Position numbers and translations under genes: made by a program. DNA of 64,000 nucleotides from assembly GCF_900105025.1 (NCBI RefSeq), contig NZ_LT629759.1, forward strand, positions 1,178,001 through 1,242,000, in the 5' to 3' direction. Within the stretch, counting starts at the first letter, position 1; each line of letters begins with the position of its first letter. Below, in pieces: positions 1 to 64,000 of the stretch. This DNA is from Parafannyhessea umbonata. GTDB lineage: Bacteria > Actinomycetota > Coriobacteriia > Coriobacteriales > Atopobiaceae. A model generated the notes under the pieces. The model was not told the origin of the DNA. It ran no database searches and saw only the letters and a program-made list of their open reading frames with translations.

Positions 1-82
1 CGCCGTCGCCGTTGCCGTCGCAGAAGCTGCGCGGCCAAATCTGGTAGAAGACCATGTCCTTGTACCAGTCCGTCCGAGCCAT
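1..82 (-). CDS. GH13 alpha-glucosidase (oligo-1,6-glucosidase-like), N-terminal fragment
   Basis: Only the first 27 codons lie in the window; the gene runs off the left edge. The residues read MARTDWYKDMVFYQIWPRSF followed by CDGNGDG, which matches the opening of GH13 subfamily alpha-glucosidases (W-[WY]-K-[DE]-x-V-x-YQIxPRSFxDxNGDG). That opening forms the first strand of the TIM barrel and the start of the calcium-binding loop. The family hydrolyses alpha-1,4 or alpha-1,6 links in short malto- or isomalto-oligosaccharides in the cytoplasm. A Shine-Dalgarno site (AGGAGGG) sits 4 bases before the ATG, which fixes the start. Exact substrate specificity cannot be judged from the fragment. Confidence 0.85.
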   Translation of the reverse strand, partial: MARTDWYKDMVFYQIWPRSFCDGNGDG

Positions 83-181
83 GCACCCTCCTAAACGCAC
101 GCCCGCGCACGCGGCGCGGGCACCATCGTATCCCCCATCATTTTTGAGTCCGCTCCCAAAAAACGCAAGGCGAAACGGTGT

Positions 182-215
182 AAAAAAGGGCGAGAAGTAC
201 GCGTCCTTCTCGCCC
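182..215 (-). terminator. Rho-independent terminator built from an inverted pair of the 10-mer GGGCGAGAAG
   Basis: GGGCGAGAAG (188-197) and CTTCTCGCCC (206-215) form a perfect 10-bp stem with an 8-nt loop. On the minus strand the stem is followed directly by TTTTTT (plus-strand A-tract at 182-187). It therefore ends a minus-strand transcript arriving from the right, the structured RNA described next. Both arms are copies of the dispersed 10-mer found throughout the window. Confidence 0.85.
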
Positions 216-720
216 CTAACCTCTTATTTAGCGGAGCCAGTCCGCATGACCGTTAGTGTGGTATCCCTCCTTGATAGGCCGCCCCCTACCGAGGTGCGAC
301 GTCTTTCTCAGGAAAGCTCGGGCCTCTGCCCGATCGAATCAAAACTTTGGTCTCACCCTCTTGCCGACCCTACGATACGCAGGGCAGATCCTATCCCTCA
401 GAGCGAGTGGCTGCCCTCGCAGCCAGCTACAGGCTCGTAAAGAATCCCGACAGGGTCAAAGCGCGCCACGCCATTTCGTCATCTTCCGGGCAAGCGCGAA
501 GCCTGACGAGTGGCTCGCCCGCGCGTCTGCCTTCCGGATCCTGGCTGGAAGCCCACAATCTGGACCAAAACCGCGGTGCCCAAACGCTACCGCAAAAGGA
601 AAGAGCTAAAGGTCCATGGGCAGACGCACTGGATGGCATTCATCTAGGCCCATTGGACTCACCCCCAAAGCTCGAGGCCGCCGCTCACGTTCCGACGTCC
701 TTCTGTAACTGGTGTCAGTC
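182..720 (-). ncRNA. Candidate large structured non-coding RNA, class unknown
   Basis: No convincing protein is encoded on either strand between about 216 and 800, yet the minus strand is dense with self-complementary segments. Perfect or near-perfect hairpins (plus coordinates) are: 303-316 (CTTTC/GAAAG, 4-nt loop), 318-333 (TCGGGC/GCCCGA, 4-nt loop), 368-384 (CCCTACG/CGCAGGG, 3-nt loop), 409-424 (GGCTGC/GCAGCC, 4-nt loop), and a long-range helix 612-621 with 648-658 enclosing 632-644 (GATG/CATC). The series ends at the strong terminator at 182-215. The 5' end is not fixed; 720 is an estimate and I see no clear promoter. A 14-nt stretch (GGCCTAGATGAATG, minus strand) also occurs in E. coli RNase P RNA, but the other conserved RNase P elements are missing. 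Known large RNA classes such as ROOL, GOLLD or raiA could not be tested. Confidence 0.6.
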
Positions 721-816
721 TACCCATTCGCGCGCAATCGATACGTCGCGATGGCCCTGAATTTTACTTTTCCAAGGCGCTTTCGGAAACCCCTCGGAAA
801 CGCGGGCTCGGGCTCC

Positions 817-990
817 CTAGCGGGGCTTCCGGTGCGTCAGGTGCCAGCCACCGCACAGCTCGCAGCGGTACGCGTACAGCTGCGGCGCGTCCTTGCGCCT
901 CGATCCGCGACTCGCCGCCTTTTGGGCCTCGGTCTTGGACTCGAAGCGTCGCTTGCGCTCACACGCGTGGTATGAGCGGTCGTGCACCAT
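817..990 (-). CDS. Small zinc-ribbon-like protein, function unknown
   Basis: This 57-residue basic protein ends with YRCELCGGWHLTHRKPR. A C-x-x-C pair followed by GGWHLT is typical of small actinobacterial proteins that resemble half a zinc ribbon; only two Cys plus two His (the WH and TH positions) are available as ligands. The middle is rich in Lys, Arg and Gln. The ATG at 990 gives a compact protein. In-frame GTG codons at 1002 and 1020 are alternatives, and the best purine-rich site (AGGGGAGG) lies before the 1020 GTG at rather long spacing. It follows the Lys-tailed gene on the same strand after about 80 bases and is probably co-transcribed. I cannot assign a function. Confidence 0.6.
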   Translation of the reverse strand: MVHDRSYHACERKRRFESKTEAQKAASRGSRRKDAPQLYAYRCELCGGWHLTHRKPR

Positions 991-1073
991 GCCCTCGTCC
1001 ACAGCCTGGCCGTGTATCACGCAAGGCGCCGTCGGCCTCCCCTTGCGCCTTCCCGCGGCGGCAGACGACCTCG

Positions 1074-2195
1074 TCACTCGCTCGCCTCCGCTCCGGCGCG
1101 CTTCTCCTTGCGGCCCTTGCCGCCCTTCTTCTTGGGCTTCTTGCCCTTCTCGGCACCCCTGTCCTTCTCGCCCTTGCCCTTCTTGCGCCTCTTCTTGGGA
1201 TTGCCGCCCTTCTTGCTCTTCTTCTCCTTCGTGGACTTGCCGCCCTTCCCGGGGTCTTCGCCCAGCGTCCCCGCGGCGGGCACGTCGGGGTTCCATGCCT
1301 CGTGGAGCGTCCTGCTCATCACGTCCCACGGCAGCTCCATATCGCACCAGAAGCTCATCTGAAGCACCCACAGTTGCACCGCGCGCGCAAGCTCCACAAA
1401 CGCCTCGTACGTCTCGGCGCCTTCAAGGTAGCTTGCCGCCTCCGCTAGGATCAGCCGCGTGTCCACCATGTGCGCGGAGCTCCCAAACACGTCCGAGAAG
1501 AACCGGCACTGCTCCGCCGCGACGGCGCGCAGGGTCCTGACGCCGCCGTTCTTCTGGCGCGCCATGCGCATGAGCACGAGGAGCATGTCCGAGAGGTTCA
1601 CGAGCTCGCCCCAGGCATACGCCCATACGCCCAGCTCGCGGCCGGTCGTCGCGTTTCGCTCAACCATGTCGTCGAGCTCGACGGGGCGCTCGAGCCAAAT
1701 CTCGCGCAGCAGGGACTCGAAGCGCGCCACCGCGGGTGGGGCCATGCGCCGCGGCGTGCTCGCGGGACCAAGGTGGCGCTCGGTCCCCGTGGCGTCGTCG
1801 CACTCCACCACCTCGCAGCGCAGGCGCACGCCCTGGCGGTGCCACACCCTCGCGTACAGCTCTTGGAACGCCGGCAGGTCGCACGGCCTTACCTGGGCCA
1901 CCTTCGCACCCGGCGCAAACTGCTCCATCCTCTGCGTGAAGATGCAAAGGGCGCTCCAGTCTTTGTAGAACGTCACATCACCGGGAAGCGTCTCCTCCCG
2001 TACGTTCTCCTCGCCCCAGTAGTCGCTCGCCGGGGTCGCGAACGTGAGCTCGCCGTAGCAGACGTCGGCCGCAAACAGCACGGACTCGAAGCCTCCCGCC
2101 TGCTCGAGCGCCGCGACGGCGCCCGGCGCCTCCACCTCGCACAGGTCCGCGTACAGCGCCTGTCCGTCGATGGTGATCTTCAGTCGCTTCGGCAT
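1074..2195 (-). CDS. Hypothetical protein with cyclophilin-like N-terminus and Lys-rich tail
   Basis: The protein has 373 residues in three parts. Residues 1-105 (KRLKITIDGQALYADL at the start, then GELTFATPASDYWGEENV and a GDVTFYKDW segment) resemble the cyclophilin-like fold of small DUF3830/TM1367-type proteins. That is recognised from pattern, not from a search. A helical middle region is rich in Leu, Met and Arg. The last ~65 residues are almost entirely Lys, Gly, Arg and Glu. That basic tail could bind nucleic acid or polyphosphate, but this is inference. The start at 2195 is chosen because GGAGAGGGGAG precedes it; an in-frame ATG 30 bases upstream has no comparable site. The tail contains one copy of the dispersed 10-mer (1164-1173), read as GEKD. 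Confidence 0.7.
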   Translation of the reverse strand: MPKRLKITIDGQALYADLCEVEAPGAVAALEQAGGFESVLFAADVCYGELTFATPASDYWGEENVREETLPGDVTFYKDWSALCIFTQRMEQFAPGAKVAQVRPCDLPAFQELYARVWHRQGVRLRCEVVECDDATGTERHLGPASTPRRMAPPAVARFESLLREIWLERPVELDDMVERNATTGRELGVWAYAWGELVNLSDMLLVLMRMARQKNGGVRTLRAVAAEQCRFFSDVFGSSAHMVDTRLILAEAASYLEGAETYEAFVELARAVQLWVLQMSFWCDMELPWDVMSRTLHEAWNPDVPAAGTLGEDPGKGGKSTKEKKSKKGGNPKKRRKKGKGEKDRGAEKGKKPKKKGGKGRKEKRAGAEASE

Positions 2196-2340
2196 GTGAC
2201 TCCCCTCTCCGTCGGCCCGGGACACGTCACGTGGTTGATTAGTTTAGAACACGGCGGTGCGTCGCGCCGCGGCATTCGACAGGCGGTGTCCGCCACCCGT
2301 CTGCTAGAACGCCCTCGACCCCTTTCCTGGCAAAGTGAAA

Positions 2341-2369
2341 GGAGCCCCCACCTGCGAGGTGGGAGCTCC
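2341..2369 (-). terminator. Terminator downstream of oppA
   Basis: GGAGC-C-CCCACCT and AGGTGGG-A-GCTCC form a 12-bp stem with a 3-nt loop. On the minus strand it is followed by a T-rich stretch (CCTTTCACTTTG). It lies about 70 bases past the oppA stop codon. Confidence 0.75.
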
Positions 2370-2439
2370 TTCTCTGGGGCACAGTTCATTTTGCTCCGAA
2401 CGGCACGGCATCAGCCGAGCCGTCCTTCGGCAAGAGTCG

Positions 2440-4215
2440 CTACTTCTTCTGCCAGCCGATGTCCTCGGAACGGACGCTCTGGTACAGCGCGGGGCCGTAG
2501 TTGGCAAGGCCCTTCTTCGTCACGACGACGTCGGCGCCGGCATAGACGGGGATGAAGCCGTAAGACTCCAAGGCCTTCTTCTCGGCCTTGTTGAGGGCCT
2601 TGATCTGCTCGTCGTGGTCCTCGATCTCGATGACCTTGCCGAGCTCCTCGTCGAGCTCCTTGGAGCCGAGGTGCGTAAAGTTGGATGCGGAGTCCTTACC
2701 GTAGATCTGCGGCCCGTTCCAGGAAGAGGTGGCAGTGGAGACCCAGCCAAACAGGGTCGCGTCCCAGTTGCCGCCGGTGAGAACGTCGGAGAACTCGGAT
2801 GCGGGGTGGTTGTCCTCGCTCACCTTCATGCCTGCGTCCTTTGCCATCTTGATGACGGCGGCGGCGCGGTTCTTGACGGTGTTGGAGTCGCCGAACGTGG
2901 TGAAGCTGAACGAGACCGTCTTGCCGTCCTTCTCGTAGTAGTCGCCCTTGAGCTTGTAGCCGGCCTTCTCGAGGGTCTTCTTCGCGGCGGCGGTGTGCGA
3001 CGCGGCGTCCTTCAGGTCGGAGACGTCGGACGGCATGCAGTCCTCGTAGCCGTCGGCCCAGATCGGGGTCAGAAGCGAGCCCGGGGTCTCCTCCTTCCAG
3101 TTGACGCCCTGGTACACGACGGAAAGAATCGTCGGCATGTACAGGCACTGCGTGAACGCCTTGCGGACGGCCTTGTCCTTGAGGGCACCGCGGGTGCTGT
3201 TGAGCTCGATGTTCGCGACGGAGGCGGAGTCGGAGCGACGGACCTCGGCGTCCTTCATGTCCAGGAAGTTCGAGAGCATCTCCTTGGAGCCGCTCTGCGC
3301 CGTGCCCGTGGCGTCGATCTCGCCGTTCTTGAAGGCGTTGAACAGCGCCTGAGAGTCCATCTGCTTGAAGGTGACGGAGTCGAGCTTCGGCTTGTCGCCC
3401 CACCAGTTGGGGTTCGGGACTAACTTGCACTGCGTGGTGTCGAAGGACTCGATCTTGTACGGGCCATAACCCCAGTCGTCGGAGTGGGGGTTGTTGTTGA
3501 AGCTGTTGTACTTGTCGTAGTCCGTGGCGTCCGGGTGCAGGACGTAGGTGAAGAGGAGCTCGGCGGGATAGACCGGGTCCTTCATCGTGATGACGACGTC
3601 GTAGTCGGTGTCACCGCGCTCGACGGACTCGATGCGGTCGTAGCCGTCGGTCGCAGCCGGGGTGTAGTGCTCGTCGGTGCCGTTCATGACGGTCCAGACG
3701 GCCTTGTAGGCGCGGTAGTCGATGGGCGTGCCGTCGTTGAAGCGCGCCTTGTCGTTCAGCTTGTAGTGAACGACCTGCTTGCCGTCCTTCATCTCCGTCG
3801 TCGCCTCGGTGATGAAGTCCGGGTTCGGCTCGAACTTGGAGGCGGTGGCGTCGGTCAAGAAGATGTAGGTGGGCATGTAGAAGTCCCACAGGTTGTGCAT
3901 CTCCTGAGTGTTTCCATCAACGGAGAGGTAGTTCCAGGCGGGACCGATCTCGCCGGAGGGGAGCACCAGCGTGCCGCCGTCCTTCACGTTGTCACGCTTC
4001 TGCGGGTTGTTGTAGACCTTGCCCTTCTCGGGAAGGGGCAGCTTGTCGAGCGGGGTGTTCGCAGGGGTGCCGTTCTGGGGCTCCGCGGAGACGGCCTTCG
4101 CGCCGTCGGAGGAATTGCTTCCCCCACCGCAGCCGACGAGGCCGAGGCCCAGGATCGCGGCCGCGCTGCCGCTCAGCCCGACGAACGAGCGACGGGAAAG
4201 GTTAGACATGGACAT
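2440..4215 (-). CDS. oppA: Oligopeptide ABC transporter substrate-binding lipoprotein
   Basis: This 591-residue protein belongs to the family 5 extracellular solute-binding proteins, which capture oligopeptides outside the membrane and deliver them to OppBC. The N-terminus has a twin-arginine-like SRRSF (residues 7-11), a hydrophobic stretch and a lipobox LVGC with the lipid-acceptor Cys at 29. A Gly/Ser/Asn-rich linker then leads to the binding domain (N-terminal lobe with the YRAYKAVWTVMNG segment; C-terminal half with DATLFGWVSTATSSWNGPQIY). GGGAGA lies 6 bases before the ATG at 4215, which favours this start over one 24 bases upstream. It lies downstream of oppDF on the same strand, but a terminator at 4351-4382 separates them, so oppA probably has its own promoter in the AT-rich stretch 4240-4345. 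Confidence 0.93.
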   Translation of the reverse strand: MSMSNLSRRSFVGLSGSAAAILGLGLVGCGGGSNSSDGAKAVSAEPQNGTPANTPLDKLPLPEKGKVYNNPQKRDNVKDGGTLVLPSGEIGPAWNYLSVDGNTQEMHNLWDFYMPTYIFLTDATASKFEPNPDFITEATTEMKDGKQVVHYKLNDKARFNDGTPIDYRAYKAVWTVMNGTDEHYTPAATDGYDRIESVERGDTDYDVVITMKDPVYPAELLFTYVLHPDATDYDKYNSFNNNPHSDDWGYGPYKIESFDTTQCKLVPNPNWWGDKPKLDSVTFKQMDSQALFNAFKNGEIDATGTAQSGSKEMLSNFLDMKDAEVRRSDSASVANIELNSTRGALKDKAVRKAFTQCLYMPTILSVVYQGVNWKEETPGSLLTPIWADGYEDCMPSDVSDLKDAASHTAAAKKTLEKAGYKLKGDYYEKDGKTVSFSFTTFGDSNTVKNRAAAVIKMAKDAGMKVSEDNHPASEFSDVLTGGNWDATLFGWVSTATSSWNGPQIYGKDSASNFTHLGSKELDEELGKVIEIEDHDEQIKALNKAEKKALESYGFIPVYAGADVVVTKKGLANYGPALYQSVRSEDIGWQKK

Positions 4216-4350
4216 ATCGAATCTCCCTATTCCTTCCATGCATGCCTACAGTTACGCGCGCCCACGATGAGGCGCGCAAGCTGAAACTAGCACTAAGCAT
4301 ACCAATATTTGAAAGAGAAATGGAAAAAATTTCGCTATTGTGCAAATGAA

Positions 4351-4382
4351 AGACACCTTAGCGGTCAGCCGCCAAGGTGTCT
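4351..4382 (-). terminator. Terminator between oppDF and oppA
   Basis: AGACACCTT-A-GCGG and CCGC-C-AAGGTGTCT form a 13-bp stem with one mismatch and a 4-nt loop. On the minus strand it is followed by TTTCATTT. It would end the oppBCDF message, or reduce read-through so that oppA is expressed at a different level. Confidence 0.75.
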
Positions 4383-4484
4383 CTCATCAGTCCCTTAATC
4401 GCGTGACATGCATAAAGTCGCCTTCGCGAGAAGGGCGTTTCGTTTCCATTCTTACATGTTCGGCCGGGACGTTGCCCTGCTCCC

Positions 4485-6506
4485 CTACCCGCGCCTCGTG
4501 AGGCTCGATGCACTCACGAGCTCGCCGTCCTTGTAGACGAGGCGCTCGCGCGTGCGCTCGATCTTCGGGTCCGGGATGGGGATGGCCGAGAGCAGTGCCT
4601 TCGTGTACGGGTCCTGCGGGTTCGTGAAGACGTCCTCGGTCTCGCCATACTCGACGATCTTACCCAGGTGCATCACGGCGACGGTGTCGGAGATGTGCCT
4701 GATGACCGCGAGGTCGTGCGCCACGAACAGGTAGCTGATCTTCAGCTCGGTCTGCAGGTCCTCCAAAAGGTTGATGATGCCGGCCTGGATGGAGACGTCC
4801 AGCGAGGCGATGGGCTCGTCCAGAAGCAGGATCTTCGGGCTCGTCGCGAGCGCCCTCGCGATCGCGATGCGCTGGCGCTGTCCTCCGGAGAACTGCGACG
4901 GGAAGCGGTCGACGTAGTCGGGGTTGATGCCGACGAGGCTCATCAGCTCGCCGATGCGCTTGTTGATGTCGCCCTTCTTCCAGCCCTGCGCCTCTAGGGG
5001 CTCTGCGAGCACGTCGTAGATCGGCATGCGCGGGTCGAGGGAGCTCATGGGGTCCTGGAAGATGACCTGCAGGTCACGCCTCAGCTCGCGGCGCTCGCGG
5101 TTGCTCTTGAGGTCGGCCGTGTTCTTGCCAAGAACGGTGATGCTGCCATTCTCGGGCTTCACGAGGTCCATGATCTGCATGAGGGTCGTGGACTTGCCCG
5201 AGCCGGACTCTCCGACGAGCGCAAGCGTCTCGCCCTCGTGGATCTGGAACGAGGCATGGTCGACGGCTGTCATCGTGCCCTTGTTCCTGCGGATGAGGCC
5301 CTTGCCCTGCACCGGGAAGGTCTTCACGAGGTCCTTCACCTCGAGCACGACCGGACGCTGGTCGCGTGGGACCTCCGCCCACTTCGGCTTCAGCGGCTCG
5401 AGGTCGGGGTAGACGTCCTCGAACGTGAGGCTGTTCTCGCGAATCTTGTCCATCCAGTGGCAGGACACGAGGTGTCCCTCGGACGGCTCGATGGGCAGGA
5501 GCTCCGGCTCCGACTGGGCGCACTCGGGCGTCGCCATCGGGCAACGCGGGTGGAAGGGGCAGCCGGTCGGGATCGCGGCGAGCGAGGGCGGGTTGCCCTT
5601 GATGGGGACAAGGCGCGTGGTCGCGGCGACGTGGGGCTTCGGCACGGCGCCGAGGAGACCCATGGTGTAGGGCTGCGACGGCTTGGCGAACACGGTGTCA
5701 ATGCTCGCGCGCTCGACGGCGCGTCCCGCGTACATGACCATCACATCGTCCGCGGAACCCGCCACGACGCCAAGGTCGTGGGTGATGAGGACGACGGCCG
5801 CACCGGTCTCCCTCTGGGCGACCTTCAGGATGTCCAGGATCTGGGCCTGGATCGTCACGTCGAGCGCCGTGGTGGGCTCGTCCGCGATGATGATGTCCGG
5901 GTTGTTCGCGATGGCGATGGCGATGACCACGCGCTGACGCATGCCGCCGGAGAACTCGTGCGGATAGGCGTCGAGCCTGTCCTCCGGGTCCGTGATGCCA
6001 ACGAGCTCGAGGAGCTCGATGCAACGCTTGCGGACGTCTGCCTTGCGCATGCCGGGGTTGTGGATGAGCAGCGCTTCGGCAAGCTGGTCGCCGATCGAGA
6101 ACATGGGCGTGAGGGCAGACAGCGGGTCCTGGAAGATCATCGAGATCTTCGTGCCGCGGTACTCGGACATCTCCTCGTCCGTCTTGCCGAGGAGCTCCTC
6201 GCCCCTGAGCTTGATGGACCCGGTGACATGGGCGTTGTCGTCCAGCAGCCCGATGAGCGACAGGGCGGTGACGGACTTGCCGGATCCTGACTCGCCGACG
6301 ATGCCGAGGGTGCGGCCGCCCCACAGGTCGAAGTTCACGCCTCGGACGGCGTGCACGACGCCCGCCTCGGTGTTGAACGAGACGTGGAGGTCGCGGACGC
6401 TCAGGACGGGGTCGCCGGTCGGCGCGCCCTTGGGGCCGTTGGCCTCAAGGAGCTCGTAGCGCAGGACCTCGTCTGCGGCCATGGTGTTTTCGTTCTTCTC
6501 TGCCAT
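4485..6506 (-). CDS. oppDF: Fused oligopeptide ABC transporter ATPase (OppD-OppF)
   Basis: This 673-residue protein carries two complete ABC ATPase modules, covering both nucleotide-binding subunits that power oligopeptide import. Module 1 has Walker A GESGSGKS (residues 71-78), signature FSGGMRQR, Walker B DEPTTALD, and the C-terminal oligopeptide-transporter extension with CPFHPRCP. Module 2 starts near residue 385 and has GESGSGKST, FSGGQRQR and LLLDEPIASLD. OppD and OppF are separate proteins in most bacteria, so this is a gene fusion that fixes their 1:1 ratio. It sits 12 bases after oppC and is clearly in the same operon (oppB-oppC-oppDF). All catalytic motifs look intact. Confidence 0.95.
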   Translation of the reverse strand: MAEKNENTMAADEVLRYELLEANGPKGAPTGDPVLSVRDLHVSFNTEAGVVHAVRGVNFDLWGGRTLGIVGESGSGKSVTALSLIGLLDDNAHVTGSIKLRGEELLGKTDEEMSEYRGTKISMIFQDPLSALTPMFSIGDQLAEALLIHNPGMRKADVRKRCIELLELVGITDPEDRLDAYPHEFSGGMRQRVVIAIAIANNPDIIIADEPTTALDVTIQAQILDILKVAQRETGAAVVLITHDLGVVAGSADDVMVMYAGRAVERASIDTVFAKPSQPYTMGLLGAVPKPHVAATTRLVPIKGNPPSLAAIPTGCPFHPRCPMATPECAQSEPELLPIEPSEGHLVSCHWMDKIRENSLTFEDVYPDLEPLKPKWAEVPRDQRPVVLEVKDLVKTFPVQGKGLIRRNKGTMTAVDHASFQIHEGETLALVGESGSGKSTTLMQIMDLVKPENGSITVLGKNTADLKSNRERRELRRDLQVIFQDPMSSLDPRMPIYDVLAEPLEAQGWKKGDINKRIGELMSLVGINPDYVDRFPSQFSGGQRQRIAIARALATSPKILLLDEPIASLDVSIQAGIINLLEDLQTELKISYLFVAHDLAVIRHISDTVAVMHLGKIVEYGETEDVFTNPQDPYTKALLSAIPIPDPKIERTRERLVYKDGELVSASSLTRRG

Positions 6507-6518
6507 TGGTGTCTCCGT

Positions 6519-7502
6519 TTACTTCTGGTCGCCGTCGTCGTCAGTGTCGTCGTCGACCGAGCCCGCGGCGCGGGAGTAGGGGTCGAACGCGTCGCGCAGG
6601 CCGTCGCCGATGAGCTGCATGCTCACGCACAGCACGACGAGGACCAGCGACGGGATGAGGACGATCCAGGGACCCGACAGCATCGCGGAGGAGCCCTGCG
6701 AGAGGATGAGGCCGAGCGAGGTGTCCGGCGACTTGATGCCGAGGCCGAGGAAGCTGTACGCGGTCTCGGAGTTGATGCCGGCGATCACGCCGAGGACGGT
6801 GTCGATGATGAGGATGGAGCCCAGGTTCGGGATGAGGTGACGCACGATGATCCTCATGGGGTGGACGCCCATGTACTTGGCGGCCTTGACGTAGTCGCGC
6901 TCGCGCAGCGACAGCGCCATGGTGCGCAGCGTCCTGGCATAGCCAATCCAGCCGAACGCCGTGAGGCCCAGGATGAGGATGAGCCAGCCGGTCGCGCCGG
7001 AGGCCGCGCGCACGATCATGGCGACAAGGAGGAAGCTCGGGATGACGAGGAGCATGTCAAGTATCCACATGCCGATCTTCTCGCCCCATCCGCGGACGTA
7101 CGCGATGGCCGTGCCGATGACCGCGGCGATGATCATGGTCAAAAGCGCGTAGGAGATGCCGATCACGAGCGAGCGGCCCAGTCCGTGTGCGACGCACGCG
7201 AAGAGGTCGAAGCCTCCGCCGTCCGTGCCGAACCAGTGCTGGGCGTTAGGCGGCACGTTGATGGCCGCGAAGTCGGGCTCGGTGTAGTCGTACGGGCACA
7301 CCATGGGGCCGACGACGGCGATGAGCACCATGACGGCGAGGACGATGAGTCCCGCGATGGCGCTCTTCTGCCTGAAGAACCTGCGGGCGATGAGTCCCGC
7401 GTAGCTGATGCGCTTTACCTCGCCGGCGCCGGCCGCGTCAGCCTGAAGCTCGAGCTCGGCGTTGGTGAGCTTCCTGTTCTCGTTCTGCTCTTCCATTGCC
7501 AT
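6519..7502 (-). CDS. oppC: Oligopeptide ABC transporter permease OppC
   Basis: This 327-residue inner-membrane permease pairs with OppB to form the peptide channel. It has a cytoplasmic N-terminal segment of about 45 residues, then a first membrane span (SAIAGLIVLAVMVLIAVVGP), a large periplasmic loop and a binding-protein-dependent transport domain with further spans. The ATPase-coupling EAA-type loop is recognisable as DYVKAAKYMGVHPMRIIVRH. The Asp-rich C-terminus (DDDTDDDGDQK) is unusual but harmless-looking. The start has GGAGatggca-type spacing and lies 4 bases after oppB. The gene contains one copy of the dispersed 10-mer at 7077-7086 (read as GEKI). Confidence 0.94.
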   Translation of the reverse strand: MAMEEQNENRKLTNAELELQADAAGAGEVKRISYAGLIARRFFRQKSAIAGLIVLAVMVLIAVVGPMVCPYDYTEPDFAAINVPPNAQHWFGTDGGGFDLFACVAHGLGRSLVIGISYALLTMIIAAVIGTAIAYVRGWGEKIGMWILDMLLVIPSFLLVAMIVRAASGATGWLILILGLTAFGWIGYARTLRTMALSLRERDYVKAAKYMGVHPMRIIVRHLIPNLGSILIIDTVLGVIAGINSETAYSFLGLGIKSPDTSLGLILSQGSSAMLSGPWIVLIPSLVLVVLCVSMQLIGDGLRDAFDPYSRAAGSVDDDTDDDGDQK

Positions 7503-7506
7503 CTCC

Positions 7507-8499
7507 TTAGCTCATCTTGATTCGCGGATCGAGCGCTGCGGCGAAGAGGTCCGCCAGGAGCGCGCCCGCCAGGGTGCAGACGCCACTGAACGCGGCGACG
7601 GCGACGGCACCGTGTATGTTGTTGCCGTTGATGGAGTTGATGAAGTACTCGCCCAGGCCGTGGATGGCGAAGATCTTCTCGGTCATGACGGCGCCGGTGA
7701 AGATGCCCGCGATGGAGAACGCGACGTTCACGGACGTGGGGATGAGGGAGGCGCGCAGCGCGTGCTTGCGGATGGCCTGCTTGCGCGTGAGGCCCTTCGC
7801 ACGGGCGGTGCGCACGTAGTCGGCATGCATCTCGTCCAGGAGGTACGTGCGCTGGTTCAGGTGGTAGCCGACGGCCGAGATGATGGTGAGCACGATGGTC
7901 GGAAGGATCATGTGCTGCAGGAAGTCCAAGAACTCCAGGAACACGTTGCCGCCGGTGTAGCTCTGCAGGCCGGTGACGTAGAAGATGCGCGCTCCTGCCG
8001 CGCTGTTGATCTCGATCGCGAAGAACACGACGAGGATCGCGAGGACGACGGTCGGTATGACCAGGAACACCGAGGCGACCCCGCTCCAGAACCGGTCCTG
8101 CCATTGGTACTGCCGCTGAGCCGTATAGACGCCAAGGCTGACGCCGATCGCGATGGACAGCACGGTCGGGAACAGCATGAGCTTGACGGAGGCCCCGATG
8201 CGTCCCGACATCTCCTGGTTGACGCTGCCGCCCTGGGGAGTCTTGCCCCAGTCGAACTTGGTGAGGATGTCACCGAGCCACTTCTGGTAGCGCTCCATGA
8301 TGGGCGTCTTGTCGTTGAGGTTCGCCCTGTCGAGCGACGCCTCGATCGACTCCTGCGGCGGACGGGGCGTCCGCGACTCGTAGTTCGAGCGCGGGCTCAT
8401 GAAGGACGAGGCCAGAAAGTACGTGAGCGATGTCGCGACGAAGATCATCACTACGTAGTTCAGGACTCGCTTGGTGATGTACCAGACGAACCGTGCCAT
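7507..8499 (-). CDS. oppB: Oligopeptide ABC transporter permease OppB
   Basis: This 330-residue permease is the first gene of the opp operon. Its N-terminal span (YVVMIFVATSLTYFLASSF) is followed by a long extracytoplasmic loop of about 80 residues. The transport domain then contains the EAA-type loop DYVRTARAKGLTRKQAIRKH, which contacts the OppD half of the ATPase. The start at 8499 follows AGGAGC at 5 bases and gives the usual MxRFxxYI opening of OppB proteins. The 400 bases upstream carry the operon promoter, with TACTAT near 8702-8707 on the minus strand as a plausible -10. Confidence 0.94.
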   Translation of the reverse strand: MARFVWYITKRVLNYVVMIFVATSLTYFLASSFMSPRSNYESRTPRPPQESIEASLDRANLNDKTPIMERYQKWLGDILTKFDWGKTPQGGSVNQEMSGRIGASVKLMLFPTVLSIAIGVSLGVYTAQRQYQWQDRFWSGVASVFLVIPTVVLAILVVFFAIEINSAAGARIFYVTGLQSYTGGNVFLEFLDFLQHMILPTIVLTIISAVGYHLNQRTYLLDEMHADYVRTARAKGLTRKQAIRKHALRASLIPTSVNVAFSIAGIFTGAVMTEKIFAIHGLGEYFINSINGNNIHGAVAVAAFSGVCTLAGALLADLFAAALDPRIKMS

Positions 8500-8787
8500 T
8501 GGTGCTCCTTGATCGGTGTCCCAGCGTCCCCTCGCACACAAGTCGCTCGCGGAGCTCGCGAGTCCGGTCTGCAGCGCAGGGGATGCCCTCTGTGTTGGCC
8601 GAGATGATCCCGAGGCCCGTCAAGCCATGGGTACAGGGCGGCCGTCATTGCGCCTCCGTTCCCGCCCCATTCGGACGGCCTAAAGGCACAATGAACCTGA
8701 TAGTATCATTGCGGGCGTGTTGCTTGCATGTATCTTGAATAAAACTTGATGGTTTCAGATAAAAAAACTTACGAGAAGAGCCAAGGA

Positions 8788-8831
8788 AGGTGGCCCGTAC
8801 CTGCTTCGTTGCAGGTACGGGCCACCTTTTT
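8788..8831. terminator. Strong terminator hairpin between htpG and the opp operon promoter
   Basis: AGGTGGCCCGTACCTGC (8788-8804) and its exact complement (8811-8827) form a perfect 17-bp stem with loop TTCGTT. TTTTT follows on the plus strand. On the minus strand the flank is less T-rich nearby but reaches a T7 run (plus A-tract near 8761-8767). Its position just past the htpG stop (8903) suggests it ends htpG and may act in both directions. The rest of the 400-bp gap (8500-8903) holds only promoter-like AT-rich sequence. Confidence 0.8.
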
Positions 8832-8902
8832 CGTAGAACTTTCTTTTGTTACGACTATGTTACGCAGCAGTAGCGAATCGCCCCGCGGGCGCGGCGAGCG
8901 CC

Positions 8903-10864
8903 CTACATGAGCTCCGTAATCTCGCGCGCGAACTTAGCCGGGTCCTCCACGGGAAGCCCCTCCACCAGAAGGGCCTGGTTGTACAGGATGTCTCCCATCA
9001 GGGCAAGGCGCTCCTTGTCGCCCTTCGCGGCCTGGAGCTTGCCAAACACCGGGTGCTTCGCGTTCAGCATGAGAACGCGGCTCGCCTTAGGCGCCTGGCC
9101 GGCCTCCGGGGACTGCTGCAGGCGGCGCTCCATCTCCAGCGAGACGGGGCCCTCCGCCGTGACGGTCGCCGGCGTGTCCTCGTCCAGGTTCGCGGATACC
9201 TTCACGTCCGCGACCCTGCCGTCCAGGGCGTCCTTCAGCTCGCCAAAGAGGTCCTTGTTCTCCTCGGTGGCCTTCTCGGCCTCCTTCTTCTCGTCCTCGT
9301 TCGCAAGGTCGAGGTTCGCGTCGGCCACGTTCTGCAGCTCGAGGTCGCGGGCCTCGGTTCCCTTGTGCTCGGAGTCGCCCGCGACGGCGTCCACGTGGTA
9401 GCTGCGCAGGAACTGGAACATGAACTCGTCCACGTCCTCCGTGCACAGCAGCACGTCGTAGCCATGCGCAAGCGCGCTCCTCACGGCCGGCGTCTGCGCC
9501 AGGAGCTCGCGAGTCTCGCCGGCGGCGTAGTAGATCTTCTCCTGCCCTTCGGCCATGCCGGCGACGTACTCCTTGAGCGTCACCATCTTCTCGTCGCGCG
9601 CGGACCAGAAGAGCAGCAGGTCCGCCAGCTCGTCGGCCTTCGAGCCATAGCTGTTGTAGATGCCAAACTTCAGGCCGCGGCCGAAGTTCTTGAAGAACTT
9701 CTCGTACGCCTCGCGGTCGTTGTCGCGCATGTCCTCGAGCTCCGCGGTCACCTTCTTCTCGATGCGGCGCGCGATGGCGCGCAGCTGCGAGTTCTGCTGC
9801 AGCGTCTCGCGGCTGATGTTCAGCGTGACGTCCGGCGAGTCCACGATGCCGTGCACGAAGTTGTAGTAGTCGGGCAGAAGGTCCGCGCACTTCTCCTGGA
9901 TGAGCACGCTGGAGCTGTAGAGCGCAAGTCCCTTCTGGTAGTCCTTGCTGTACAGGTCGAACGGCGCGACGCTCGGGATGAAGAGCAGCGCGTCGTAGCT
10001 GATGGCTCCCTCGGCGTGGAAGCTCAGCGTGCGCAGCGGCTTCTCCCAGTCGTGGAACGTGGAGGTGTAGAACTCGTCGTAGTCCTTCTGCTCGACGTCG
10101 GACTTGCGCTTCTTCCAAATCGGCGTCATGGAGTTGAGGGTCTCCAGCTCCTGGTAGTCCTCGTACTCCGGCTTGGGGTCGGGCGCCGGCTTCTCGCGGC
10201 TCTTGGTCACCATCATGCGGATGGGGTAGCGCACGTAGTTGGAGTACTGGCGCACCAGGTCGCGGAGCTTCCACTCGCTCAGGAACTGGTCGGTGTCGTC
10301 CTCCTCCGTGGAGTCGCGCAGGAAGAGCGTGATCTGCGTGCCGTGGGCGCGCTCGCCGCGCAGGGCCTCGGGCAGGTCGGCCTCGGCCACCTCGTCGATG
10401 CTGTAGCCGCTGACGCCGTCGGACTCCCAGGCGTGCGCGACGTCCTCCCCTAGCGCGCGGCTCACCACGCGCACGCGCTTCGCCACCATGAAGCTAGAGT
10501 AGAAGCCCACGCCAAACTGGCCGATGATGTCGACGGCGTCGCCCTGGGCGTCCGCGTTCTGGCGCTTGAACTCCTGCGAGCCGGAGTGCGCGATCGTGCC
10601 CAGGTTCTCGTCAAGCTCCTCCGCCGTCATGCCGATGCCGTTGTCCGCCACGGTGATGGTGCGGGTGTCCTTGTCAAACGAGAGGTCGATCGCAAGCGTC
10701 TCGTCCACGCGCTTCGACTCGTCCGTCAGGCCCTCGAAGCTCAGCTTGTCCAGGGCGTCGGACGCGTTCGAGATAAGCTCCCTCAGGAAGATCTCCTTGT
10801 TGGTGTAGATGGAGTTGATCATCAGGTCCAGGAGCTTCTTGCTCTCGGTCTTGAACTGCTTCAT
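8903..10864 (-). CDS. htpG: Molecular chaperone HtpG (Hsp90)
   Basis: This 653-residue protein is a bacterial Hsp90, an ATP-dependent cytosolic chaperone dimer. The GHKL ATPase domain has FLRELISNASDALDK, DNGIGM and GQFGVGFYSSFMVA in the usual order. The middle domain includes the catalytic-loop region DLPLNVSRE-like segment (here SPDVTLNISRETLQ). A C-terminal dimerisation domain ends with DPAKFAREITELM. An acidic Lys/Glu-rich linker sits before the C-terminal domain. The start at 10864 is preceded by GGGAAG and opens with MKQFKTESKKLLDLMINSIY, typical for the family. It is monocistronic, with a terminator about 75 bases downstream. Confidence 0.96.
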   Translation of the reverse strand: MKQFKTESKKLLDLMINSIYTNKEIFLRELISNASDALDKLSFEGLTDESKRVDETLAIDLSFDKDTRTITVADNGIGMTAEELDENLGTIAHSGSQEFKRQNADAQGDAVDIIGQFGVGFYSSFMVAKRVRVVSRALGEDVAHAWESDGVSGYSIDEVAEADLPEALRGERAHGTQITLFLRDSTEEDDTDQFLSEWKLRDLVRQYSNYVRYPIRMMVTKSREKPAPDPKPEYEDYQELETLNSMTPIWKKRKSDVEQKDYDEFYTSTFHDWEKPLRTLSFHAEGAISYDALLFIPSVAPFDLYSKDYQKGLALYSSSVLIQEKCADLLPDYYNFVHGIVDSPDVTLNISRETLQQNSQLRAIARRIEKKVTAELEDMRDNDREAYEKFFKNFGRGLKFGIYNSYGSKADELADLLLFWSARDEKMVTLKEYVAGMAEGQEKIYYAAGETRELLAQTPAVRSALAHGYDVLLCTEDVDEFMFQFLRSYHVDAVAGDSEHKGTEARDLELQNVADANLDLANEDEKKEAEKATEENKDLFGELKDALDGRVADVKVSANLDEDTPATVTAEGPVSLEMERRLQQSPEAGQAPKASRVLMLNAKHPVFGKLQAAKGDKERLALMGDILYNQALLVEGLPVEDPAKFAREITELM

Positions 10865-10926
10865 GGCAGGCTTCCCTTCCGCGCGGCATCGTGTCTTGCG
10901 GGCGCCGCCGCACGGCAGCGCCCCGT

Positions 10927-10956
10927 TGTGTACAGGTATGTGGATACCCCAAGCAA
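10927..10956 (-). promoter_or_regulatory. Possible sigma-70 type promoter for htpG
   Basis: On the minus strand TTGCTT (10951-10956) and TACACA (10927-10932) are separated by 18 bases and lie about 65 bases before the htpG start. No HspR (HAIR) or CIRCE operator is visible here, so heat control, if any, is not explained by this sequence. Confidence 0.35.
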
Positions 10957-11074
10957 GATATCGTATACGCGCCAAAACAGAAAACCTATGCCGCACGCGC
11001 TTAGGTCTGCGCGGGCGAGAAGAACGCGCCGCCTTGCCCGCCGCCCCGCCGTGTGCGCATGCCGGCCGCCGCTG

Positions 11075-11935
11075 CTACCTGCGCAGGTCCCGCGCCGTCA
11101 GCCCAAGGCGCGCGAGCAGGTCCTCGCCGCGCACGACAGGCGTCCCCAGCTCGCGGGCGCGGCGCAGCTTCGCGGTCTTGCGCCCCTCGCGCGGGTCAAG
11201 CTCCACCAGCATGGTGACGCGCCTCGTCACGCCCTTGCTCAGCTGCGCCCCGTGCAGAAGCGCGAGCACCTCCATGTCACGCTTTGGCAGCTCGTAGCTG
11301 TTGCCCGTGAAGCACACGAGCTCGCCGGCAAGCTCTTCTCCCCTGGGGCCCTGGTCCAAGTCCTCCACGCACAGCCGGCGCGAGGCGGCGTCCTTAAGGA
11401 TCGCCTGGTAGCAGTCGCTCGTGGCAACGGCGTCCGCCCACGCGCGGTGCGCCTGCGGGTTGCTCACGCCGTAGTGGCCGCAGATCGCCGCGAGGCTCGC
11501 GGGTTTTCCCACCAGCTCGCGGTAGAGCACCATGGTGTCCACGAAGCCGTTTCGCGTGGGAGACGCCACGCGCTGCCGTGCGGCCGCACGGTCCAGAAGC
11601 ACGTTGTCGAACGCGGCGATGTTCTGCCCCACCAGCGCGAAGTCCTCCGCAAAGCGGCAGAACGCCCCAAGCGCCTCCGCCTCGTCCGGGGCGCCCGCCA
11701 GCATGGCGTCCGATATCCGGTTCACGGCCCGGGCGCCCGGCTCCATGCGCACCCCCGCAGGAAGCGCGACGAAGGTGTCGAACTTCTCGTCCTCCCAGCC
11801 GTCGATCACGCGGACGGCGCCGATCTCCACGATGCGCGCGTCCGGCGAGAGGCCCGTCGTCTCTAAGTCGTAGCACACGTAGCTGCGCGGAAGCGCGTCA
11901 ACGCTCACGCGGCACGGTCTTGGCCGGTATGTCAT
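11075..11935 (-). CDS. DEDDh 3'-5' exonuclease with C-terminal BRCT domain (DNA polymerase III epsilon-like)
   Basis: This 286-residue protein has the exonuclease motifs of the DnaQ/epsilon superfamily: Exo I YDLETTGL, Exo II around VGQNIAAFDNVLLD, and Exo III with HRAWADAVAT (His and Asp five residues apart, DEDDh type). The last ~95 residues (GELVCFTGNSYELPKRDMEV onward) look like a BRCT domain. Stand-alone epsilon-BRCT proteins are common in Firmicutes and Actinobacteria and probably act in repair or proofreading; the exact role is not known. The start at 11935 has GGAGGGG at good spacing. The 10-mer lies just downstream in the gap before htpG (11013-11022). Confidence 0.85.
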   Translation of the reverse strand: MTYRPRPCRVSVDALPRSYVCYDLETTGLSPDARIVEIGAVRVIDGWEDEKFDTFVALPAGVRMEPGARAVNRISDAMLAGAPDEAEALGAFCRFAEDFALVGQNIAAFDNVLLDRAAARQRVASPTRNGFVDTMVLYRELVGKPASLAAICGHYGVSNPQAHRAWADAVATSDCYQAILKDAASRRLCVEDLDQGPRGEELAGELVCFTGNSYELPKRDMEVLALLHGAQLSKGVTRRVTMLVELDPREGRKTAKLRRARELGTPVVRGEDLLARLGLTARDLRR

Positions 11936-11972
11936 GCGCGCCCCCTCCTTCGCCGCGACTGACCACCTCAGT

Positions 11973-12926
11973 CTACGCCGTGATGACCACCATGACGGTA
12001 ATGAGCACAAAGCCCAGAAGCTCCGCGGGCGAGAAGGTCGTGGACGTGAGGACCACGGAGCTCACCGCGGACGTGAGCTGCTCGGACGTGCTCAGGAGCG
12101 TCGTCCGCACCGGACCGACGCGGTGGAGCCCCGCCATGAACAGCGCGCCGGCACCAAACGTGCCCACGAGCACGGAGAAGGCGAGAAGCGCCCAGTCGAG
12201 CGGCTGGTACGCGAGCGTGGGGCCCGGCACCCACGGCCTAGCCACCGGAAGGAGCAGCACGCCCGCCACGAGAAATCCCACCGCGTTCACCACGAGGCTC
12301 CCCCAGCGCCTGACGTAGCCCTCCGTCAAAAGCGACTCCGACGCCTGCCCCATGGCCGTGAGCAGGCCCAGCACCAGGCCGGCTGCGGGCATCACGAGCG
12401 TCGTGGGGTTGCCGCCCGTCGCCATGAGGTACGTGCCCGCCACCGCGAGCACGAAGCACAGCGCCTCCGAGGCAAACGGCAGTCGCCGCTCGCGCACGCA
12501 GATGACCCCAAGCGTCATGGGCGCGCCCAGGCTCTGCATCACCGTGGCCGTCGCCGCGTTCGTCACGGCGACGTTTGCGAAGTAGCTCGCGTTCAGCACC
12601 AGGTAGGCCATCACGCACATGAGAAGCACGCGTACAAGCTCCGCAGGGCGTGCGAGCGCGCGTGCGGCCCCGCGCAGGCGGTCGGGCGTCGCCGCGGCGG
12701 CGCAGCAGAAGAACACGGCCGAGCCCAGGAGCATCTTTACGTCCGTGAGCCACACGGCGTCCGTGCCGGTACGGTCCATCAGGAGCTTCGTGACGGTGCC
12801 GGAAAGCCCCCACAGGCTCGCCCCGGCAAGCACCATGGCGGTCCCCGCCGCCACGCGCCCTCTGCGCGCGTGGCCAGACGTGTCGCCCCGCCTTTCCAAT
12901 GCATCCTCTTCCAACATGTCAGTCAT
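11973..12926 (-). CDS. DMT-superfamily exporter (EamA domains)
   Basis: This 317-residue membrane protein has about ten hydrophobic spans in two EamA repeats (first begins AMVLAGASLWGLSGTVTKLLM, second near AAGLVLGLLTAMGQASESLL). Members export amino acids, metabolites or drugs; substrate is not predictable. The start at 12926 is preceded by GGGATGG; a second ATG nine bases later is possible. It lies 16 bases after yaaA on the same strand, so the two are likely co-transcribed. One 10-mer copy (12027-12036) is read in the opposite sense as FSPA near the C-terminus. Confidence 0.85.
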   Translation of the reverse strand: MTDMLEEDALERRGDTSGHARRGRVAAGTAMVLAGASLWGLSGTVTKLLMDRTGTDAVWLTDVKMLLGSAVFFCCAAAATPDRLRGAARALARPAELVRVLLMCVMAYLVLNASYFANVAVTNAATATVMQSLGAPMTLGVICVRERRLPFASEALCFVLAVAGTYLMATGGNPTTLVMPAAGLVLGLLTAMGQASESLLTEGYVRRWGSLVVNAVGFLVAGVLLLPVARPWVPGPTLAYQPLDWALLAFSVLVGTFGAGALFMAGLHRVGPVRTTLLSTSEQLTSAVSSVVLTSTTFSPAELLGFVLITVMVVITA

Positions 12927-12942
12927 GTAACCATCCCATGCG

Positions 12943-13731
12943 CTACCGGCGCACGAACGCCAGGGTGTCCGCCGTCGAGCGCGCCTCGTCCAGCACGTAC
13001 CCGCGCCCCCGGTACTCCGCAAGCTCGGCCACGGCCGTCACGCCGCGCTCCGCGCACCACCGCACGAAGTCCCCGCGTGCGGCCTTCGCCTCCGTCGCAC
13101 GCTGCACGAAGGCGCCGTCCGTGGGCCGCAGCTGCCCAAACTGGCACGTCACCACCGGCACCTTCCCCATGTGCGGCACGACGGCGCGCGCGTACTCCGC
13201 GGACGCCACGTTCACCAGGGCGTCGCACCCCTCCTGCCGCAGGCACCCCGCCAGCGTATCCCCCCACCACGCGTACAGGTCCTTCGCGGCCGGAAGCCCC
13301 AGCCTCGGGCACGCCGGCACGGCAAGGCGCTGCGCCATCTCCAGCCGGTACGGCACCACGGCGTCGAGCGGACGCAGCACGCCAAAGAACGCGGAGAGTA
13401 TCCTCAGGTGACGCTGGAGGTACGCCAGCTGCCCCGCGTCCATCACCTGCGCGGCAAGGTGCTGGTAGGCGATGCCGCGATACGACGCCGCGGCGGAGCT
13501 CCCGCGCGCGAGCAGCCCGTCAAGGTCCATGCGCGCGTGGCGCGGGCACATGTCGCGCGCGATGGCGTCCGAGCAGCGCCATAGCGCCTGAAGCTCCGCC
13601 GGCGCCATGTGCCGCATGACCTCCGCAAGGTGGCGCGTGCGCTCAAGCAGCGCTGGCTCCGCGGTCGGCAGCGGCTCGCCCCCGTCCTCCGCCATGCGCT
13701 TTGCTGGCGAGAGTATGAACATGAGTGACAT
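12943..13731 (-). CDS. yaaA: YaaA-family peroxide stress protein
   Basis: This 262-residue protein opens with MFILSPAKRM and contains YRGIAYQHL, LRILSAFFGVLRPLD and PYRLEMAQRL, the conserved blocks of the YaaA/DUF328 family. In E. coli YaaA lowers free iron during hydrogen peroxide stress and binds DNA. The length is close to the family norm (~258). The start at 13731 has GGGAGGGTGCG upstream. It is divergent from the AI-2E-family permease with only 64 bases between start codons, so both promoters must lie in that short gap or inside the genes. Confidence 0.9.
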   Translation of the reverse strand: MSLMFILSPAKRMAEDGGEPLPTAEPALLERTRHLAEVMRHMAPAELQALWRCSDAIARDMCPRHARMDLDGLLARGSSAAASYRGIAYQHLAAQVMDAGQLAYLQRHLRILSAFFGVLRPLDAVVPYRLEMAQRLAVPACPRLGLPAAKDLYAWWGDTLAGCLRQEGCDALVNVASAEYARAVVPHMGKVPVVTCQFGQLRPTDGAFVQRATEAKAARGDFVRWCAERGVTAVAELAEYRGRGYVLDEARSTADTLAFVRR

Positions 13732-13795
13732 CGCACCCTCCCTTGGTATGCTTGCAGGGCCACGCAAACCGCCCGCACCTCGACACGGAGGCCCC

Positions 13796-14962
13796 ATGAG
13801 CCGCTTTGGACTTGACGACAAGAGGTACTCTACCATCAGCCGCTACGTGATCGCGACGGCGCTCGTGCTCGCGGTCGTGGCGAACGTGGGCGTGTACCTG
13901 CCCAAGATCCTCACCGCGCTCGCCGGCGCGGGGGCGTGGCTCCTCGCGGTCGTGAACCCCCTCGTGGTGGGAGGCCTCGCGGCCTGCCTGCTCTGGCCCG
14001 CGGTCGAGAGCCTCGACACCCTCCTTTCGCGCGTCCGACCGCTCTCGTCGGCGGACCGTTCACGTCACGTGCTCTCCGTCGTGGCGGTGGTGCTGCTCGC
14101 GGTCGCCGTCCTCGCCGTCGTGGTCTCCGTCCTTCTCGCCTTCGTCACCGACAGCGTGCGCTCCGTCTCGCTCGGCAACCTCGCCGAGCTCGCAGACTAC
14201 GTCGCACGCAGCATGTCGCACGCCTACGACGGCATCGTGCGCGCCGCGGCGACGCTCGGGTTCTCCAAGGTCGAGCTCGAGGACGCCGCATCGGCCGTCG
14301 CCGGCGTGTTTGGGACGTCGGGCGGCAGCATAGGGCAGACCGTGAGCGACGGCGTCGATGCCGTGCGGGACTTTGTCACGAACGGCGTCCTTGCAGTCAT
14401 CTTCTGCGTCTACTTCCTCATCGATGCGCACAACCTCGCCACGTACTGGGACCGCACGCTGCGCTCCCTCATGGGGACGCGCGCGTATGGCCACCTGCAC
14501 GAGTTCGCGCTCGACGTGCGTCGCTCGTTTGCGGGCTACATGCGCGGCCAGTTTATCGACGCCATGCTCATGGGCATCGCCGTCACCATCGCGCTCGAGG
14601 TCGTCGGCGTGCGCTACGCCGTCCTCATCGGCCTCGCCACGGGCATCGGCAACCTCATTCCCTACGTCGGCCCCCTCGTGGCGTACGCGTCCACCGCTCT
14701 CTCGTGCCTCATCGCGGGCGACGTCCGCACGTTCGCGCTCGCGGTCGTCGTGCTCGCCGTCATCCAGTTCGTGGACGGCCAAATCGTGAACCCCAAGATC
14801 CTGGCCGATTCCGTCGAGGTACACCCCATCCTCGTGATAGTCGCCCTCATCGTCGGCGGCAAGGTGGGAGGCGTCGTCGGCATGTTCGTCGCCGTCCCGT
14901 GCGCCGCCCTCGCCAAGATCTACTTCGAGAAGTACGTCGCCTGGCGCGACTCGCGGAATTAA
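13796..14962 (+). CDS. AI-2E family transporter (PerM/YdiK-type permease)
   Basis: This 388-residue membrane protein has two N-terminal spans, a third near residue 100, a less hydrophobic segment (residues 125-195), and a C-terminal group of spans. The conserved family motif is visible in ATGIGNLIPYVGPLVAY, followed by FVDGQIVNPKILADSVEVHP. Members have been tied to autoinducer-2 export or Na+/H+ antiport in a few species, but the role here is unknown. The start at 13796 follows GGAG at 5 bases. No partner genes adjoin. Confidence 0.88.
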   Translation: MSRFGLDDKRYSTISRYVIATALVLAVVANVGVYLPKILTALAGAGAWLLAVVNPLVVGGLAACLLWPAVESLDTLLSRVRPLSSADRSRHVLSVVAVVLLAVAVLAVVVSVLLAFVTDSVRSVSLGNLAELADYVARSMSHAYDGIVRAAATLGFSKVELEDAASAVAGVFGTSGGSIGQTVSDGVDAVRDFVTNGVLAVIFCVYFLIDAHNLATYWDRTLRSLMGTRAYGHLHEFALDVRRSFAGYMRGQFIDAMLMGIAVTIALEVVGVRYAVLIGLATGIGNLIPYVGPLVAYASTALSCLIAGDVRTFALAVVVLAVIQFVDGQIVNPKILADSVEVHPILVIVALIVGGKVGGVVGMFVAVPCAALAKIYFEKYVAWRDSRN

Positions 14963-15060
14963 CGTCCACTGACGCCGATACAATGCCCCAGAGCCCCTAA
15001 TAGTATTGCGCTAGGGGGCTCGTGTGACGCACGCATGCGCACCGTAGATGGGAGGACGCC

Positions 15061-15933
15061 ATGGGCGCTGGCGACTGGACGGCAGACGTGGACGACTTCA
15101 AGAGGCTCGCGGCCCTCGCGAAGGTGGACTTCTCGATTAACGAGAAGGACGAGGCCCCTGACGAGGAGGAAGATCCCACGCTCGACCTCGACGCCTTCCT
15201 CGAGGAGCTCGCGAAGGCGGCGATATCGCCTGATCCGGACGAGTTCGCAGAGTTCGTGGCGGTGAATCGGGACGACGTGTTTGAGGCGCTCGCCCAGGAC
15301 CCCTCCGTGGCAGACGTGCTCCTCGCGGGGTACCGCCTTGGCATCACGTTCGGGAGCGACGCATGCATGAACGCGCTCGGCGCGCACTACTACTTGGGCG
15401 ACATCTTCGAGCAGGACTTTGCCAAGGCGAAGGAGCTCTACCAGATGGCCGTCGACCACGGCAACCTCCAGTCGCTCGTCAACCTGGGCTACATCTACGA
15501 GTACGGCCGCACGGGCAAGCCGGACTTCCAGAAGGCGTACGAGTGCTACTCGCTCGCCGCCGCGCTCGCCCCCTCGTTCGAGGCCGCATACAAGCTGGGC
15601 GACATGTACGCGCGCGGCAAGGCCGTCGATCGCGACATGCACAGGGCCCTCATGCTCTGGGAGCGCAGCCTCGAGCTTTCCCAGGACGTAGTGGAGCGCG
15701 CCCAGCCGGCCATACGCATCGCGCAGCTGCTTGTTGACCCAGAGTGCGGCACATGGGGAATCGATGCCGACCCTCTTCGTGCGCTGAAGCTGTTCCAGGA
15801 CGCGGAGGTAGGCCTTCGCATCGACATCGCGGACGGCCAGTACTACTACAAGAAGCGCCTGCGCGAGGCGATCGAGGGGCAGGAGGTCGCACGCTCGCTC
15901 GTGGTGGAAGAGGACTCCGACCTCGACTTCTAA
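15061..15933 (+). CDS. Sel1/TPR-like repeat protein
   Basis: This 290-residue cytoplasmic protein has an acidic N-terminus (EKDEAPDEEEDPTLDLDAF) and then helical repeats of Sel1 type: ACMNALGAHYYLGDIFEQDF, SLVNLGYIYEYGRTGKPDFQ and AAYKLGDMYARGKAVDRDMH. Each shows the alternating A/L-G-x-x-Y pattern. Such repeats mediate protein-protein contacts, so this is probably an adaptor. GGGAGG precedes the ATG. It is convergent with the amidotransferase gene to its right. Confidence 0.75.
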   Translation: MGAGDWTADVDDFKRLAALAKVDFSINEKDEAPDEEEDPTLDLDAFLEELAKAAISPDPDEFAEFVAVNRDDVFEALAQDPSVADVLLAGYRLGITFGSDACMNALGAHYYLGDIFEQDFAKAKELYQMAVDHGNLQSLVNLGYIYEYGRTGKPDFQKAYECYSLAAALAPSFEAAYKLGDMYARGKAVDRDMHRALMLWERSLELSQDVVERAQPAIRIAQLLVDPECGTWGIDADPLRALKLFQDAEVGLRIDIADGQYYYKKRLREAIEGQEVARSLVVEEDSDLDF

Positions 15934-15968
15934 AAGGTGGCCGGACGCCCCATGGGACACCCGGCCAC
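15934..15968 (-). terminator. Terminator for the class II amidotransferase gene
   Basis: GTGGCCGG (15937-15944) pairs with CCGGCCAC (15961-15968) around a 16-nt loop. On the minus strand the stem is followed by TTTT, so it serves the leftward gene ending at 16042. It directly abuts the stop codon of the rightward Sel1 gene. Confidence 0.55.
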
Positions 15969-16041
15969 GATGCCGCAACTGTTGTGTATTACGTAGCAAG
16001 CCTGTACGGCCCGGGCGCCACGCGCCCATGGCTTGCGGAGC

Positions 16042-16815
16042 CTAGCCCCTCATGTGGTCGATCATGCTCTCGTACTCGGCCTCGTCGGCGGTGAAGACGC
16101 CCCCGCCCACCTGGCCTTCGAAGACGACGGAGCCGTCGCGCACCACAAGGAGCTGGCACACGGGCATCGGCTCCCAGTCGCGCTCGTCGAGCGGCGCGGT
16201 CGCAAACGCCCAGCCGTCCTCAAGGCGAAGGCGCCACAGCGTCTTGTTCGCGTCGTTCGTGTACGCGAAGGTGTGGTTCCCGTCCGCGAAGAGGAGGTTC
16301 AGCTTGTTGCCGGGCGCGAGCGCCGCGACCGCGCGGTCGACGGCCTCGAGGCGGCCCTCCTCGCCAAGGCCCTGGGCATCGGCGGCGTTGGACGCGTCCA
16401 TCAGGTACGGCAGGATCGCCTCGCTGTCCGTCGAGCCCTGGCGCTGGCCCAGGTAGTTCACGGTCTTTCGAGGGTCGAAGAGCGTGCCGTTGTGCGCAAG
16501 CACCCAGCGCCTCCCGGCACGGTCCTTCCCCTCGAAGGGGTGGCAGTTCTCGAGCCTCGTTGAACCCACGGAAGCGCGGCGGATGTGTGCTATGAGGTAC
16601 GCTGTCATGACCGGCTCGCGCAGAATCGCCTGCACGCGCTCGCTCACGGCCGCGTTCTGTGCTTCGCGAATGATCGTAGGCTGCACACCGTCCCCTGCGG
16701 GCAGGTACGCAAGGCCCCAGCCGTTGGGGTGCTCGTTGCCGTGCGAATAGAGGGCCTCCATCAGCTCGTTTGCTCTGACGGGCTCCTTGGTGTCGATGCC
16801 GAGCATCATACACAT
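16042..16815 (-). CDS. Class II glutamine amidotransferase domain protein
   Basis: This 257-residue protein begins MCMMLGIDTK, placing the nucleophilic Cys at position 2 as in Ntn glutamine amidotransferases. It also shows NEHPNGWGLAYL, HIRRASVGSTRLENCHPF and LAHNGTL, matching the YafJ/EgtC-type stand-alone class. No synthetase domain is attached, so the ammonia acceptor is unknown. The start at 16815 has GGAAGG upstream, and only this start exposes the Cys after Met removal. Confidence 0.88.
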   Translation of the reverse strand: MCMMLGIDTKEPVRANELMEALYSHGNEHPNGWGLAYLPAGDGVQPTIIREAQNAAVSERVQAILREPVMTAYLIAHIRRASVGSTRLENCHPFEGKDRAGRRWVLAHNGTLFDPRKTVNYLGQRQGSTDSEAILPYLMDASNAADAQGLGEEGRLEAVDRAVAALAPGNKLNLLFADGNHTFAYTNDANKTLWRLRLEDGWAFATAPLDERDWEPMPVCQLLVVRDGSVVFEGQVGGGVFTADEAEYESMIDHMRG

Positions 16816-16997
16816 GGTCGTTCCTTCCTTTTGGCGACCGAAAGAAGATACCCTAAAGGAACCGCGGCAATAAGTGGCTACATATACGCCACACGCGCCG
16901 TTCACGCGGGCCACACTTTCCGCCATCTGGAACGAAAATCAACAATTAAGGAATAAACGCACTTCTCGATACATCAGAACGGTATGGAATCGTTCCC

Positions 16998-18425
16998 CTA
17001 TCCGCCGTTCTTGAGCGAGAAGGACGTGGCATCCAACAGTCGCATGTCGTCCGGCAGGTGCGAGGCGACCACGAGCGCGCGGCCGTCGAGATGACGCGTC
17101 ACGAACGCCGCGGCCTGTACGTGCGAGGCCGCGTCGAGCGAGGAGAACGGCTCGTCCAGAAGGACGGCGTCTCCCGGAGCCGCGAGCGCACGAACGATCT
17201 CTACCCTGCGGCGCTGGCCACCAGAGAGCCTGCGGACGGGGACGTCAAGGGCGGTTTCGGGAAGGAGCTCGGAAAGCAGGGAGCGCACGCGCACGGCCTC
17301 CTCGCGGGCGGACCCCATCACGAGCAGGACGTTCTGCACGGCGGACATCTCCTCTACCAGGCGTGACTCCTGAAACGCCATAGTAGGATGTGCCGGGCGC
17401 CTGCACAAACCGGCAAGGACGTCCTGCAGGCCCGCGACCGTGTGCAGGAGCGTGGTCTTGCCGGTGCCGGAGCGGTCGGCCAACAGCACGCGATCGCCCG
17501 GGAGCACCGCGAGGTTGAGCCCGGATGCCACGACCGCCCCCTCGTAGCCCACCGACGCGTCCTTCAGGAGGATCGTCGGGCCGGCCGATGCCGCCTGGCC
17601 CTGCCGGCCCGCCTGATGCCTCACGTCCGTCTGGGCGCAGACGCTCCGCGGACGTCCCACGCGAAGGCTCAGATGCTGCGACCACGAGCCGGTGCGCGCG
17701 AGGACCGCGACGAACGCGCGCTCGCACAGCCACGACATCACGACCACCACGATGGTCCATGCGAAGAGCTCCGCCGTGTCGAGCAGGAGCTTCGAGTTGT
17801 AGATGCGCTCGCCGATCGAGCCCATGGGGCTGCCGATGAGCTCGGCCGCGACGCCGGCCTTCCACGCCATGCCGCAGACGTTCCTGCTGGTTCCCACGAG
17901 GTACGGCAGCACCTGCGGCCACGTGTGCGCGAGGAGGCGGCGCACGGGCGCGACGCCGAAGACGCCGAGCATCTGGGACACCTTGGGGTCGACGTGCAGA
18001 AGCGCCTCGCGGCAGCTGAGGTACACGGCAGGGAACACCGCAAGGAACACGGCGATGGCAGAGACGCTCCGGGAGCCGACCCACATGAGCAGAAGGACGA
18101 TGACGCAGACGATGGGCACGCTCTTAAGCGCGGAGACGCCCGGGGAAAGGAGCCTGTCGACGAGCGGATGGCGATGCCCCACGAGCGCGAGGACGACCGC
18201 AAGCGCGAAGGCGAGCAGGAAGCCGAGGGCGATGCGCGCGAGCGAGAAGCCCACGGTGGCGAGGAATCGCTTCTCGCCCAGAAGGGCGAGAAGGCGAAGC
18301 GCCGTGTCAACGGGGCCCGCCAGGAGGATGGAACTTCCTACGACGAGGCTCGCCACCTGCCATGCCAAGATCCACGGCACGACGGGGGCGAGCCTCCTGA
18401 GTATGTCCTTGGGACGGCGGGTCAC
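16998..18425 (-). CDS. Fused ABC permease-ATPase of a nitrate/sulfonate/thiamine-precursor type importer
   Basis: This 475-residue protein joins a SsuC/ThiX-type permease (residues 1-250, several spans and a coupling loop CREALLHVDPKVSQMLGVFG) to an ABC ATPase (from about 285). These are usually two proteins. The ATPase has Q-loop AFQESRLVEEM, signature LSGGQRRRVEI and Walker B AVLLDEPFSSLD. Its Walker A reads DRSGTGKT, so the first Gly of GxxxxGK[ST] is Asp. The lysine is intact and activity may be kept, but it is atypical. The gene follows the lipoprotein gene by 12 bases. It also contains two inverted copies of the 10-mer with a 4-nt gap (18270-18293). Confidence 0.85.
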   Translation of the reverse strand: MTRRPKDILRRLAPVVPWILAWQVASLVVGSSILLAGPVDTALRLLALLGEKRFLATVGFSLARIALGFLLAFALAVVLALVGHRHPLVDRLLSPGVSALKSVPIVCVIVLLLMWVGSRSVSAIAVFLAVFPAVYLSCREALLHVDPKVSQMLGVFGVAPVRRLLAHTWPQVLPYLVGTSRNVCGMAWKAGVAAELIGSPMGSIGERIYNSKLLLDTAELFAWTIVVVVMSWLCERAFVAVLARTGSWSQHLSLRVGRPRSVCAQTDVRHQAGRQGQAASAGPTILLKDASVGYEGAVVASGLNLAVLPGDRVLLADRSGTGKTTLLHTVAGLQDVLAGLCRRPAHPTMAFQESRLVEEMSAVQNVLLVMGSAREEAVRVRSLLSELLPETALDVPVRRLSGGQRRRVEIVRALAAPGDAVLLDEPFSSLDAASHVQAAAFVTRHLDGRALVVASHLPDDMRLLDATSFSLKNGG

Positions 18426-18437
18426 GCTGCCTGCCAG

Positions 18438-19541
18438 CTAGGCCTGCTGGTAGTAGAAGTCGTCCGCGGGCAGGGCGCCGCCGACGGACGCCTTGTTGGC
18501 ATCGTAGAGCACCTGGAGGTATCCCTCGAGGGCGCGCCTCATCTTCTTGCCCGTGATGCACACGACGTTGCACTGCGGGATGGCCTTCTGCGCGATGGGC
18601 TCCTTCGGGACGATGCCGGCCTTCACCACGAGCGGTGCGGCCGCCTTGGGATCGGCGTTGACCTGCTTGACGGACTTGGCATGGCGTCTGAGGAAGTCCT
18701 CGACTGCCTCGGGGTGCTCGTCCGCGAACGCCGCGCGCACGATGGTTGCGCCCATCACGAACTCGCTGCCGTCCGTGGCGTACTCCTTCCAGACGTCCGT
18801 GAGGTCGACCGGTGCCTTGAGCGAGCCGTTCTGGACGAGCGTCGCCGTCGTGAACGGCTGGGGCAGGATGCCGACGGCGGCGGGATCGGACGCAAGGATC
18901 GCGGCGACTTCCGCGTGCTCGCTCTTCCACTCGACGGTGACCTTGTCGGCGATGCCGGCCTTGCCCAGCAGGAAGTCGAGGACATACTCCGGGCTCGAGC
19001 CCTTGCCCGAGACGTAGACCGTCTTGCCGGCAAGGTCCTCGAACTTCGCGACGGAGGAGTCGCCCGTGACGACGGACAGCACACCGAGCGTGTTGACGTC
19101 GATCACGCGGATCTTGCCCTCCGTCTTGTTGTACAGGACGCTGCCGACGTTGGACGGCACGCACGCGATGTCCACCTTGCCCTGGATGATCTGGGGCAAA
19201 AGCTCGTCGGGAGACGCGCTCACGGCATACGCGTACGTGATGCCGGAGCCCTTCTTCGCGGAGTTGTCCTCAGGCAGCGCCGCGCCGTCGGTGGGGATGC
19301 CGGAGGTCGTGTCCATCATCTTAACGAGGCCGATGGTGGTGGGCCCCTTCAGGGACGCGACGCGTACGATGACGTCGTCTTTCGCCTTCGCCTTGGCCTT
19401 GGACGCCTTGGATCCGCCCGACTTGGAGGAGTCGGACGCGGACGAGTCGCTTGCGCCCGTGCCACAGCCAGCGAGGATGCCCGTGAGGCCAAGGCCGGCC
19501 AGCGTCGCGAGGGCCTCGCGACGTGTCATGTTTTTCTGCAT
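18438..19541 (-). CDS. ABC transporter substrate-binding lipoprotein (SsuA/THI5-like)
   Basis: This 367-residue protein has a TRREALATL motif, a hydrophobic region and lipobox LAGC, followed by a Ser/Lys-rich linker. The mature part (SLKGPTTIGLVKMMD, ELLPQIIQGKVDIACVPSN, FEDLAGKTVYVSGKGSSPEY) is typical of the NMT1/SsuA fold that binds sulfonates, nitrate or thiamine precursors. In Coriobacteria and Clostridia such proteins are often uncharacterised. With the fused permease-ATPase directly downstream this makes a complete two-gene importer. GGGAG precedes the first ATG; a second ATG lies four codons on. Confidence 0.88.
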   Translation of the reverse strand: MQKNMTRREALATLAGLGLTGILAGCGTGASDSSASDSSKSGGSKASKAKAKAKDDVIVRVASLKGPTTIGLVKMMDTTSGIPTDGAALPEDNSAKKGSGITYAYAVSASPDELLPQIIQGKVDIACVPSNVGSVLYNKTEGKIRVIDVNTLGVLSVVTGDSSVAKFEDLAGKTVYVSGKGSSPEYVLDFLLGKAGIADKVTVEWKSEHAEVAAILASDPAAVGILPQPFTTATLVQNGSLKAPVDLTDVWKEYATDGSEFVMGATIVRAAFADEHPEAVEDFLRRHAKSVKQVNADPKAAAPLVVKAGIVPKEPIAQKAIPQCNVVCITGKKMRRALEGYLQVLYDANKASVGGALPADDFYYQQA

Positions 19542-19645
19542 TGGTGTTGCTCCCTTCTGCCGTGACGCTAGGTTCGCGCCGCGGTGGCGTACTGTCGTGC
19601 GGAGCCTGCCCGCGCCGGCCGGCGTTCGCGCACGTGGGGTCGACC

Positions 19646-20074
19646 TTACTCCTTGGGAAGGTCTCCCCTGTCCTGCGCTCGGCGAATGGCGGCTTCCATG
19701 TGGCTGAACATGGGTGCCTGAGACGAGGATCCGTCCGGCATGAGCGTGCTCGTGGGGTCGAAGAGCGCACTCAGCACGTTCTCGAACGTCTTTGCGGCGA
19801 CGCCGCCGTCCCCGCTTGCGTAGCCGCGGGTCTCGAAGCCCTCCGCCGCGAGCGCGAGCGTGACGATGGAGGGGTCTACGCCGGCGTCCTCGCAGATCTG
19901 GAGGATGGACCTGTCGCCGGGCAGGTCCTCGAAGCCAAGCTCGCGAAGGAGCCCCTCGACCGCGGGCTGCGTCTCGAGCGTGCGGGCGAGCTCGACCGAT
20001 ACGTCCACGACCTTCTCGCCCGCGCCTGTCGCCACGCCCGTCGTGGCCGCGGTGTTGGTGGTGCTGTCTGACAT
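19646..20074 (-). CDS. DUF1858-domain small protein
   Basis: This 142-residue protein contains a DUF1858-like segment (VDVSVELARTLETQPAVEGLLRELGFEDLPGDRSI), as in the N-terminus of ScdA/RIC iron-sulfur repair proteins and hybrid-cluster-associated proteins. The rest is Ala/Thr/Ser-rich, with a conserved-looking MFSHMEAAIRRAQDRGDLPKE end. No Cys is present. It precedes the substrate-binding lipoprotein gene by about 100 bases on the same strand, so the DUF1858 protein may belong to the same transcript. A larger protein with a similar domain lies 1.2 kb away on the other strand. The start at 20074 has GGGAG upstream. The 10-mer at 20012-20021 encodes GEK. Confidence 0.7.
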   Translation of the reverse strand: MSDSTTNTAATTGVATGAGEKVVDVSVELARTLETQPAVEGLLRELGFEDLPGDRSILQICEDAGVDPSIVTLALAAEGFETRGYASGDGGVAAKTFENVLSALFDPTSTLMPDGSSSQAPMFSHMEAAIRRAQDRGDLPKE

Positions 20075-20183
20075 GTGTCTGCTCCCGTCTGCCGCGCCGT
20101 CACGTGGGCCGCGGCATCGTGTGCGTGTTGGGTCCAAAGATTATACGGCCAGGGCCAGGGGTCGATGCCCGGGGCCGAGGGGC

Positions 20184-20978
20184 CTACGCCACGAGCCACG
20201 CGTACTTCTCGACGGAGTACAGCGGCACGAACGGCAGCAGGATCGGCGTGGTGCGGACGTAGCGCTGATAGGCGGGGTCCTTGCCATAGCTGCGGTTCTG
20301 GCGGATCTCGAGGCGGCGCGCGCCACCGAACATCACGTAGATGATGCCGACATATCCCAGAAGCGCCGCCAGCCACTGCGCAATGCCGGCGTACACGCCT
20401 ATGCCACTGACGAAGGTGCCGGTCCAGAACAGCATCTCGCCCAGGTAGTTGGGGCAGCGCACGATGCGGAAGAGCCCGGTGTCCACGAAGCGGCGCGGGT
20501 TCCTGCGCTTGGCCGCGTTCTTCTGGATATCGGCCGCGGTCTCGAACGCGAGGCCGAAGACGGACACGGCAAGCCCAGCCAGGAGTAAGGCGTCCGTGCG
20601 GCCGCCCGCCGCCATGCGGAAGAGCACGGGCGAGGTCTGGCACGCGTACAGGAGCGCCGCGGAGCCCCAGATGGCGAAGCGAACTCCCAGAGTCACGCTG
20701 TCATTACCCTTGACCTCGCCTTTCATCTTCTGGTTGTAGCTGCGGCTGCGGAGCTCGCGATACGCGAGGTAGCCCGTGAGGCGGCAGCCGTATACCACCA
20801 GGAGCAGCGCCTGCAGCGCGCTCGCGACGCCGGCGCGCGCGCCGAACATGGCGAGCAGCGCGACGCCGATCGCCGCGACGGCCGCCCCGTAGCCGATGGA
20901 GATGAACCACACGTACCTCTTGAACCCGCACGCGCTCGCCACGAGCGCAACCGCGAGCAGAACCAGGAATCCCTGCAT
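20184..20978 (-). CDS. DUF1295 (steroid 5-alpha-reductase-like) membrane protein
   Basis: This 264-residue protein has about seven hydrophobic spans and the C-terminal block FRIVRCPNYLGEMLFWTGTF followed by RLEIRQNRSYGKDPAYQRYV. It matches DUF1295 and related isoprenylcysteine methyltransferase/steroid reductase-like membrane proteins. The conserved NYLGE and YQRY positions suggest a cofactor site, but the substrate is unknown. The ribosome site before the 20978 ATG is weak (AAGG, immediately adjacent), so the start is less certain than the frame. Confidence 0.82.
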   Translation of the reverse strand: MQGFLVLLAVALVASACGFKRYVWFISIGYGAAVAAIGVALLAMFGARAGVASALQALLLVVYGCRLTGYLAYRELRSRSYNQKMKGEVKGNDSVTLGVRFAIWGSAALLYACQTSPVLFRMAAGGRTDALLLAGLAVSVFGLAFETAADIQKNAAKRRNPRRFVDTGLFRIVRCPNYLGEMLFWTGTFVSGIGVYAGIAQWLAALLGYVGIIYVMFGGARRLEIRQNRSYGKDPAYQRYVRTTPILLPFVPLYSVEKYAWLVA

Positions 20979-21231
20979 CCTTGTATCACGACCTCACATG
21001 TACCTGTCTGAGTTTTTTACAACCTAGAGCATAGCGAAACGCGCGGGGCGCAGTCGTGGCCTTCGCAACTATTGTGACGTTTTTACCAACATATCGTGTG
21101 CGTTGCAGATGCAACAACCGCGGGGCGGCCCCTCCCCTACCATCGGGAGCACGCAAGGCGCCGGCGACTTCCTCGGCGCAGGGTGACGGCCCAGACAGCG
21201 CCGGCGTGTCCGGCGGAAGATAGGAGCAATA

Positions 21232-22809
21232 ATGCCAAGGACAATCGACCTCTCGCGCACCGTGCACGACCTAGTGGCAGACAACCCCGAGGTGGCGACC
21301 ATCATGAGGGACCTGGGCTTTGCGGACATCGCGAAGCCCATGGCGCTCGAGACCGTGGGCCGCGTGATGACCATCCCCAGGGGCGCCCAGATCAAGGGCA
21401 TCGACCTCGCGTCCGTGGTGGAGGCGTTCGAGGCGGCCGGCTTCGAGGTCACGGGCAAGCCCGGCGCAGCTCCGGCGTCGCCTGCGCCCACGGACGAGAA
21501 GGACGCGGCCGCCGGCGCCGCGGACGGCGCCGCAGACGCAAGCGATGCCGCCGGTGCGAGCACTGCGGCCGCAGCGACGGACGAGGCCGGCCGCGCACGC
21601 CTGCTCTCGAGCTACGTAAGACGCCTCTCCGCCGGCGAGGACCTGGAGAGCGTTCGCCGCGAGTTCGTGGCGAACTTCAGCGACGTCGACGCGGCAGAGA
21701 TCGCCCGCGCCGAGCAGGGGCTGATCGAGGGCGGCACGAAGGTGGAGGACGTGCAGCGCCTGTGCGACGTGCACTCCGCGCTGTTCCACGGCGCCACGCG
21801 CGAGGAGCGCGTCGCGAACGCCGAGGCCGCGGTGATGGAGTCCATCGCGGGCGGCAGCGGCAAGGACGACTTCAAGACCCGCGTGCTCGCGGCCCTGAAG
21901 GGCCACCCCGTGAACGTCCTGACGCTGGAGAACAAGGCCATCGCACGCCAGGTGGCCGCGGCGCAGCAGGCGCTGGACACAGGCGACGATGCCGCCGCGG
22001 CACGGGAGCTTGCGCTTCTCGCCCAGGTGGGCGGCCACTACGCGAAGAAGGGCGACCTTCTGTACCCCGTGCTCAAGGTGCGCCACGGATACTCCGGTCC
22101 CGCGGACGTGATGTGGGGCGTGGACGACGAGATCCGCGACGAGCTGCGCGCCCTTGTTGCGACGCGGCCGGACGAGCGCGGCAGCTGGCACGACCGCGCC
22201 GTGGCGGTGGTCCGTCGCGCGGACGAGATGTGCTACAAGGAGGCGAACATCCTGCTGCCGCTGTGCGTGAGGTGCTTCACGCAGCAGGAGTGGCTGCAGT
22301 GCTACGTCGACCTTCGCGGCTACGAGCCGTGCATGGTCGACCCCTCCGAGCTCGGCCGCTGGGGCGAGGGCGAGAAGTTCGCGGCGTCCCTGGACGCGCG
22401 CGCCTCGCTGGACGGAGGCGACATCGCGCTTCCCACGGGCACGCTTTCCGCCGCGCAGCTGGACGCCGTGCTGAACACCATCCCCATGGAGCTCACGTTC
22501 GTGGACGAGAAGAACATCAACCGATACTGGAACGACGACGGCGACGTGAAGCTCTTCAAGCGGCCTGCAAGCGCGCTCGGTCGCGAGGTGTGGTCGTGCC
22601 ACCCTCCCAAGGTGGAGTACATGGTTCGAAACGTGATAGACATGCTCCGCAGCGGCGCGCGTGACTCCGTCGACGTCTGGATGCAGAAAAAAGGCGAGCC
22701 CGTGCTCGTGCGCTACATGGCCGTGCGCGACCGCGAGGGCAACTACCTCGGCACGCTCGAGTGTGTGCAACCCATGGGGTTTGCGCGGGACCACTTCGCA
22801 GAGAGCTAG
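21232..22809 (+). CDS. DUF1858-DUF438-PAS protein, putative redox/NO sensor
   Basis: This 525-residue protein has four parts: a DUF1858 domain (residues 1-75, TIDLSRTVHDLVADNPEVA), an Ala-rich linker, a DUF438/hemerythrin-like helical region (about 125-340, with HSALFHG and LAQVGGHYAKKGDLLYPVLK), and a C-terminal PAS-like domain (PMELTFVDEKNINRYWNDDG to the end). Such proteins in anaerobes are thought to sense redox state or nitric oxide through bound metal or heme; this is family-level inference. GGAG lies 6 bases before the ATG. The 200-bp gap to its left contains an ATTGTGAC half-site at about 21069-21076. A 10-mer copy lies inside (22368-22377) and another just past the stop (22834-22843). 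Confidence 0.82.
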   Translation: MPRTIDLSRTVHDLVADNPEVATIMRDLGFADIAKPMALETVGRVMTIPRGAQIKGIDLASVVEAFEAAGFEVTGKPGAAPASPAPTDEKDAAAGAADGAADASDAAGASTAAAATDEAGRARLLSSYVRRLSAGEDLESVRREFVANFSDVDAAEIARAEQGLIEGGTKVEDVQRLCDVHSALFHGATREERVANAEAAVMESIAGGSGKDDFKTRVLAALKGHPVNVLTLENKAIARQVAAAQQALDTGDDAAAARELALLAQVGGHYAKKGDLLYPVLKVRHGYSGPADVMWGVDDEIRDELRALVATRPDERGSWHDRAVAVVRRADEMCYKEANILLPLCVRCFTQQEWLQCYVDLRGYEPCMVDPSELGRWGEGEKFAASLDARASLDGGDIALPTGTLSAAQLDAVLNTIPMELTFVDEKNINRYWNDDGDVKLFKRPASALGREVWSCHPPKVEYMVRNVIDMLRSGARDSVDVWMQKKGEPVLVRYMAVRDREGNYLGTLECVQPMGFARDHFAES

Positions 22810-22926
22810 CGCCCACAGGTGGGAGCGCTCGCCCTTCTCGCCCGCGCCCCTGCACGTTTTCCCAAGGTCTGGGCCCGCGCCGGAGCCGCGCACAACCGTG
22901 CCGGTGCCGGCGCGGGCAACGGTTTT

Positions 22927-22937
22927 GAAACGGTTTC
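22927..22937. promoter_or_regulatory. Possible operator GAAACGGTTTC upstream of glutamine synthetase
   Basis: GAAAC-G-GTTTC is a perfect 11-bp palindrome and lies within a direct repeat of ACGGTTT. It sits about 30 bases before the predicted -35 of the synthetase promoter, where an activator or repressor could act. The binding protein is unknown. Confidence 0.3.
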
Positions 22938-22964
22938 GCATTCGTAACCGTCACGTTGGGGAAA

Positions 22965-22992
22965 TTCAAATGCAACCAGTCCCCGCTATCAT
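22965..22992 (+). promoter_or_regulatory. Predicted promoter for glutamine synthetase
   Basis: TTCAAA (22965-22970) and TATCAT (22987-22992) are separated by 16 bases and lie about 60 bases before the start codon. The surrounding stretch is more AT-rich than its neighbours. Confidence 0.4.
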
Positions 22993-23049
22993 GCAAAATG
23001 TACGAAGGGTCCGCAAACGCGGCCCAGTCGACTTTACAGAGGAGGACTG

Positions 23050-25140
<2,091 letters not shown>

Positions 25141-25181
25141 CGACGCCAAGACCCGAGTCCCAGAGCGACACGAAATCCCAA

Positions 25182-25223
25182 GCGACCCCCGTCTCGCGGC
25201 TGCGAGGCGGGGGTCGCCCTTTT
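25182..25223 (+). terminator. Terminator of the glutamine synthetase gene
   Basis: GCGACCCCCG-T-CTCGC and GCGAG-G-CGGGGGTCGC form a 16-bp stem (one G-U) with a 4-nt loop, followed by CCTTTT. Confidence 0.85.
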
Positions 25224-25271
25224 GGCAGTCCTTCTCACGGTCCATCGCGCGGGTGCGGTCCCCCCTGCAAA

Positions 25272-25447
25272 CCTCAACCGCCATCGCTTGAGGCCCGCAA
25301 TCCCAAGCGGCATCACTTGAGGACTCGCGAGAAACGTACCTGTCTACCTCGCCAAATGCGGAGCTTTACCAAGAAGTGCTCGCACCTCTCGCCCAGCGCG
25401 CTCCCCATGCGAGGCCCCTCCTCAAGCGACGTCGCTTGAGGAGGGGC
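25272..25447. repeat. Three copies of a 22-bp palindromic repeat between glnN and gltD
   Basis: Copies lie at 25272-25293, 25301-25322 and 25420-25441. The last is a perfect palindrome (CCTCAAGCGAC/GTCGCTTGAGG) inside a 34-bp perfect palindrome at 25414-25447. The first two are imperfect versions with the same CTTGAGG right arm. No T-tract follows the long palindrome, so it is not an ordinary terminator. The 415-bp gap between the two convergent genes holds nothing else I can identify beyond the glnN terminator. Possible roles are protein-binding sites or a REP-like element. Confidence 0.7.
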
Positions 25448-25554
25448 TCTTCGCTCAGATGGCATCACGCTCCACTCGGCCACAAGAAAGGGGCGGCCCA
25501 AGCTCGCACCTGGACCGCCCGACTAAGCAAGCGTCAACCTCGAGGCCTCAATCG

Positions 25555-27015
25555 CTACCCCAGCAGGGCGGACGCAACCTCCGCCGCACAGGCAAGGCCG
25601 TCTGAGATGGCATTCACCACGATGGTCGAGCCGTTGCGCGTGTCGCCCGCGCAGTACACACGAGCCTTGCCAGCGGCACCGGAAAGCTCGTGCCCCTCGC
25701 CCTCGATGACGGGAAGCGGCCTCCCCTGCCTTGCGAGGCCGCCGCCGAACGCCTCGACGAGCTTCGCCTCCGGTCCCACGAAGCCCATGGCCAGGATCAC
25801 CAGTTGCGCCGGCAGCGTGCGCACGCTGTCCTCCTTGCGCTCCGGCTTGCCGTTCGACCAGTCGAGCGAGACGATCTTCAGCCCCTCGACCGAGCCCTCG
25901 CCCATGACCTCGAGCGTGTCCGTGGCCCAGAGCCTGCGGTCAGCGTCGAACTCCTCGATGGCTTCCTGCTGGCCGTAGTCGGTCTTCTTGACCATCGGCC
26001 ACTCCGGCCACTGGTTCGTGGGCAGTGCCTTCTCCGGCGGCTCGGGCAGGAACTCGAGCTGCATGATGCTGCGCGCGCCCTGTCGCAGCGCCGTCGCGAC
26101 GCAGTCGGTGCCGGTGTCGCCGCCGCCGATGACCACGACGTCCTTGCCCTCGGCACTGATGGCGCTCTTGCCGCCACCCAGCACCGCCTTCGTCTGCGCC
26201 GTCAGGTACGGCACCGCAAGCGTCACGCCGTCGAGGTCGGCACCAGGCACCCTCAGGGTGCGAGCGTTGCCCGTGCCGGCCGCCAGCACGACGGCGTCGC
26301 TCTCCTTCGCCAGGCGCTCAGCCACGACGGGGTCGGACGCGTCCACGCCACACTCCACGTCGATGCCGCTCTCGCGCATCAGGTCGAGCCTGCGGTCCAC
26401 GACCTCCTTCGGGAGCTTCATGTTCGGGATGCCGTACATGAGCAGGCCACCGGCGCGGTCGCTCTTCTCCACTATGCGCACGCGCAGGCCGCGGCGGGCA
26501 AGCTCCCACGCGCAGGCAAGGCCTGCGGGGCCGGAGCCCACCACGGTCACGAGCGGCGCATCCTCAGGAGCGGGCGTCAGCGGCTTCGGTCCGCCGTGCT
26601 CCCACTGCCAGTCACTGATGGCGCGCTCGTCGTCGCGGATGGTCGTGGGGTCGTCGTGCAGGCCCAGGTTGCAGGCCGCCTCGCACAGCGCCGGGCACAC
26701 CCTGCCCGTGAACTCCGGCAGCGGGTTCGTGAGCGCCAGGCGTTCCGCCGCCTGGTCCCAGAGGCCGCGCCACAGCAGGTCGTTCCACTCGGGGATGAGG
26801 TTGTGCAGCGGGCAACCGCTCGTGCGTGCCTTGCCAAAGCCGACGCCGGTCTGGCAGAACGCCACGCCGCAGTACATGCAGCGCCCCGCCTGCACGCGCT
26901 GCTCCTCGGCAGGCAGCGTCACGGCAAGGTCGTCGTAGTCGTGCACGCGCTCGGCAATCGGGCGCTGGCCGTGTTCCTTGCGGCCGTGCTCGAGGAATCC
27001 TCCTACCTGGCCCAT
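25555..27015 (-). CDS. gltD: Glutamate synthase small subunit
   Basis: This 486-residue flavoprotein passes electrons from NADPH to the large subunit. The N-terminus has the iron-sulfur cysteines (GRCMYCGVAFCQTG, then SGCPLHN, and CPALCEAAC). FAD binding is shown by VTVVGSGPAGLACAWELARR and NADPH binding by VVVIGGGDTGTDCVATA. The C-terminal block GDTRNGSTIVVNAISDGLAC is diagnostic. It starts 3 bases after gltB and forms an operon with it. Confidence 0.96.
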   Translation of the reverse strand: MGQVGGFLEHGRKEHGQRPIAERVHDYDDLAVTLPAEEQRVQAGRCMYCGVAFCQTGVGFGKARTSGCPLHNLIPEWNDLLWRGLWDQAAERLALTNPLPEFTGRVCPALCEAACNLGLHDDPTTIRDDERAISDWQWEHGGPKPLTPAPEDAPLVTVVGSGPAGLACAWELARRGLRVRIVEKSDRAGGLLMYGIPNMKLPKEVVDRRLDLMRESGIDVECGVDASDPVVAERLAKESDAVVLAAGTGNARTLRVPGADLDGVTLAVPYLTAQTKAVLGGGKSAISAEGKDVVVIGGGDTGTDCVATALRQGARSIMQLEFLPEPPEKALPTNQWPEWPMVKKTDYGQQEAIEEFDADRRLWATDTLEVMGEGSVEGLKIVSLDWSNGKPERKEDSVRTLPAQLVILAMGFVGPEAKLVEAFGGGLARQGRPLPVIEGEGHELSGAAGKARVYCAGDTRNGSTIVVNAISDGLACAAEVASALLG

Positions 27016-27018
27016 GGG

Positions 27019-30000
27019 CTACATCCCCTCCCTCATGACCTCGAAGGCGTGCTCGGCCGCCGCCTCGTCGCTCATGCCCGCGGCCTTCGCCTCGGCAGTG
27101 AGGTCGAGCACCCGCTTGTACTCGCGCGGGATGACCTTCACGAAGTCGTCCTTGATGTCGTCGAACTGATAGAGCATCTTGATGCCGCGCGGGCTCTTCG
27201 TGCGGTCCGCGTGCTCGCGGATGAGCGCGCGCACGTACTCCAGGTCGTCCTCGGTCGGCTTCTCCAGGAGCACCATGTCGCGGTTCACGCGGCCAGAGAG
27301 CACGTGCCTCTCGTCGTACACGAACGCGATGCCGCCGCTCATGCCTGCGGCGAAGTTCACGCCCACGGGTCCCAGGATCAGGGCGCGGCCGCCCGTCATG
27401 TACTCGCAGCCGTGGTTGCCCACGCCCTCGCACACGATGGTCGCGCCGGAGTTGCGCACGCCAAAGCGCTGGCCCGCAAGGCCGTTGATGAAGCCCTTGC
27501 CCGCCGTCGCGCCGTAGAACGCGACGTTGCCCACGGCCACGTTCTCGTCGAACTTGTACGTCGCGGTGTCGGCGGGGGCCACGGTCAGGATGCCGCCGGA
27601 CAGGCCCTTGCCAAAGTAGTCGTTCGCGTCGCCGTGGACGTTCAGCGTCACGCCCGCGGGCAGGAACGCGCCAAAGCTCTGGCCGGCGGAACCCGCGCAG
27701 TCGATCTCGATGGAGCCGTCGGGCAGGCCCTTCGGGTGCTCCTTCGTGATGACGGAGCCCAGCATGGTGCCGCAGCAGCGGTCCACGTTCGCGATGTCCA
27801 CCGAGAAGTGCATGCGACCCATGGTCGCGCGGCACTCCTTGGTGTACGGAATCAGCAGGGTCGCGTCCAGGGTGCGGTCGAGGCCCACGTCCGGCGCCAT
27901 GCTCGGCACGAAGTGCGGCACCTCGGCGCCCGGGAAGGACTTGCCCAGGTCGTTCTCCACCTTCTGGAGCATCGGGCTCAGGTCGAGCCTCGTCGCCTTC
28001 CAGTTGTCCTCGACGCCGGTCTGGCGCAGGCACTCCACGTGGCCCACCATCTCCTCGACCGTGCGGAAGCCCAGGCTCGCCATAACCTCGCGCAGCTCCT
28101 CGGCTGTGTACAGCATGAAGTTCATCACGTGCTCCGGCTTGCCCGCGAAGCGGCTTCTCAGGCACGCATTCTGCGTCGCGATGCCCGCGGGACAGGTGTC
28201 CTGCTGGCAGTCGCGCTGCATGAGGCAGCCAAGAGATACCAGCGCCGGCGTGCCGAAGCCAAACTCCTCGGCACCCAGCAGGCACGCGATCGCGACGTCG
28301 CGGCCGTCCATGAGCTTCGAGTCGGCCTCGACCACCACGCGCGAGCGCAGGCCGTTCAGAAGCAGCGTCTGCTGCGTCTCGGCAAGGCCAAGCTCCAGGG
28401 GAAGTCCCGCATGGTAGATGGAGTCGCGCGGCGCCGATCCCGTGCCGCCGTTCGCGCCGGAGATCAAGATCTTGTCCGCGCCGCCCTTCGCGACGCCGGT
28501 CGCGATCGTGCCGACGCCGGCCTCGCTCACGAGCTTGACGGAGACCATCGCGTCGGGGTTCGCGTTCTTCAGGTCGAAGATGAGCTCCGCCAGGTCCTCG
28601 ATGGAGTAGATGTCGTGGTGGGGCGGGGGCGAGATCAGACCGACGCCGGGCGTGGAGTTCCTGACCTCCGCGACCCACGGCCAGACCTTCTTGCCGGGGA
28701 GGTTTCCGCCCTGGCCGGGCTTTGCGCCCTGGGCCATCTTGATCTGAATCTCCTTGGCGCTCCTCAGGTAGCGGCTCGTCACGCCAAAGCGCGCGGACGC
28801 GACCTGCTTGATCGCGGAGTTCGTGGAGTCGCCGTTCGGCAGCGTCGTCTCGCGGATGGGGTTCTCGCCGCCCTCACCCGTGTTGGACTTGCCGCCCAGG
28901 CGGTTCATCGCGATGGCGAGCGTCTCGTGCGCCTCCTCGCTGATGGCGCCGTAGGACATGGCCGCGCTCGTAAAACGCTTCACGATCTCGCTTGCAGGCT
29001 CGACCTCGTCGATGGGCACGGGACCGGACGCCAGGGGCACGAAGGAGAGAAGGTCGGAGAGCACGATGGAGCGGCCGGGCCTGTGCAGGGCGGCGCTGTA
29101 CTGCTTGAACAGGTCGTAGCTGCCCTCGCGGACGGCGCGCTGCAGCAGGTAGATGACCTCGGGGGTCAGCATGTGCTGCTCGCCGCCCAGCGGACGCCAC
29201 TTCGTGATGCCGGAGCTTGCCAGCTGGTCGGGAGACGGGCTCCTGCGCTGCGCCTCGCCCTCGTCGTAGCGGCCCTCGCACTCGCGCTGGATGTCGTCCA
29301 TGGAAAGGCCGCCCACCGGGCTCGGGGTGCCGTCGAAGCAGTCGCCCACGACCTCCGGGGAAAGGCCTATGATCTCGAAGATCTGCGCGGAGTGGTAGCC
29401 CTGCATCGTCGAGATGCCCATCTTGGACATGATGGTCACGATGCCGGCGGTGAGCGCCTTGTTGTAGTTCTCGACACCCGTCTTTGCGTCGACCTTGATG
29501 CGGCCGTCGGCGGACATCTCGCGGATGAGTTGGTGAGCGAGGTACGGGTAGATCGCGGACGCGCCGTAGCCCACGAGGCACGCGTAGTCGTGCGGCGTCA
29601 TGGCGTCGCCGGTCTCGACCACGATGTCGCCGCGCATGCGCAGGCCGCGCCTGATGAGGTGGCTGTGAACGGAGCCGAGCGAGAGGAGCGACGGCACGGG
29701 CACCTGCCCGTCCGGGACGCGGTCGGAGAGCACGATGATGTTCACGCCCTGGCGGACCGCGGCCTCCACCTCGTTGTTCAGACGGTCGAGTGCCTCGGCG
29801 AGCGCGTGCTCCCCGCCGTTGCGGTCGAACGAGGCAACGAAGCGACGGCAGCCGAAGCCCACCATGTCCACGTGCAGGATGCGGTTGAACTCGTCCTGCG
29901 TGAGGATGGGGGTCTTCAGCCTGATGAGGCGGCAGCTGCTGCGCTGGTCCTCAAGCGGGTTTCCGTGGTTGCCGAGGTACAGGATGGACGACGTTACGAA

Positions 30001-31677
30001 GTCCTCGCGAAGCGCGTCGATGGGCGGGTTCGTGACCTGGGCAAACAGCTGGTTGAAGTAATCGAAGAACGAGCGGGAGCGCCTGGACAGCACGGCGAGC
30101 GGCATGTCCGCGCCCATGGACGCTCCGGGACGCCTGCCCGTGACGGCCATGGGGCCGATGGCCTCCTCCACGTCGTCGAAATGGTAGCCGTGGCGCGCCA
30201 GGCGGATTGGCAGCGGCGTCTCGGCGTCGGCGGCCTCGCCCTCCTCGTCGCCCTCGGTCGCGGGCGCGAGGTCGTCCACGCCCAGCGTCTCCTGCGCGAC
30301 CCAGTCGCGATAGGGCTTCTCGCGCGCAAGCGTGTCCTTGAGCTCGTCGTCCCACACGACACGTCCCTTGTCGGGGTCGACGAGGAGCATCTGGCCGGGG
30401 CCGAGAGAGCCGGCCTGGACGATGTCCTCCGGCTCGATGTTGCACGCGCCCGCCTCGGACGAGAGGATGAGGCGGTCGTCGCGCGTGACGTAGTAGCGCG
30501 CGGGGCGCAGGCCGTTGCGGTCGAGCGCCGCGCCCATGTAGTGGCCGTCGGTGTACGCGATGGCGGCGGGACCGTCCCACGCCTCGGACAGCATGGACTG
30601 GTACGCGCCGAACGCACGGCGCTCCTGGGAGAGCTGGGTGTTCTTGTCCCACGGCTCGGGCAGCAGCATCGAGACCGCGCGCGGCAGCGAGCGGCCGTTC
30701 ATCACGAGGAACTCGAGCACGTTGTCGAGCACCGCAGAGTCGGAGCCCTCGCTCCTGATGATGGGCATGACCTTCTTCAGCTCCGCGCCCATCACGGGCG
30801 AGTACAGCTCCGGCTCGCGCGCGCGGACGCCGTTCACGTTGCCGCGCAGCGTGTTGATCTCGCCGTTGTGGATGATGTAGCGGTTGGGGTGGGCGCGCTC
30901 CCAGCTCGGCGTCGTGTTCGTGGAGTAGCGCGAGTGCACGAGGGCGATGGCCGTCTCGGCCCAGGCGTCGCCCAAGTCGCGGTAGAACGAGCGCAGCTGC
31001 GTCGCCACGAGCATGCCCTTGTACACGATGGTGTGGGCGCTCATGGAGCACACGTAGAACGTCTTGCCCGCAAGCGCGCCCTCCTGCTCGGCCATCTTCT
31101 CGACCACGCGGCGCGTCACGTACAGCCGGCGCTCGAAGTCCTGGCCGGCGGCCGTCGCCTCGGGCCTGCCCAAAAACGCCTGCACGATGTGCGGGCGGCA
31201 GCGGTTCGCCGTGTCGCCCAGGTCATGCGGGTCGACAGGCACCTCGCGCCAGAACAGCAGGGGCACGCCCTCCTGCGCGCATCCGTCCTCGAACACGCGG
31301 CGCGCGTCGCGGTAGCCCTCGGCGTCCTGCGGGAAGAACAGCATGGCGACGCCGTAGTCGCCCTCGGCCGGCAGGATGTGCCCCTCGCGCTGCGCCTCCC
31401 TGCGGAACAGGCGGTGCGGGATCTGGAGCAGCACGCCGGCGCCGTCGCCCGTGTTCTTCTCCAGCCCCTTGCCGCCGCGGTGCTCCAGGTTCATGAGCAC
31501 CGCAAGCGCATCGTCGAGCATGGCGTGCGAGCGCTCGCCGCGAAGGCTTGCCAGCGCGCCGATGCCGCATGCGTCGTGCTCGTACTCCGGTCTGTACAGC
31601 CCCTGGGGCGCGTATCCCTCCCCGTCGCGGTGCGTCCGCGGCATCTGGGCGGCCTCCTGGGAATCATGGCCTGACAT
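27019..31677 (-). CDS. gltB: Glutamate synthase large subunit
   Basis: This 1552-residue enzyme converts 2-oxoglutarate and glutamine to two glutamates. The class II amidotransferase domain begins at EHDACGIG, where the propeptide is removed to expose the catalytic Cys. The central and FMN-binding synthase domains follow, with TGEGGENP, KPGQGGNLPG and GANGGTGSAPRDS. The 3Fe-4S cysteines are in CLMQRDCQQDTCPAGIATQN. The C-terminal glutamate-synthase beta-helix (GXGXG) domain is present. GAGAGGAG precedes the ATG at 31677, favouring it over one 24 bases upstream. Confidence 0.97.
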   Translation of the reverse strand: MSGHDSQEAAQMPRTHRDGEGYAPQGLYRPEYEHDACGIGALASLRGERSHAMLDDALAVLMNLEHRGGKGLEKNTGDGAGVLLQIPHRLFRREAQREGHILPAEGDYGVAMLFFPQDAEGYRDARRVFEDGCAQEGVPLLFWREVPVDPHDLGDTANRCRPHIVQAFLGRPEATAAGQDFERRLYVTRRVVEKMAEQEGALAGKTFYVCSMSAHTIVYKGMLVATQLRSFYRDLGDAWAETAIALVHSRYSTNTTPSWERAHPNRYIIHNGEINTLRGNVNGVRAREPELYSPVMGAELKKVMPIIRSEGSDSAVLDNVLEFLVMNGRSLPRAVSMLLPEPWDKNTQLSQERRAFGAYQSMLSEAWDGPAAIAYTDGHYMGAALDRNGLRPARYYVTRDDRLILSSEAGACNIEPEDIVQAGSLGPGQMLLVDPDKGRVVWDDELKDTLAREKPYRDWVAQETLGVDDLAPATEGDEEGEAADAETPLPIRLARHGYHFDDVEEAIGPMAVTGRRPGASMGADMPLAVLSRRSRSFFDYFNQLFAQVTNPPIDALREDFVTSSILYLGNHGNPLEDQRSSCRLIRLKTPILTQDEFNRILHVDMVGFGCRRFVASFDRNGGEHALAEALDRLNNEVEAAVRQGVNIIVLSDRVPDGQVPVPSLLSLGSVHSHLIRRGLRMRGDIVVETGDAMTPHDYACLVGYGASAIYPYLAHQLIREMSADGRIKVDAKTGVENYNKALTAGIVTIMSKMGISTMQGYHSAQIFEIIGLSPEVVGDCFDGTPSPVGGLSMDDIQRECEGRYDEGEAQRRSPSPDQLASSGITKWRPLGGEQHMLTPEVIYLLQRAVREGSYDLFKQYSAALHRPGRSIVLSDLLSFVPLASGPVPIDEVEPASEIVKRFTSAAMSYGAISEEAHETLAIAMNRLGGKSNTGEGGENPIRETTLPNGDSTNSAIKQVASARFGVTSRYLRSAKEIQIKMAQGAKPGQGGNLPGKKVWPWVAEVRNSTPGVGLISPPPHHDIYSIEDLAELIFDLKNANPDAMVSVKLVSEAGVGTIATGVAKGGADKILISGANGGTGSAPRDSIYHAGLPLELGLAETQQTLLLNGLRSRVVVEADSKLMDGRDVAIACLLGAEEFGFGTPALVSLGCLMQRDCQQDTCPAGIATQNACLRSRFAGKPEHVMNFMLYTAEELREVMASLGFRTVEEMVGHVECLRQTGVEDNWKATRLDLSPMLQKVENDLGKSFPGAEVPHFVPSMAPDVGLDRTLDATLLIPYTKECRATMGRMHFSVDIANVDRCCGTMLGSVITKEHPKGLPDGSIEIDCAGSAGQSFGAFLPAGVTLNVHGDANDYFGKGLSGGILTVAPADTATYKFDENVAVGNVAFYGATAGKGFINGLAGQRFGVRNSGATIVCEGVGNHGCEYMTGGRALILGPVGVNFAAGMSGGIAFVYDERHVLSGRVNRDMVLLEKPTEDDLEYVRALIREHADRTKSPRGIKMLYQFDDIKDDFVKVIPREYKRVLDLTAEAKAAGMSDEAAAEHAFEVMREGM

Positions 31678-31765
31678 CGGGTCTCCTCTCGCCTGTGCCA
31701 TGGGTGGCAGATGTGGTCCAGCCTAGTGTACGGCCGCCCCCACCCCGAAAGGCCCGATTGCCCAA

Positions 31766-31771
31766 ATCATA
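31766..31771 (-). promoter_or_regulatory. Predicted -10 box for gltBD
   Basis: TATGAT on the minus strand lies about 90 bases before the gltB start, but the -35 region is a poor match. The gap 31678-31989 otherwise holds only GC-rich sequence, a purF-side hairpin, and a one-mismatch copy of the dispersed 10-mer at 31965-31974. Confidence 0.35.
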
Positions 31772-31886
31772 ATGGCTCCGACACGCTTGGGTAGCGCGCA
31801 CGTAGCGCAATCGAAATACGCGCAGGTAGATTGGGGAGAAAAGCCGCGTCCTCACATGTAGGCGACGCAGCGGCGCAAGACGAGGG

Positions 31887-31943
31887 GGCCACGCGGGGCG
31901 CGATGGGGCGCCGCGACAGAAACGCGGGCGCGACCCCGTGGCC
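31887..31943 (-). terminator. Possible purF terminator hairpin
   Basis: GGCCAC-GC-GGGG (31887-31898) pairs with CCCCGTGGCC (31934-31943), leaving a 2-base bulge and a 35-nt GC-rich loop that can fold further. There is no T-tract, so it may act as an RNA-stabilising end or need another factor. Confidence 0.35.
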
Positions 31944-31989
31944 GCGCCCGCGAAGGCCGCTTCTATTCTCGCCCGCGGCACGCCGCGCG

Positions 31990-33516
<1,527 letters not shown>

Positions 33517-33664
33517 GTTGGTGGTCCCTCTCTGCCGTGCACGCGCACATGCCCCGTGTGCCGCCGCGCCGTCGCGCGTCGCCACGATTACTAGCACAGA
33601 TTAGCGCTTTGCCGCCCCGGACGCCGCGCCGCCGGCGCGTGGGTAACAAAAAAGCAGCAGTCTC

Positions 33665-35818
33665 CTAGCGCAGCTGGTCCAGAAGCGGCCCGCCTTCGCC
33701 CAGGCGCCAGTGCGTCCAGCCGTTCAGCCCCGTCTCGTGCGCGCCGACCGACCCCAGGAAGCGCTCGTAGGCGGCGGTGGGCTCGTCGAACGTCTCGCCG
33801 GTGGCGAGCATGATCCTGCCCGTGGACGTGACGGTCGCGCGTCCCGGGTACATGGGGCTCACGCTCACGAGCACGTCGTCCATCTGCACGACGCCGGAGT
33901 CCACCAGGTCCTGCCACGTGACGGTCTTCACCTGCGCCGCGCGGCGCGACGGCCTGAACGCCTCGAGCGTGGCCGCGTCCATGTGCGGAAGCGGCCACGC
34001 GCCCAGGGCGACGTCAGCGAGGGCACGTCCGCGCGCCTCTATCTGCGTGGGGCCCCACGCCTGTGCGGCGATCACGTCGCGGCAGAGCGGCGCGTCCACG
34101 GAGCGACCGTCCGCATCGCGCGCGAGGCGCCCCTGCTTCTGCGCGAGGGTGCCATCCTGCAGGTCGTACGGGTACGCCGACGGCGCGAGGTTGCCGAGCG
34201 CGTTCACGCCGCGCTCGAACGCGAGCCTTGCGTCTGGGCCCAGCGCCTGCGCCCACGCGGGGTCCGCAAGCGCGCCCACGGGCATCACGTGCTCCACGCC
34301 CCAGCCCTCCGGCAGCGCGGACGCGTCCGCGGCAGAGCCCGGCACGCCAGCCGCGGCGCAGGCGATGACCGCGTCCTCGGCGGCGTCGTCCGGGGCGGCG
34401 CCCGCCGCACCCGCGGCGAGGCGTGCGTTCAGGCGCGCCAGCAAAAACGGCGCCTGCGCGAAGCCAAAGCAGTCGCGCGTCAGCAGCGCGCGGCGGAACT
34501 CTTCGTCCGTGGGGAAGCGGCGCGGGGTGCCCTCCTCCACAAGGAAGAGCGCCACGTAGGACTCAAAGTACTTCTCGCCCGCGCTGCGCACCGCCGCGAG
34601 CTTCGCCACAAGGTGGCGCAGGAAGTGCTCCTGCGCGCTGCCCTCGCAGTCGCACACCGCGCGACGCAGCAGGTACGACTCGAGCACGCCGAGCATGTCG
34701 GCCAGCTGCCCGCGCGTGCACTCGCGCCTGCGGCAGCTGCGGAAGAGCTCCAGCACGAGCGGCCGCGCCGCGCTGCCCCCAAGGCGCGCGATGCCCGCCA
34801 GGTGGAAGGACGTCCTTCTGGCCACGGGGTCGGCGTCGTCCGCGGCGGAAAGGCCCCCGCGCACCGCGTCCACGTAGTAGCCGGCGAAGTCCTTCAGCCT
34901 GAGGCAGAGAAATCCCATGCGGTCGTTCGCGTCGTACGCGTTCGCGCTGACGTAGCGCTTGAACACCTGGTACAGGTCCGCGCCGCCCAGGCGCTCCGGC
35001 GCGTAGGCCATCTGGAAGAAGCAGCGAATGAAGTCATCGAACGCGTCCTCGTCGGCCAGCGGCGCCAGCACGTCCTCGAGCGGCTTCCAATACGTCTGGT
35101 ACGCCTGGGCCTGGCGGTCAAGCGGGTACTTCATGAGCACGAAGTTGCGGATGAGGTCCGCCGCGCTGAGGTCCTTGCCGGTGGAGTTCATGGACTCGAA
35201 TATGAGCTGCGCGTTGTCGCGCCCCTGCGCCATGGTGACGGACACGACCTCGAGCCGCCGCAGCCCCTCCCACACGGTCGCCACGTTCGCGAGCGCGTCC
35301 AGCCGCCGCTCGAAGAGCGCGAGGTTGTCCAGAATCCGCGAAGGCCCCTCCGGCGCGGGGCGCGACGGATCCTCCAGCTGGTCGATCACGGCCCTGAACG
35401 TCGCGCGGTCACCCTTGGACAGCGTGAGCTTGTAGTGGTCGTCTCCGGAGCGGAACGGGTTCGTGAGGTAGCCGCTCATCAGGATCTCCTGGCGCGAGAA
35501 GGGCAGGCGCTCCTTTCCGTGGGCGTCCGCGTAGCGCGCGAGCGCCACCAGCAGCAGCGCTATGGTCGTGATGCGCTGCTGGCCGTCGATCACGGCGAGC
35601 GAAGCGACGCCCTGCGGCGAGGCGGTGCCGTCCTGCATGGTGACGATGGAGCCCGTGAAGTGCGTCTGCTCGCGCGAGCGCCCGCACGCCAGGATGTCGT
35701 CCCACAGCTGGAGGCACTGCTCCTCTCCCCACGAGTACGGCCTCTGGTAGACCGGCACCACGTACCGGACGTTCATCTCGCTGATGAGCCCCATGACCCT
35801 GCGTACGCCTGCGTCCAT
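33665..35818 (-). CDS. GmrSD-type DUF262/DUF1524 protein with C-terminal RAMA-like domain
   Basis: This 717-residue protein has the DUF262 (ParB-like NTPase) opening VPVYQRPYSWGEEQCLQLWD (residues 21-40) and IDGQQRITT (77-85). A long helical region is followed by a DUF1524-like HNH segment (EHVMPVG near 509, then NALGNLAPSAY). The last 85 residues (VTWQDLVDSGVVQMDDVL to NGWTHWR) resemble the RAMA domain of restriction and modification enzymes. Related GmrSD/BrxU/SspE proteins are type IV restriction nucleases that attack modified phage DNA. No methylase or other defence gene adjoins, so it appears solitary. AGGAGGGGA precedes the ATG. Activity is inferred. The gene carries one 10-mer (34571-34580) and sits beside the palindrome array. 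Confidence 0.85.
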   Translation of the reverse strand: MDAGVRRVMGLISEMNVRYVVPVYQRPYSWGEEQCLQLWDDILACGRSREQTHFTGSIVTMQDGTASPQGVASLAVIDGQQRITTIALLLVALARYADAHGKERLPFSRQEILMSGYLTNPFRSGDDHYKLTLSKGDRATFRAVIDQLEDPSRPAPEGPSRILDNLALFERRLDALANVATVWEGLRRLEVVSVTMAQGRDNAQLIFESMNSTGKDLSAADLIRNFVLMKYPLDRQAQAYQTYWKPLEDVLAPLADEDAFDDFIRCFFQMAYAPERLGGADLYQVFKRYVSANAYDANDRMGFLCLRLKDFAGYYVDAVRGGLSAADDADPVARRTSFHLAGIARLGGSAARPLVLELFRSCRRRECTRGQLADMLGVLESYLLRRAVCDCEGSAQEHFLRHLVAKLAAVRSAGEKYFESYVALFLVEEGTPRRFPTDEEFRRALLTRDCFGFAQAPFLLARLNARLAAGAAGAAPDDAAEDAVIACAAAGVPGSAADASALPEGWGVEHVMPVGALADPAWAQALGPDARLAFERGVNALGNLAPSAYPYDLQDGTLAQKQGRLARDADGRSVDAPLCRDVIAAQAWGPTQIEARGRALADVALGAWPLPHMDAATLEAFRPSRRAAQVKTVTWQDLVDSGVVQMDDVLVSVSPMYPGRATVTSTGRIMLATGETFDEPTAAYERFLGSVGAHETGLNGWTHWRLGEGGPLLDQLR

Positions 35819-35900
35819 GCTGCGCTCCCCTCCTGCCGCCACGCCCGGCGACCCGGCGCGCGGTCGCGCTCTCCGGCGGCCTGCGGCGCCCCGACGGCCC

Positions 35901-36206
35901 CACTAACTGACAAAAGCGGCTTCTGTCAGCAAGTGATGCCCGACGGCCTCACAAACTGACAGGAGCGTGAGATAAGGACGCATTCTGTCAGAAAGTGGTG
36001 CCATCGCCAGCTCACTAACTGACAGGAGCATCTCCTGTCAGAAAGTGGTGCGCCACACAATCTCACTAACTGACAGAAGCACCTCCTGTCAGTTAGTGAT
36101 ACCGCGGCGGCCTCACAAACTGACAAAAATAGCTCCCGTCAGATAGTGGTACCACTATCTGACGGGAGCGGGCAATTCCAGGGTGCGGGGCACCACAATC
36201 TGACAG
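35901..36206. repeat. Array of iterated palindromes with CACTAACTGACAG core
   Basis: Six inward-facing or overlapping units fill this intergenic stretch; CTGAC half-sites begin at 35907, 35956, 36019, 36070, 36120, 36159 and 36200 (39-63 bp apart). A typical unit reads CACTAACTGACAGGAG, a few bases, CTCCTGTCAG, two bases, AGTG. At 36063-36097 the outer arms CACTAACTGACAG/CTGTCAGTTAGTG are perfectly paired. Units are separated by short spacers of unrelated sequence. The right end contains a perfect 38-bp palindrome (36132-36169). No T-tracts follow, so these are not terminators. It lies between the divergent upstream side of the GmrSD-type gene and the end of the DMT exporter. Confidence 0.85.
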
Positions 36207-36210
36207 CTTC

Positions 36211-36258
36211 CACGCATCGCCGGCGTCACGCATCGCCGGCGCCACGCATCGCCGGCGT
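36211..36258. repeat. Three tandem copies of a 16-bp repeat
   Basis: CACGCATCGCCGGCGT is repeated head to tail three times (36211, 36227, 36243), with one T-to-C change at the end of copy 2. It adjoins the palindrome array and lies just past the stop of the exporter gene at 36276. Confidence 0.9.
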
Positions 36259-36275
36259 CACACGAACGCGCCACG

Positions 36276-37274
36276 CTACCCCTGTGCGCGCTTCGCATGG
36301 ACGCGCGCCGTCGCAAGGCCGCGCGCAAGGCCGCCGTGCGTGGACGCAGAGAACGCGTGCGCGTCAGCCGCGCCTTCCGCAGCGTCGGCCTTGCCGTCCG
36401 CAAGCGAGCTCAGCAGCACGGCCGCGAGGATGAGCGCGCAGCCCAGGTAGCACTGGGGCGCCATGACCTCTCCCAGGAAGACGAACGACAGCACGGCGGA
36501 GGACACGGACTCGAGCGAGAAGAGCAGCCCCGCGTGGGTGGCGGTGGTGCGGCTCTGCGCCACCGGCTGCATCGCGAAGCCAAACGCGCTGCACACGAGG
36601 GCGAGCCCGAGCACGGCGCCCCACTCCGCGGGCGACTGCGGAAGCACCGGCCCCTCGAACGCGAGGTTGAACGCCGCGCCGAACACGGCTGCGAAACCCA
36701 GCTGGCAGATGCCCAGCAGCAGGGCGTCGTCGGAGTGCGAGAACGTGTCCGTCGCCACGATCTGCAGCGCATACACGGCAGAGCCCGCCAGGCACAGCCC
36801 TGCGCCGCCGCCAAGCGACACCGGCCCGCTCAGCGTGAGCAGCGCGAGCCCCGCAACGCAGATCCCGATGCCCGCGAGCGTGGCGCGGCTGGGCGCCCTG
36901 TGCGTGGCCACCGCGACGATCAACGGCACGAAGATGACCTTCGCGCTGGTAAGGAAGCCGGCGGTCGAGGCAGGCGTCGTCTTCAAGCCGTACATCAGAA
37001 GCCCGAAGAACACGCACAGCAGAAAGCCGAGCACGGCACCGCGCGCCACGACAGAGGCCGTCAGCTCGCGAAGCCTCTTGCGGAAGATGATCGCGACCGC
37101 GACGAAGGCGATGCCAAAGCGCAGCGCAACCATGCCAAACGGCGGGATGGAAGAGAGACCCACCTGCATCATGAGGTAGGAGCTGCCCCACGCGCACGCG
37201 ATGGCCGCAATCATGAGGTCCGCCTGCCTCTGCGTCCAACCTGCGCCGATGCCTGCGCCGCTCGCGTTGCCCAT
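36276..37274 (-). CDS. DMT-superfamily exporter (EamA domains)
   Basis: This ~332-residue membrane protein has ten hydrophobic spans in two EamA halves (ADLMIAAIACAWGSSYLMMQ at the start; GLALVCSAFGFAMQPVAQSRTT in the second). The C-terminal ~40 residues are Ala-rich and hydrophilic. The start at 37274 is favoured by GGAG at 6 bases; ATGs at 37286 and 37346 lack a good site. It is divergent from a LysR regulator, a layout that usually means the regulator controls the exporter. Substrate is unknown. Confidence 0.83.
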   Translation of the reverse strand: MGNASGAGIGAGWTQRQADLMIAAIACAWGSSYLMMQVGLSSIPPFGMVALRFGIAFVAVAIIFRKRLRELTASVVARGAVLGFLLCVFFGLLMYGLKTTPASTAGFLTSAKVIFVPLIVAVATHRAPSRATLAGIGICVAGLALLTLSGPVSLGGGAGLCLAGSAVYALQIVATDTFSHSDDALLLGICQLGFAAVFGAAFNLAFEGPVLPQSPAEWGAVLGLALVCSAFGFAMQPVAQSRTTATHAGLLFSLESVSSAVLSFVFLGEVMAPQCYLGCALILAAVLLSSLADGKADAAEGAADAHAFSASTHGGLARGLATARVHAKRAQG

Positions 37275-37361
37275 GCCGCACTCCATTTCCGCGTAAGTGT
37301 TCGCGTGATAATTTTCGCCTTCCTTTTTTACGCGCCTCTCAGCCATTTGTTAACTTCATCT

Positions 37362-37390
37362 TTGTACTTGTATGCAGTACAATCTGTACT
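37362..37390 (+). promoter_or_regulatory. Predicted promoter/operator for the LysR gene
   Basis: TTGTAC (37362-37367) and TGTACT (37385-37390) are 17 bases apart and about 90 bases before the chosen start. GTAC occurs three times between 37364 and 37389, giving overlapping inverted repeats suitable for LysR binding. A one-mismatch copy of the 10-mer (37413-37422) lies in the leader. Confidence 0.4.
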
Positions 37391-37479
37391 GGATGCACAG
37401 CGGGCGTGCCCCGGGCGAGAAAAGCATGCGCCCTCGCGCGGAGCATGCCCATCTATCAGGCATAGCATCGGAGGCACCC

Positions 37480-38370
37480 ATGGCCGCAGGCATGGACCGC
37501 TACCAGATATTCCTGAGGGTCGTCGAGCTCGGCAACATCACACGCGCGGCGGAGTCCCTGAGCTACACGCAGTCCGGCGTGAGCCACGCCGTCCGCGCGC
37601 TGGAGCAGGAGTGCGGCGTCGCTCTGCTCACGCGCGGCAAGGCCGGCGTCTCCCTCACGGAGAACGGCCGTCTGCTGCTGCCGCGCATCCAGGCGCTCGT
37701 CAACCAGCAACGCGCGCTCGAGCAGGCCATACACGAGGTGAACCACGTCGTCGCCGGCACGCTGCGCATCGGCACGTTCACGTCCGTCTCCACGCAGTGG
37801 CTGCCCGGCATGATCGAGCGCTTCCAAAAGAGCTACCCCCAGGTGGAGTTCCAGATCTACGCCGGCGGCTACGAAGACATCGCGGAGCGCATTCAGGAGG
37901 GCCGCGCGGACCTGGGCTTCCTCACGTCCGTCGTGAAGAGCCCCCAGCTGAGCTTCCACGCGCTGCGCCGCGACCAGATGATGGCCATCCTCCCGCGCGA
38001 CCACCCGCTCGCCGCGCGCCAGCGCGTGAGCGTGGGCCAGGTGGCCCGCGAGGAGCTCGTCATGCCCCTGCGCGGGTCTGAGCAGGACATCCGCGCGGCG
38101 CTCGCGGATTCGCCGAGCCCGCTGAACGTGCGCTACGCCCTGAACGACGACTTCTCCGCCCTCGCCATGGTTGAGCACGGCTTCGGCATCTCGGTCATGC
38201 CAGAGCTCATCCTTAGGAACTCCGCCTTCGACGTGGAGGTCAGGCCCTTCTCGCCCGCGCGATGGCGCACCATCGGCATCGCCACCCTGGACCCGGCGGG
38301 CCTCACGGCGGTTGCGCGCACGTTCGTGTCGTTCCTGACGGACCCGGACAACGCGGACCTCATGCAGTAG
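37480..38370 (+). CDS. LysR-family transcriptional regulator
   Basis: This 296-residue protein has an N-terminal winged helix (MDRYQIFLRVVELGNITRAA, then YTQSGVSHAVRALEQECGVALLTR) and a periplasmic-binding-like effector domain from about residue 95 (GTLRIGTFTSVSTQWLPGMI). The start at 37480 follows GGAGG at 5 bases; longer in-frame starts overlap the promoter. It is divergent from the DMT exporter gene and probably regulates it. A 13-bp tandem duplication spans its stop codon (38364-38389). Confidence 0.9.
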   Translation: MAAGMDRYQIFLRVVELGNITRAAESLSYTQSGVSHAVRALEQECGVALLTRGKAGVSLTENGRLLLPRIQALVNQQRALEQAIHEVNHVVAGTLRIGTFTSVSTQWLPGMIERFQKSYPQVEFQIYAGGYEDIAERIQEGRADLGFLTSVVKSPQLSFHALRRDQMMAILPRDHPLAARQRVSVGQVAREELVMPLRGSEQDIRAALADSPSPLNVRYALNDDFSALAMVEHGFGISVMPELILRNSAFDVEVRPFSPARWRTIGIATLDPAGLTAVARTFVSFLTDPDNADLMQ

Positions 38371-38426
38371 ACGCGGGCAGTAGACGCGGGCGAGAAGAGC
38401 GCGGGCCCGCCGCGGTGGCGCGCGAC

Positions 38427-39599
38427 CTATCCGCGGGCGACCTCGAACGTGACGCCGTCCAGGTTCTTCACGTGCACGCGTATGAGCGCGCGCAGGCGCG
38501 ACCTCTGGGTGGCGTCGAGCGGCGCGCTCGTCCTCACCGTGGCGACCACGCGGCGCCTGGCCGTCGCGGACCCGGCCTCGCCCACGTACTCCGTCCCCAC
38601 GCGGTATTCCAGAAGCGACGGACACACGGCGGAAAGCTCGCGCGTCGTCAGGCCAACCTGGTACTCGTCCACGTTCTGCGCGCCCGCGGCGCCGGGGCCC
38701 GTCGCCTGGCGCACCATGTCGGCCGTCGCGAGCACGCACGGGATCATGAACACGACCGTCGCCACAAGGATGAAGCGCTTCATGCGGCGCGAGAGCCGCT
38801 CCTCCGCGGCCTCCTCCTCCAGGGTGACCACGCCGTCCGGGCCCACCTCGCGGTGCAGGGGCACGCGCAGGATGAGAAGGACGATCTCTGCCGCCAGCGC
38901 TATGAACACCACGTTCAGGGCGAACTCGTAGAACGCGCTCGCGAAGCGTGCCAGGTCGCGCACGGCGATGCCGTAGCCCGCGGCGCACAGCGGCGGCATG
39001 AGGGCCGTGGCCACGGCGACGCCCGCGATGAGGGTGGACGGCTCCTGCCTGCGCGAGTTGCCCAGCCCGCCCGCGAAGCCGCCCGCAAGCGCCACCAGGA
39101 TGTCCCACACCGTGGGGTTGGAGTTAGCGAGCAGCTCGTTCGTGACGCCGCTCAGGGGCGAGAGCACGAAGTACAGGGTGGACGTGGCAAGGCAGATGCA
39201 GACCTGCACAAGGAGGCCCACGAGCGCGTCGCGCAACAGGCGCACGTCCGCCGTTGCCACGGAGTACGAGATGGCGAGCACGGAGCCCATGAGCGGGCAG
39301 ATGAGCATGGCGCCCACGATGCACTCCGTCGAGTCCGTGTTCAGGCCGATGGAAGCTATGAGCATCGCCACGATGAGGATGCAGAGGTGCGTGCCGCTCA
39401 GCTTGGAGCCGTTCACGAAGCGCCGGCGGATGTCCTGGTAGCTGGCGCGTCCCGCCCGCAGGTTGAACACGCTGGACAGCGCCCGCGCAAGCGGGTTCGC
39501 CTCCCGCGCGGGGCGCCGGCGCGCGACGGAACCGCCCGCCCGCGGCGTATGTGCGGCGACCGGTTTTGCCGCCGGCCCTCCCGACTCGACCTCGCCCAT
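38427..39599 (-). CDS. DUF389 membrane protein
   Basis: This 390-residue protein has a short cytoplasmic N-terminus, then FVNGSKLSGTHLCILIVAML and STECIVGAMLICPLMGSVLA, the conserved DUF389 opening. About six spans follow, including GGFAGGLGNSRRQEPSTLIAGVAVATALMPP. The C-terminal part after residue 265 is a soluble domain anchored by one more span. Family function is unknown. The start is the ATG at 39599 with modest ribosome-site quality. Confidence 0.85.
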   Translation of the reverse strand: MGEVESGGPAAKPVAAHTPRAGGSVARRRPAREANPLARALSSVFNLRAGRASYQDIRRRFVNGSKLSGTHLCILIVAMLIASIGLNTDSTECIVGAMLICPLMGSVLAISYSVATADVRLLRDALVGLLVQVCICLATSTLYFVLSPLSGVTNELLANSNPTVWDILVALAGGFAGGLGNSRRQEPSTLIAGVAVATALMPPLCAAGYGIAVRDLARFASAFYEFALNVVFIALAAEIVLLILRVPLHREVGPDGVVTLEEEAAEERLSRRMKRFILVATVVFMIPCVLATADMVRQATGPGAAGAQNVDEYQVGLTTRELSAVCPSLLEYRVGTEYVGEAGSATARRRVVATVRTSAPLDATQRSRLRALIRVHVKNLDGVTFEVARG

Positions 39600-39900
39600 G
39601 CCTCGCCTCCATCGCCCCGGCGCGCAGGCGTCCGCGCGCCGCCATGTTCGTGGTCGAGGTGATTCTATCCCGTATGGCGCGGCCTAAACCGAGGGCGGCG
39701 CACTTCTCGCCCGCGTCGGTTGCCGGTGCCCCCACAGGCAAGAGGGACGCGCGCTGCCACGGACACACGCTGCGTTGCGCCGGCAACAGAATGGGTGTCG
39801 GCGGCGTCCTACACTGGGTGGTGCGGGCGCGTGCCCGCAGGCGGCGCGGGCCCGCGACGGGTCCGCCGGGCGATTGGCGAGAAGGACGGTGCGACGGCAC

Positions 39901-40530
39901 ATGCGACAGGAAGATGCGCGGCAGGCACAGGGCGAGTCGGGCGAGGAAGACCCGAGGTTCGCGCGTATATTCCGGGCGATCAAGGCGGACCCGCAGAACG
40001 AGTCGTACACGCAGGCGGGAATCGACCCGCTGTACACCGCGAGCGCGACCTCGCGCATCGTGATCATTGGGCAGGCGCCCGGCAGGGTGGCGCAGGACAC
40101 GCGCATCCCGTGGAACGACAAGAGCGGCGAGCGCCTGCGCGACTGGCTGGGGATGGACGCACGGACGTTCTACGACCCGACACGGGTATCGATCATGCCG
40201 ATGGACTTCTACTTCCCGGGCAAGGGCAGAAGCGGCGACCTGCCTCCGCGCAAGGGCTTTGCGGAAAAGTGGCACCCACGGCTCTTGGAGCTAATGCCGG
40301 ACGTGAGGCTGACCGTGCTGATTGGCTCGTACGCCACGAGGCGCTACCTGGGGCTGAAGAGCTCCGCAAAGCTGACGGACGTCGTGCGCGACTACCGCTC
40401 CTACCTGCCGGAGCGCTTTCCGCTGGTGCACCCCTCGCCCCGAAACCAGATCTGGATGAAGAAGAACCCGTGGTTCGAGGAGGACGTGGTGCCGGAGCTG
40501 CGCCGCCGCGTGGCGGACGCGCTGAGCTGA
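39901..40530 (+). CDS. Uracil-DNA glycosylase family protein
   Basis: This 209-residue protein has the superfamily motif RIVIIGQAPGRVAQDTRIPWND, a middle block VSIMPMDFYFPGKG, and the C-terminal PLVHPSPRNQIWMKKNPWFE with the HPSPRN active-site segment. This pattern matches the single-domain YqgA/MUG-like branch. It may remove uracil or another damaged base, but substrate specificity for the branch is not well defined. The ribosome site is weak; a one-mismatch 10-mer (39875-39884) lies directly upstream. The 300-bp gap to DUF389 holds one perfect 10-mer (39703-39712) and nothing else clear. Confidence 0.85.
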   Translation: MRQEDARQAQGESGEEDPRFARIFRAIKADPQNESYTQAGIDPLYTASATSRIVIIGQAPGRVAQDTRIPWNDKSGERLRDWLGMDARTFYDPTRVSIMPMDFYFPGKGRSGDLPPRKGFAEKWHPRLLELMPDVRLTVLIGSYATRRYLGLKSSAKLTDVVRDYRSYLPERFPLVHPSPRNQIWMKKNPWFEEDVVPELRRRVADALS

Positions 40531-40599
40531 GGGCCCGTCTGCGGCACCCGCACGCGGCAACCGGCTGTGGCAACCGGCTGCGGCACGGCGCGGCGCCTG

Positions 40600-41310
40600 C
40601 TAGAAGGACGTGCGCAAGAGGGCGAGAAGCGCCTCGTCGGAGCGCACCTCCGCATCCGGCCGCACGCGGGCGCCTTCCGGCACGGCGCGGCGCCTGCGGT
40701 TGAGCCACACCACGCGCATGCCGGCCGCGCGGGCGCCCACCACATCCGTCTGGAACGCGTCGCCCACGTATAGTGAATCCGCCGCGCGGGCGCCCATGGC
40801 AGAGAGCGCCGTGCTGAATATCGCGGGGTCTGGCTTTGCTACGCCGAGCGCGTCCGAAACGAACACGTGCTCCGGCCGTATCCACCTGCCCAGGCCAAGC
40901 GCGCGCCACTTGTCCATCTGCCTTTCCGGCGTGCCGTTCGTAACGATGCCCACGCCGTGGAGCGCATGCTCCAGGCACCAGTCCAGCGCGGACGCCATCG
41001 CGGAAGAGAGCACCATGCCCGCGTCGTCGCGCGCGGTGTAGGCGCGCTGGAGCCTGAGGGCGCACGCCTCATCCACGTGCACGCCAAACTCCGCCATGGT
41101 GCGCTGCATGCGCCGCACGTACATGGCGTCCGTCGGGCGCTCGCCGGCCGCGTACGCCGCAAACACCTCGCCGGAGCGGCGGCGGCTCGCAAGGTACAGG
41201 CCCTCAGCCGTGGCGCCCGGCACTTCTCCCAGCACCCTTCGCACGGCACGTGCGAAGGGCAGCGCCTGGTCGTACAGGGTATCGTCCATGTCAAACAGAA
41301 TCGCGTCCAT
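40600..41310 (-). CDS. HAD-superfamily hydrolase
   Basis: This 236-residue phosphatase-like protein has motif I DAILFDMDDTLYD, motif II in GIVTNGTP, and motif III/IV KPDPAIF with YVGDAFQTDVVGA. The helical cap lies between motifs I and II. It resembles YjjG/phosphoglycolate phosphatase-type nucleotidases, but the substrate cannot be read from sequence. The start at 41310 is set by motif I and has only a weak ribosome site. Confidence 0.88.
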   Translation of the reverse strand: MDAILFDMDDTLYDQALPFARAVRRVLGEVPGATAEGLYLASRRRSGEVFAAYAAGERPTDAMYVRRMQRTMAEFGVHVDEACALRLQRAYTARDDAGMVLSSAMASALDWCLEHALHGVGIVTNGTPERQMDKWRALGLGRWIRPEHVFVSDALGVAKPDPAIFSTALSAMGARAADSLYVGDAFQTDVVGARAAGMRVVWLNRRRRAVPEGARVRPDAEVRSDEALLALLRTSF

Positions 41311-41581
41311 GCGCCCACTGTAGCGCGCGGCTAAACGTCCGCGCAAGCGCCTTGCGCGGTCCGAAACGCCGCCGAAAAGGCCCGGGTGCCAGCGCGGTGA
41401 CGCACGCCCTCCGCGGGCGGCGCCGCACCCCACGCACAGGGGCAAACAGCCACCAGACAACCCCAAGACGCGTCCGGCGCGGCGCCATTAAGTACAATGG
41501 AGGGAATGCGAGCGGCCGTCCCACGGCAGGTGCCGGGCGCGTTGGGCCGCCAGAACCATAGATCCGATAAGGGGAATGCAC

Positions 41582-43837
41582 ATGGCTACCAAGAAGAGGA
41601 CCTCCTCCACCGCAAAGTCAGCCGCAAAGGCGTCGCCCAAGACCGCCGCGAAGCCGGCGCCCAAGGCATCGGCACCCGCCTCGGCACCGAAGGAGACCGA
41701 GGAGCCCAAGGCCGCCGCGCAGCCGGCGGCAAAGCCCGCCGCAAAGGCCGCCGCGACCCCGAAGCCCGCATCCCCCAAGCCGGCAGCAAAGCCGGCTGCG
41801 AAGCCCGCGGCAAAGGCAACCCCGGCTGCAAAGCCTGCTGCAAAGGCCGCCGCGAAGGCGGAGCCCAAGCCAGCTGCGAAGCCTGCTGCCGCCGCAAAGC
41901 CCGCGGGCGAGAAGAACGAGGCGAAACCGGCCGCGAAGGCCGCCGTCAAGCCCGAGGCAAAGAGTGCTCCGAAGGCCAAGACGGCACCGAAGCCGGCCGC
42001 GAAGCCTACGCCGAAGGCGGCTGAGAAGCCCGCTCCTGCGGTGAAGCCAGCGGCGAAGGCACCCGCGAAGACCGAGTCCAGGCCTACGGCGAAGCCGGCC
42101 GCAAAGCCTGCCGCCAAGAAGGCCGAGTCCAGGCCTGCAGCGAAGCCGGCCGCAAAGCCTGCCGCCAAGAAGGCCGAGCCCAAGGCTGAGGCAAAGCCTG
42201 TCGAGAAGGCGCCCGCGAAGGTAGCACCCAAGGCGGCCCCCGCGCCCAAGGCTGCCCCAGCGCCCAAGGCTGAGTCCAAACCCGAGGCAAGGCCGGCACC
42301 CAAGGCAGAGCCCAAGGCTGCGGCCAAGCCAGAGCCGAAGGCCGCGCCGGCACCAAAGCCGGAGCCCGCTCCTCTCCCCCAGCCGCGCCGCTCCATCGCC
42401 TTCATCGGCTCCGAGTGCTACCCGTTCGTGAAGACGGGCGGCCTGGGCGACGTGATGTACGCGCTGCCGAAGGCCCTCGTGAAGCAGAACTGCGACGTGA
42501 AGGTCATCCTGCCGCGCTACGCCTGCATCAAGCAGGAGTGGCAAGAGAAGATGGTGTACCGCGGGGCGTTCGACATGGACCTGTGCTCCGACGGGCGCAG
42601 CTTCTACGTGGGCATCATGGAGTACGTGGACGATTCCGGCGTGGTGTACGACTTCATCGACAACCAGGACTTCTTCAGCTATGGCGACCCGTACACCAAC
42701 CTGGTGGACGACATCCCGCGCTTCTGCTACTTCAGCAAGGCCGCGCTCGCCGCGCTCAACTTCCTGGACTGGACGCCAGACGTGATCCACTGCCACGACT
42801 GGCAGGCGGGGCTCGTGCCGCTGTTCTTGAAGACCATGTTCCAGAACACGGAGCTCGGCCGCTCCAAGGTGGTCCTCACCATCCACAACCTGCGCTTCCA
42901 GGGCAAGTACAACATCCCCACCATCAAGTACTGGACGAACCTGCCCGACTACGTCTTTAACGAGGGCGCGCTGCAGCAGGACTGGACCGAGGCGAACATC
43001 CTGAAGGGCGGTCTTGCGTACGCGGACATGATATCGACCGTAAGCGGCACCTACGCGCAGGAGATCCAGAGCCCGGAGTACGGCGAGGGGCTGGACGCGC
43101 ACCTTCGCTACCACTCCTGGAAGCTGCGCGGAATCGTGAACGGCATCGACGTGGACATCTGGGACCCGGCGCGCGACAAGTTCATCGCGGCGCCGTACGA
43201 CGGCGGGAACGTGATCGAGCGCAAGCGCGAGGACAAGCGCGCCCTGCAGGAGGAGCTGGGCCTGGAGGTGGACGACGGCAAGATGATCCTTGGCCTGATA
43301 TCGCGCCTGACCGACCAGAAGGGCCTGGACCTGGTGAATGCCGTCATCCCCGGCCTTGTTGACGGTAACACGCAGATCGTGCTTCTGGGCACGGGCGACG
43401 CGCAGTACGAGGACTCGTTCCGCTACTACGAGAACGCGTACAAGGGCACCGTCTGCTCGAACATCATGTACGACGAGGCGCGCTCGCACCAGATCTACGC
43501 CGGCGTGGACGCGCTCATGGTTCCGTCGCGCTTTGAGCCCTGCGGCCTTACGCAGCTCATCGCCATGCGCTACGGCACCATCCCCATCGTGCGCGAGACC
43601 GGCGGCCTGAAGGACACGGTCGAGCCGTACAACAAGTTCAGCAACCAGGGCAACGGCTTCACGTTCGACCGCTACGACGCCGGCCTTCTGTACGACGCCG
43701 TCAACCGCGCGAAGACGCTGTTCTTCACGAACCGCTTCTGCTGGGACGAGATGGTCCAGCGCGACATGGCGAAGGACGTGAGCTGGGAGAAGTCCGCGAA
43801 GCAGTACCGCGACCTGTACCTCGAGCTGACGCAGTAG
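41582..43837 (+). CDS. glgA: Glycogen synthase with a long Lys/Ala/Pro-rich N-terminal tail
   Basis: This 751-residue protein has a C-terminal GT5 glycogen synthase of normal size (about 480 residues; ECYPFVKTGGLGDVMYALPK binds ADP-glucose, then HCHDWQAGLVP, TIHNLRFQGKY, and EPCGLTQLIAMRYGTIPIVRETGG). In front of it lie ~268 residues made almost wholly of Ala, Lys and Pro, like histone H1 or the AlgP/Hc1 tails. Such tails bind DNA, so the tail may tether the enzyme to nucleoid or to another polyanion; this is inference. GGGG lies 7 bases before the ATG at 41582. No other glg gene adjoins. One 10-mer (41905-41914) interrupts the tail as GEKNE. Confidence 0.92.
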   Translation: MATKKRTSSTAKSAAKASPKTAAKPAPKASAPASAPKETEEPKAAAQPAAKPAAKAAATPKPASPKPAAKPAAKPAAKATPAAKPAAKAAAKAEPKPAAKPAAAAKPAGEKNEAKPAAKAAVKPEAKSAPKAKTAPKPAAKPTPKAAEKPAPAVKPAAKAPAKTESRPTAKPAAKPAAKKAESRPAAKPAAKPAAKKAEPKAEAKPVEKAPAKVAPKAAPAPKAAPAPKAESKPEARPAPKAEPKAAAKPEPKAAPAPKPEPAPLPQPRRSIAFIGSECYPFVKTGGLGDVMYALPKALVKQNCDVKVILPRYACIKQEWQEKMVYRGAFDMDLCSDGRSFYVGIMEYVDDSGVVYDFIDNQDFFSYGDPYTNLVDDIPRFCYFSKAALAALNFLDWTPDVIHCHDWQAGLVPLFLKTMFQNTELGRSKVVLTIHNLRFQGKYNIPTIKYWTNLPDYVFNEGALQQDWTEANILKGGLAYADMISTVSGTYAQEIQSPEYGEGLDAHLRYHSWKLRGIVNGIDVDIWDPARDKFIAAPYDGGNVIERKREDKRALQEELGLEVDDGKMILGLISRLTDQKGLDLVNAVIPGLVDGNTQIVLLGTGDAQYEDSFRYYENAYKGTVCSNIMYDEARSHQIYAGVDALMVPSRFEPCGLTQLIAMRYGTIPIVRETGGLKDTVEPYNKFSNQGNGFTFDRYDAGLLYDAVNRAKTLFFTNRFCWDEMVQRDMAKDVSWEKSAKQYRDLYLELTQ
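42074..42175 (+). repeat. 51-bp tandem duplication inside the glgA tail
   Basis: Two nearly identical 51-base units (42074-42124 and 42125-42175) encode ESRP[TA]AKPAAKPAAKKA twice. The tail has probably grown by slippage of such units. Confidence 0.85.
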
Positions 43838-43901
43838 CACGTCCGCACGGCGGGCTCGCGCACAAACAGCCCAGGCCCAACCAAGGCTGACGGCACCACA
43901 T

Positions 43902-43943
43902 GGCCCGGCTCCCCGACGCAGAGGTCGTCGCGGGGGCCGGGCC
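43902..43943 (+). terminator. Terminator of glgA
   Basis: GGCCCGGC-T-CCCC and GGGG-GCCGGGCC form a long GC-rich stem around a 22-nt part-folded loop, followed by TCGCTTT. A 10-mer copy follows at 43956-43965. Confidence 0.55.
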
Positions 43944-43973
43944 TCGCTTTGCGCGGGGCGAGAAGCGCGTGGC

Positions 43974-44654
43974 CTACGAGGCCGCCGGCGCGCCGGGACG
44001 GCCGTCCTTCTCGCCCGAGGGCACGCCGGCCGCAGGCGCGTCGTCCGCAGGCGCGGCGTCGGCCTCGCCCGGAACCACGATGGCGCCCGTGCCCTCAAGA
44101 AGCGCCAGGCAATCCGGGTAGGTGAAGCGCGCGCCCTGCACGCGGTTGCGCAACAGGCTCAGGCGGTAGCCGCGGGCGCCCGTGAGGTCCGCCCGCTGCA
44201 TGCGGCAGTCCGCAAAGCCCGTGCCATAAAGGTCGCAGCCGCGCAGGTCGCAATCGCGCAGGTCGCACGCATCAAAGCGGCTCTGGCGCACGGCGCTGCC
44301 GGCAAACGAGCTTCCGCGCAGGTTCAGGCCGTCGAACGCGTTTTGCTCCAGTCGGCACGAGCGCACGCCGGCAAGCGCGGAGCCGCCCCTGTCCTCCGGC
44401 CACCAGAGCGACCAGTCCACGCCCACGAGCTCGCAGCCCTCGAAGTCGCAGGCGCGCAGGAAGCTGTTCTGCGAGCGCGGGTCCGCAACGCGGCATCCCA
44501 CGAAGCTGCACTCCTCGAACGTGCATCCCCCAAACGAGCACCCGTCCGCGACGCAGCCCACAAACTCGCAGCGCAGAAAGCGCTCGTGCGCCACGATCTG
44601 CCCCACGAGCTCGACGCCCTGAAAGCGCCTTTCGCTCACGACCTTTTCCCTCAT
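43974..44654 (-). CDS. Pentapeptide-repeat protein
   Basis: This 226-residue protein has tandem A(D/N)LxX-type repeats: RFLRCEFVGCVADGCSFGGCTFEECSFVGC is representative in two runs (30-60 and 100-165), including CDLRDCDLRGCDLYGTGFADC. These form a right-handed quadrilateral beta-helix. Some family members protect DNA gyrase from quinolones, but most have no known role. Cys is unusually frequent. The C-terminal tail carries a 10-mer copy (44007-44016) read as GEKDG. AGGGG precedes the ATG. It is divergent from the ECF sigma gene. Confidence 0.85.
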   Translation of the reverse strand: MREKVVSERRFQGVELVGQIVAHERFLRCEFVGCVADGCSFGGCTFEECSFVGCRVADPRSQNSFLRACDFEGCELVGVDWSLWWPEDRGGSALAGVRSCRLEQNAFDGLNLRGSSFAGSAVRQSRFDACDLRDCDLRGCDLYGTGFADCRMQRADLTGARGYRLSLLRNRVQGARFTYPDCLALLEGTGAIVVPGEADAAPADDAPAAGVPSGEKDGRPGAPAAS

Positions 44655-44790
44655 GCGACCCCTGGCTGCCAGATTCCTGCAAACGATGGAAACTATAGCC
44701 CATGTCCGCATCGTCCCCAAGGCACGGCGTCAGGTTTTTGGCCCATGCTCGTGTTGTAGGCGAGCGCTCACAGACTGAAAAGAGGACAGC

Positions 44791-45429
44791 ATGCCAATAG
44801 CAAGAGGCCGCGAGGAGGAGGTGCGGCGGGAGGCCCGGCGCCTCGTGGACACGTACGGCAACCTCGCCATGCGGCTTGCCTACACCTACCTGGGCTCGCG
44901 GCAGGACGCGGAGGACGTGAGCCAGGACGTGCTCTGCAAGCTCATCTGCAGGCAGAGGCCGTTCGAGAGCCCGGAGCACGAGAAGGCGTGGGTCATACGC
45001 TGCACCGCGAACGCCTGCAAGGACGAGCTCCGCAGCGCCGCGAGGAGCCGCAACGTCGCCCTGACGGCGGCGGGAGAGGTCGCGGACCAGTCCGCGCAGG
45101 TGGAGGAGCTGGTAGAGAAGAGCGAGCTTCCCGGGCGGGTGACCGCCGCGGTGATGCGCCTTTCTCCCCCGTACCGCGAGGCGGTGTACCTGTACTACTA
45201 CGAGGGGATGAGCATCAGGCAGATGGCGCGGGCCACGGGGGCGACGGAGGCCGCCATCACAAAGAGGCTGAGCCGCGCCCGTGCGGAGCTGCGCAAGAGC
45301 TTGGAGGAGAAGAGCGATGGAAACCACGATGAGGGCGTATCGGGACGAGATGGATCAGATCTCTCTTTCTTCCGCACGGAGGAGCCAGATGGCACAGGCC
45401 GTGGCCTCGGCCGCACTTTCTGCGACTGA
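44791..45429 (+). CDS. ECF-type RNA polymerase sigma factor
   Basis: This 212-residue sigma-70 family protein has region 2 (GNLAMRLAYTYLGSRQDAEDVSQDVLCKL) and region 4 (LSPPYREAVYLYYYEGMSIRQMARATGATEAAITKRLSRARAEL). The last ~40 residues after region 4 (Asp/Gly-rich) are encoded where the anti-sigma gene has already begun, a 113-bp overlap. A GAGG site precedes the ATG. Transcription of both genes together is likely. Confidence 0.92.
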   Translation: MPIARGREEEVRREARRLVDTYGNLAMRLAYTYLGSRQDAEDVSQDVLCKLICRQRPFESPEHEKAWVIRCTANACKDELRSAARSRNVALTAAGEVADQSAQVEELVEKSELPGRVTAAVMRLSPPYREAVYLYYYEGMSIRQMARATGATEAAITKRLSRARAELRKSLEEKSDGNHDEGVSGRDGSDLSFFRTEEPDGTGRGLGRTFCD

Positions 45430-46423
45430 CGCCACGCAGGGCGAGAAGGACGGCGCAAGCCGCCCGGACATCCGCGGGAAGGCGGCGTGCGCGCGCAGGC
45501 GCCCGAGGTTTGCCGTTGCGGCCGTCGCGGCCGGCTTCGCGCTTGCCGTGGGGCTGGGCGGCTACGCCTACGCAAGCGGCCAGCTGGTGAGCGTGGCAAG
45601 CGCCTTCGACGACGTGTTCCTGGGTTCGACGCCCCCAACCAAGGTAAAGAACAAGGTCGGGCGCCCGGTGGACGCGGTCGCCACGAGCGACGGCGTGACC
45701 ATCAGCGCAGACGCCATCATGGGGGACGAGCACAACTACGCGGTGGTCTACAGCATCCGCCGCGCGGACGGCAAGCCCCTGGGTAAGGTGGGCACGGGCG
45801 CGAACGGCACGCTCACGATCGACGGCAAGACCCTGCAGGCAGACTTTGACCAGAGCGTGGACGGCACGTCCGGCGCAGGCGGAGAGAGCTACTTCTACGA
45901 CGCGGACCCCGGCGACAACGCCATACAGATGGTCACGAAGATGACGACGGACACGAGCGTGATCGGCGCCACCATGAGGACGAGCTTCAGGGGCATCACC
46001 CTGCAGGACAGCGACTACCACACTGCCGGCACCATCGCCATGGGCAGCTGGGACCTCAAGTTCAAGCTCAACTACCAGAGCGACTCCGTGGGCCTCAAGC
46101 CCGCGGGCACGCTCACGGTCGCCGGCACCGGCGGCAGCGTGCGGGGCGTGAGCGTGTCGCCCATCGGCATCACGATCGACTACACCGTAAACGACACCGA
46201 GAAGGCACCCGCAAGCGGCAGATGGTCGCCAAAGTACCTGGACCTGGGCGACATCACCGTCACCATGAGGGACGGCACCACCATGACCGTGCCCTCCGGC
46301 GCGGCCAGCTCGAGCGAGAAGGACGGGAAGACCGTGGTCAGCATGGGTTCCTTCTTCGACAGCGTGATCGACCCAGGCGACGTTGCGTCCGTCAGCTTTG
46401 CGGGCGTCACCGCGACGGCGTAG
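45317..46423 (+). CDS. DUF4179-like membrane-anchored anti-sigma partner
   Basis: This 368-residue protein has a cytoplasmic N-terminus of ~63 residues, one membrane span (AVAAVAAGFALAVGLGGYAY) and an extracytoplasmic beta-rich domain, the layout of DUF4179/ECF-associated anti-sigma factors. It would hold the sigma factor inactive until an outside signal. GGAGGAG precedes the ATG at 45317, inside the sigma gene, which suggests translational coupling. The cytoplasmic part carries a 10-mer copy (45439-45448) as QGEKDG, and a partial copy near 46315 encodes SEKDG. Confidence 0.8.
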   Translation: METTMRAYRDEMDQISLSSARRSQMAQAVASAALSATDATQGEKDGASRPDIRGKAACARRRPRFAVAAVAAGFALAVGLGGYAYASGQLVSVASAFDDVFLGSTPPTKVKNKVGRPVDAVATSDGVTISADAIMGDEHNYAVVYSIRRADGKPLGKVGTGANGTLTIDGKTLQADFDQSVDGTSGAGGESYFYDADPGDNAIQMVTKMTTDTSVIGATMRTSFRGITLQDSDYHTAGTIAMGSWDLKFKLNYQSDSVGLKPAGTLTVAGTGGSVRGVSVSPIGITIDYTVNDTEKAPASGRWSPKYLDLGDITVTMRDGTTMTVPSGAASSSEKDGKTVVSMGSFFDSVIDPGDVASVSFAGVTATA

Positions 46424-46480
46424 CGAGCAAGGCGGCGGCACTTCTCGCCCAGCGGCACCGCCGCAAGACAAAGCGCAGCC

Positions 46481-46513
46481 AAGGCCCCGTCGGACGTTCC
46501 GGCGGGGCCTTTC
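46481..46513 (+). terminator. Terminator of the sigma/anti-sigma operon
   Basis: AAGGCCCCG-T-CGG and CCG-G-CGGGGCCTT form a 13-bp stem (one G-U) with a 5-nt loop, followed by TTTC. A 10-mer copy (46441-46450) lies just before it. The rest of the gap to 46751 shows no gene. Confidence 0.75.
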
Positions 46514-46750
46514 GCATGCCGCGCGTGAACGTGCGTAGGGGATGTAGACTGTCTGGAGGCGAGTGCCGCCGCCAGTGCTCGAGGCGTTTGAGGCGTTGCG
46601 TGACTCCGACGTTTTCCCAGCTAGATGCCCAAGGCAACACACACTTGCGCGCATGGGGACGCGGCCATTGGGGGCAACCGCCACATGCAAGCACGCCTTT
46701 CTTGCCACAAGGCCCACCGTGGGCGAGCGTGGATGCCGAGGAGGTACGAA

Positions 46751-47305
46751 ATGGACTTTGGCGATCAGATACGCGGCCTTCGTCAGGGCGAGGGCCTCAC
46801 GCAGGAGCAGCTCGCGCAGCGGCTCATGGTCACGAGGCAGGCGGTCTCGAACTGGGAGCGCGGCAGCAACCTGCCGGACATCGAGACGCTCATACGCATC
46901 GCCACCACGTTCGACGTATCCCTCGACAGGCTCATCCTCGGAAGGGAAGGAAATGGCAGGATGGACGAGAAGATCAAGACGAACGAATCTCAGGACGCTC
47001 GGGACGCACACGGCGGCGCAGAAAGCGGCAAGCTTGCCGAGAAGCTGATCCGCGACGGGAGCGAGGGGCGCCGCGCGCGCACGAACATGGCGACCGTGGC
47101 CATAGGCTGCGCCCTCATGGTCATGGGAGCGCTCTGCATGTTTGTGAAGGCGAACTCCGTGGAGTACGTGGACGCGGCGGGCGTGCTGCACGAGAACTTC
47201 TTCCTCGTGCCCATGGCGTGGGCGTTCTTCCTGGCGGGACTTTTGACCGTGGTGGCGGCCGGCGTGTCGCGCCTGGCGCGCGCCTCGAGGGAGCGCCGCG
47301 GCTAG
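46751..47305 (+). CDS. XRE-family regulator with C-terminal membrane segment
   Basis: This 184-residue protein has an N-terminal Cro/C1 helix-turn-helix (FGDQIRGLRQGEGLTQEQLA, then VTRQAVSNWERGSNLPDIET) and, after a polar linker, two membrane spans (ATVAIGCALMVMGALCMFV and VPMAWAFFLAGLLTVVAAGV). Membrane-attached XRE regulators of this type occur widely in Firmicutes and Coriobacteria; target genes are unknown. GAGGAG precedes the ATG. It converges on yeiH with 7 bases between stops. Confidence 0.88.
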   Translation: MDFGDQIRGLRQGEGLTQEQLAQRLMVTRQAVSNWERGSNLPDIETLIRIATTFDVSLDRLILGREGNGRMDEKIKTNESQDARDAHGGAESGKLAEKLIRDGSEGRRARTNMATVAIGCALMVMGALCMFVKANSVEYVDAAGVLHENFFLVPMAWAFFLAGLLTVVAAGVSRLARASRERRG

Positions 47306-47312
47306 AGGCGAA

Positions 47313-48395
47313 CTACCAGATGCCCATGACGTGCTGCATGAGCAGGCTCGCGCCGGTGATGCCTGCCCAGCACACCGCACCCAGCAGGATCGGCTTGCCG
47401 CCGGAGCGCACGAGCTTGACGACGTTGCTGTTGAGGCCGATGGCGGCCATGGCCATCACGATGAGGAACTTGCTGAGCTCCTTCACCGGCTGGAACAGGC
47501 CCGAGGGGGCGCCGGCTGCAAGAGCGACCGTGGTGACGACGGACGCGATAACGAAGAAGAGTATGAACAGGGGAAACGCGCGCCTGAGGCTGAAGCTCTG
47601 CGCGCGGGGCGCGTTCTTCTCGCCCGCGGCGCCTTCCGCGGCAGCGGCGGAAGCGGGAGCCTTGGCGCGGCGCAGGGCGAGCGCCAGCGTGATGGGTATG
47701 ATGGCGAGGGTGCGCGTGAGCTTGACGGTCACGGCCTTGTCGAGCGTCTGGGAGCCCAGGTGCCACATGCTGTCCCACGTCGCCGCGGCCGCGGTGACCG
47801 AAGACGTGTCGTTTACAGCGGTGCCCGCGAAGATGCCAAAGGGCCCTCCGCTGGTGGTGCTGAAGCCAATGGCCTTGCCCAGCAGCGGAAAGAGGACCGC
47901 GGCCAGCACGTTGAAGAAGAAGATGACCGATATGGCCTGTGCAACCTCGTCGTCGTCCGCGCCAATCACGGGCGCCGTGGCCGCGATGGCCGACCCGCCG
48001 CAGATGGACGAGCCTACGCCCACGAGCGTGGAGATGTTGGACGGGATGCGCAGCACGCGATGGAGGCCCCACGCGATGGCGAGGGCCGTCGTGATGGTGC
48101 ACACGATGATCGGCAGCGACTGCGCGCCCGTCCTCACGACGACCGCCAGGTCCATGCCAAAGCCCAGCAGCACCACAGCCGCCTGGAGCACGTACTTGGA
48201 CGTCCACCTGATGCCCCGGTCCGCCGCACCCTTGCGAGTCCAGACGAGCGCGACGACCATGCCGGCGAGTATCGCGAAGACGGCGCCGCCCACGACGGGG
48301 ACCGCGCGGCCCGCCAGCCACGAAGGTATGGCGATGGCCAGGCAGGCCAGTATGCCGGGCAGGATGCCCCGGACGCTCTGCAGGTTCTTGTGCAT
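47313..48395 (-). CDS. yeiH: YeiH-family putative sulfate exporter
   Basis: This 360-residue membrane protein has about ten spans with the family signatures [28 protein letters not shown] and [21 protein letters not shown]0324/YeiH proteins are annotated as sulfate or taurine-sulfate exporters on limited evidence. GGAG precedes the ATG at 48395. The loop at residues ~240-265 carries a 10-mer copy (47616-47625) as GEKN. Divergent from a LysR regulator that probably controls it. Confidence 0.9.
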
Positions 48396-48495
48396 GTGAC
48401 TCCTTGCGTAGATTGCGTGTCGCCGCGGGGCGACCGGACGCGAGGATTCTACGCGAGGCATGACTGAACGTAAACTTATATATGATGATGTATCG

Positions 48496-48510
48496 ATAAC
48501 GTTGCGTTAT
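48496..48510. promoter_or_regulatory. LysR-type operator ATAACGTTGCGTTAT
   Basis: ATAACG-TTG-CGTTAT is a perfect inverted repeat that fits the T-N11-A LysR box. It lies between the divergent yeiH and LysR genes, 25 bases before the LysR start, next to an AT-rich stretch (48470-48495) likely to hold promoters. Confidence 0.6.
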
Positions 48511-48534
48511 GGTCATGGCGGATAGGAGAAGGAC

Positions 48535-49443
48535 GTGCTTGACTTTAGGGTGAGGACCTTCCTGACCGCATGCGACACCCTTAACTTCACGAAGGCCGCA
48601 AAGGAGCTCTGCATAACCCAGCCGGCCGTGTCGCAGCACATCCGCTACCTGGAGCAGGAGTACGGGGCACCGCTCTTTGTGCACGAGGGGAAGGCGACGC
48701 GCCTGACCGATGCCGGGGCCCAGCTGCGCGACGCCATGCGGCAGATGGCGACGGACGAGGCCCGCCTGCGCGATCGGCTCGCGCGCGGAACGGATGCGCC
48801 CAGGCGCGTGTCGTTTGGCGTGACCATGACCGTGGGCGAGTACGCAGTCGCGACTCCCCTGGCCGCGTACCTGCACCGCCATCCCCAAAGGAACGTAAGC
48901 GTGACGCTGGGGAACACCCAGGCGCTGCTCGAGCGCCTCGACGCCGGCGACATAGACTTCGCGCTGGTAGAGGGAAACTTCGACCGGAGCGGGCGCGGCA
49001 CGCTGCCGTACTCCACGGAGGACTTCGTGGCGGCGTGCGCGGAGGGCCACGAGTTTGCGCGCGAGCCGCGCACCCTGTCAGACCTGCTTACGGAGCGCCT
49101 TGTGGTGCGCGAGCGCGGGTCTGGCACGCGCGCGATACTGGAGCAGAGCCTTGCCCTGCGCAACCTTCGCGTGGAGGACTTTGCGCGCCGCGTGCAGGTG
49201 GGCAGCATGCACGGCATCATCCAGCTGCTGCGCTGCGACTGCGGCGTGTCGTTCCTGTACAGAACGGCGGTCGAGAAGGACGTGCGACGCGGCTCGCTGC
49301 GCCTGATAGACCTGGAGGGGTTTCCGCTGCGGCACGACTTCGCGTTTGTCTGGAACGCCGGCAGCGTCTTCGCGGACGATGTGGCGCGCACGTGTGCGGA
49401 GCTGTGCGAGCTGGGGCGCCGCGGGAGCCAGCGGGGACGCTAG
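48535..49443 (+). CDS. LysR-family regulator (YeiE/CysL-like position)
   Basis: This 302-residue protein starts with GTG (GGAG at 5 bases). Its winged helix reads FRVRTFLTACDTLNFTKAAK and CITQPAVSQHIRYLEQEYGA; the effector domain begins near residue 90. Divergence from yeiH and the operator between them match the YeiE/CysL-yeiH arrangement seen elsewhere, suggesting control by sulfur compounds. That is inferred from synteny. Confidence 0.9.
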   Translation: MLDFRVRTFLTACDTLNFTKAAKELCITQPAVSQHIRYLEQEYGAPLFVHEGKATRLTDAGAQLRDAMRQMATDEARLRDRLARGTDAPRRVSFGVTMTVGEYAVATPLAAYLHRHPQRNVSVTLGNTQALLERLDAGDIDFALVEGNFDRSGRGTLPYSTEDFVAACAEGHEFAREPRTLSDLLTERLVVRERGSGTRAILEQSLALRNLRVEDFARRVQVGSMHGIIQLLRCDCGVSFLYRTAVEKDVRRGSLRLIDLEGFPLRHDFAFVWNAGSVFADDVARTCAELCELGRRGSQRGR

Positions 49444-49466
49444 GCTCCGCGCGGCGCCGGCAAGCG

Positions 49467-49784
49467 CTACAGCTGCGCGTCGATATGCTGCGCGAGCATC
49501 TCCTTCGGCATGCCGCCCATCAGCTGGTCCACGACCTTGCCGTCCTTGATGATGAAGAAGCTGGGGATGCTCATCACGTTAAAGGCGGACGCAAGCTCGG
49601 GCTGCTCGTCGGAGTTGACCTTTCCCACCTTGACGCGGCCGTCGTACTCGCCTGCGAGCTGCTCCACCACCGGCATCATCGCGCGGCAGGGGCCGCACCA
49701 GTCCGCATAGAAGTCCACCAGCACGGGGACGTCGCTCTTCAGCACCTCGGACTCGAAGTTCTCCTTCGTGAACCTGTACTCCAT
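49467..49784 (-). CDS. trxA: Thioredoxin
   Basis: This 105-residue protein has the WCGPC active site in VLVDFYADWCGPCRAMMPVV and the cis-Pro region MSIPSFFIIKDGK. It reduces protein disulfides in the cytoplasm. GAGGAG lies 5 bases before the ATG. It is divergent from an HxlR regulator with 113 bases between starts, so redox control of this gene by that regulator is likely. Confidence 0.95.
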   Translation of the reverse strand: MEYRFTKENFESEVLKSDVPVLVDFYADWCGPCRAMMPVVEQLAGEYDGRVKVGKVNSDEQPELASAFNVMSIPSFFIIKDGKVVDQLMGGMPKEMLAQHIDAQL

Positions 49785-49834
49785 GGTAGCTCCTCTCTTT
49801 GTGGCGCCTTGCGCCTTGGTCGTTGAGACCACTG

Positions 49835-49883
49835 TACGTGGTATATTCTCCTGAGCAAGTACGCAGTTTGGATATACGTGGTA
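49835..49883. promoter_or_regulatory. Direct repeats TACGTGGTA, candidate HxlR operator
   Basis: TACGTGGTA occurs at 49835-49843 and 49875-49883, exactly 40 bp apart (about four helical turns), between the divergent thioredoxin and HxlR starts. Dimeric regulators often use such spacing. Confidence 0.5.
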
Positions 49884-49897
49884 AGGAAAGACTGACC

Positions 49898-50293
49898 ATG
49901 GCAGCTACCAGCAAGAACGTGGACCGCACCACCGCGGACGCAGCTGTGAAGAACTTGTCGCCCTGCGCCGCGAGCGCCGACCCCAGCGTCACGGGGTCTG
50001 GCTGCGCGCTGCGCCGCGTGCTCGACGCGGTGGGAGGCAAGTGGAAGATCCTGCTGATCGTGGCGCTCTCGCAGGCGAACGAGCTGCGCTACGGCGAGCT
50101 GCGCCGCCTGGTGTTCGGCATCACCAACACCATGCTGGCAAGCTCGCTCAAGGAGCTCGAGGCGGACGGCCTGGTGCGGCGCACGCAGTACGCCGAGATG
50201 CCGGTCCGCGTGGAGTACAGCCTGACGCCGCAGGCGCGCGAGCTGGTGCCCATACTCATGCAACTGAAGGACTGGGGCGAGAAGAACCTGTAG
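49898..50293 (+). CDS. HxlR-family transcriptional regulator
   Basis: This 131-residue protein has the HxlR winged helix (GGKWKILLIVALSQANELRYGELRR, then MLASSLKELEADGLVRRTQY and VEYSLTPQARELVPIL). Two Cys near the N-terminus (residues 23 and 36) could sense thiol oxidation, as in YodB-type members. AAGGAAAG precedes the ATG. It ends with a 10-mer copy (50275-50284) read as WGEKNL. Confidence 0.9.
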   Translation: MAATSKNVDRTTADAAVKNLSPCAASADPSVTGSGCALRRVLDAVGGKWKILLIVALSQANELRYGELRRLVFGITNTMLASSLKELEADGLVRRTQYAEMPVRVEYSLTPQARELVPILMQLKDWGEKNL

Positions 50294-50365
50294 CCACGGC
50301 GGAAGGCAGGTGCCAGACCAAGCCGGCGGCCGACGGCGCGCGAGGCGCGGCGGCCGACGCAGACG

Positions 50366-51616
50366 TCAGCGCGGGCCAGCCCCGGCCCTGCTCCCCCGCA
50401 TGCGCGGCAGCAGAAGCGCAAGCGCCACGGCGGTGCCTGCGGCCACAAGCATGCCACCGACCACGCCGACGGACGCGACGCCCAGCCGAGCCGCGGCAAC
50501 GCCGCCAAGCGCCGTGCCGCCACCTATGCCCAGGTTGTACAGGCCAGAGTAAATGGCCATGGCCACCGTGGCCTCCTCCGGGCGCACAAAGTCTATGAGC
50601 ACCGCCTGGAACGCGATGCCGTAGCCCATCTGGCACGCGCCCCACCCCACGAGCGCCGCGACCATGCTTGCCGGCGACGCCGCCGCAGGCAGCAGCAACA
50701 GAAGCGCGGCGGACTCGCCCAGGAGGCTCGCAGCCAGAAAGACGCGGCGGTTGCCGTCATACAGGCGCGAGAAGAGCACGCTTCCCAGCAGGCCCGCGCA
50801 GCCAAACGCAGAAAGCGCCAGCGTGACGCCGCGCGCGGGAAGGCCAGCTACGCGCAGCAGGAACGGCTCCACGTAGCTGTACGCCGCAAACTGTCCCGCC
50901 GCCAGGAAGACCACCACCACGTACAGAGTCACGAGCGACCGGTTGCGAAAGAGCCCCGGCAGCTGCCACAGCCTAAAGCGCTCCCCCGGCCCCATGGACG
51001 GAAAGACCACCGCAAGGTAGGCCAGCGTGGCGACGGACGCCACACCCATGGCGGCAAACGTCATGCGCCAGCCCAGGGCAAGGCCGATGGCGCGCCCCAG
51101 CGGCATGCCCACGATCTGCGCGACGGAGCTCCCCGTGGCCACGAGCCCGATGGCCGCAGACGACGCGCGCGGGTCCACCACGCGCGCGGCCACCACCATC
51201 ACCACGGCCCAGAACACGCTGTGCGCGGCCGCCACCACCAGGCGCGCCGCCACCAGCAGCCAGAACGTGGGCGCCACGGCGCACAGGAACTGCCCGGTCG
51301 CAAACAGCGCCAGAAGCCCCAGCATGAGCCGCCTGAACCCCACGCGGGAAGCCAGCACCATGAGCGGCAGCGACATGAGCATGACGCCCCAGGCGTAGAC
51401 CGATATCATGACAGCGGCACCCTCCTCCGCAAGCGAGAAGGACGCGCCAATGTCCGTGAGGAGCCCGATCGGAACGAACTCCGACGTGTTGAACACGAAC
51501 GCCGCGACCGCGAGTCCCGCGAGCGCCAGCCACTGCCTGGGCCGGATGAGCCCGTCCTTCTCGCCCGCGGCGCGCCCTGCCTTGCCACGCGCGCCGCCCC
51601 TGTCAGATGCCGCCAT
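50366..51616 (-). CDS. MFS exporter (sugar efflux/SotB-like)
   Basis: This 416-residue protein has twelve hydrophobic spans. FNTSEFVPIGLLTDIGASFSLAEEGAAVMI and GMPLGRAIGLALGWRMTF resemble the DHA1-type SotB/YdeA branch that exports sugars or arabinose. The hydrophilic N-terminus contains a 10-mer copy (51557-51566) as AGEKDGL. AGGGGAG precedes the ATG at 51616. Confidence 0.88.
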   Translation of the reverse strand: MAASDRGGARGKAGRAAGEKDGLIRPRQWLALAGLAVAAFVFNTSEFVPIGLLTDIGASFSLAEEGAAVMISVYAWGVMLMSLPLMVLASRVGFRRLMLGLLALFATGQFLCAVAPTFWLLVAARLVVAAAHSVFWAVVMVVAARVVDPRASSAAIGLVATGSSVAQIVGMPLGRAIGLALGWRMTFAAMGVASVATLAYLAVVFPSMGPGERFRLWQLPGLFRNRSLVTLYVVVVFLAAGQFAAYSYVEPFLLRVAGLPARGVTLALSAFGCAGLLGSVLFSRLYDGNRRVFLAASLLGESAALLLLLPAAASPASMVAALVGWGACQMGYGIAFQAVLIDFVRPEEATVAMAIYSGLYNLGIGGGTALGGVAAARLGVASVGVVGGMLVAAGTAVALALLLPRMRGSRAGAGPR

Positions 51617-51861
51617 CGCACTCCCCTCGCCTTCCGTAACGGAACGTCCAGTCTAGCCGTTCGGGACGATGCGCGATGACGGGACGACGCCATGCGCGGC
51701 CCTCACATTTGGCACGATAGACATCGCATTTTTGACACCGCAACTACCAGCGAAAACGACCATTCACCGACGACGCTGACCGTTTTGGGAACGCTCGGCG
51801 GGCCGTTGGGTAAGAGATGAGCACTGTTGCCAACGCGGCCATGCCGCAGGAAGGAACCCGC

Positions 51862-52806
51862 ATGGACATCAAGAAGGTAACCGTCGCCGGCGGCGGCGTG
51901 CTGGGAAGCCAGATCGCGTTCCAGAGCGCGTACAGCGGATACGACGTCACCATTTGGCTGCGCACAGAGGCCTCCATCGGCCGCTGCCAGCCAAAGCTCG
52001 ACTACCTGCACGCAACGTACCTCAAGACGCTCGACGCCATGAAGGAGAGCCCGGCCGCCTACGCATACGGCCTCATGCCACGCGAGGACGTGACCCCGCA
52101 GAGCTGCGAGGACGCGAAGGCCAAGGTCGAGGCGGCCTACAAGGGCATCAGGCTCACCACGGACTGGGACGAGGCCTTTGGCGACGCGGACCTCGTGATC
52201 GAGGCCGTGGCGGAGAGCGTGGAGCAGAAGGAGGCGTTCTACACCGAGCTCGCGAAGCACCTGCCCGAGCGCACCATCATCGACACCAACTCCTCCACGC
52301 TGCTGCCCTCGCAGTTTGCCGAGGCCACGGGCCGTCCGGAGAAGTTCCTGGCGCTCCACTTCGCAAACGAGATCTGGTCGCACCCCACGGCGGAGGTCAT
52401 GCGCCACGCCGGCACCGGCGACGAGGCGTTCGAGGCCACGATCGCGTTTGCCGCGTCCATCCGCATGATCCCGCTGCGCGTGAACAAGGAGCAGCCGGGC
52501 TACCTGCTGAACTCCATGCTCGTGCCGTTCCTGAACTCCGCCGAGGCCCTGTGGGCCAACGAGGTCGCGACGCCGGAGGACATCGACCGCGCCTGGACGC
52601 TGGGCACGGGTGCCCCCGCCGGCCCGTTCCGCATCCTGGACATCGTGGGCCTCACCACGGCGTACAACATCGGCATCATGGACCCGCGCTCGAAGGACCC
52701 CAACACCGTCCAGGGCAAGATCACGGCAAAGCTGAAGGAGAAGATCGACCGCGGCGAGCTGGGGCTCAACGCGGGCAAGGGATTCTACGAGTACCCGAAG
52801 CAGTAG
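51862..52806 (+). CDS. 3-hydroxyacyl-CoA dehydrogenase
   Basis: This 314-residue enzyme has the NAD-binding motif KVTVAGGGVLGSQIAFQSAY, the catalytic region NSSTLLPSQFAEATGRPEKF-like block with LHFANEIW, and a C-terminal domain with NKEQPGYLLNSMLVPFLNSA. It oxidises or reduces 3-hydroxyacyl-CoA; the classical His in 'HFFNP' is kept as HFANE. No thiolase or enoyl-CoA hydratase gene is near, so the pathway is unclear. GGAAGG precedes the ATG at 51862. Confidence 0.88.
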   Translation: MDIKKVTVAGGGVLGSQIAFQSAYSGYDVTIWLRTEASIGRCQPKLDYLHATYLKTLDAMKESPAAYAYGLMPREDVTPQSCEDAKAKVEAAYKGIRLTTDWDEAFGDADLVIEAVAESVEQKEAFYTELAKHLPERTIIDTNSSTLLPSQFAEATGRPEKFLALHFANEIWSHPTAEVMRHAGTGDEAFEATIAFAASIRMIPLRVNKEQPGYLLNSMLVPFLNSAEALWANEVATPEDIDRAWTLGTGAPAGPFRILDIVGLTTAYNIGIMDPRSKDPNTVQGKITAKLKEKIDRGELGLNAGKGFYEYPKQ

Positions 52807-52850
52807 CCTGAGCGAGGCGGCTTCCCAAGCCGTGCCATGCCTGTACAAGG

Positions 52851-52892
52851 GGGCGCCCCGGACTGGATGCGAACGTTCCGGCCGGGGCGCCC
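52851..52892 (+). terminator. Terminator of the dehydrogenase gene
   Basis: GGGCGCCCCGG (52851-52861) and CCGGGGCGCCC (52882-52892) form a perfect 11-bp stem around a 20-nt loop, followed by TGCTCTTCTCGCC, which includes a one-mismatch 10-mer (52897-52906). The rest of the gap to 53086 is AT-richer and must hold the nrd promoter; I see no clear NrdR box. Confidence 0.6.
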
Positions 52893-53085
52893 TGCTCTTC
52901 TCGCCTTCTTCGCAAGCGCCATCACGCGTCTCACAAACACAACATGCGGTATGTAGATGGCTTCACGCCTCTACTTGTGCCAGCTTTATTGCTACTTGTT
53001 TGGTAGCATTTAATGAGGGGCGACGCCCCATGATGCAGACGAGACGACGCGCCGGCATGGCGCGCTGACAGATGGGAACACGACT

Positions 53086-55677
53086 GTGGTAACGAAGCGA
53101 GACGGAAGGGTCGAGCCCTACGACAGGCGCAAGATCGGCGACGCCATGCAAAAGGCGCTCGCGGAGGTGGGCGACGGCGCGGCGGAGGACGCCGGCGCGC
53201 TCGAGGCGCTGCTTGTGGCGGTGGAGGCGCGCCTGGGCTCCAACGACGCGCAGGACGTGGAGTCCATACAGGACCTGGTGGAGCGCACCCTGATGGAGAG
53301 AGGCCACTACGACGCCGCGAAGGCGTACATACTGTACCGCCACCGACGCTCGGAGCTCAGGGCCGCGCGGCACGCCATCTGCGAGCTCGCGTTTCCCCGC
53401 GCCCAGGACGCGGCTGCGGGCGAGGGCGGCGCGTCCTTCTCGCCCGACGGGACCGAGGGCATGTCGCGCGCGCTCGACGCCGTGCTGGACGGGGTCTCGC
53501 GGGAGTTCGACCCCGCGACCTATCCCCTCTCCGCGCTCGCGTCGAAGTTCGCCGGCTTCGCGAAGTCGTCCATGGGCGCGGACGAGCGGGCGGACGCCCT
53601 GGTGCGGGCCGCCGTCGAGCTCACGAGCGCCGAGGCTCCGGAGTGGTCGCACATAGCGGGCAGGCTTCTGGCACTTGTGGCGGCGTGGCGACTTCGCCGG
53701 CAGGAGCGCGCCCGCGGCATCGACGGCCTGTACGAGAAGCTCCGCTACCTCACGGACCAGGGGCTGTACGGGTCGTACATGCTGGAGGGCTACACGCGCG
53801 GCGAGATTGAGCTCGCGGCAACGTGGATCGACGACGGACGAGACGACCTTCTGGACTACCCCGGCCTCGACCTGCTGCTGAAGCGCTACGTCGTGTGCAG
53901 CCACGACCACGTGCCGCTGGAGTCCCCGCAGGAGATGTTCATGGGCATCGCGCTGCACCTGGCGCTCCGCGAGAAGGCGGACGTCCGCATGGGGTGGGTC
54001 CGGCGCTTCTATGACATGCTGAGCCGTCTTGAGGTCACCATGGCAACGCCGACCCTCTCCAACGCGCGCAAGCCCCACCACCAGCTTTCCAGCTGCTTCA
54101 TCGACACCGTGCCCGACAGCCTTGAGGGCATCTACCGCAGCGTGGACAACTTTGCCCAGGTGTCCAAGTACGGCGGCGGCATGGGCATGTACCTTGGCAA
54201 GGTGCGCGCCAAGGGCGGCAGCATCCGCGGCTTTAGGGGCGCGGCCGGCGGCGTCGTGCGCTGGATACGCGTGATAAACGACACGGCCGTCGCCGTGGAC
54301 CAGCTGGGCGTGCGCGCGGGCGCCGTCGCGGTGTACCTGGACGCGTGGCACCGCGACCTGCCCGAGTTCCTGCAGCTGCGCACCAACAACGGCGACGACC
54401 GCATGAAGGCGCACGACGTGTTTCCCGCGGTGTGCTACCCGGACCTCTTCTGGCGCATGGCGCAGGAGGACCTTGACCAGCCGTGGCACCTCATGTGCCC
54501 GCACGACATCCTGGTGGCGCGCGGATATGCGCTGGAGGACTACTTTGGAGATGAGTGGGAGCGCCGCTACCTGGAGTGCGTGGCCGACCCGCGCATACCC
54601 AAGCGCACCGTCACGGTAAAGGACATCGTGCGCCTGGTGCTGCGCAGCGCCGTCGAGACGGGCACGCCGTTCGCGTTCATGCGCGACGCCGTGAACCGCG
54701 CGAACCCCAACCCGCACGCCGGCATGATCTACTGCTCCAACCTCTGCACCGAGATCGCCCAGAACACGAGCGAGATCCAGAGCGTGAGCCAGGAGGTCGT
54801 GACGGAAGGCGGCGACACCGTGATCGTCACGACCACGCGCCCCGGCGACTTCGTGGTGTGCAACCTCGCGAGCCTCTCGCTCGGGCGGCTTCCGGTGGAG
54901 GACGACGCGTACCTGGCGCGCACCGTGCGGACGGCCGTGCGCGCGCTCGACAACGTGATCGACCTCAACTTCTACGCGCTGCCGTACGCGAAGGTCACGA
55001 ACCGCCGCTACCGCTCCATCGGCCTTGGCGTATCCGGCTACCACCACATGCTCGCGAAGCGCGGCATCGGCTGGGAGACGCAGGCGCACCTCGACTTTGC
55101 GGACGACGTGTTCGAGCGCATAAACCGCCATGCCATCGAGGCGTCGTGCGAGCTCGCGCGCGAGCGTGGCGCATACGAGAAGTTCGAGGGCTCGGACTGG
55201 CAGACGGGTGCCTACTTCGGCAAGCGCGGCTACACGTCCCCGGCGTGGCGCGAGCTCGCCGCGCGCGTGGCAAAGCACGGCCTGCGCAACGCCTACCTCC
55301 TCGCCATCGCCCCCACGAGCTCCACCTCCATCATCGCGGGCACCACGGCCGGCCTCGACCCCGTTATGCGCAAGTTCTTCCTGGAAGAGAAGAAGGGCGC
55401 CATGCTACCGCGCGTCGCGCCGGAGCTCTCGCCCGCGACGTGGTGGTACTACAAGCCCGCGCACTACATCGACCAGACGTGGAGCATGCGCGCGGCCGGC
55501 GTGCGCCAGCGCCACATAGACCAGGCCCAGTCCGTGAACCTCTACATCACGAACGAGTACACCATGCGCCAGGTGCTGGGCCTCTACCTCGAGGCATGGC
55601 GCGACGGCGTGAAGACCATCTACTACGTCCGCAGCAAGTCGCTCGAGGTGGACGAGTGCGAGAGCTGCTCAAGCTAG
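53086..55677 (+). CDS. nrdA: Class Ia ribonucleoside-diphosphate reductase, alpha subunit
   Basis: This 863-residue enzyme reduces ribonucleoside diphosphates to the deoxy forms. The N-terminal ATP-cone (VTKRDGRVEPYDRRKIGDAM) sets overall activity. The active site shows NARKPHHQLSSCFID (redox Cys), IYCSNLCTEIAQNTS (NLC-E radical site) and the C-terminal CESCSS. The gene starts with GTG after GGGA. A 10-mer copy (53436-53445), read as SFSPDG, sits in a linker between ATP-cone and catalytic domain. Confidence 0.96.
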   Translation: MVTKRDGRVEPYDRRKIGDAMQKALAEVGDGAAEDAGALEALLVAVEARLGSNDAQDVESIQDLVERTLMERGHYDAAKAYILYRHRRSELRAARHAICELAFPRAQDAAAGEGGASFSPDGTEGMSRALDAVLDGVSREFDPATYPLSALASKFAGFAKSSMGADERADALVRAAVELTSAEAPEWSHIAGRLLALVAAWRLRRQERARGIDGLYEKLRYLTDQGLYGSYMLEGYTRGEIELAATWIDDGRDDLLDYPGLDLLLKRYVVCSHDHVPLESPQEMFMGIALHLALREKADVRMGWVRRFYDMLSRLEVTMATPTLSNARKPHHQLSSCFIDTVPDSLEGIYRSVDNFAQVSKYGGGMGMYLGKVRAKGGSIRGFRGAAGGVVRWIRVINDTAVAVDQLGVRAGAVAVYLDAWHRDLPEFLQLRTNNGDDRMKAHDVFPAVCYPDLFWRMAQEDLDQPWHLMCPHDILVARGYALEDYFGDEWERRYLECVADPRIPKRTVTVKDIVRLVLRSAVETGTPFAFMRDAVNRANPNPHAGMIYCSNLCTEIAQNTSEIQSVSQEVVTEGGDTVIVTTTRPGDFVVCNLASLSLGRLPVEDDAYLARTVRTAVRALDNVIDLNFYALPYAKVTNRRYRSIGLGVSGYHHMLAKRGIGWETQAHLDFADDVFERINRHAIEASCELARERGAYEKFEGSDWQTGAYFGKRGYTSPAWRELAARVAKHGLRNAYLLAIAPTSSTSIIAGTTAGLDPVMRKFFLEEKKGAMLPRVAPELSPATWWYYKPAHYIDQTWSMRAAGVRQRHIDQAQSVNLYITNEYTMRQVLGLYLEAWRDGVKTIYYVRSKSLEVDECESCSS

Positions 55678-55756
55678 CGGGCAAGGGCAGCCGGCACGCC
55701 CTCTCCCGCCGGCACGCAGCGCGACGACAGGCACGACCACACACGAAGGGAATACC

Positions 55757-56815
55757 ATGCAGCACACAGATGCCACGCCCCTCTCGCCCAAGGCGCTCTT
55801 CAACCCCGATGGCGACACGGACGTGCGCCAGCGGCGCCTCATAGGCGGCAACACCACCAACCTGAACGACTTCAACAACGTGAAGTACGCCTGGACCACG
55901 GACTGGTACCGCCAGGCCATGAACAACTTCTGGATCCCGGAGGAGATCAACCTCTCGCAGGACGCGAAGGACTACCCCAACCTCACGCCCGCGGAGCGCA
56001 CCGCGTACGACAAGATCCTCTCGTTTCTGGTGTTTCTGGACTCGCTGCAGACGGCGAACCTGCCGAACGTGGGCGAGTTCATCACCGCGAACGAGGTGAA
56101 CCTGTGCCTGCACATCCAGACGTTCCAGGAGTGCGTGCACTCGCAGAGCTACTCGTACATGCTGGACACCATCTGCAGCCCCGAGCAGCGAAACGACATC
56201 CTGTACCAGTGGCGCACCGACGAGCGCCTTCTGGCGAGAAACACGTTCATCGGGAACCTCTACAACGAGTTCCAGCGGCGGCGCGACGCACCCGCGCTGC
56301 TTCGCGTGATGATGGCGAACTTCATCCTGGAGGGCGTGTACTTCTACTCTGGCTTCATGTTCTTCTATAATCTCGCGCGCAACGGCAAGATGCCCGGCAG
56401 CGCGCAGGAAATCCGCTACATCAACCGCGACGAGAACACCCACCTGTGGCTGTTCCGCAACATGATCTTGGAGCTGCAGAAGGAGGAGCCGGGGCTGTTT
56501 GCGCCCGAGGCCATCGAGGACCTGCGGCAGATGCTCATGGAGGGCGTGCGCCAGGAGGTGGCCTGGGGCACGTACGTGATTGGCGACGACATCTGCGGCC
56601 TCACGAGCAAGCAGGTAAGCGACTACATCCACTACCTGGGAAACCTGCGCTGGAGCTCCCTGGGCTTCGGCACGCTGTGGCCGGAGCACACGCAGGAGCC
56701 GCCGGACATGGCGTGGGTTTCGCAGTACAGCGACGCGAACATGGTGAAGACGGACTTCTTCGAGGCGCGCTCGACCGCGTACGCAAAGTCGACCGCGCTG
56801 GTGGACGACCTGTAG
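55757..56815 (+). CDS. nrdB: Class Ia ribonucleoside-diphosphate reductase, beta subunit
   Basis: This 352-residue diiron protein supplies the tyrosyl radical to NrdA. Ligands are visible as FLDSLQ (Asp), QECVHSQSYSY (Glu, His, and the radical Tyr four residues after the His), and the second Glu pair in FILEGVYFYSG and INRDENTHL. GGGA precedes the ATG. It follows nrdA by 79 bases and is co-transcribed. No separate nrdI is adjacent, consistent with Ia rather than Ib. Confidence 0.95.
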   Translation: MQHTDATPLSPKALFNPDGDTDVRQRRLIGGNTTNLNDFNNVKYAWTTDWYRQAMNNFWIPEEINLSQDAKDYPNLTPAERTAYDKILSFLVFLDSLQTANLPNVGEFITANEVNLCLHIQTFQECVHSQSYSYMLDTICSPEQRNDILYQWRTDERLLARNTFIGNLYNEFQRRRDAPALLRVMMANFILEGVYFYSGFMFFYNLARNGKMPGSAQEIRYINRDENTHLWLFRNMILELQKEEPGLFAPEAIEDLRQMLMEGVRQEVAWGTYVIGDDICGLTSKQVSDYIHYLGNLRWSSLGFGTLWPEHTQEPPDMAWVSQYSDANMVKTDFFEARSTAYAKSTALVDDL

Positions 56816-56916
56816 GCGACGGGCGCCGCAGCGCAAGCGCCCACCTTGCGCCTAGGCGAGAAAAGCCACCTCACAGCGCGGCGGGCAGCGCGAGGACGGG
56901 GGCGCGTCCTTCTCGC

Positions 56917-58161
56917 CTACCTGCGCGCCCTGCCCTCAAGCACCAGCATCAGCACGCCGAGAAGGGCGATGGCCACGCCGCTGATGCCAAACCAGACGTT
57001 CACGCCAAGGGCCTCCGCCACGGGAGACGCCACCGCAAGGCCAATGGGCGTCGACACCATCGAGACGATCTGGAACGCCGAGAAGGCCCGGCCAAGCTTC
57101 TGGGGAGCGATGCTCTTCTGCATGTACGCCACAATAGGCACGTCGTAGCAGGTGGCCGTTGCCCCCATCGCGCCGCAGAGCACCACGAACGCCACCCAAC
57201 CGCCAAGGCCTCTGGGCAGCAGGCCGCAGGCGAGGCACGTGGCACCCAGCGCCACCGTCGCCCAAAACGACGCCCGCACCTCGTTTTTGAAGTTCGCCTT
57301 CGCAACCGCGAGGCCGGCCACCAGCATGCCAAGGGCCCAGCTCATCTCGACGAGGCTCCCCTCGAAGGCGCCGAGCCCAAAGAAGTCGCTGGTCATGAGC
57401 GGATAGAAGGACGAGAGCGGCATGAAGAACACCATGAACACGAAGAGCGAGACGATGACCTGCGTAAGCGCGCGGTCTTCCCAGAAGACCGCAAGGCCGT
57501 CGCGCAGCTCGCGGATGGGGTGGAGCTTGGGGCGCTCCCCCTGCGCGCGGTGGTCGGGAACGGGCACGACGCCAAGCGTGGCGGCCGCGACAAGCGCGCC
57601 AGCGAGGTCCGTCACCAGGATGACCGGCAGCGGGAGCGCCGCAAACAGCAGGCCGCCAACAACCGGCCCCAGGATGTACGAGGCGCTGCTTACGGCCTGC
57701 GACATGCCGCCCGCCTCCGTGAGCGACTCTGCCGGAACGATCTGCGGGACCATGGCCTGCATCGCGGGCGCCTGGAACGAGGTCGCGGCCGCGCGGGCGG
57801 CGAGAAGTGCGATGACCGCGGCGACCGAGACGCCCCACGAGCCCATGGCCAGGGCGAACCCCACGGCCATGATGCCGGCGGCGACGTCCGAGGCAATGCA
57901 GACGAGCTTTCTGTTGTGGCGGTCGGCCACGATGCCCGCCGCGGGCGAGAGGACCGCGCCCGGCAGGAACGCCGCGAGGCCCGCCACGCCCATCGCCGCG
58001 GGGGACGCGGTTGCCTGCGCGAGGTACCAGATCAGCGCGAACTGCACGGCGGAGCTTCCCACCTGCGACACGGCCTGGCCCGCGAGGATGGTGTAGTACG
58101 GACGCCGCCACGCGCCGCCCTGCGGCACCTTGGCCTCCCGCTCGATACCCTGCTCGCTCAC
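56917..58161 (-). CDS. MFS transporter (MFS_3/MefA-like)
   Basis: This 414-residue protein has twelve spans, with FALIWYLAQATASPAAMGVA and PGAVLSPAAGIVADRHNRK near the start and LGRAFSAFQIVSMVSTPIG in the second half, typical of the macrolide-efflux-like MFS_3 branch. The GTG at 58161, with a GGCGGG-rich site, is preferred; upstream TTG is less likely. Its stop overlaps one arm of an inverted pair (56853-56862/56910-56919) of a one-mismatch 10-mer, shared with the 3' end of nrdB. Confidence 0.85.
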   Translation of the reverse strand: MSEQGIEREAKVPQGGAWRRPYYTILAGQAVSQVGSSAVQFALIWYLAQATASPAAMGVAGLAAFLPGAVLSPAAGIVADRHNRKLVCIASDVAAGIMAVGFALAMGSWGVSVAAVIALLAARAAATSFQAPAMQAMVPQIVPAESLTEAGGMSQAVSSASYILGPVVGGLLFAALPLPVILVTDLAGALVAAATLGVVPVPDHRAQGERPKLHPIRELRDGLAVFWEDRALTQVIVSLFVFMVFFMPLSSFYPLMTSDFFGLGAFEGSLVEMSWALGMLVAGLAVAKANFKNEVRASFWATVALGATCLACGLLPRGLGGWVAFVVLCGAMGATATCYDVPIVAYMQKSIAPQKLGRAFSAFQIVSMVSTPIGLAVASPVAEALGVNVWFGISGVAIALLGVLMLVLEGRARR

Positions 58162-58359
58162 GCCGCCACCCGCCTCTCTTCGCAAAACGATAAAGGGCCG
58201 TGACTATAGCATGCGCCGCCGGGGGCGTCCAGGGTGGGTAGGGCGCCGTCAGGCGGACGGGCCGCAGCCGCCAGGCAGGCGCCCGCCAGCCGAAACGATG
58301 CCCTTCGCACGGCGCGTCCGACCTAGAATCAGGATACCCGCGTCCCTTCAGGAGGAGTC

Positions 58360-60345
58360 ATGCAAGACAACTACGAAGCCCTCAACAGCCCGTTTTCCAT
58401 CGGCAAGGTCCAGATCAAAAACCGCTTCGTGATGGCGCCCACCACCACGGGCGCCTACCTCGCGCCGGACGGATCCTTCAGCAAGGAGGGAATCGAGTAC
58501 TTCGTGCGCCGCGCCCAGGGCGGCATGGGCCTCGTGCAGACCGGCGCCCTCATGACGGACTACAAGATCGACGAGCCCGGCGCCCTCGGCCCCTCGTTCA
58601 TGGCGACGCCCGCGTCCCGCCATGCGTTCGCGGTAAGCTCCGCCGCCCTTCTCGCCCGCCTCGAGGCGTATGGCGCCAAGATGTTCATCCAGATCTCCGC
58701 TGGCCTCGGGCGCAACAGCGTCGGCTCCTATGGCCCCAGCGCCAACCCGTACTTTGGCACCACGGACAAGATGAACCCGGTCCTCACGACGGAGGACGTG
58801 CGCGAGAAGATCAAGATGATGGTGGACGCGGCCCGCGTGGTACAGCAGGCGGGCTACCCCGGCGTCGAGCTTCACGCCATACACTGGGGCTACCTGCTCG
58901 ACCAGATGGCGTCCTCGCTCACAAACCGCCGCACGGACGAGTATGGCGGCGACCTGCGCGGCCGCATGCGCATGTGCACGCAGATCGTCCAGGGCATCAA
59001 GGAGTCGTGTGGCGACGACTTCGCCGTAAGCGTGCGGCTGGGGCTGAAGGCATACGTCAGGGGGTTCAACCAGGGCTCGATCGACGGCGAGGGCGAGGCC
59101 TACCGTACGCTGGAGGAGGGCGTCCAAATCTGCCGCATCCTCGAGGAGGCCGGCGTGGACGCGCTCGACGTGGACACCGGCACGTACGACAGCTTCTACT
59201 ACGCCTGCCCGCCCACCTACGTCCGCCGCGGCTACATGGAGGAGCTCGCGCGAGCCGCGAAGGAGGCCGTGGGCATCCCCGTCATCTGCGGCAGTCGCAT
59301 GGGAGACGTGGACGCGGACGAGCGCTGCATCGAGGAGGGCGCCTTCGACGCCATCGCCATCGGCAGGCCGATGCTCGCCGACCCCGACCTGCCCAAGAAG
59401 ATCGCCATCGGGCGACCGGACAAGATCCGTCCCTGCATCGCGTGCAACCAGGGATGCCTGCTCCGCCTGTTCCAGGGCCTGCCCAGCGGCTGCGCCGTGA
59501 ACCCCCTCGTCGGACGCGACAAGGACTACGCGCCCACGCCGGCGCTCGCGCGCAAGAGCGTCGTGGTGGTGGGCGGCGGCGTCGCCGGCATGGAGGCGGC
59601 GCGCACCTGTGCCATGCGCGGGCATCGCGTCACGCTGTTCGAGAAGAGCGACGACCTCGGCGGGCACCTCATCAGCGGCGGCGCGCACGACTTCAAGGGC
59701 GAGGTGCGCGAGCTCAACCTCTGGTACCAGGGCGAGCTGGAGGACTGGGGAGTCGACGTCCGCATGGGCGTCGAGGCCACGCCTGAGCTGGTCGACGGCC
59801 TTGCGCCGGACGCCGTCATCCTGGCGAACGGCTCCTCCGCGGTGATGCCGCCCATCCCCGGCATCGACCACCCCAAGACCCTCGGCTGCATCGACGCCCT
59901 CCTGCACGAGGAGCGCGTCGGCCAGCGCGTCGTCGTGGTCGGCGGCGGCCTCGTGGGCTGCGAGATCTCGCTCGACCTCGTGAACAAGGGTCACGACGTC
60001 ACCATCGTGGAGGCGCTGCCGTCCATCCTGAGCTCCGGCCCGGCGGTGCCGCTGCCGAACGCCATGTACCTACGCGACGCGTTCGCCCACCACGGCACGC
60101 CCATACTCACGAGCACGCGCATCTCCTCCGTGACGGACGCGGGCGCCGTGGTCCAGGGACCGGACGGCGTCAGGACGCTTCCCGCCGACACCGTCGTGAT
60201 TGCGGTGGGCTTCAGGCCCAACCCGTCCCTCGCGCCGAGCCTGCGCGGCCACGGCTACGAGGTGTTCGAAATCGGCGACGAGCGCCAGGTCGGCAACATC
60301 CTCACGGCCATATGGGACGCGTACGAGGTCGCTCACACGATCTAG
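58360..60345 (+). CDS. OYE-family NADH:flavin oxidoreductase with Fe-S and FAD domains
   Basis: This 661-residue enzyme has an N-terminal old-yellow-enzyme barrel (FVMAPTTTGAYLAPDGSFSK, then ELHAIHWGYLLDQMASSLTN with the RxxEYGG-like RTDEYGGDLRGR). Four Cys in IRPCIACNQGCLLR and SGCAVNP bind a 4Fe-4S cluster. The FAD/NAD domain has VVVGGGVAGMEAARTCAMRG and VVVVGGGLVGCEISLDLVNK. The layout equals 2,4-dienoyl-CoA reductase, BaiCD/BaiH and related gut enzymes; the length equals BaiH. No bai neighbours are present, so the substrate is open. AGGAGG precedes the ATG. Confidence 0.92.
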   Translation: MQDNYEALNSPFSIGKVQIKNRFVMAPTTTGAYLAPDGSFSKEGIEYFVRRAQGGMGLVQTGALMTDYKIDEPGALGPSFMATPASRHAFAVSSAALLARLEAYGAKMFIQISAGLGRNSVGSYGPSANPYFGTTDKMNPVLTTEDVREKIKMMVDAARVVQQAGYPGVELHAIHWGYLLDQMASSLTNRRTDEYGGDLRGRMRMCTQIVQGIKESCGDDFAVSVRLGLKAYVRGFNQGSIDGEGEAYRTLEEGVQICRILEEAGVDALDVDTGTYDSFYYACPPTYVRRGYMEELARAAKEAVGIPVICGSRMGDVDADERCIEEGAFDAIAIGRPMLADPDLPKKIAIGRPDKIRPCIACNQGCLLRLFQGLPSGCAVNPLVGRDKDYAPTPALARKSVVVVGGGVAGMEAARTCAMRGHRVTLFEKSDDLGGHLISGGAHDFKGEVRELNLWYQGELEDWGVDVRMGVEATPELVDGLAPDAVILANGSSAVMPPIPGIDHPKTLGCIDALLHEERVGQRVVVVGGGLVGCEISLDLVNKGHDVTIVEALPSILSSGPAVPLPNAMYLRDAFAHHGTPILTSTRISSVTDAGAVVQGPDGVRTLPADTVVIAVGFRPNPSLAPSLRGHGYEVFEIGDERQVGNILTAIWDAYEVAHTI

Positions 60346-60458
60346 CCAGGGCGCGCCGTTGCCCGGCTCATGCGCGCCACACGTAGATTTGATGCTTTTT
60401 CACAATATGCATTGATATATTTTCTATATGTATGAAAGCAATGGAATTGGAGGTATTC

Positions 60459-62831
60459 ATGTCAGGAAAATCGGCCAGAAGACTGCGCAAGGAGCGCGAG
60501 GGATGCTTGGCGAACCACAATGACCTCCAGACAAAGGCCGTTGGTGCGGCAGCCGCGGCCGCCCTTGCCATCGCCATCGCACCTGGAGTGGCACAGGCGA
60601 CCGAGGTGCCGACGGGCGAATCTCCGGAACAGGCGGCAACCGAGACAGTCGTGCCAGTCGCGGCAGAGAACTCCTCCGAGGCCCCGGCGGCACAACCCAC
60701 GGCTTCCGAAGAACCTACGGCAACGATAGCGACAACCCCCGCGCCCGACTCCACGGCTGCACCCGCCTCCATGCCCGAGACGCCAGTATCGCCTAACGTG
60801 AGTGCGCCTACCCCCGCGGATGGCGACACGGCTGCAGCAGACCCCGCACAGACATCGACATCAGATTCGATTGAGCAAGCCAGTGAGGCAGGTGCCGAAC
60901 AAGCATCGTCAAGTCAGACGACCTCAACGGCCGTGTCACAGGTCCCTCTTGCCAGCAGCGCCCCCGCAAAGGCGCCTGCCGAAGAAGCTGTTGCGGAAGT
61001 AAATGGCACCACCTACTCGGATATCGACAAGGCAATCGAAGACGCGAAGGAGGGCGCGACCGTCACCCTCCTCAAAGACGTAAGCCCCGCCAAGACGTTC
61101 ACGAAGAGCCTTACCTTCAAGGGCAACCACACCCTCTCGTATGACGTCTACGGCTGGTACTATACGGGCGACATGGTGATTGACGGTGCGACCCTTGTAG
61201 TGAACTCGGATGCCAACCGGGTGAAGGCGGACGAGGATCAGAAGTGGCTCGTTATGTGCCTTAAGGGGTCGCTCAACGCAATCAATGGCGGCAACATCAG
61301 CTTCTTCTTCGACGGCTCCACCGGCGCAAAGTGCGCCATCTACGCAAACGGCGGTGCCACCATCGTAGTGGACAATGGCTCGTTCTTCTCGATTAACAGC
61401 CAGAACACAAAGGGCGTGGTCGGACAGGGCATCCAGCTTGATGAGACTGCCGGAACAGGCATCTTCGTAAAGAACGGATCGAGCTTCCTCATCGATGGCA
61501 CTAACCGCGGCTACGTAAACTCTCCCATTGTTTACGTGGAGAACTCCACGTTCACGGTGCAGAACTGCACCAGCAACGCCTCGAACGGCGGTACGTTCAC
61601 CGCAATCAATTCCGACATCATGTTCGTCAACAACGCCGGTCATGGCCTCTCTACCGCCGACGCCACGTTCGACAACTCCACGCTCACCTCGAGTGGCAAC
61701 GGATACACGGGCCTGCACGTCCGCAAAAACCTCGTCGTGAAAAACGGATCCAAGATCGACGTGTCCAACGGGAACGGTTGGAATTCCTGGGATGCGGACC
61801 TTTTCTCCGGCATCCGCCTGATTCACAACGCCGACATCGACGAATCCTCGGAGGTGCGCGTGGCGCACAACGTCTCCGTCGGAATTCGCGCAAGCGACCC
61901 GAAAGCACATGTCAACTTCGCACCGGGAGCCAAGCTCAGCGTCATCGACAACGGACGCCTGACCGATGGATCGCACGGTGAGGAGGCAGGCAGGCAGTTC
62001 ACCTCCAATGGCGGCGGCATCTGGAACGCCGCTGACATGACGCTGCCCGAAGGAGCTGCAATTTACAACAACGACGCCCCAATCTCAGGCGACGACATCT
62101 ATTCCACCGGAAGCATTGCCTTCCCCAAGGCAGTCAAGGCACGTCTCGACGGCGAGCAGAACAACGTGTGTACCGACAAGATTGACGGCTGGTACGATGA
62201 CTCCGCCAACAATCGTTGGGTGGGAGACATCCCAGCGAAGGGAACGACCGACGACATCCACGCCAAGTCGGTCAAACCCGGAGCGTACGACGTTACAGAG
62301 GATACTCCCCTCGCCATCAAGGCTGCTCACACCTACGAAGACAGCCTCATATACGATAAGAACGCAGACGATGCCACAGGAGCCACGGACCCCAGCAATG
62401 GCTCGTTGGATGAAGAGGGCCACTGGGTTAAAAGGGTAAGCGTTAGGAAGAACGGCTTCATCCGTGCTGGATACAGGTTCATCGGCTGGAACACGGCTGC
62501 CGACGGTACTGGTGACTGGTATGGAGTTGTGGCAGCAGATTCCCTGGCAGCTAAGAACTCTCTGGATGTATACGAGCTCTTGGACGGCAAGGGAAACGAC
62601 ATCCTGTACGCAATCTGGGAAAAACTACCAGAGCCACCTACCCCAACCCCGAAGCCACAAGCGACACCGAAGCCCGCAGCCGTCAAAGCTTCCGTAGCCA
62701 CATCGAAGTCAGCTCTTCCAAAGACAGGTGATACCTCTGGAAGTGCGCAGGCCGCTGGCATCCTCGCGCTGATTGGAACGGCTCTTGCGGGGCTTTCCAG
62801 GACAATAAGGCGCAGCAATCGCGCGGAGTAG
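60459..62831 (+). CDS. LPXTG cell-wall-anchored surface protein with beta-helix and InlB-type repeat
   Basis: This 790-residue protein has a signal peptide (residues 1-47, ending PGVAQA), an Ala/Thr/Pro/Ser-rich stalk (48-165), a repetitive parallel-beta-helix-like region (about 165-560), an InlB B-repeat-like block (GYRFIGWNTAADGTGDWYGV), a Pro-rich segment and a sorting signal LPKTGD with hydrophobic span and basic tail. Sortase would attach it to peptidoglycan. Adhesion is likely but inferred. Base composition is visibly lower in GC than neighbours and codon use is looser, suggesting transfer. GGAGG lies 5 bases before the ATG at 60459. Confidence 0.9.
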   Translation: MSGKSARRLRKEREGCLANHNDLQTKAVGAAAAAALAIAIAPGVAQATEVPTGESPEQAATETVVPVAAENSSEAPAAQPTASEEPTATIATTPAPDSTAAPASMPETPVSPNVSAPTPADGDTAAADPAQTSTSDSIEQASEAGAEQASSSQTTSTAVSQVPLASSAPAKAPAEEAVAEVNGTTYSDIDKAIEDAKEGATVTLLKDVSPAKTFTKSLTFKGNHTLSYDVYGWYYTGDMVIDGATLVVNSDANRVKADEDQKWLVMCLKGSLNAINGGNISFFFDGSTGAKCAIYANGGATIVVDNGSFFSINSQNTKGVVGQGIQLDETAGTGIFVKNGSSFLIDGTNRGYVNSPIVYVENSTFTVQNCTSNASNGGTFTAINSDIMFVNNAGHGLSTADATFDNSTLTSSGNGYTGLHVRKNLVVKNGSKIDVSNGNGWNSWDADLFSGIRLIHNADIDESSEVRVAHNVSVGIRASDPKAHVNFAPGAKLSVIDNGRLTDGSHGEEAGRQFTSNGGGIWNAADMTLPEGAAIYNNDAPISGDDIYSTGSIAFPKAVKARLDGEQNNVCTDKIDGWYDDSANNRWVGDIPAKGTTDDIHAKSVKPGAYDVTEDTPLAIKAAHTYEDSLIYDKNADDATGATDPSNGSLDEEGHWVKRVSVRKNGFIRAGYRFIGWNTAADGTGDWYGVVAADSLAAKNSLDVYELLDGKGNDILYAIWEKLPEPPTPTPKPQATPKPAAVKASVATSKSALPKTGDTSGSAQAAGILALIGTALAGLSRTIRRSNRAE

Positions 62832-62873
62832 CTCGAGGTTTACGGAATAAGCCATCACGGTAGCAGCAGTAGT

Positions 62874-62905
62874 GGGGGCGTCCAGTTGAGAAACCGGACG
62901 TCCCC
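62874..62905 (+). terminator. Possible terminator of the surface-protein gene
   Basis: GGGGGCGTCC (62874-62883) pairs with GGACGTCCCC (62896-62905), one G-U, loop 12 nt. The tail (ATACAAATGTTC) lacks a T-run. The remaining bases to 63098 show no gene. Confidence 0.45.
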
Positions 62906-63098
62906 ATACAAATGTTCATAAACAATCTTATTAAGCTACGGCAGCGTCAGTCATCTATCGGAGCTAAAGCCAACATGATGACAAAAAAGAGAGACGCGAC
63001 ATTTCGAGAGGACTATCTAGGACAAATCGAAAGGGATGCAAGTTATCCGGCCTGTCTCCAGCAGAAAGTTGCGAGCATCCTTTCCGCGCCCGTTCTGT

Positions 63099-63441
63099 CT
63101 ACGAGAGCCCATACTCCTCGAGCAGGCTCCTCAGCTTTTCTGGATTGTCCTCGGCCTCGAAGAGCTCATTCCCGCGACCATCGGACGCAAGACGATACGC
63201 CAGCTCTATGCCCCTAGCATAGCCTTTATCGTATTCTTTTGCATAGCCTTCAACGTAGCCTTCGGCATAACCTTCAGCATAGCCTTCCTCATACCCCTTG
63301 TTGTAGGCGTCAGCAAGTTCGTTGCGGTACTTCTCGGACCAGAGCATCCTCAATACCTTCCTCATCTACGCCTCTTGCACAAACCGCATACAGCGCTGCA
63401 TATGCTTCGGGCAATGTCATGACCAAGCAATCCACGCAACA
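63099..63441 (-). pseudogene. Decayed Rpn-family nuclease C-terminal fragment
   Basis: A minus-strand frame ending at 63099 reads LRMLWSEKYRNELADAY followed by a run of EGY repeats and ends LRSLLEEYGLS, clearly a copy of the C-terminus of the next gene. The matching upstream part (AVCARGVDEEG) is in another frame, joined by a frameshift near 63355, and an in-frame stop sits directly before the only ATG. Only about 110 codons remain. It looks like a partial duplication of the neighbouring gene that has decayed. Confidence 0.7.
63217..63300 (-). repeat. 12-nt tandem repeat encoding EGY units
   Basis: Seven or so degenerate 12-base units encode (K/E)-(G/E)-Y-x in the decayed fragment. The intact neighbour lacks this run, so the units expanded after duplication. 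Confidence 0.7.
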
Positions 63442-64000
63442 CTAGAGTCCATACTCCTCGAGAAGTCGCTTCATCCTCTCCGGGTCCCGCATTGCCTCTT
63501 CGAGCTCCTGCTCGCGACCATCCACCATAAGTCGATGCATCAACTCAACTGCCCTTGAGAAGCCCTTGGCTTTACCTTCGTCGAAGGCGTCTGCGAACTC
63601 GTTTCGGTATTTCTCGGACCAGAGCATCCTGAATCGCCTCCACCCGGGATCGTCGCGAAAGCCGCACACGGCGTCGTCCACGCTTCGGACGAAATCGCTA
63701 CCAATCACATTATCATCCCGCAGGTAGCTCATGAACGCGTCGAATCCGTCACCGAAGTCACCTCTGGTGCCCTCCGCGTTCACGAACACTATGCTCGTCC
63801 CATCCCCCAGCGGCTCGCCGTCCTGCTCGCACAACCGCAGGTAGTCGTAGCGCTTCCACCCCCGTCCAAACGGGTCGTGAGCGCAGATGAACAACACAAT
63901 GACGTTTTCCGCGTCGCCAAAGCGTTGGCCTCGGTCCAAGACGCTCGCGTCCACCAGCGAGAGGTACCTGCGCGCCCTTCGCGCAATGTCCGGGTCTGCG
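63442..64000 (-). CDS. Rpn-family (PD-(D/E)XK nuclease/transposase-like) protein, C-terminal part
   Basis: The gene continues past the right edge; 185 codons are visible. The first residues, ADPDIARRARRYLSLVDASV, continue without a break into VIVLFICAHDPFGRGWKRYDY, the conserved core end of Rpn/YhgA-like recombination-promoting nucleases ('DPFGKG' block). A variable linker leads to the C-terminal helix (RMLWSEKYRNEFADAFDEGK). The catalytic PD-(D/E)XK residues would be upstream, outside the window. In E. coli Rpn proteins promote RecA-independent recombination. An internal GTG at 63954 is not the true start. Confidence 0.8.
   Translation of the reverse strand, partial: ADPDIARRARRYLSLVDASVLDRGQRFGDAENVIVLFICAHDPFGRGWKRYDYLRLCEQDGEPLGDGTSIVFVNAEGTRGDFGDGFDAFMSYLRDDNVIGSDFVRSVDDAVCGFRDDPGWRRFRMLWSEKYRNEFADAFDEGKAKGFSRAVELMHRLMVDGREQELEEAMRDPERMKRLLEEYGL

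Follow-up and report, generated by a model that had tools for sequence, protein, structure and literature searches.

Helically phased palindrome arrays in Parafannyhessea umbonata and a Vsr-fold protein as their possible partner

In the stretch of 64,000 nucleotides of Parafannyhessea umbonata DNA analysed here (the window), a row of palindromes separates a gene with GmrSD_N and RAMA domains from a gene for an EamA-family transporter. The question raised by this locus is what such a row is for and what would recognize it. From the sequence alone it had been proposed to be an operator array of the neighbouring gene, a REP/BIME cluster tied to a RAYT transposase elsewhere, or a source of small RNA hairpins.

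The array in the window and its eight sister arrays

The array at positions 35901-36206 was found to be real, with units or half-units beginning at 35901, 35950, 36013, 36064, 36114, 36153 and 36194, and the predicted recurrence every 39-63 bp was borne out. Four of the units are 35 bp long and have a 13-9-13 form, and at 36153 and 36194 a half-site stands alone. Allowing one mismatch at most, the window contains 13 copies of the half-site CACNANCTGACA, of which 12 are inside the array; shuffled versions had 2.99 on average and never more than 7. Similarly, the folding of the array far exceeded that of shuffles on both strands (z -11.2 and -12.5), and an Rfam search of window positions 33000-39000 gave no match to it. 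The features of the locus are the following, in window positions.

33665..35818, minus strand: gene with GmrSD_N and RAMA domains, 82 bp past the other end of the array
35901..35935, no strand: palindromic unit 1, 13-9-13, 21 of 22 consensus positions
35950..35997, no strand: unit 2, two 13-bp half-sites with a 22-bp loop
36013..36047, no strand: unit 3, 22 of 22 consensus positions
36064..36098, no strand: unit 4, 22 of 22 consensus positions, 13-bp arms fully paired
36114..36148, no strand: unit 5, 3 mismatches
36132..36169, minus strand: terminator-like hairpin formed by the right half of unit 5 together with its inverted copy, then TATTTTT
36194..36206, no strand: decayed lone half-site, closest to the EamA gene
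36276..37286, minus strand: gene for an EamA-family transporter, with 69 bp between its stop codon and the array

The unit with fully paired 13-bp arms that had been noticed in the sequence is thus the one at 36064, and the neighbour described as type IV restriction-like is the gene with the GmrSD_N and RAMA domains. The original prediction that the array is no row of terminators stood for most units, which lack a T-run, but had to give way at the hairpin at 36132-36169 (minus strand), which lies behind the EamA gene. A plain row of terminators was rejected, as a T-run follows some gene-proximal units and is missing at most others.

The source genome (Parafannyhessea, Atopobiaceae, Coriobacteriales) is a single contig of 2,353,093 bases, and the proposed search for CTGACAG-type palindromes turned up eight sister arrays in it. 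In the repeat unit, 9 bp separate two 13-bp arms, CACTNNCTGACAG-N9-CTGTCAGNNAGTG, and a search with CTGTCAGNNAGTG gave 44 matches against none for the reversed pattern. At up to three mismatches there are 38 units in the source genome and 37 in P. umbonata 105184, compared to none in the reversed-pattern control, and in each genome nine arrays hold all of them. All nine arrays of the source genome lie outside predicted genes, 23-92 bp behind the 3' end of a gene or tRNA; the genes were predicted with a home-made codon score, for which six genes of this genome served as training set and which missed the 359-aa gene described below. Two arrays are located between convergent genes and seven between genes of the same direction (or a tRNA and a gene), and at one of the seven (L038) the array and the tRNA lie inside a divergent pair of protein genes.

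The neighbours have no common theme. They comprise purine-synthesis-like (with a ZTP riboswitch), aldo/keto reductase, lactate/malate dehydrogenase, DEAD-box-like, QueD-like, hisS, phosphorylase-superfamily, response-regulator-like, P-type-ATPase-like, RNase-PH-like, EamA and GmrSD-like genes, of which hisS and those termed '-like' are what we take them to be from their sequences. Rfam searches at the eight sister loci identified four tRNAs and one ZTP riboswitch, none of them within an array. Near the hisS array of the source genome we additionally observed a gene pair (L035 677-2888), presumably of the IS21-type istA/istB kind, that is unmatched in the corresponding locus of P. umbonata 105184.

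Each of the nine arrays has an array at the orthologous site of P. umbonata 105184, where the flanking orthologues are 65-100% identical (most above 82%). With all nine positions common to both genomes, no recent movement of the arrays was seen here. The numbers of units in three of the pairs are 5 and 4, 7 and 6, and 4 and 5, and two pairs have 2 and 2 units. In the third Parafannyhessea species (G002), and also in G007, no unit was found at up to three mismatches. All ten gene-end pieces were matched in G002, and the stretches read at these orthologous gene ends contained no unit; the QueD-side stretch is interrupted by a contig end 79 bp from the match, the remainder lying on a different contig. 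The gap measures 85 bp in G002 versus 457 bp in the source genome between the EamA and GmrSD genes, 271 versus 431 bp at the ATPase site, and 142 versus 1958 bp at the reductase site.

None of 57 further genomes from the family and order had an exact CTGACAG-N9-CTGTCAG, and six orthologous loci in G022 and G028 held no unit scoring 15 or more of 22. A single 15/22 match was seen at one hisS locus (L090) out of 28 from the family. A scan of genome contigs gave 12 stretches, seven from P. umbonata 105184 and five solitary ones in other genera, while an exact scan of viral contigs and a blastn search of plasmid and phage records with the array as query gave nothing. One solitary complete unit (22/22) was seen at L068 7764-7798 in Aneurinibacillus aneurinilyticus, and we take it to be chance or a lone terminator. 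No description of such repeats in Coriobacteria was found in the literature searched.

Helical phasing and hairpin signals

Counted between neighbouring units with at least 16 of 22 consensus positions, 57 of 58 spacings were 39-41, 49-52, 61, 70-71 or 81 bp, which are whole helical turns. The remaining spacing (112 bp) runs across unit 2 of the window, which is loose; three spacings that touch 15/22 units (62, 50 and 80 bp) were left out of the 58 and are phase-compatible too. The best period was 10.16 bp, with an R of 0.954, and at 11 bp, the pitch of an RNA helix, R was 0.693. Orthologous spacings and spacers are interdependent (in two arrays the spacers are identical at 40/46 and 45/46 positions), and because such pairs are not independent we also give figures for the source genome on its own, where the 30 spacings gave an R of 0.945 and the best of 2000 random sets reached 0.562.

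In the 46-bp spacers, which separate units at 81-bp spacing, A/T recurs every 10 bp, with peaks near positions 8, 19, 28 and 39. The amplitude of this 10-bp signal was reached by none of 2000 permutations and none of 2000 rotations, and the same was found for the source genome alone (8 spacers). By eye, the 46-bp spacers at different loci look unrelated, which argues that the phase was not copied along with them. In 36 outer flanks of the arrays the amplitude was 0.030 (reached by 7 of 1000 permutations), one fifth of the 0.150 in the spacers, indicating that the bend signal is mainly in the DNA between two palindromes. Such a signal fits a small protein-closed loop better than free wrapped arms, and the helical phasing together with the phased A/T points to bent double-stranded DNA held by protein.

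We also observed co-variation of the two arms. At arm positions 4, 5 and 6 the observed co-variation was reached by 1, 0 and 8 of 2000 within-array shuffles, and position 8 showed none. Between the source genome and P. umbonata 105184, both arms had changed together in one hisS-side unit and in one ATPase-side unit. Co-variation of this kind can reflect selection for a hairpin or the correction of one arm by the other, as hairpin-templated correction of quasi-palindromes would likewise yield it. At least five T in the seven bases after the gene-proximal unit were found at four loci of the source genome (L033, L034, L035 and L036) and three of P. umbonata 105184 (L056, L057 and L059), and internal units are mostly without a T-run. 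Given the gene-proximal T-runs and the terminator-like hairpin of the window, some arrays probably also end transcripts.

A Vsr-fold gene beside one array and the repeat modules of its relatives

Within the extra DNA of the reductase site lies a gene for a 359-aa protein (G000:C1:137986-139065), 86 bp from the array. The array lies behind this gene, which in P. umbonata has it on one side only. The gene is missing from the reductase site in G002; the protein is 80% identical in P. umbonata 105184 and its best relative in G002 is 30% identical. As a side observation, the array adjoining this gene (L032 5100-5549) has a G+C content of about 0.49, compared to 0.55-0.65 on either side.

The 359-aa protein had no match in NCBIfam, PADLOC and Pfam. 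Among 21 family members, weak matches were found to MTES_1575 in 12 and to DUF559 in 6. In a profile search of PDB sequences (E up to 10) the sole match was 3r3p, the homing endonuclease I-Bth0305I (E 4.8e-6). A structure model of the protein had a mean pLDDT of 86.1; with this model Foldseek gave no PDB match at E of 0.001 or below, 3r3p being third (E 0.38, probability 0.93). A second structure comparison placed 3r3p on top (Z 10.1, rmsd 2.8 over 95 residues), with two mitoribosome chains at Z 8.6 and 8.4, Vsr at 8.4 and TnsA at 6.2. As modelled, the C-terminal domain has a nuclease fold of the Vsr/I-Bth0305I type. The N-terminal half gave a weak match to AbiEi (Z 6.1, model residues 1-211 against chain residues 65-195) and is possibly AbiEi-like. 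Invariant in the alignment of 21 sequences are P117, L136, G142, S216, E219, G233, N243, D264, E275 and H282. Nuclease activity of the family, predicted from the fold and the invariant D264, E275 and H282, is uncertain, because the second residue after E275 varies among the family proteins.

Two further family members are present in the source genome (C1:496275-497255 and 2142105-2142866). The first (L147) had no flanking module in the survey described below, and neither had the second paralogue of P. umbonata 105184. Homologues occur in 29 of the 40 genomes searched, including the two carriers of the 359-aa gene, and often in several copies; among 246 sampled genomes from the phylum, at least 52 had a match at 1e-10. 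Among the matches listed, the strong near-full-length ones were in the own order, and those outside it mostly covered the C-terminal half only. A search with the Y1_Tnp profile (PF01797) found nothing in the three genomes of the genus; the same profile scored in 5 of 14 control genomes.

In the surroundings of homologues in other genera we found repeat modules that are peculiar to each gene. The same module was present on both flanks (at least 44 bits) at 14 of 20 fetched family loci and absent in this form at the other 6. These 20 loci were hand-picked from the homologue matches and not random, and three of them (L151, L153 and L161) were known to have palindromes before the survey. Together with the 359-aa gene in the source genome and in P. 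umbonata 105184, the flanks of which share no module, the survey comprised 22 loci, 14 of them positive. As a control, hisS loci gave 0 of 27 usable ones at the same threshold, the first count having been 1 of 28 before L100 was excluded because of its short contig with overlapping windows; controls L084 and L089 were shorter than the assumed layout.

Eleven modules used as queries in nine genomes gave at least 84, 36, 28, 27, 25, 12, 8, 6 and 3 matches, counts that include both strands of a palindrome as well as the gene-flanking copies. In three genomes (G006, G051 and G014) most matches listed are gene-flanking copies. From a selection of 40 regions among the module matches listed, in six genomes, 43 module copies were placed, none of them mainly coding: the neighbouring genes were convergent for 15 copies, same-direction for 24 and divergent for 3, and 1 copy was at a contig edge. 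The sequence at L205 1721-2113, next to a copy of the L155 module, matches the family gene of L155, which is in the same genome, with 95% identity across 131 codons; this suggests that gene and module were copied together. This pair is perhaps a duplicated or truncated gene-module pair. The copy at L168 adjoins a 26-residue match that we took as the module overlapping the query reading frame.

When aligned, the modules show inverted half-sites with a mostly constant separation and a variable intervening sequence. The separations are 102-104 bp in G039 (and once 45 bp), 102-103 bp (once 114) and 82 bp (some of 123-134) in the two G007 families, and 32 and 93 bp in G013, and in G008 there are 21-bp steps. 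None of these five other module families showed the 10-bp A/T period, apart from a marginal signal in G039, with 23 of 1000 within 9.8-10.8 bp and 100 of 1000 over all periods.

Two minor features of the modules were also seen. The motif GCAGGT, or its reverse, occurs in 24 of the 43 module copies versus a shuffled expectation of 0.06 each. It is often near the module centre and is found across families with different half-sites (L149, L150, L155, L157, L160, L166 and others), in family G007a partly overlapping the half-site, and it is absent from the P. umbonata arrays. It may be a site for a host factor common to the families. About six tandem 20-bp repeats of the GTCAGGTTTGGCCGGCTGCG type are present at L150 4872-4991, next to the upstream module of the G007 gene.

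Readings of the arrays

On balance, we consider it probable that the arrays are a REP-like dispersed family of protein-binding palindromes in double-stranded DNA, with the Vsr-fold 359-aa protein as the likeliest binder. Each 35-bp palindrome would probably be bound by a dimer. The whole-turn spacing of the sites would allow adjacent complexes to touch, with the intervening DNA bent into a tight loop, aided by the phased A/T where the sites are 81 bp apart. The likeliest binder would be the product of G000:C1:137986-139065, given how often its relatives lie between repeats of their own that are also scattered in their genomes. Gene and repeats would form a cognate pair, as RAYT and REP do, and they look cognate because the relatives have their own modules on both sides and scattered in the genome. 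The arrays would have settled just behind gene ends, the gene-proximal palindrome sometimes doubling as an intrinsic terminator. We infer this binding, the looping and the spread by the 359-aa protein; the repeat family itself, its phasing, positions and conservation, and the association with the Vsr-like gene family were observed directly. For P. umbonata, the proposed link to the gene comes from one adjacency and the joint absence in G002, and the general link would come from the other genera. The arm co-variation at positions 4-6 speaks against this reading, as it is not required of a site that works purely as duplex DNA.

The suggestion of a REP/BIME cluster held in part, in that the arrays are dispersed, extragenic, palindromic and clustered; the RAYT or Y1 gene that should go with it was not found in the three genomes. 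The arrays resemble REPs in their size, in clustering behind genes and in being lineage-specific, and the system may resemble REP and RAYT (TnpA-REP) in a putative cognate gene family with repeats of its own scattered over the genome: such repeats lie on both sides of the gene at 14 of 20 related loci, and in P. umbonata the array is on one side only. In contrast to REP and RAYT, no Y1/HUH gene was found in the three genomes and the associated protein has a Vsr-type fold. There are nine clusters only, and the units are helix-locked with bent-DNA signals between them. REPs usually have more than 100 copies per genome, according to an excerpt of PMC2817692, whereas the arrays hold 38 and 37 units per genome. 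Most REPs carry a GTAG or CGTC tag at one end, as stated in part of PMC3733652; such a tag is lacking in the arrays, where the 8 bp outside the arms contain GTAG/CTAC at 1 of 75 units and CGTC/GACG at 4 of 75.

Two further systems offer precedents. I-Bth0305I, an EDxHD nuclease (PDB 3r3p), and Vsr share the fold of the C-terminal domain of the 359-aa protein (Z 10.1 and 8.4), although the family of the latter is paired with dispersed repeat modules. In the portion of a review that bears on it (PMC3943268), I-Bth0305I is described as dimerizing on a target of nearly 60 bp. The antitoxins AbiEi and Rv2827c bind operators of tandem inverted repeats, a possible parallel to the arrays, and the N-terminal half of the 359-aa protein gave the weak fold match to AbiEi (Z 6.1); AbiEi is described, in an excerpt of PMC7319586, as binding inverted repeats cooperatively and bending promoter DNA. 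However, the match is to chain residues 65-195, taken to exclude the winged helix, and the P. umbonata repeats lie behind genes and not at promoters. By analogy, a protein able to recognize long palindromes and to bend DNA would be in line with the AbiEi and I-Bth0305I precedents.

The protein-bound reading suggests that repeat DNA and a nuclease-like protein are paired here in a way not previously described. Dispersed palindromes with a dedicated gene are already known from RAYT and REP; if the partner is a Vsr-fold protein, this type of organisation arose a second time with a different chemistry. The strict phasing and the bent spacers predict looped, wrapped DNA at fixed places of the chromosome, and the many paralogues provide matched sets of protein and DNA target for testing. 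More tentatively, and as a possibility we would not yet lean on, the Coriobacteriales may have an expanded Vsr-fold family with many paralogues that own private, helically organized palindrome modules, borne on the flanks of the gene and sown behind other genes along the chromosome, which would form sequence-addressed looped nucleoprotein nodes and spread by a double-strand nuclease, not by a single-strand HUH enzyme as in RAYTs.

An alternative that we regard as unlikely is that the arrays are general sites of chromosome proteins (DNA gyrase, HU/IHF-like or other nucleoid proteins), as the BIMEs of E. coli are, and that the Vsr-like gene is coincidental. The location at gene 3' ends and the helical phasing agree with it. 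The 35-bp unit with its 46-bp periodic spacer also resembles the gyrase motif and BIME-2 sites of E. coli, in which, according to an excerpt of PMC6379681, a 36-bp centre lies beside 47-bp arms of G+C-periodic DNA. However, gyrase arms should flank every site, whereas the strong period of the arrays is found only between palindromes; a free gyrase site was rejected on this ground, the outer flanks having no arms of comparable strength (0.030 versus 0.150). The strict 13-bp half-sites are far more specific than the degenerate gyrase motif. Moreover, the arrays occur in two of three genus genomes and are absent from 57 others, and general chromosome proteins leave the association with family genes in other genera unexplained.

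Improbable too, in our judgement, is that the arrays act as RNA, as tandem 3'-end hairpins that terminate transcription or protect transcripts. The strong folding, the arm co-variation at positions 4-6, the paired arm changes between species (one unit in each of two arrays), and the T-runs after gene-proximal units at seven loci together with the terminator-like hairpin of the window all favour it. Hairpins, however, have no need of a spacing that obeys the turns of B-DNA better than an 11-bp pitch, and the A/T phasing sits within the spacers. Position 8 does not co-vary, most internal units lack a T-run, none of the nine arrays has an Rfam match, and hairpin-templated correction could equally give the co-variation.

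Rather doubtful is the idea of selfish miniature elements that have lost their transposase, with the phasing as a relic of ancestral spacing. Their dispersed, extragenic and lineage-limited occurrence and the short gaps in the third species at the three measured sites would be expected of such elements. Nine positions are nevertheless common to two species, and the number and order of units differ yet remain in phase, which suggests a maintained function.

The 13-9-13 layout recalls loxP. A tyrosine-recombinase site was rejected: integrase-family matches are present in all three genus genomes (4, 7 and 5), so that integrases do not track the arrays at the family level, and a distance of about 16 bp between sites would be of little use in recombination. 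One special integrase behind the arrays is still conceivable.

For the window itself, it is very improbable that the array is an operator of the GmrSD-like gene at 33665-35818, as had been proposed from its position 82 bp upstream, because the eight sister arrays adjoin unrelated genes and G002 keeps the gene pair with no array; the gene with GmrSD_N and RAMA domains is a neighbour of the array, not its partner. Nor is the array a local accident, given an array at the orthologous site of P. umbonata 105184 and the eight sisters, even though the G002 site has none. It is not a CRISPR either, in agreement with the original prediction: there is no constant repeat and no constant spacer length, the spacers between the variable palindromes being 4 to 46 bp long (one of 77). 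Between the array and the EamA gene, at window positions 36210-36261, CCACGCATCGCCGGCGTCAC is present three times at 16-bp steps.
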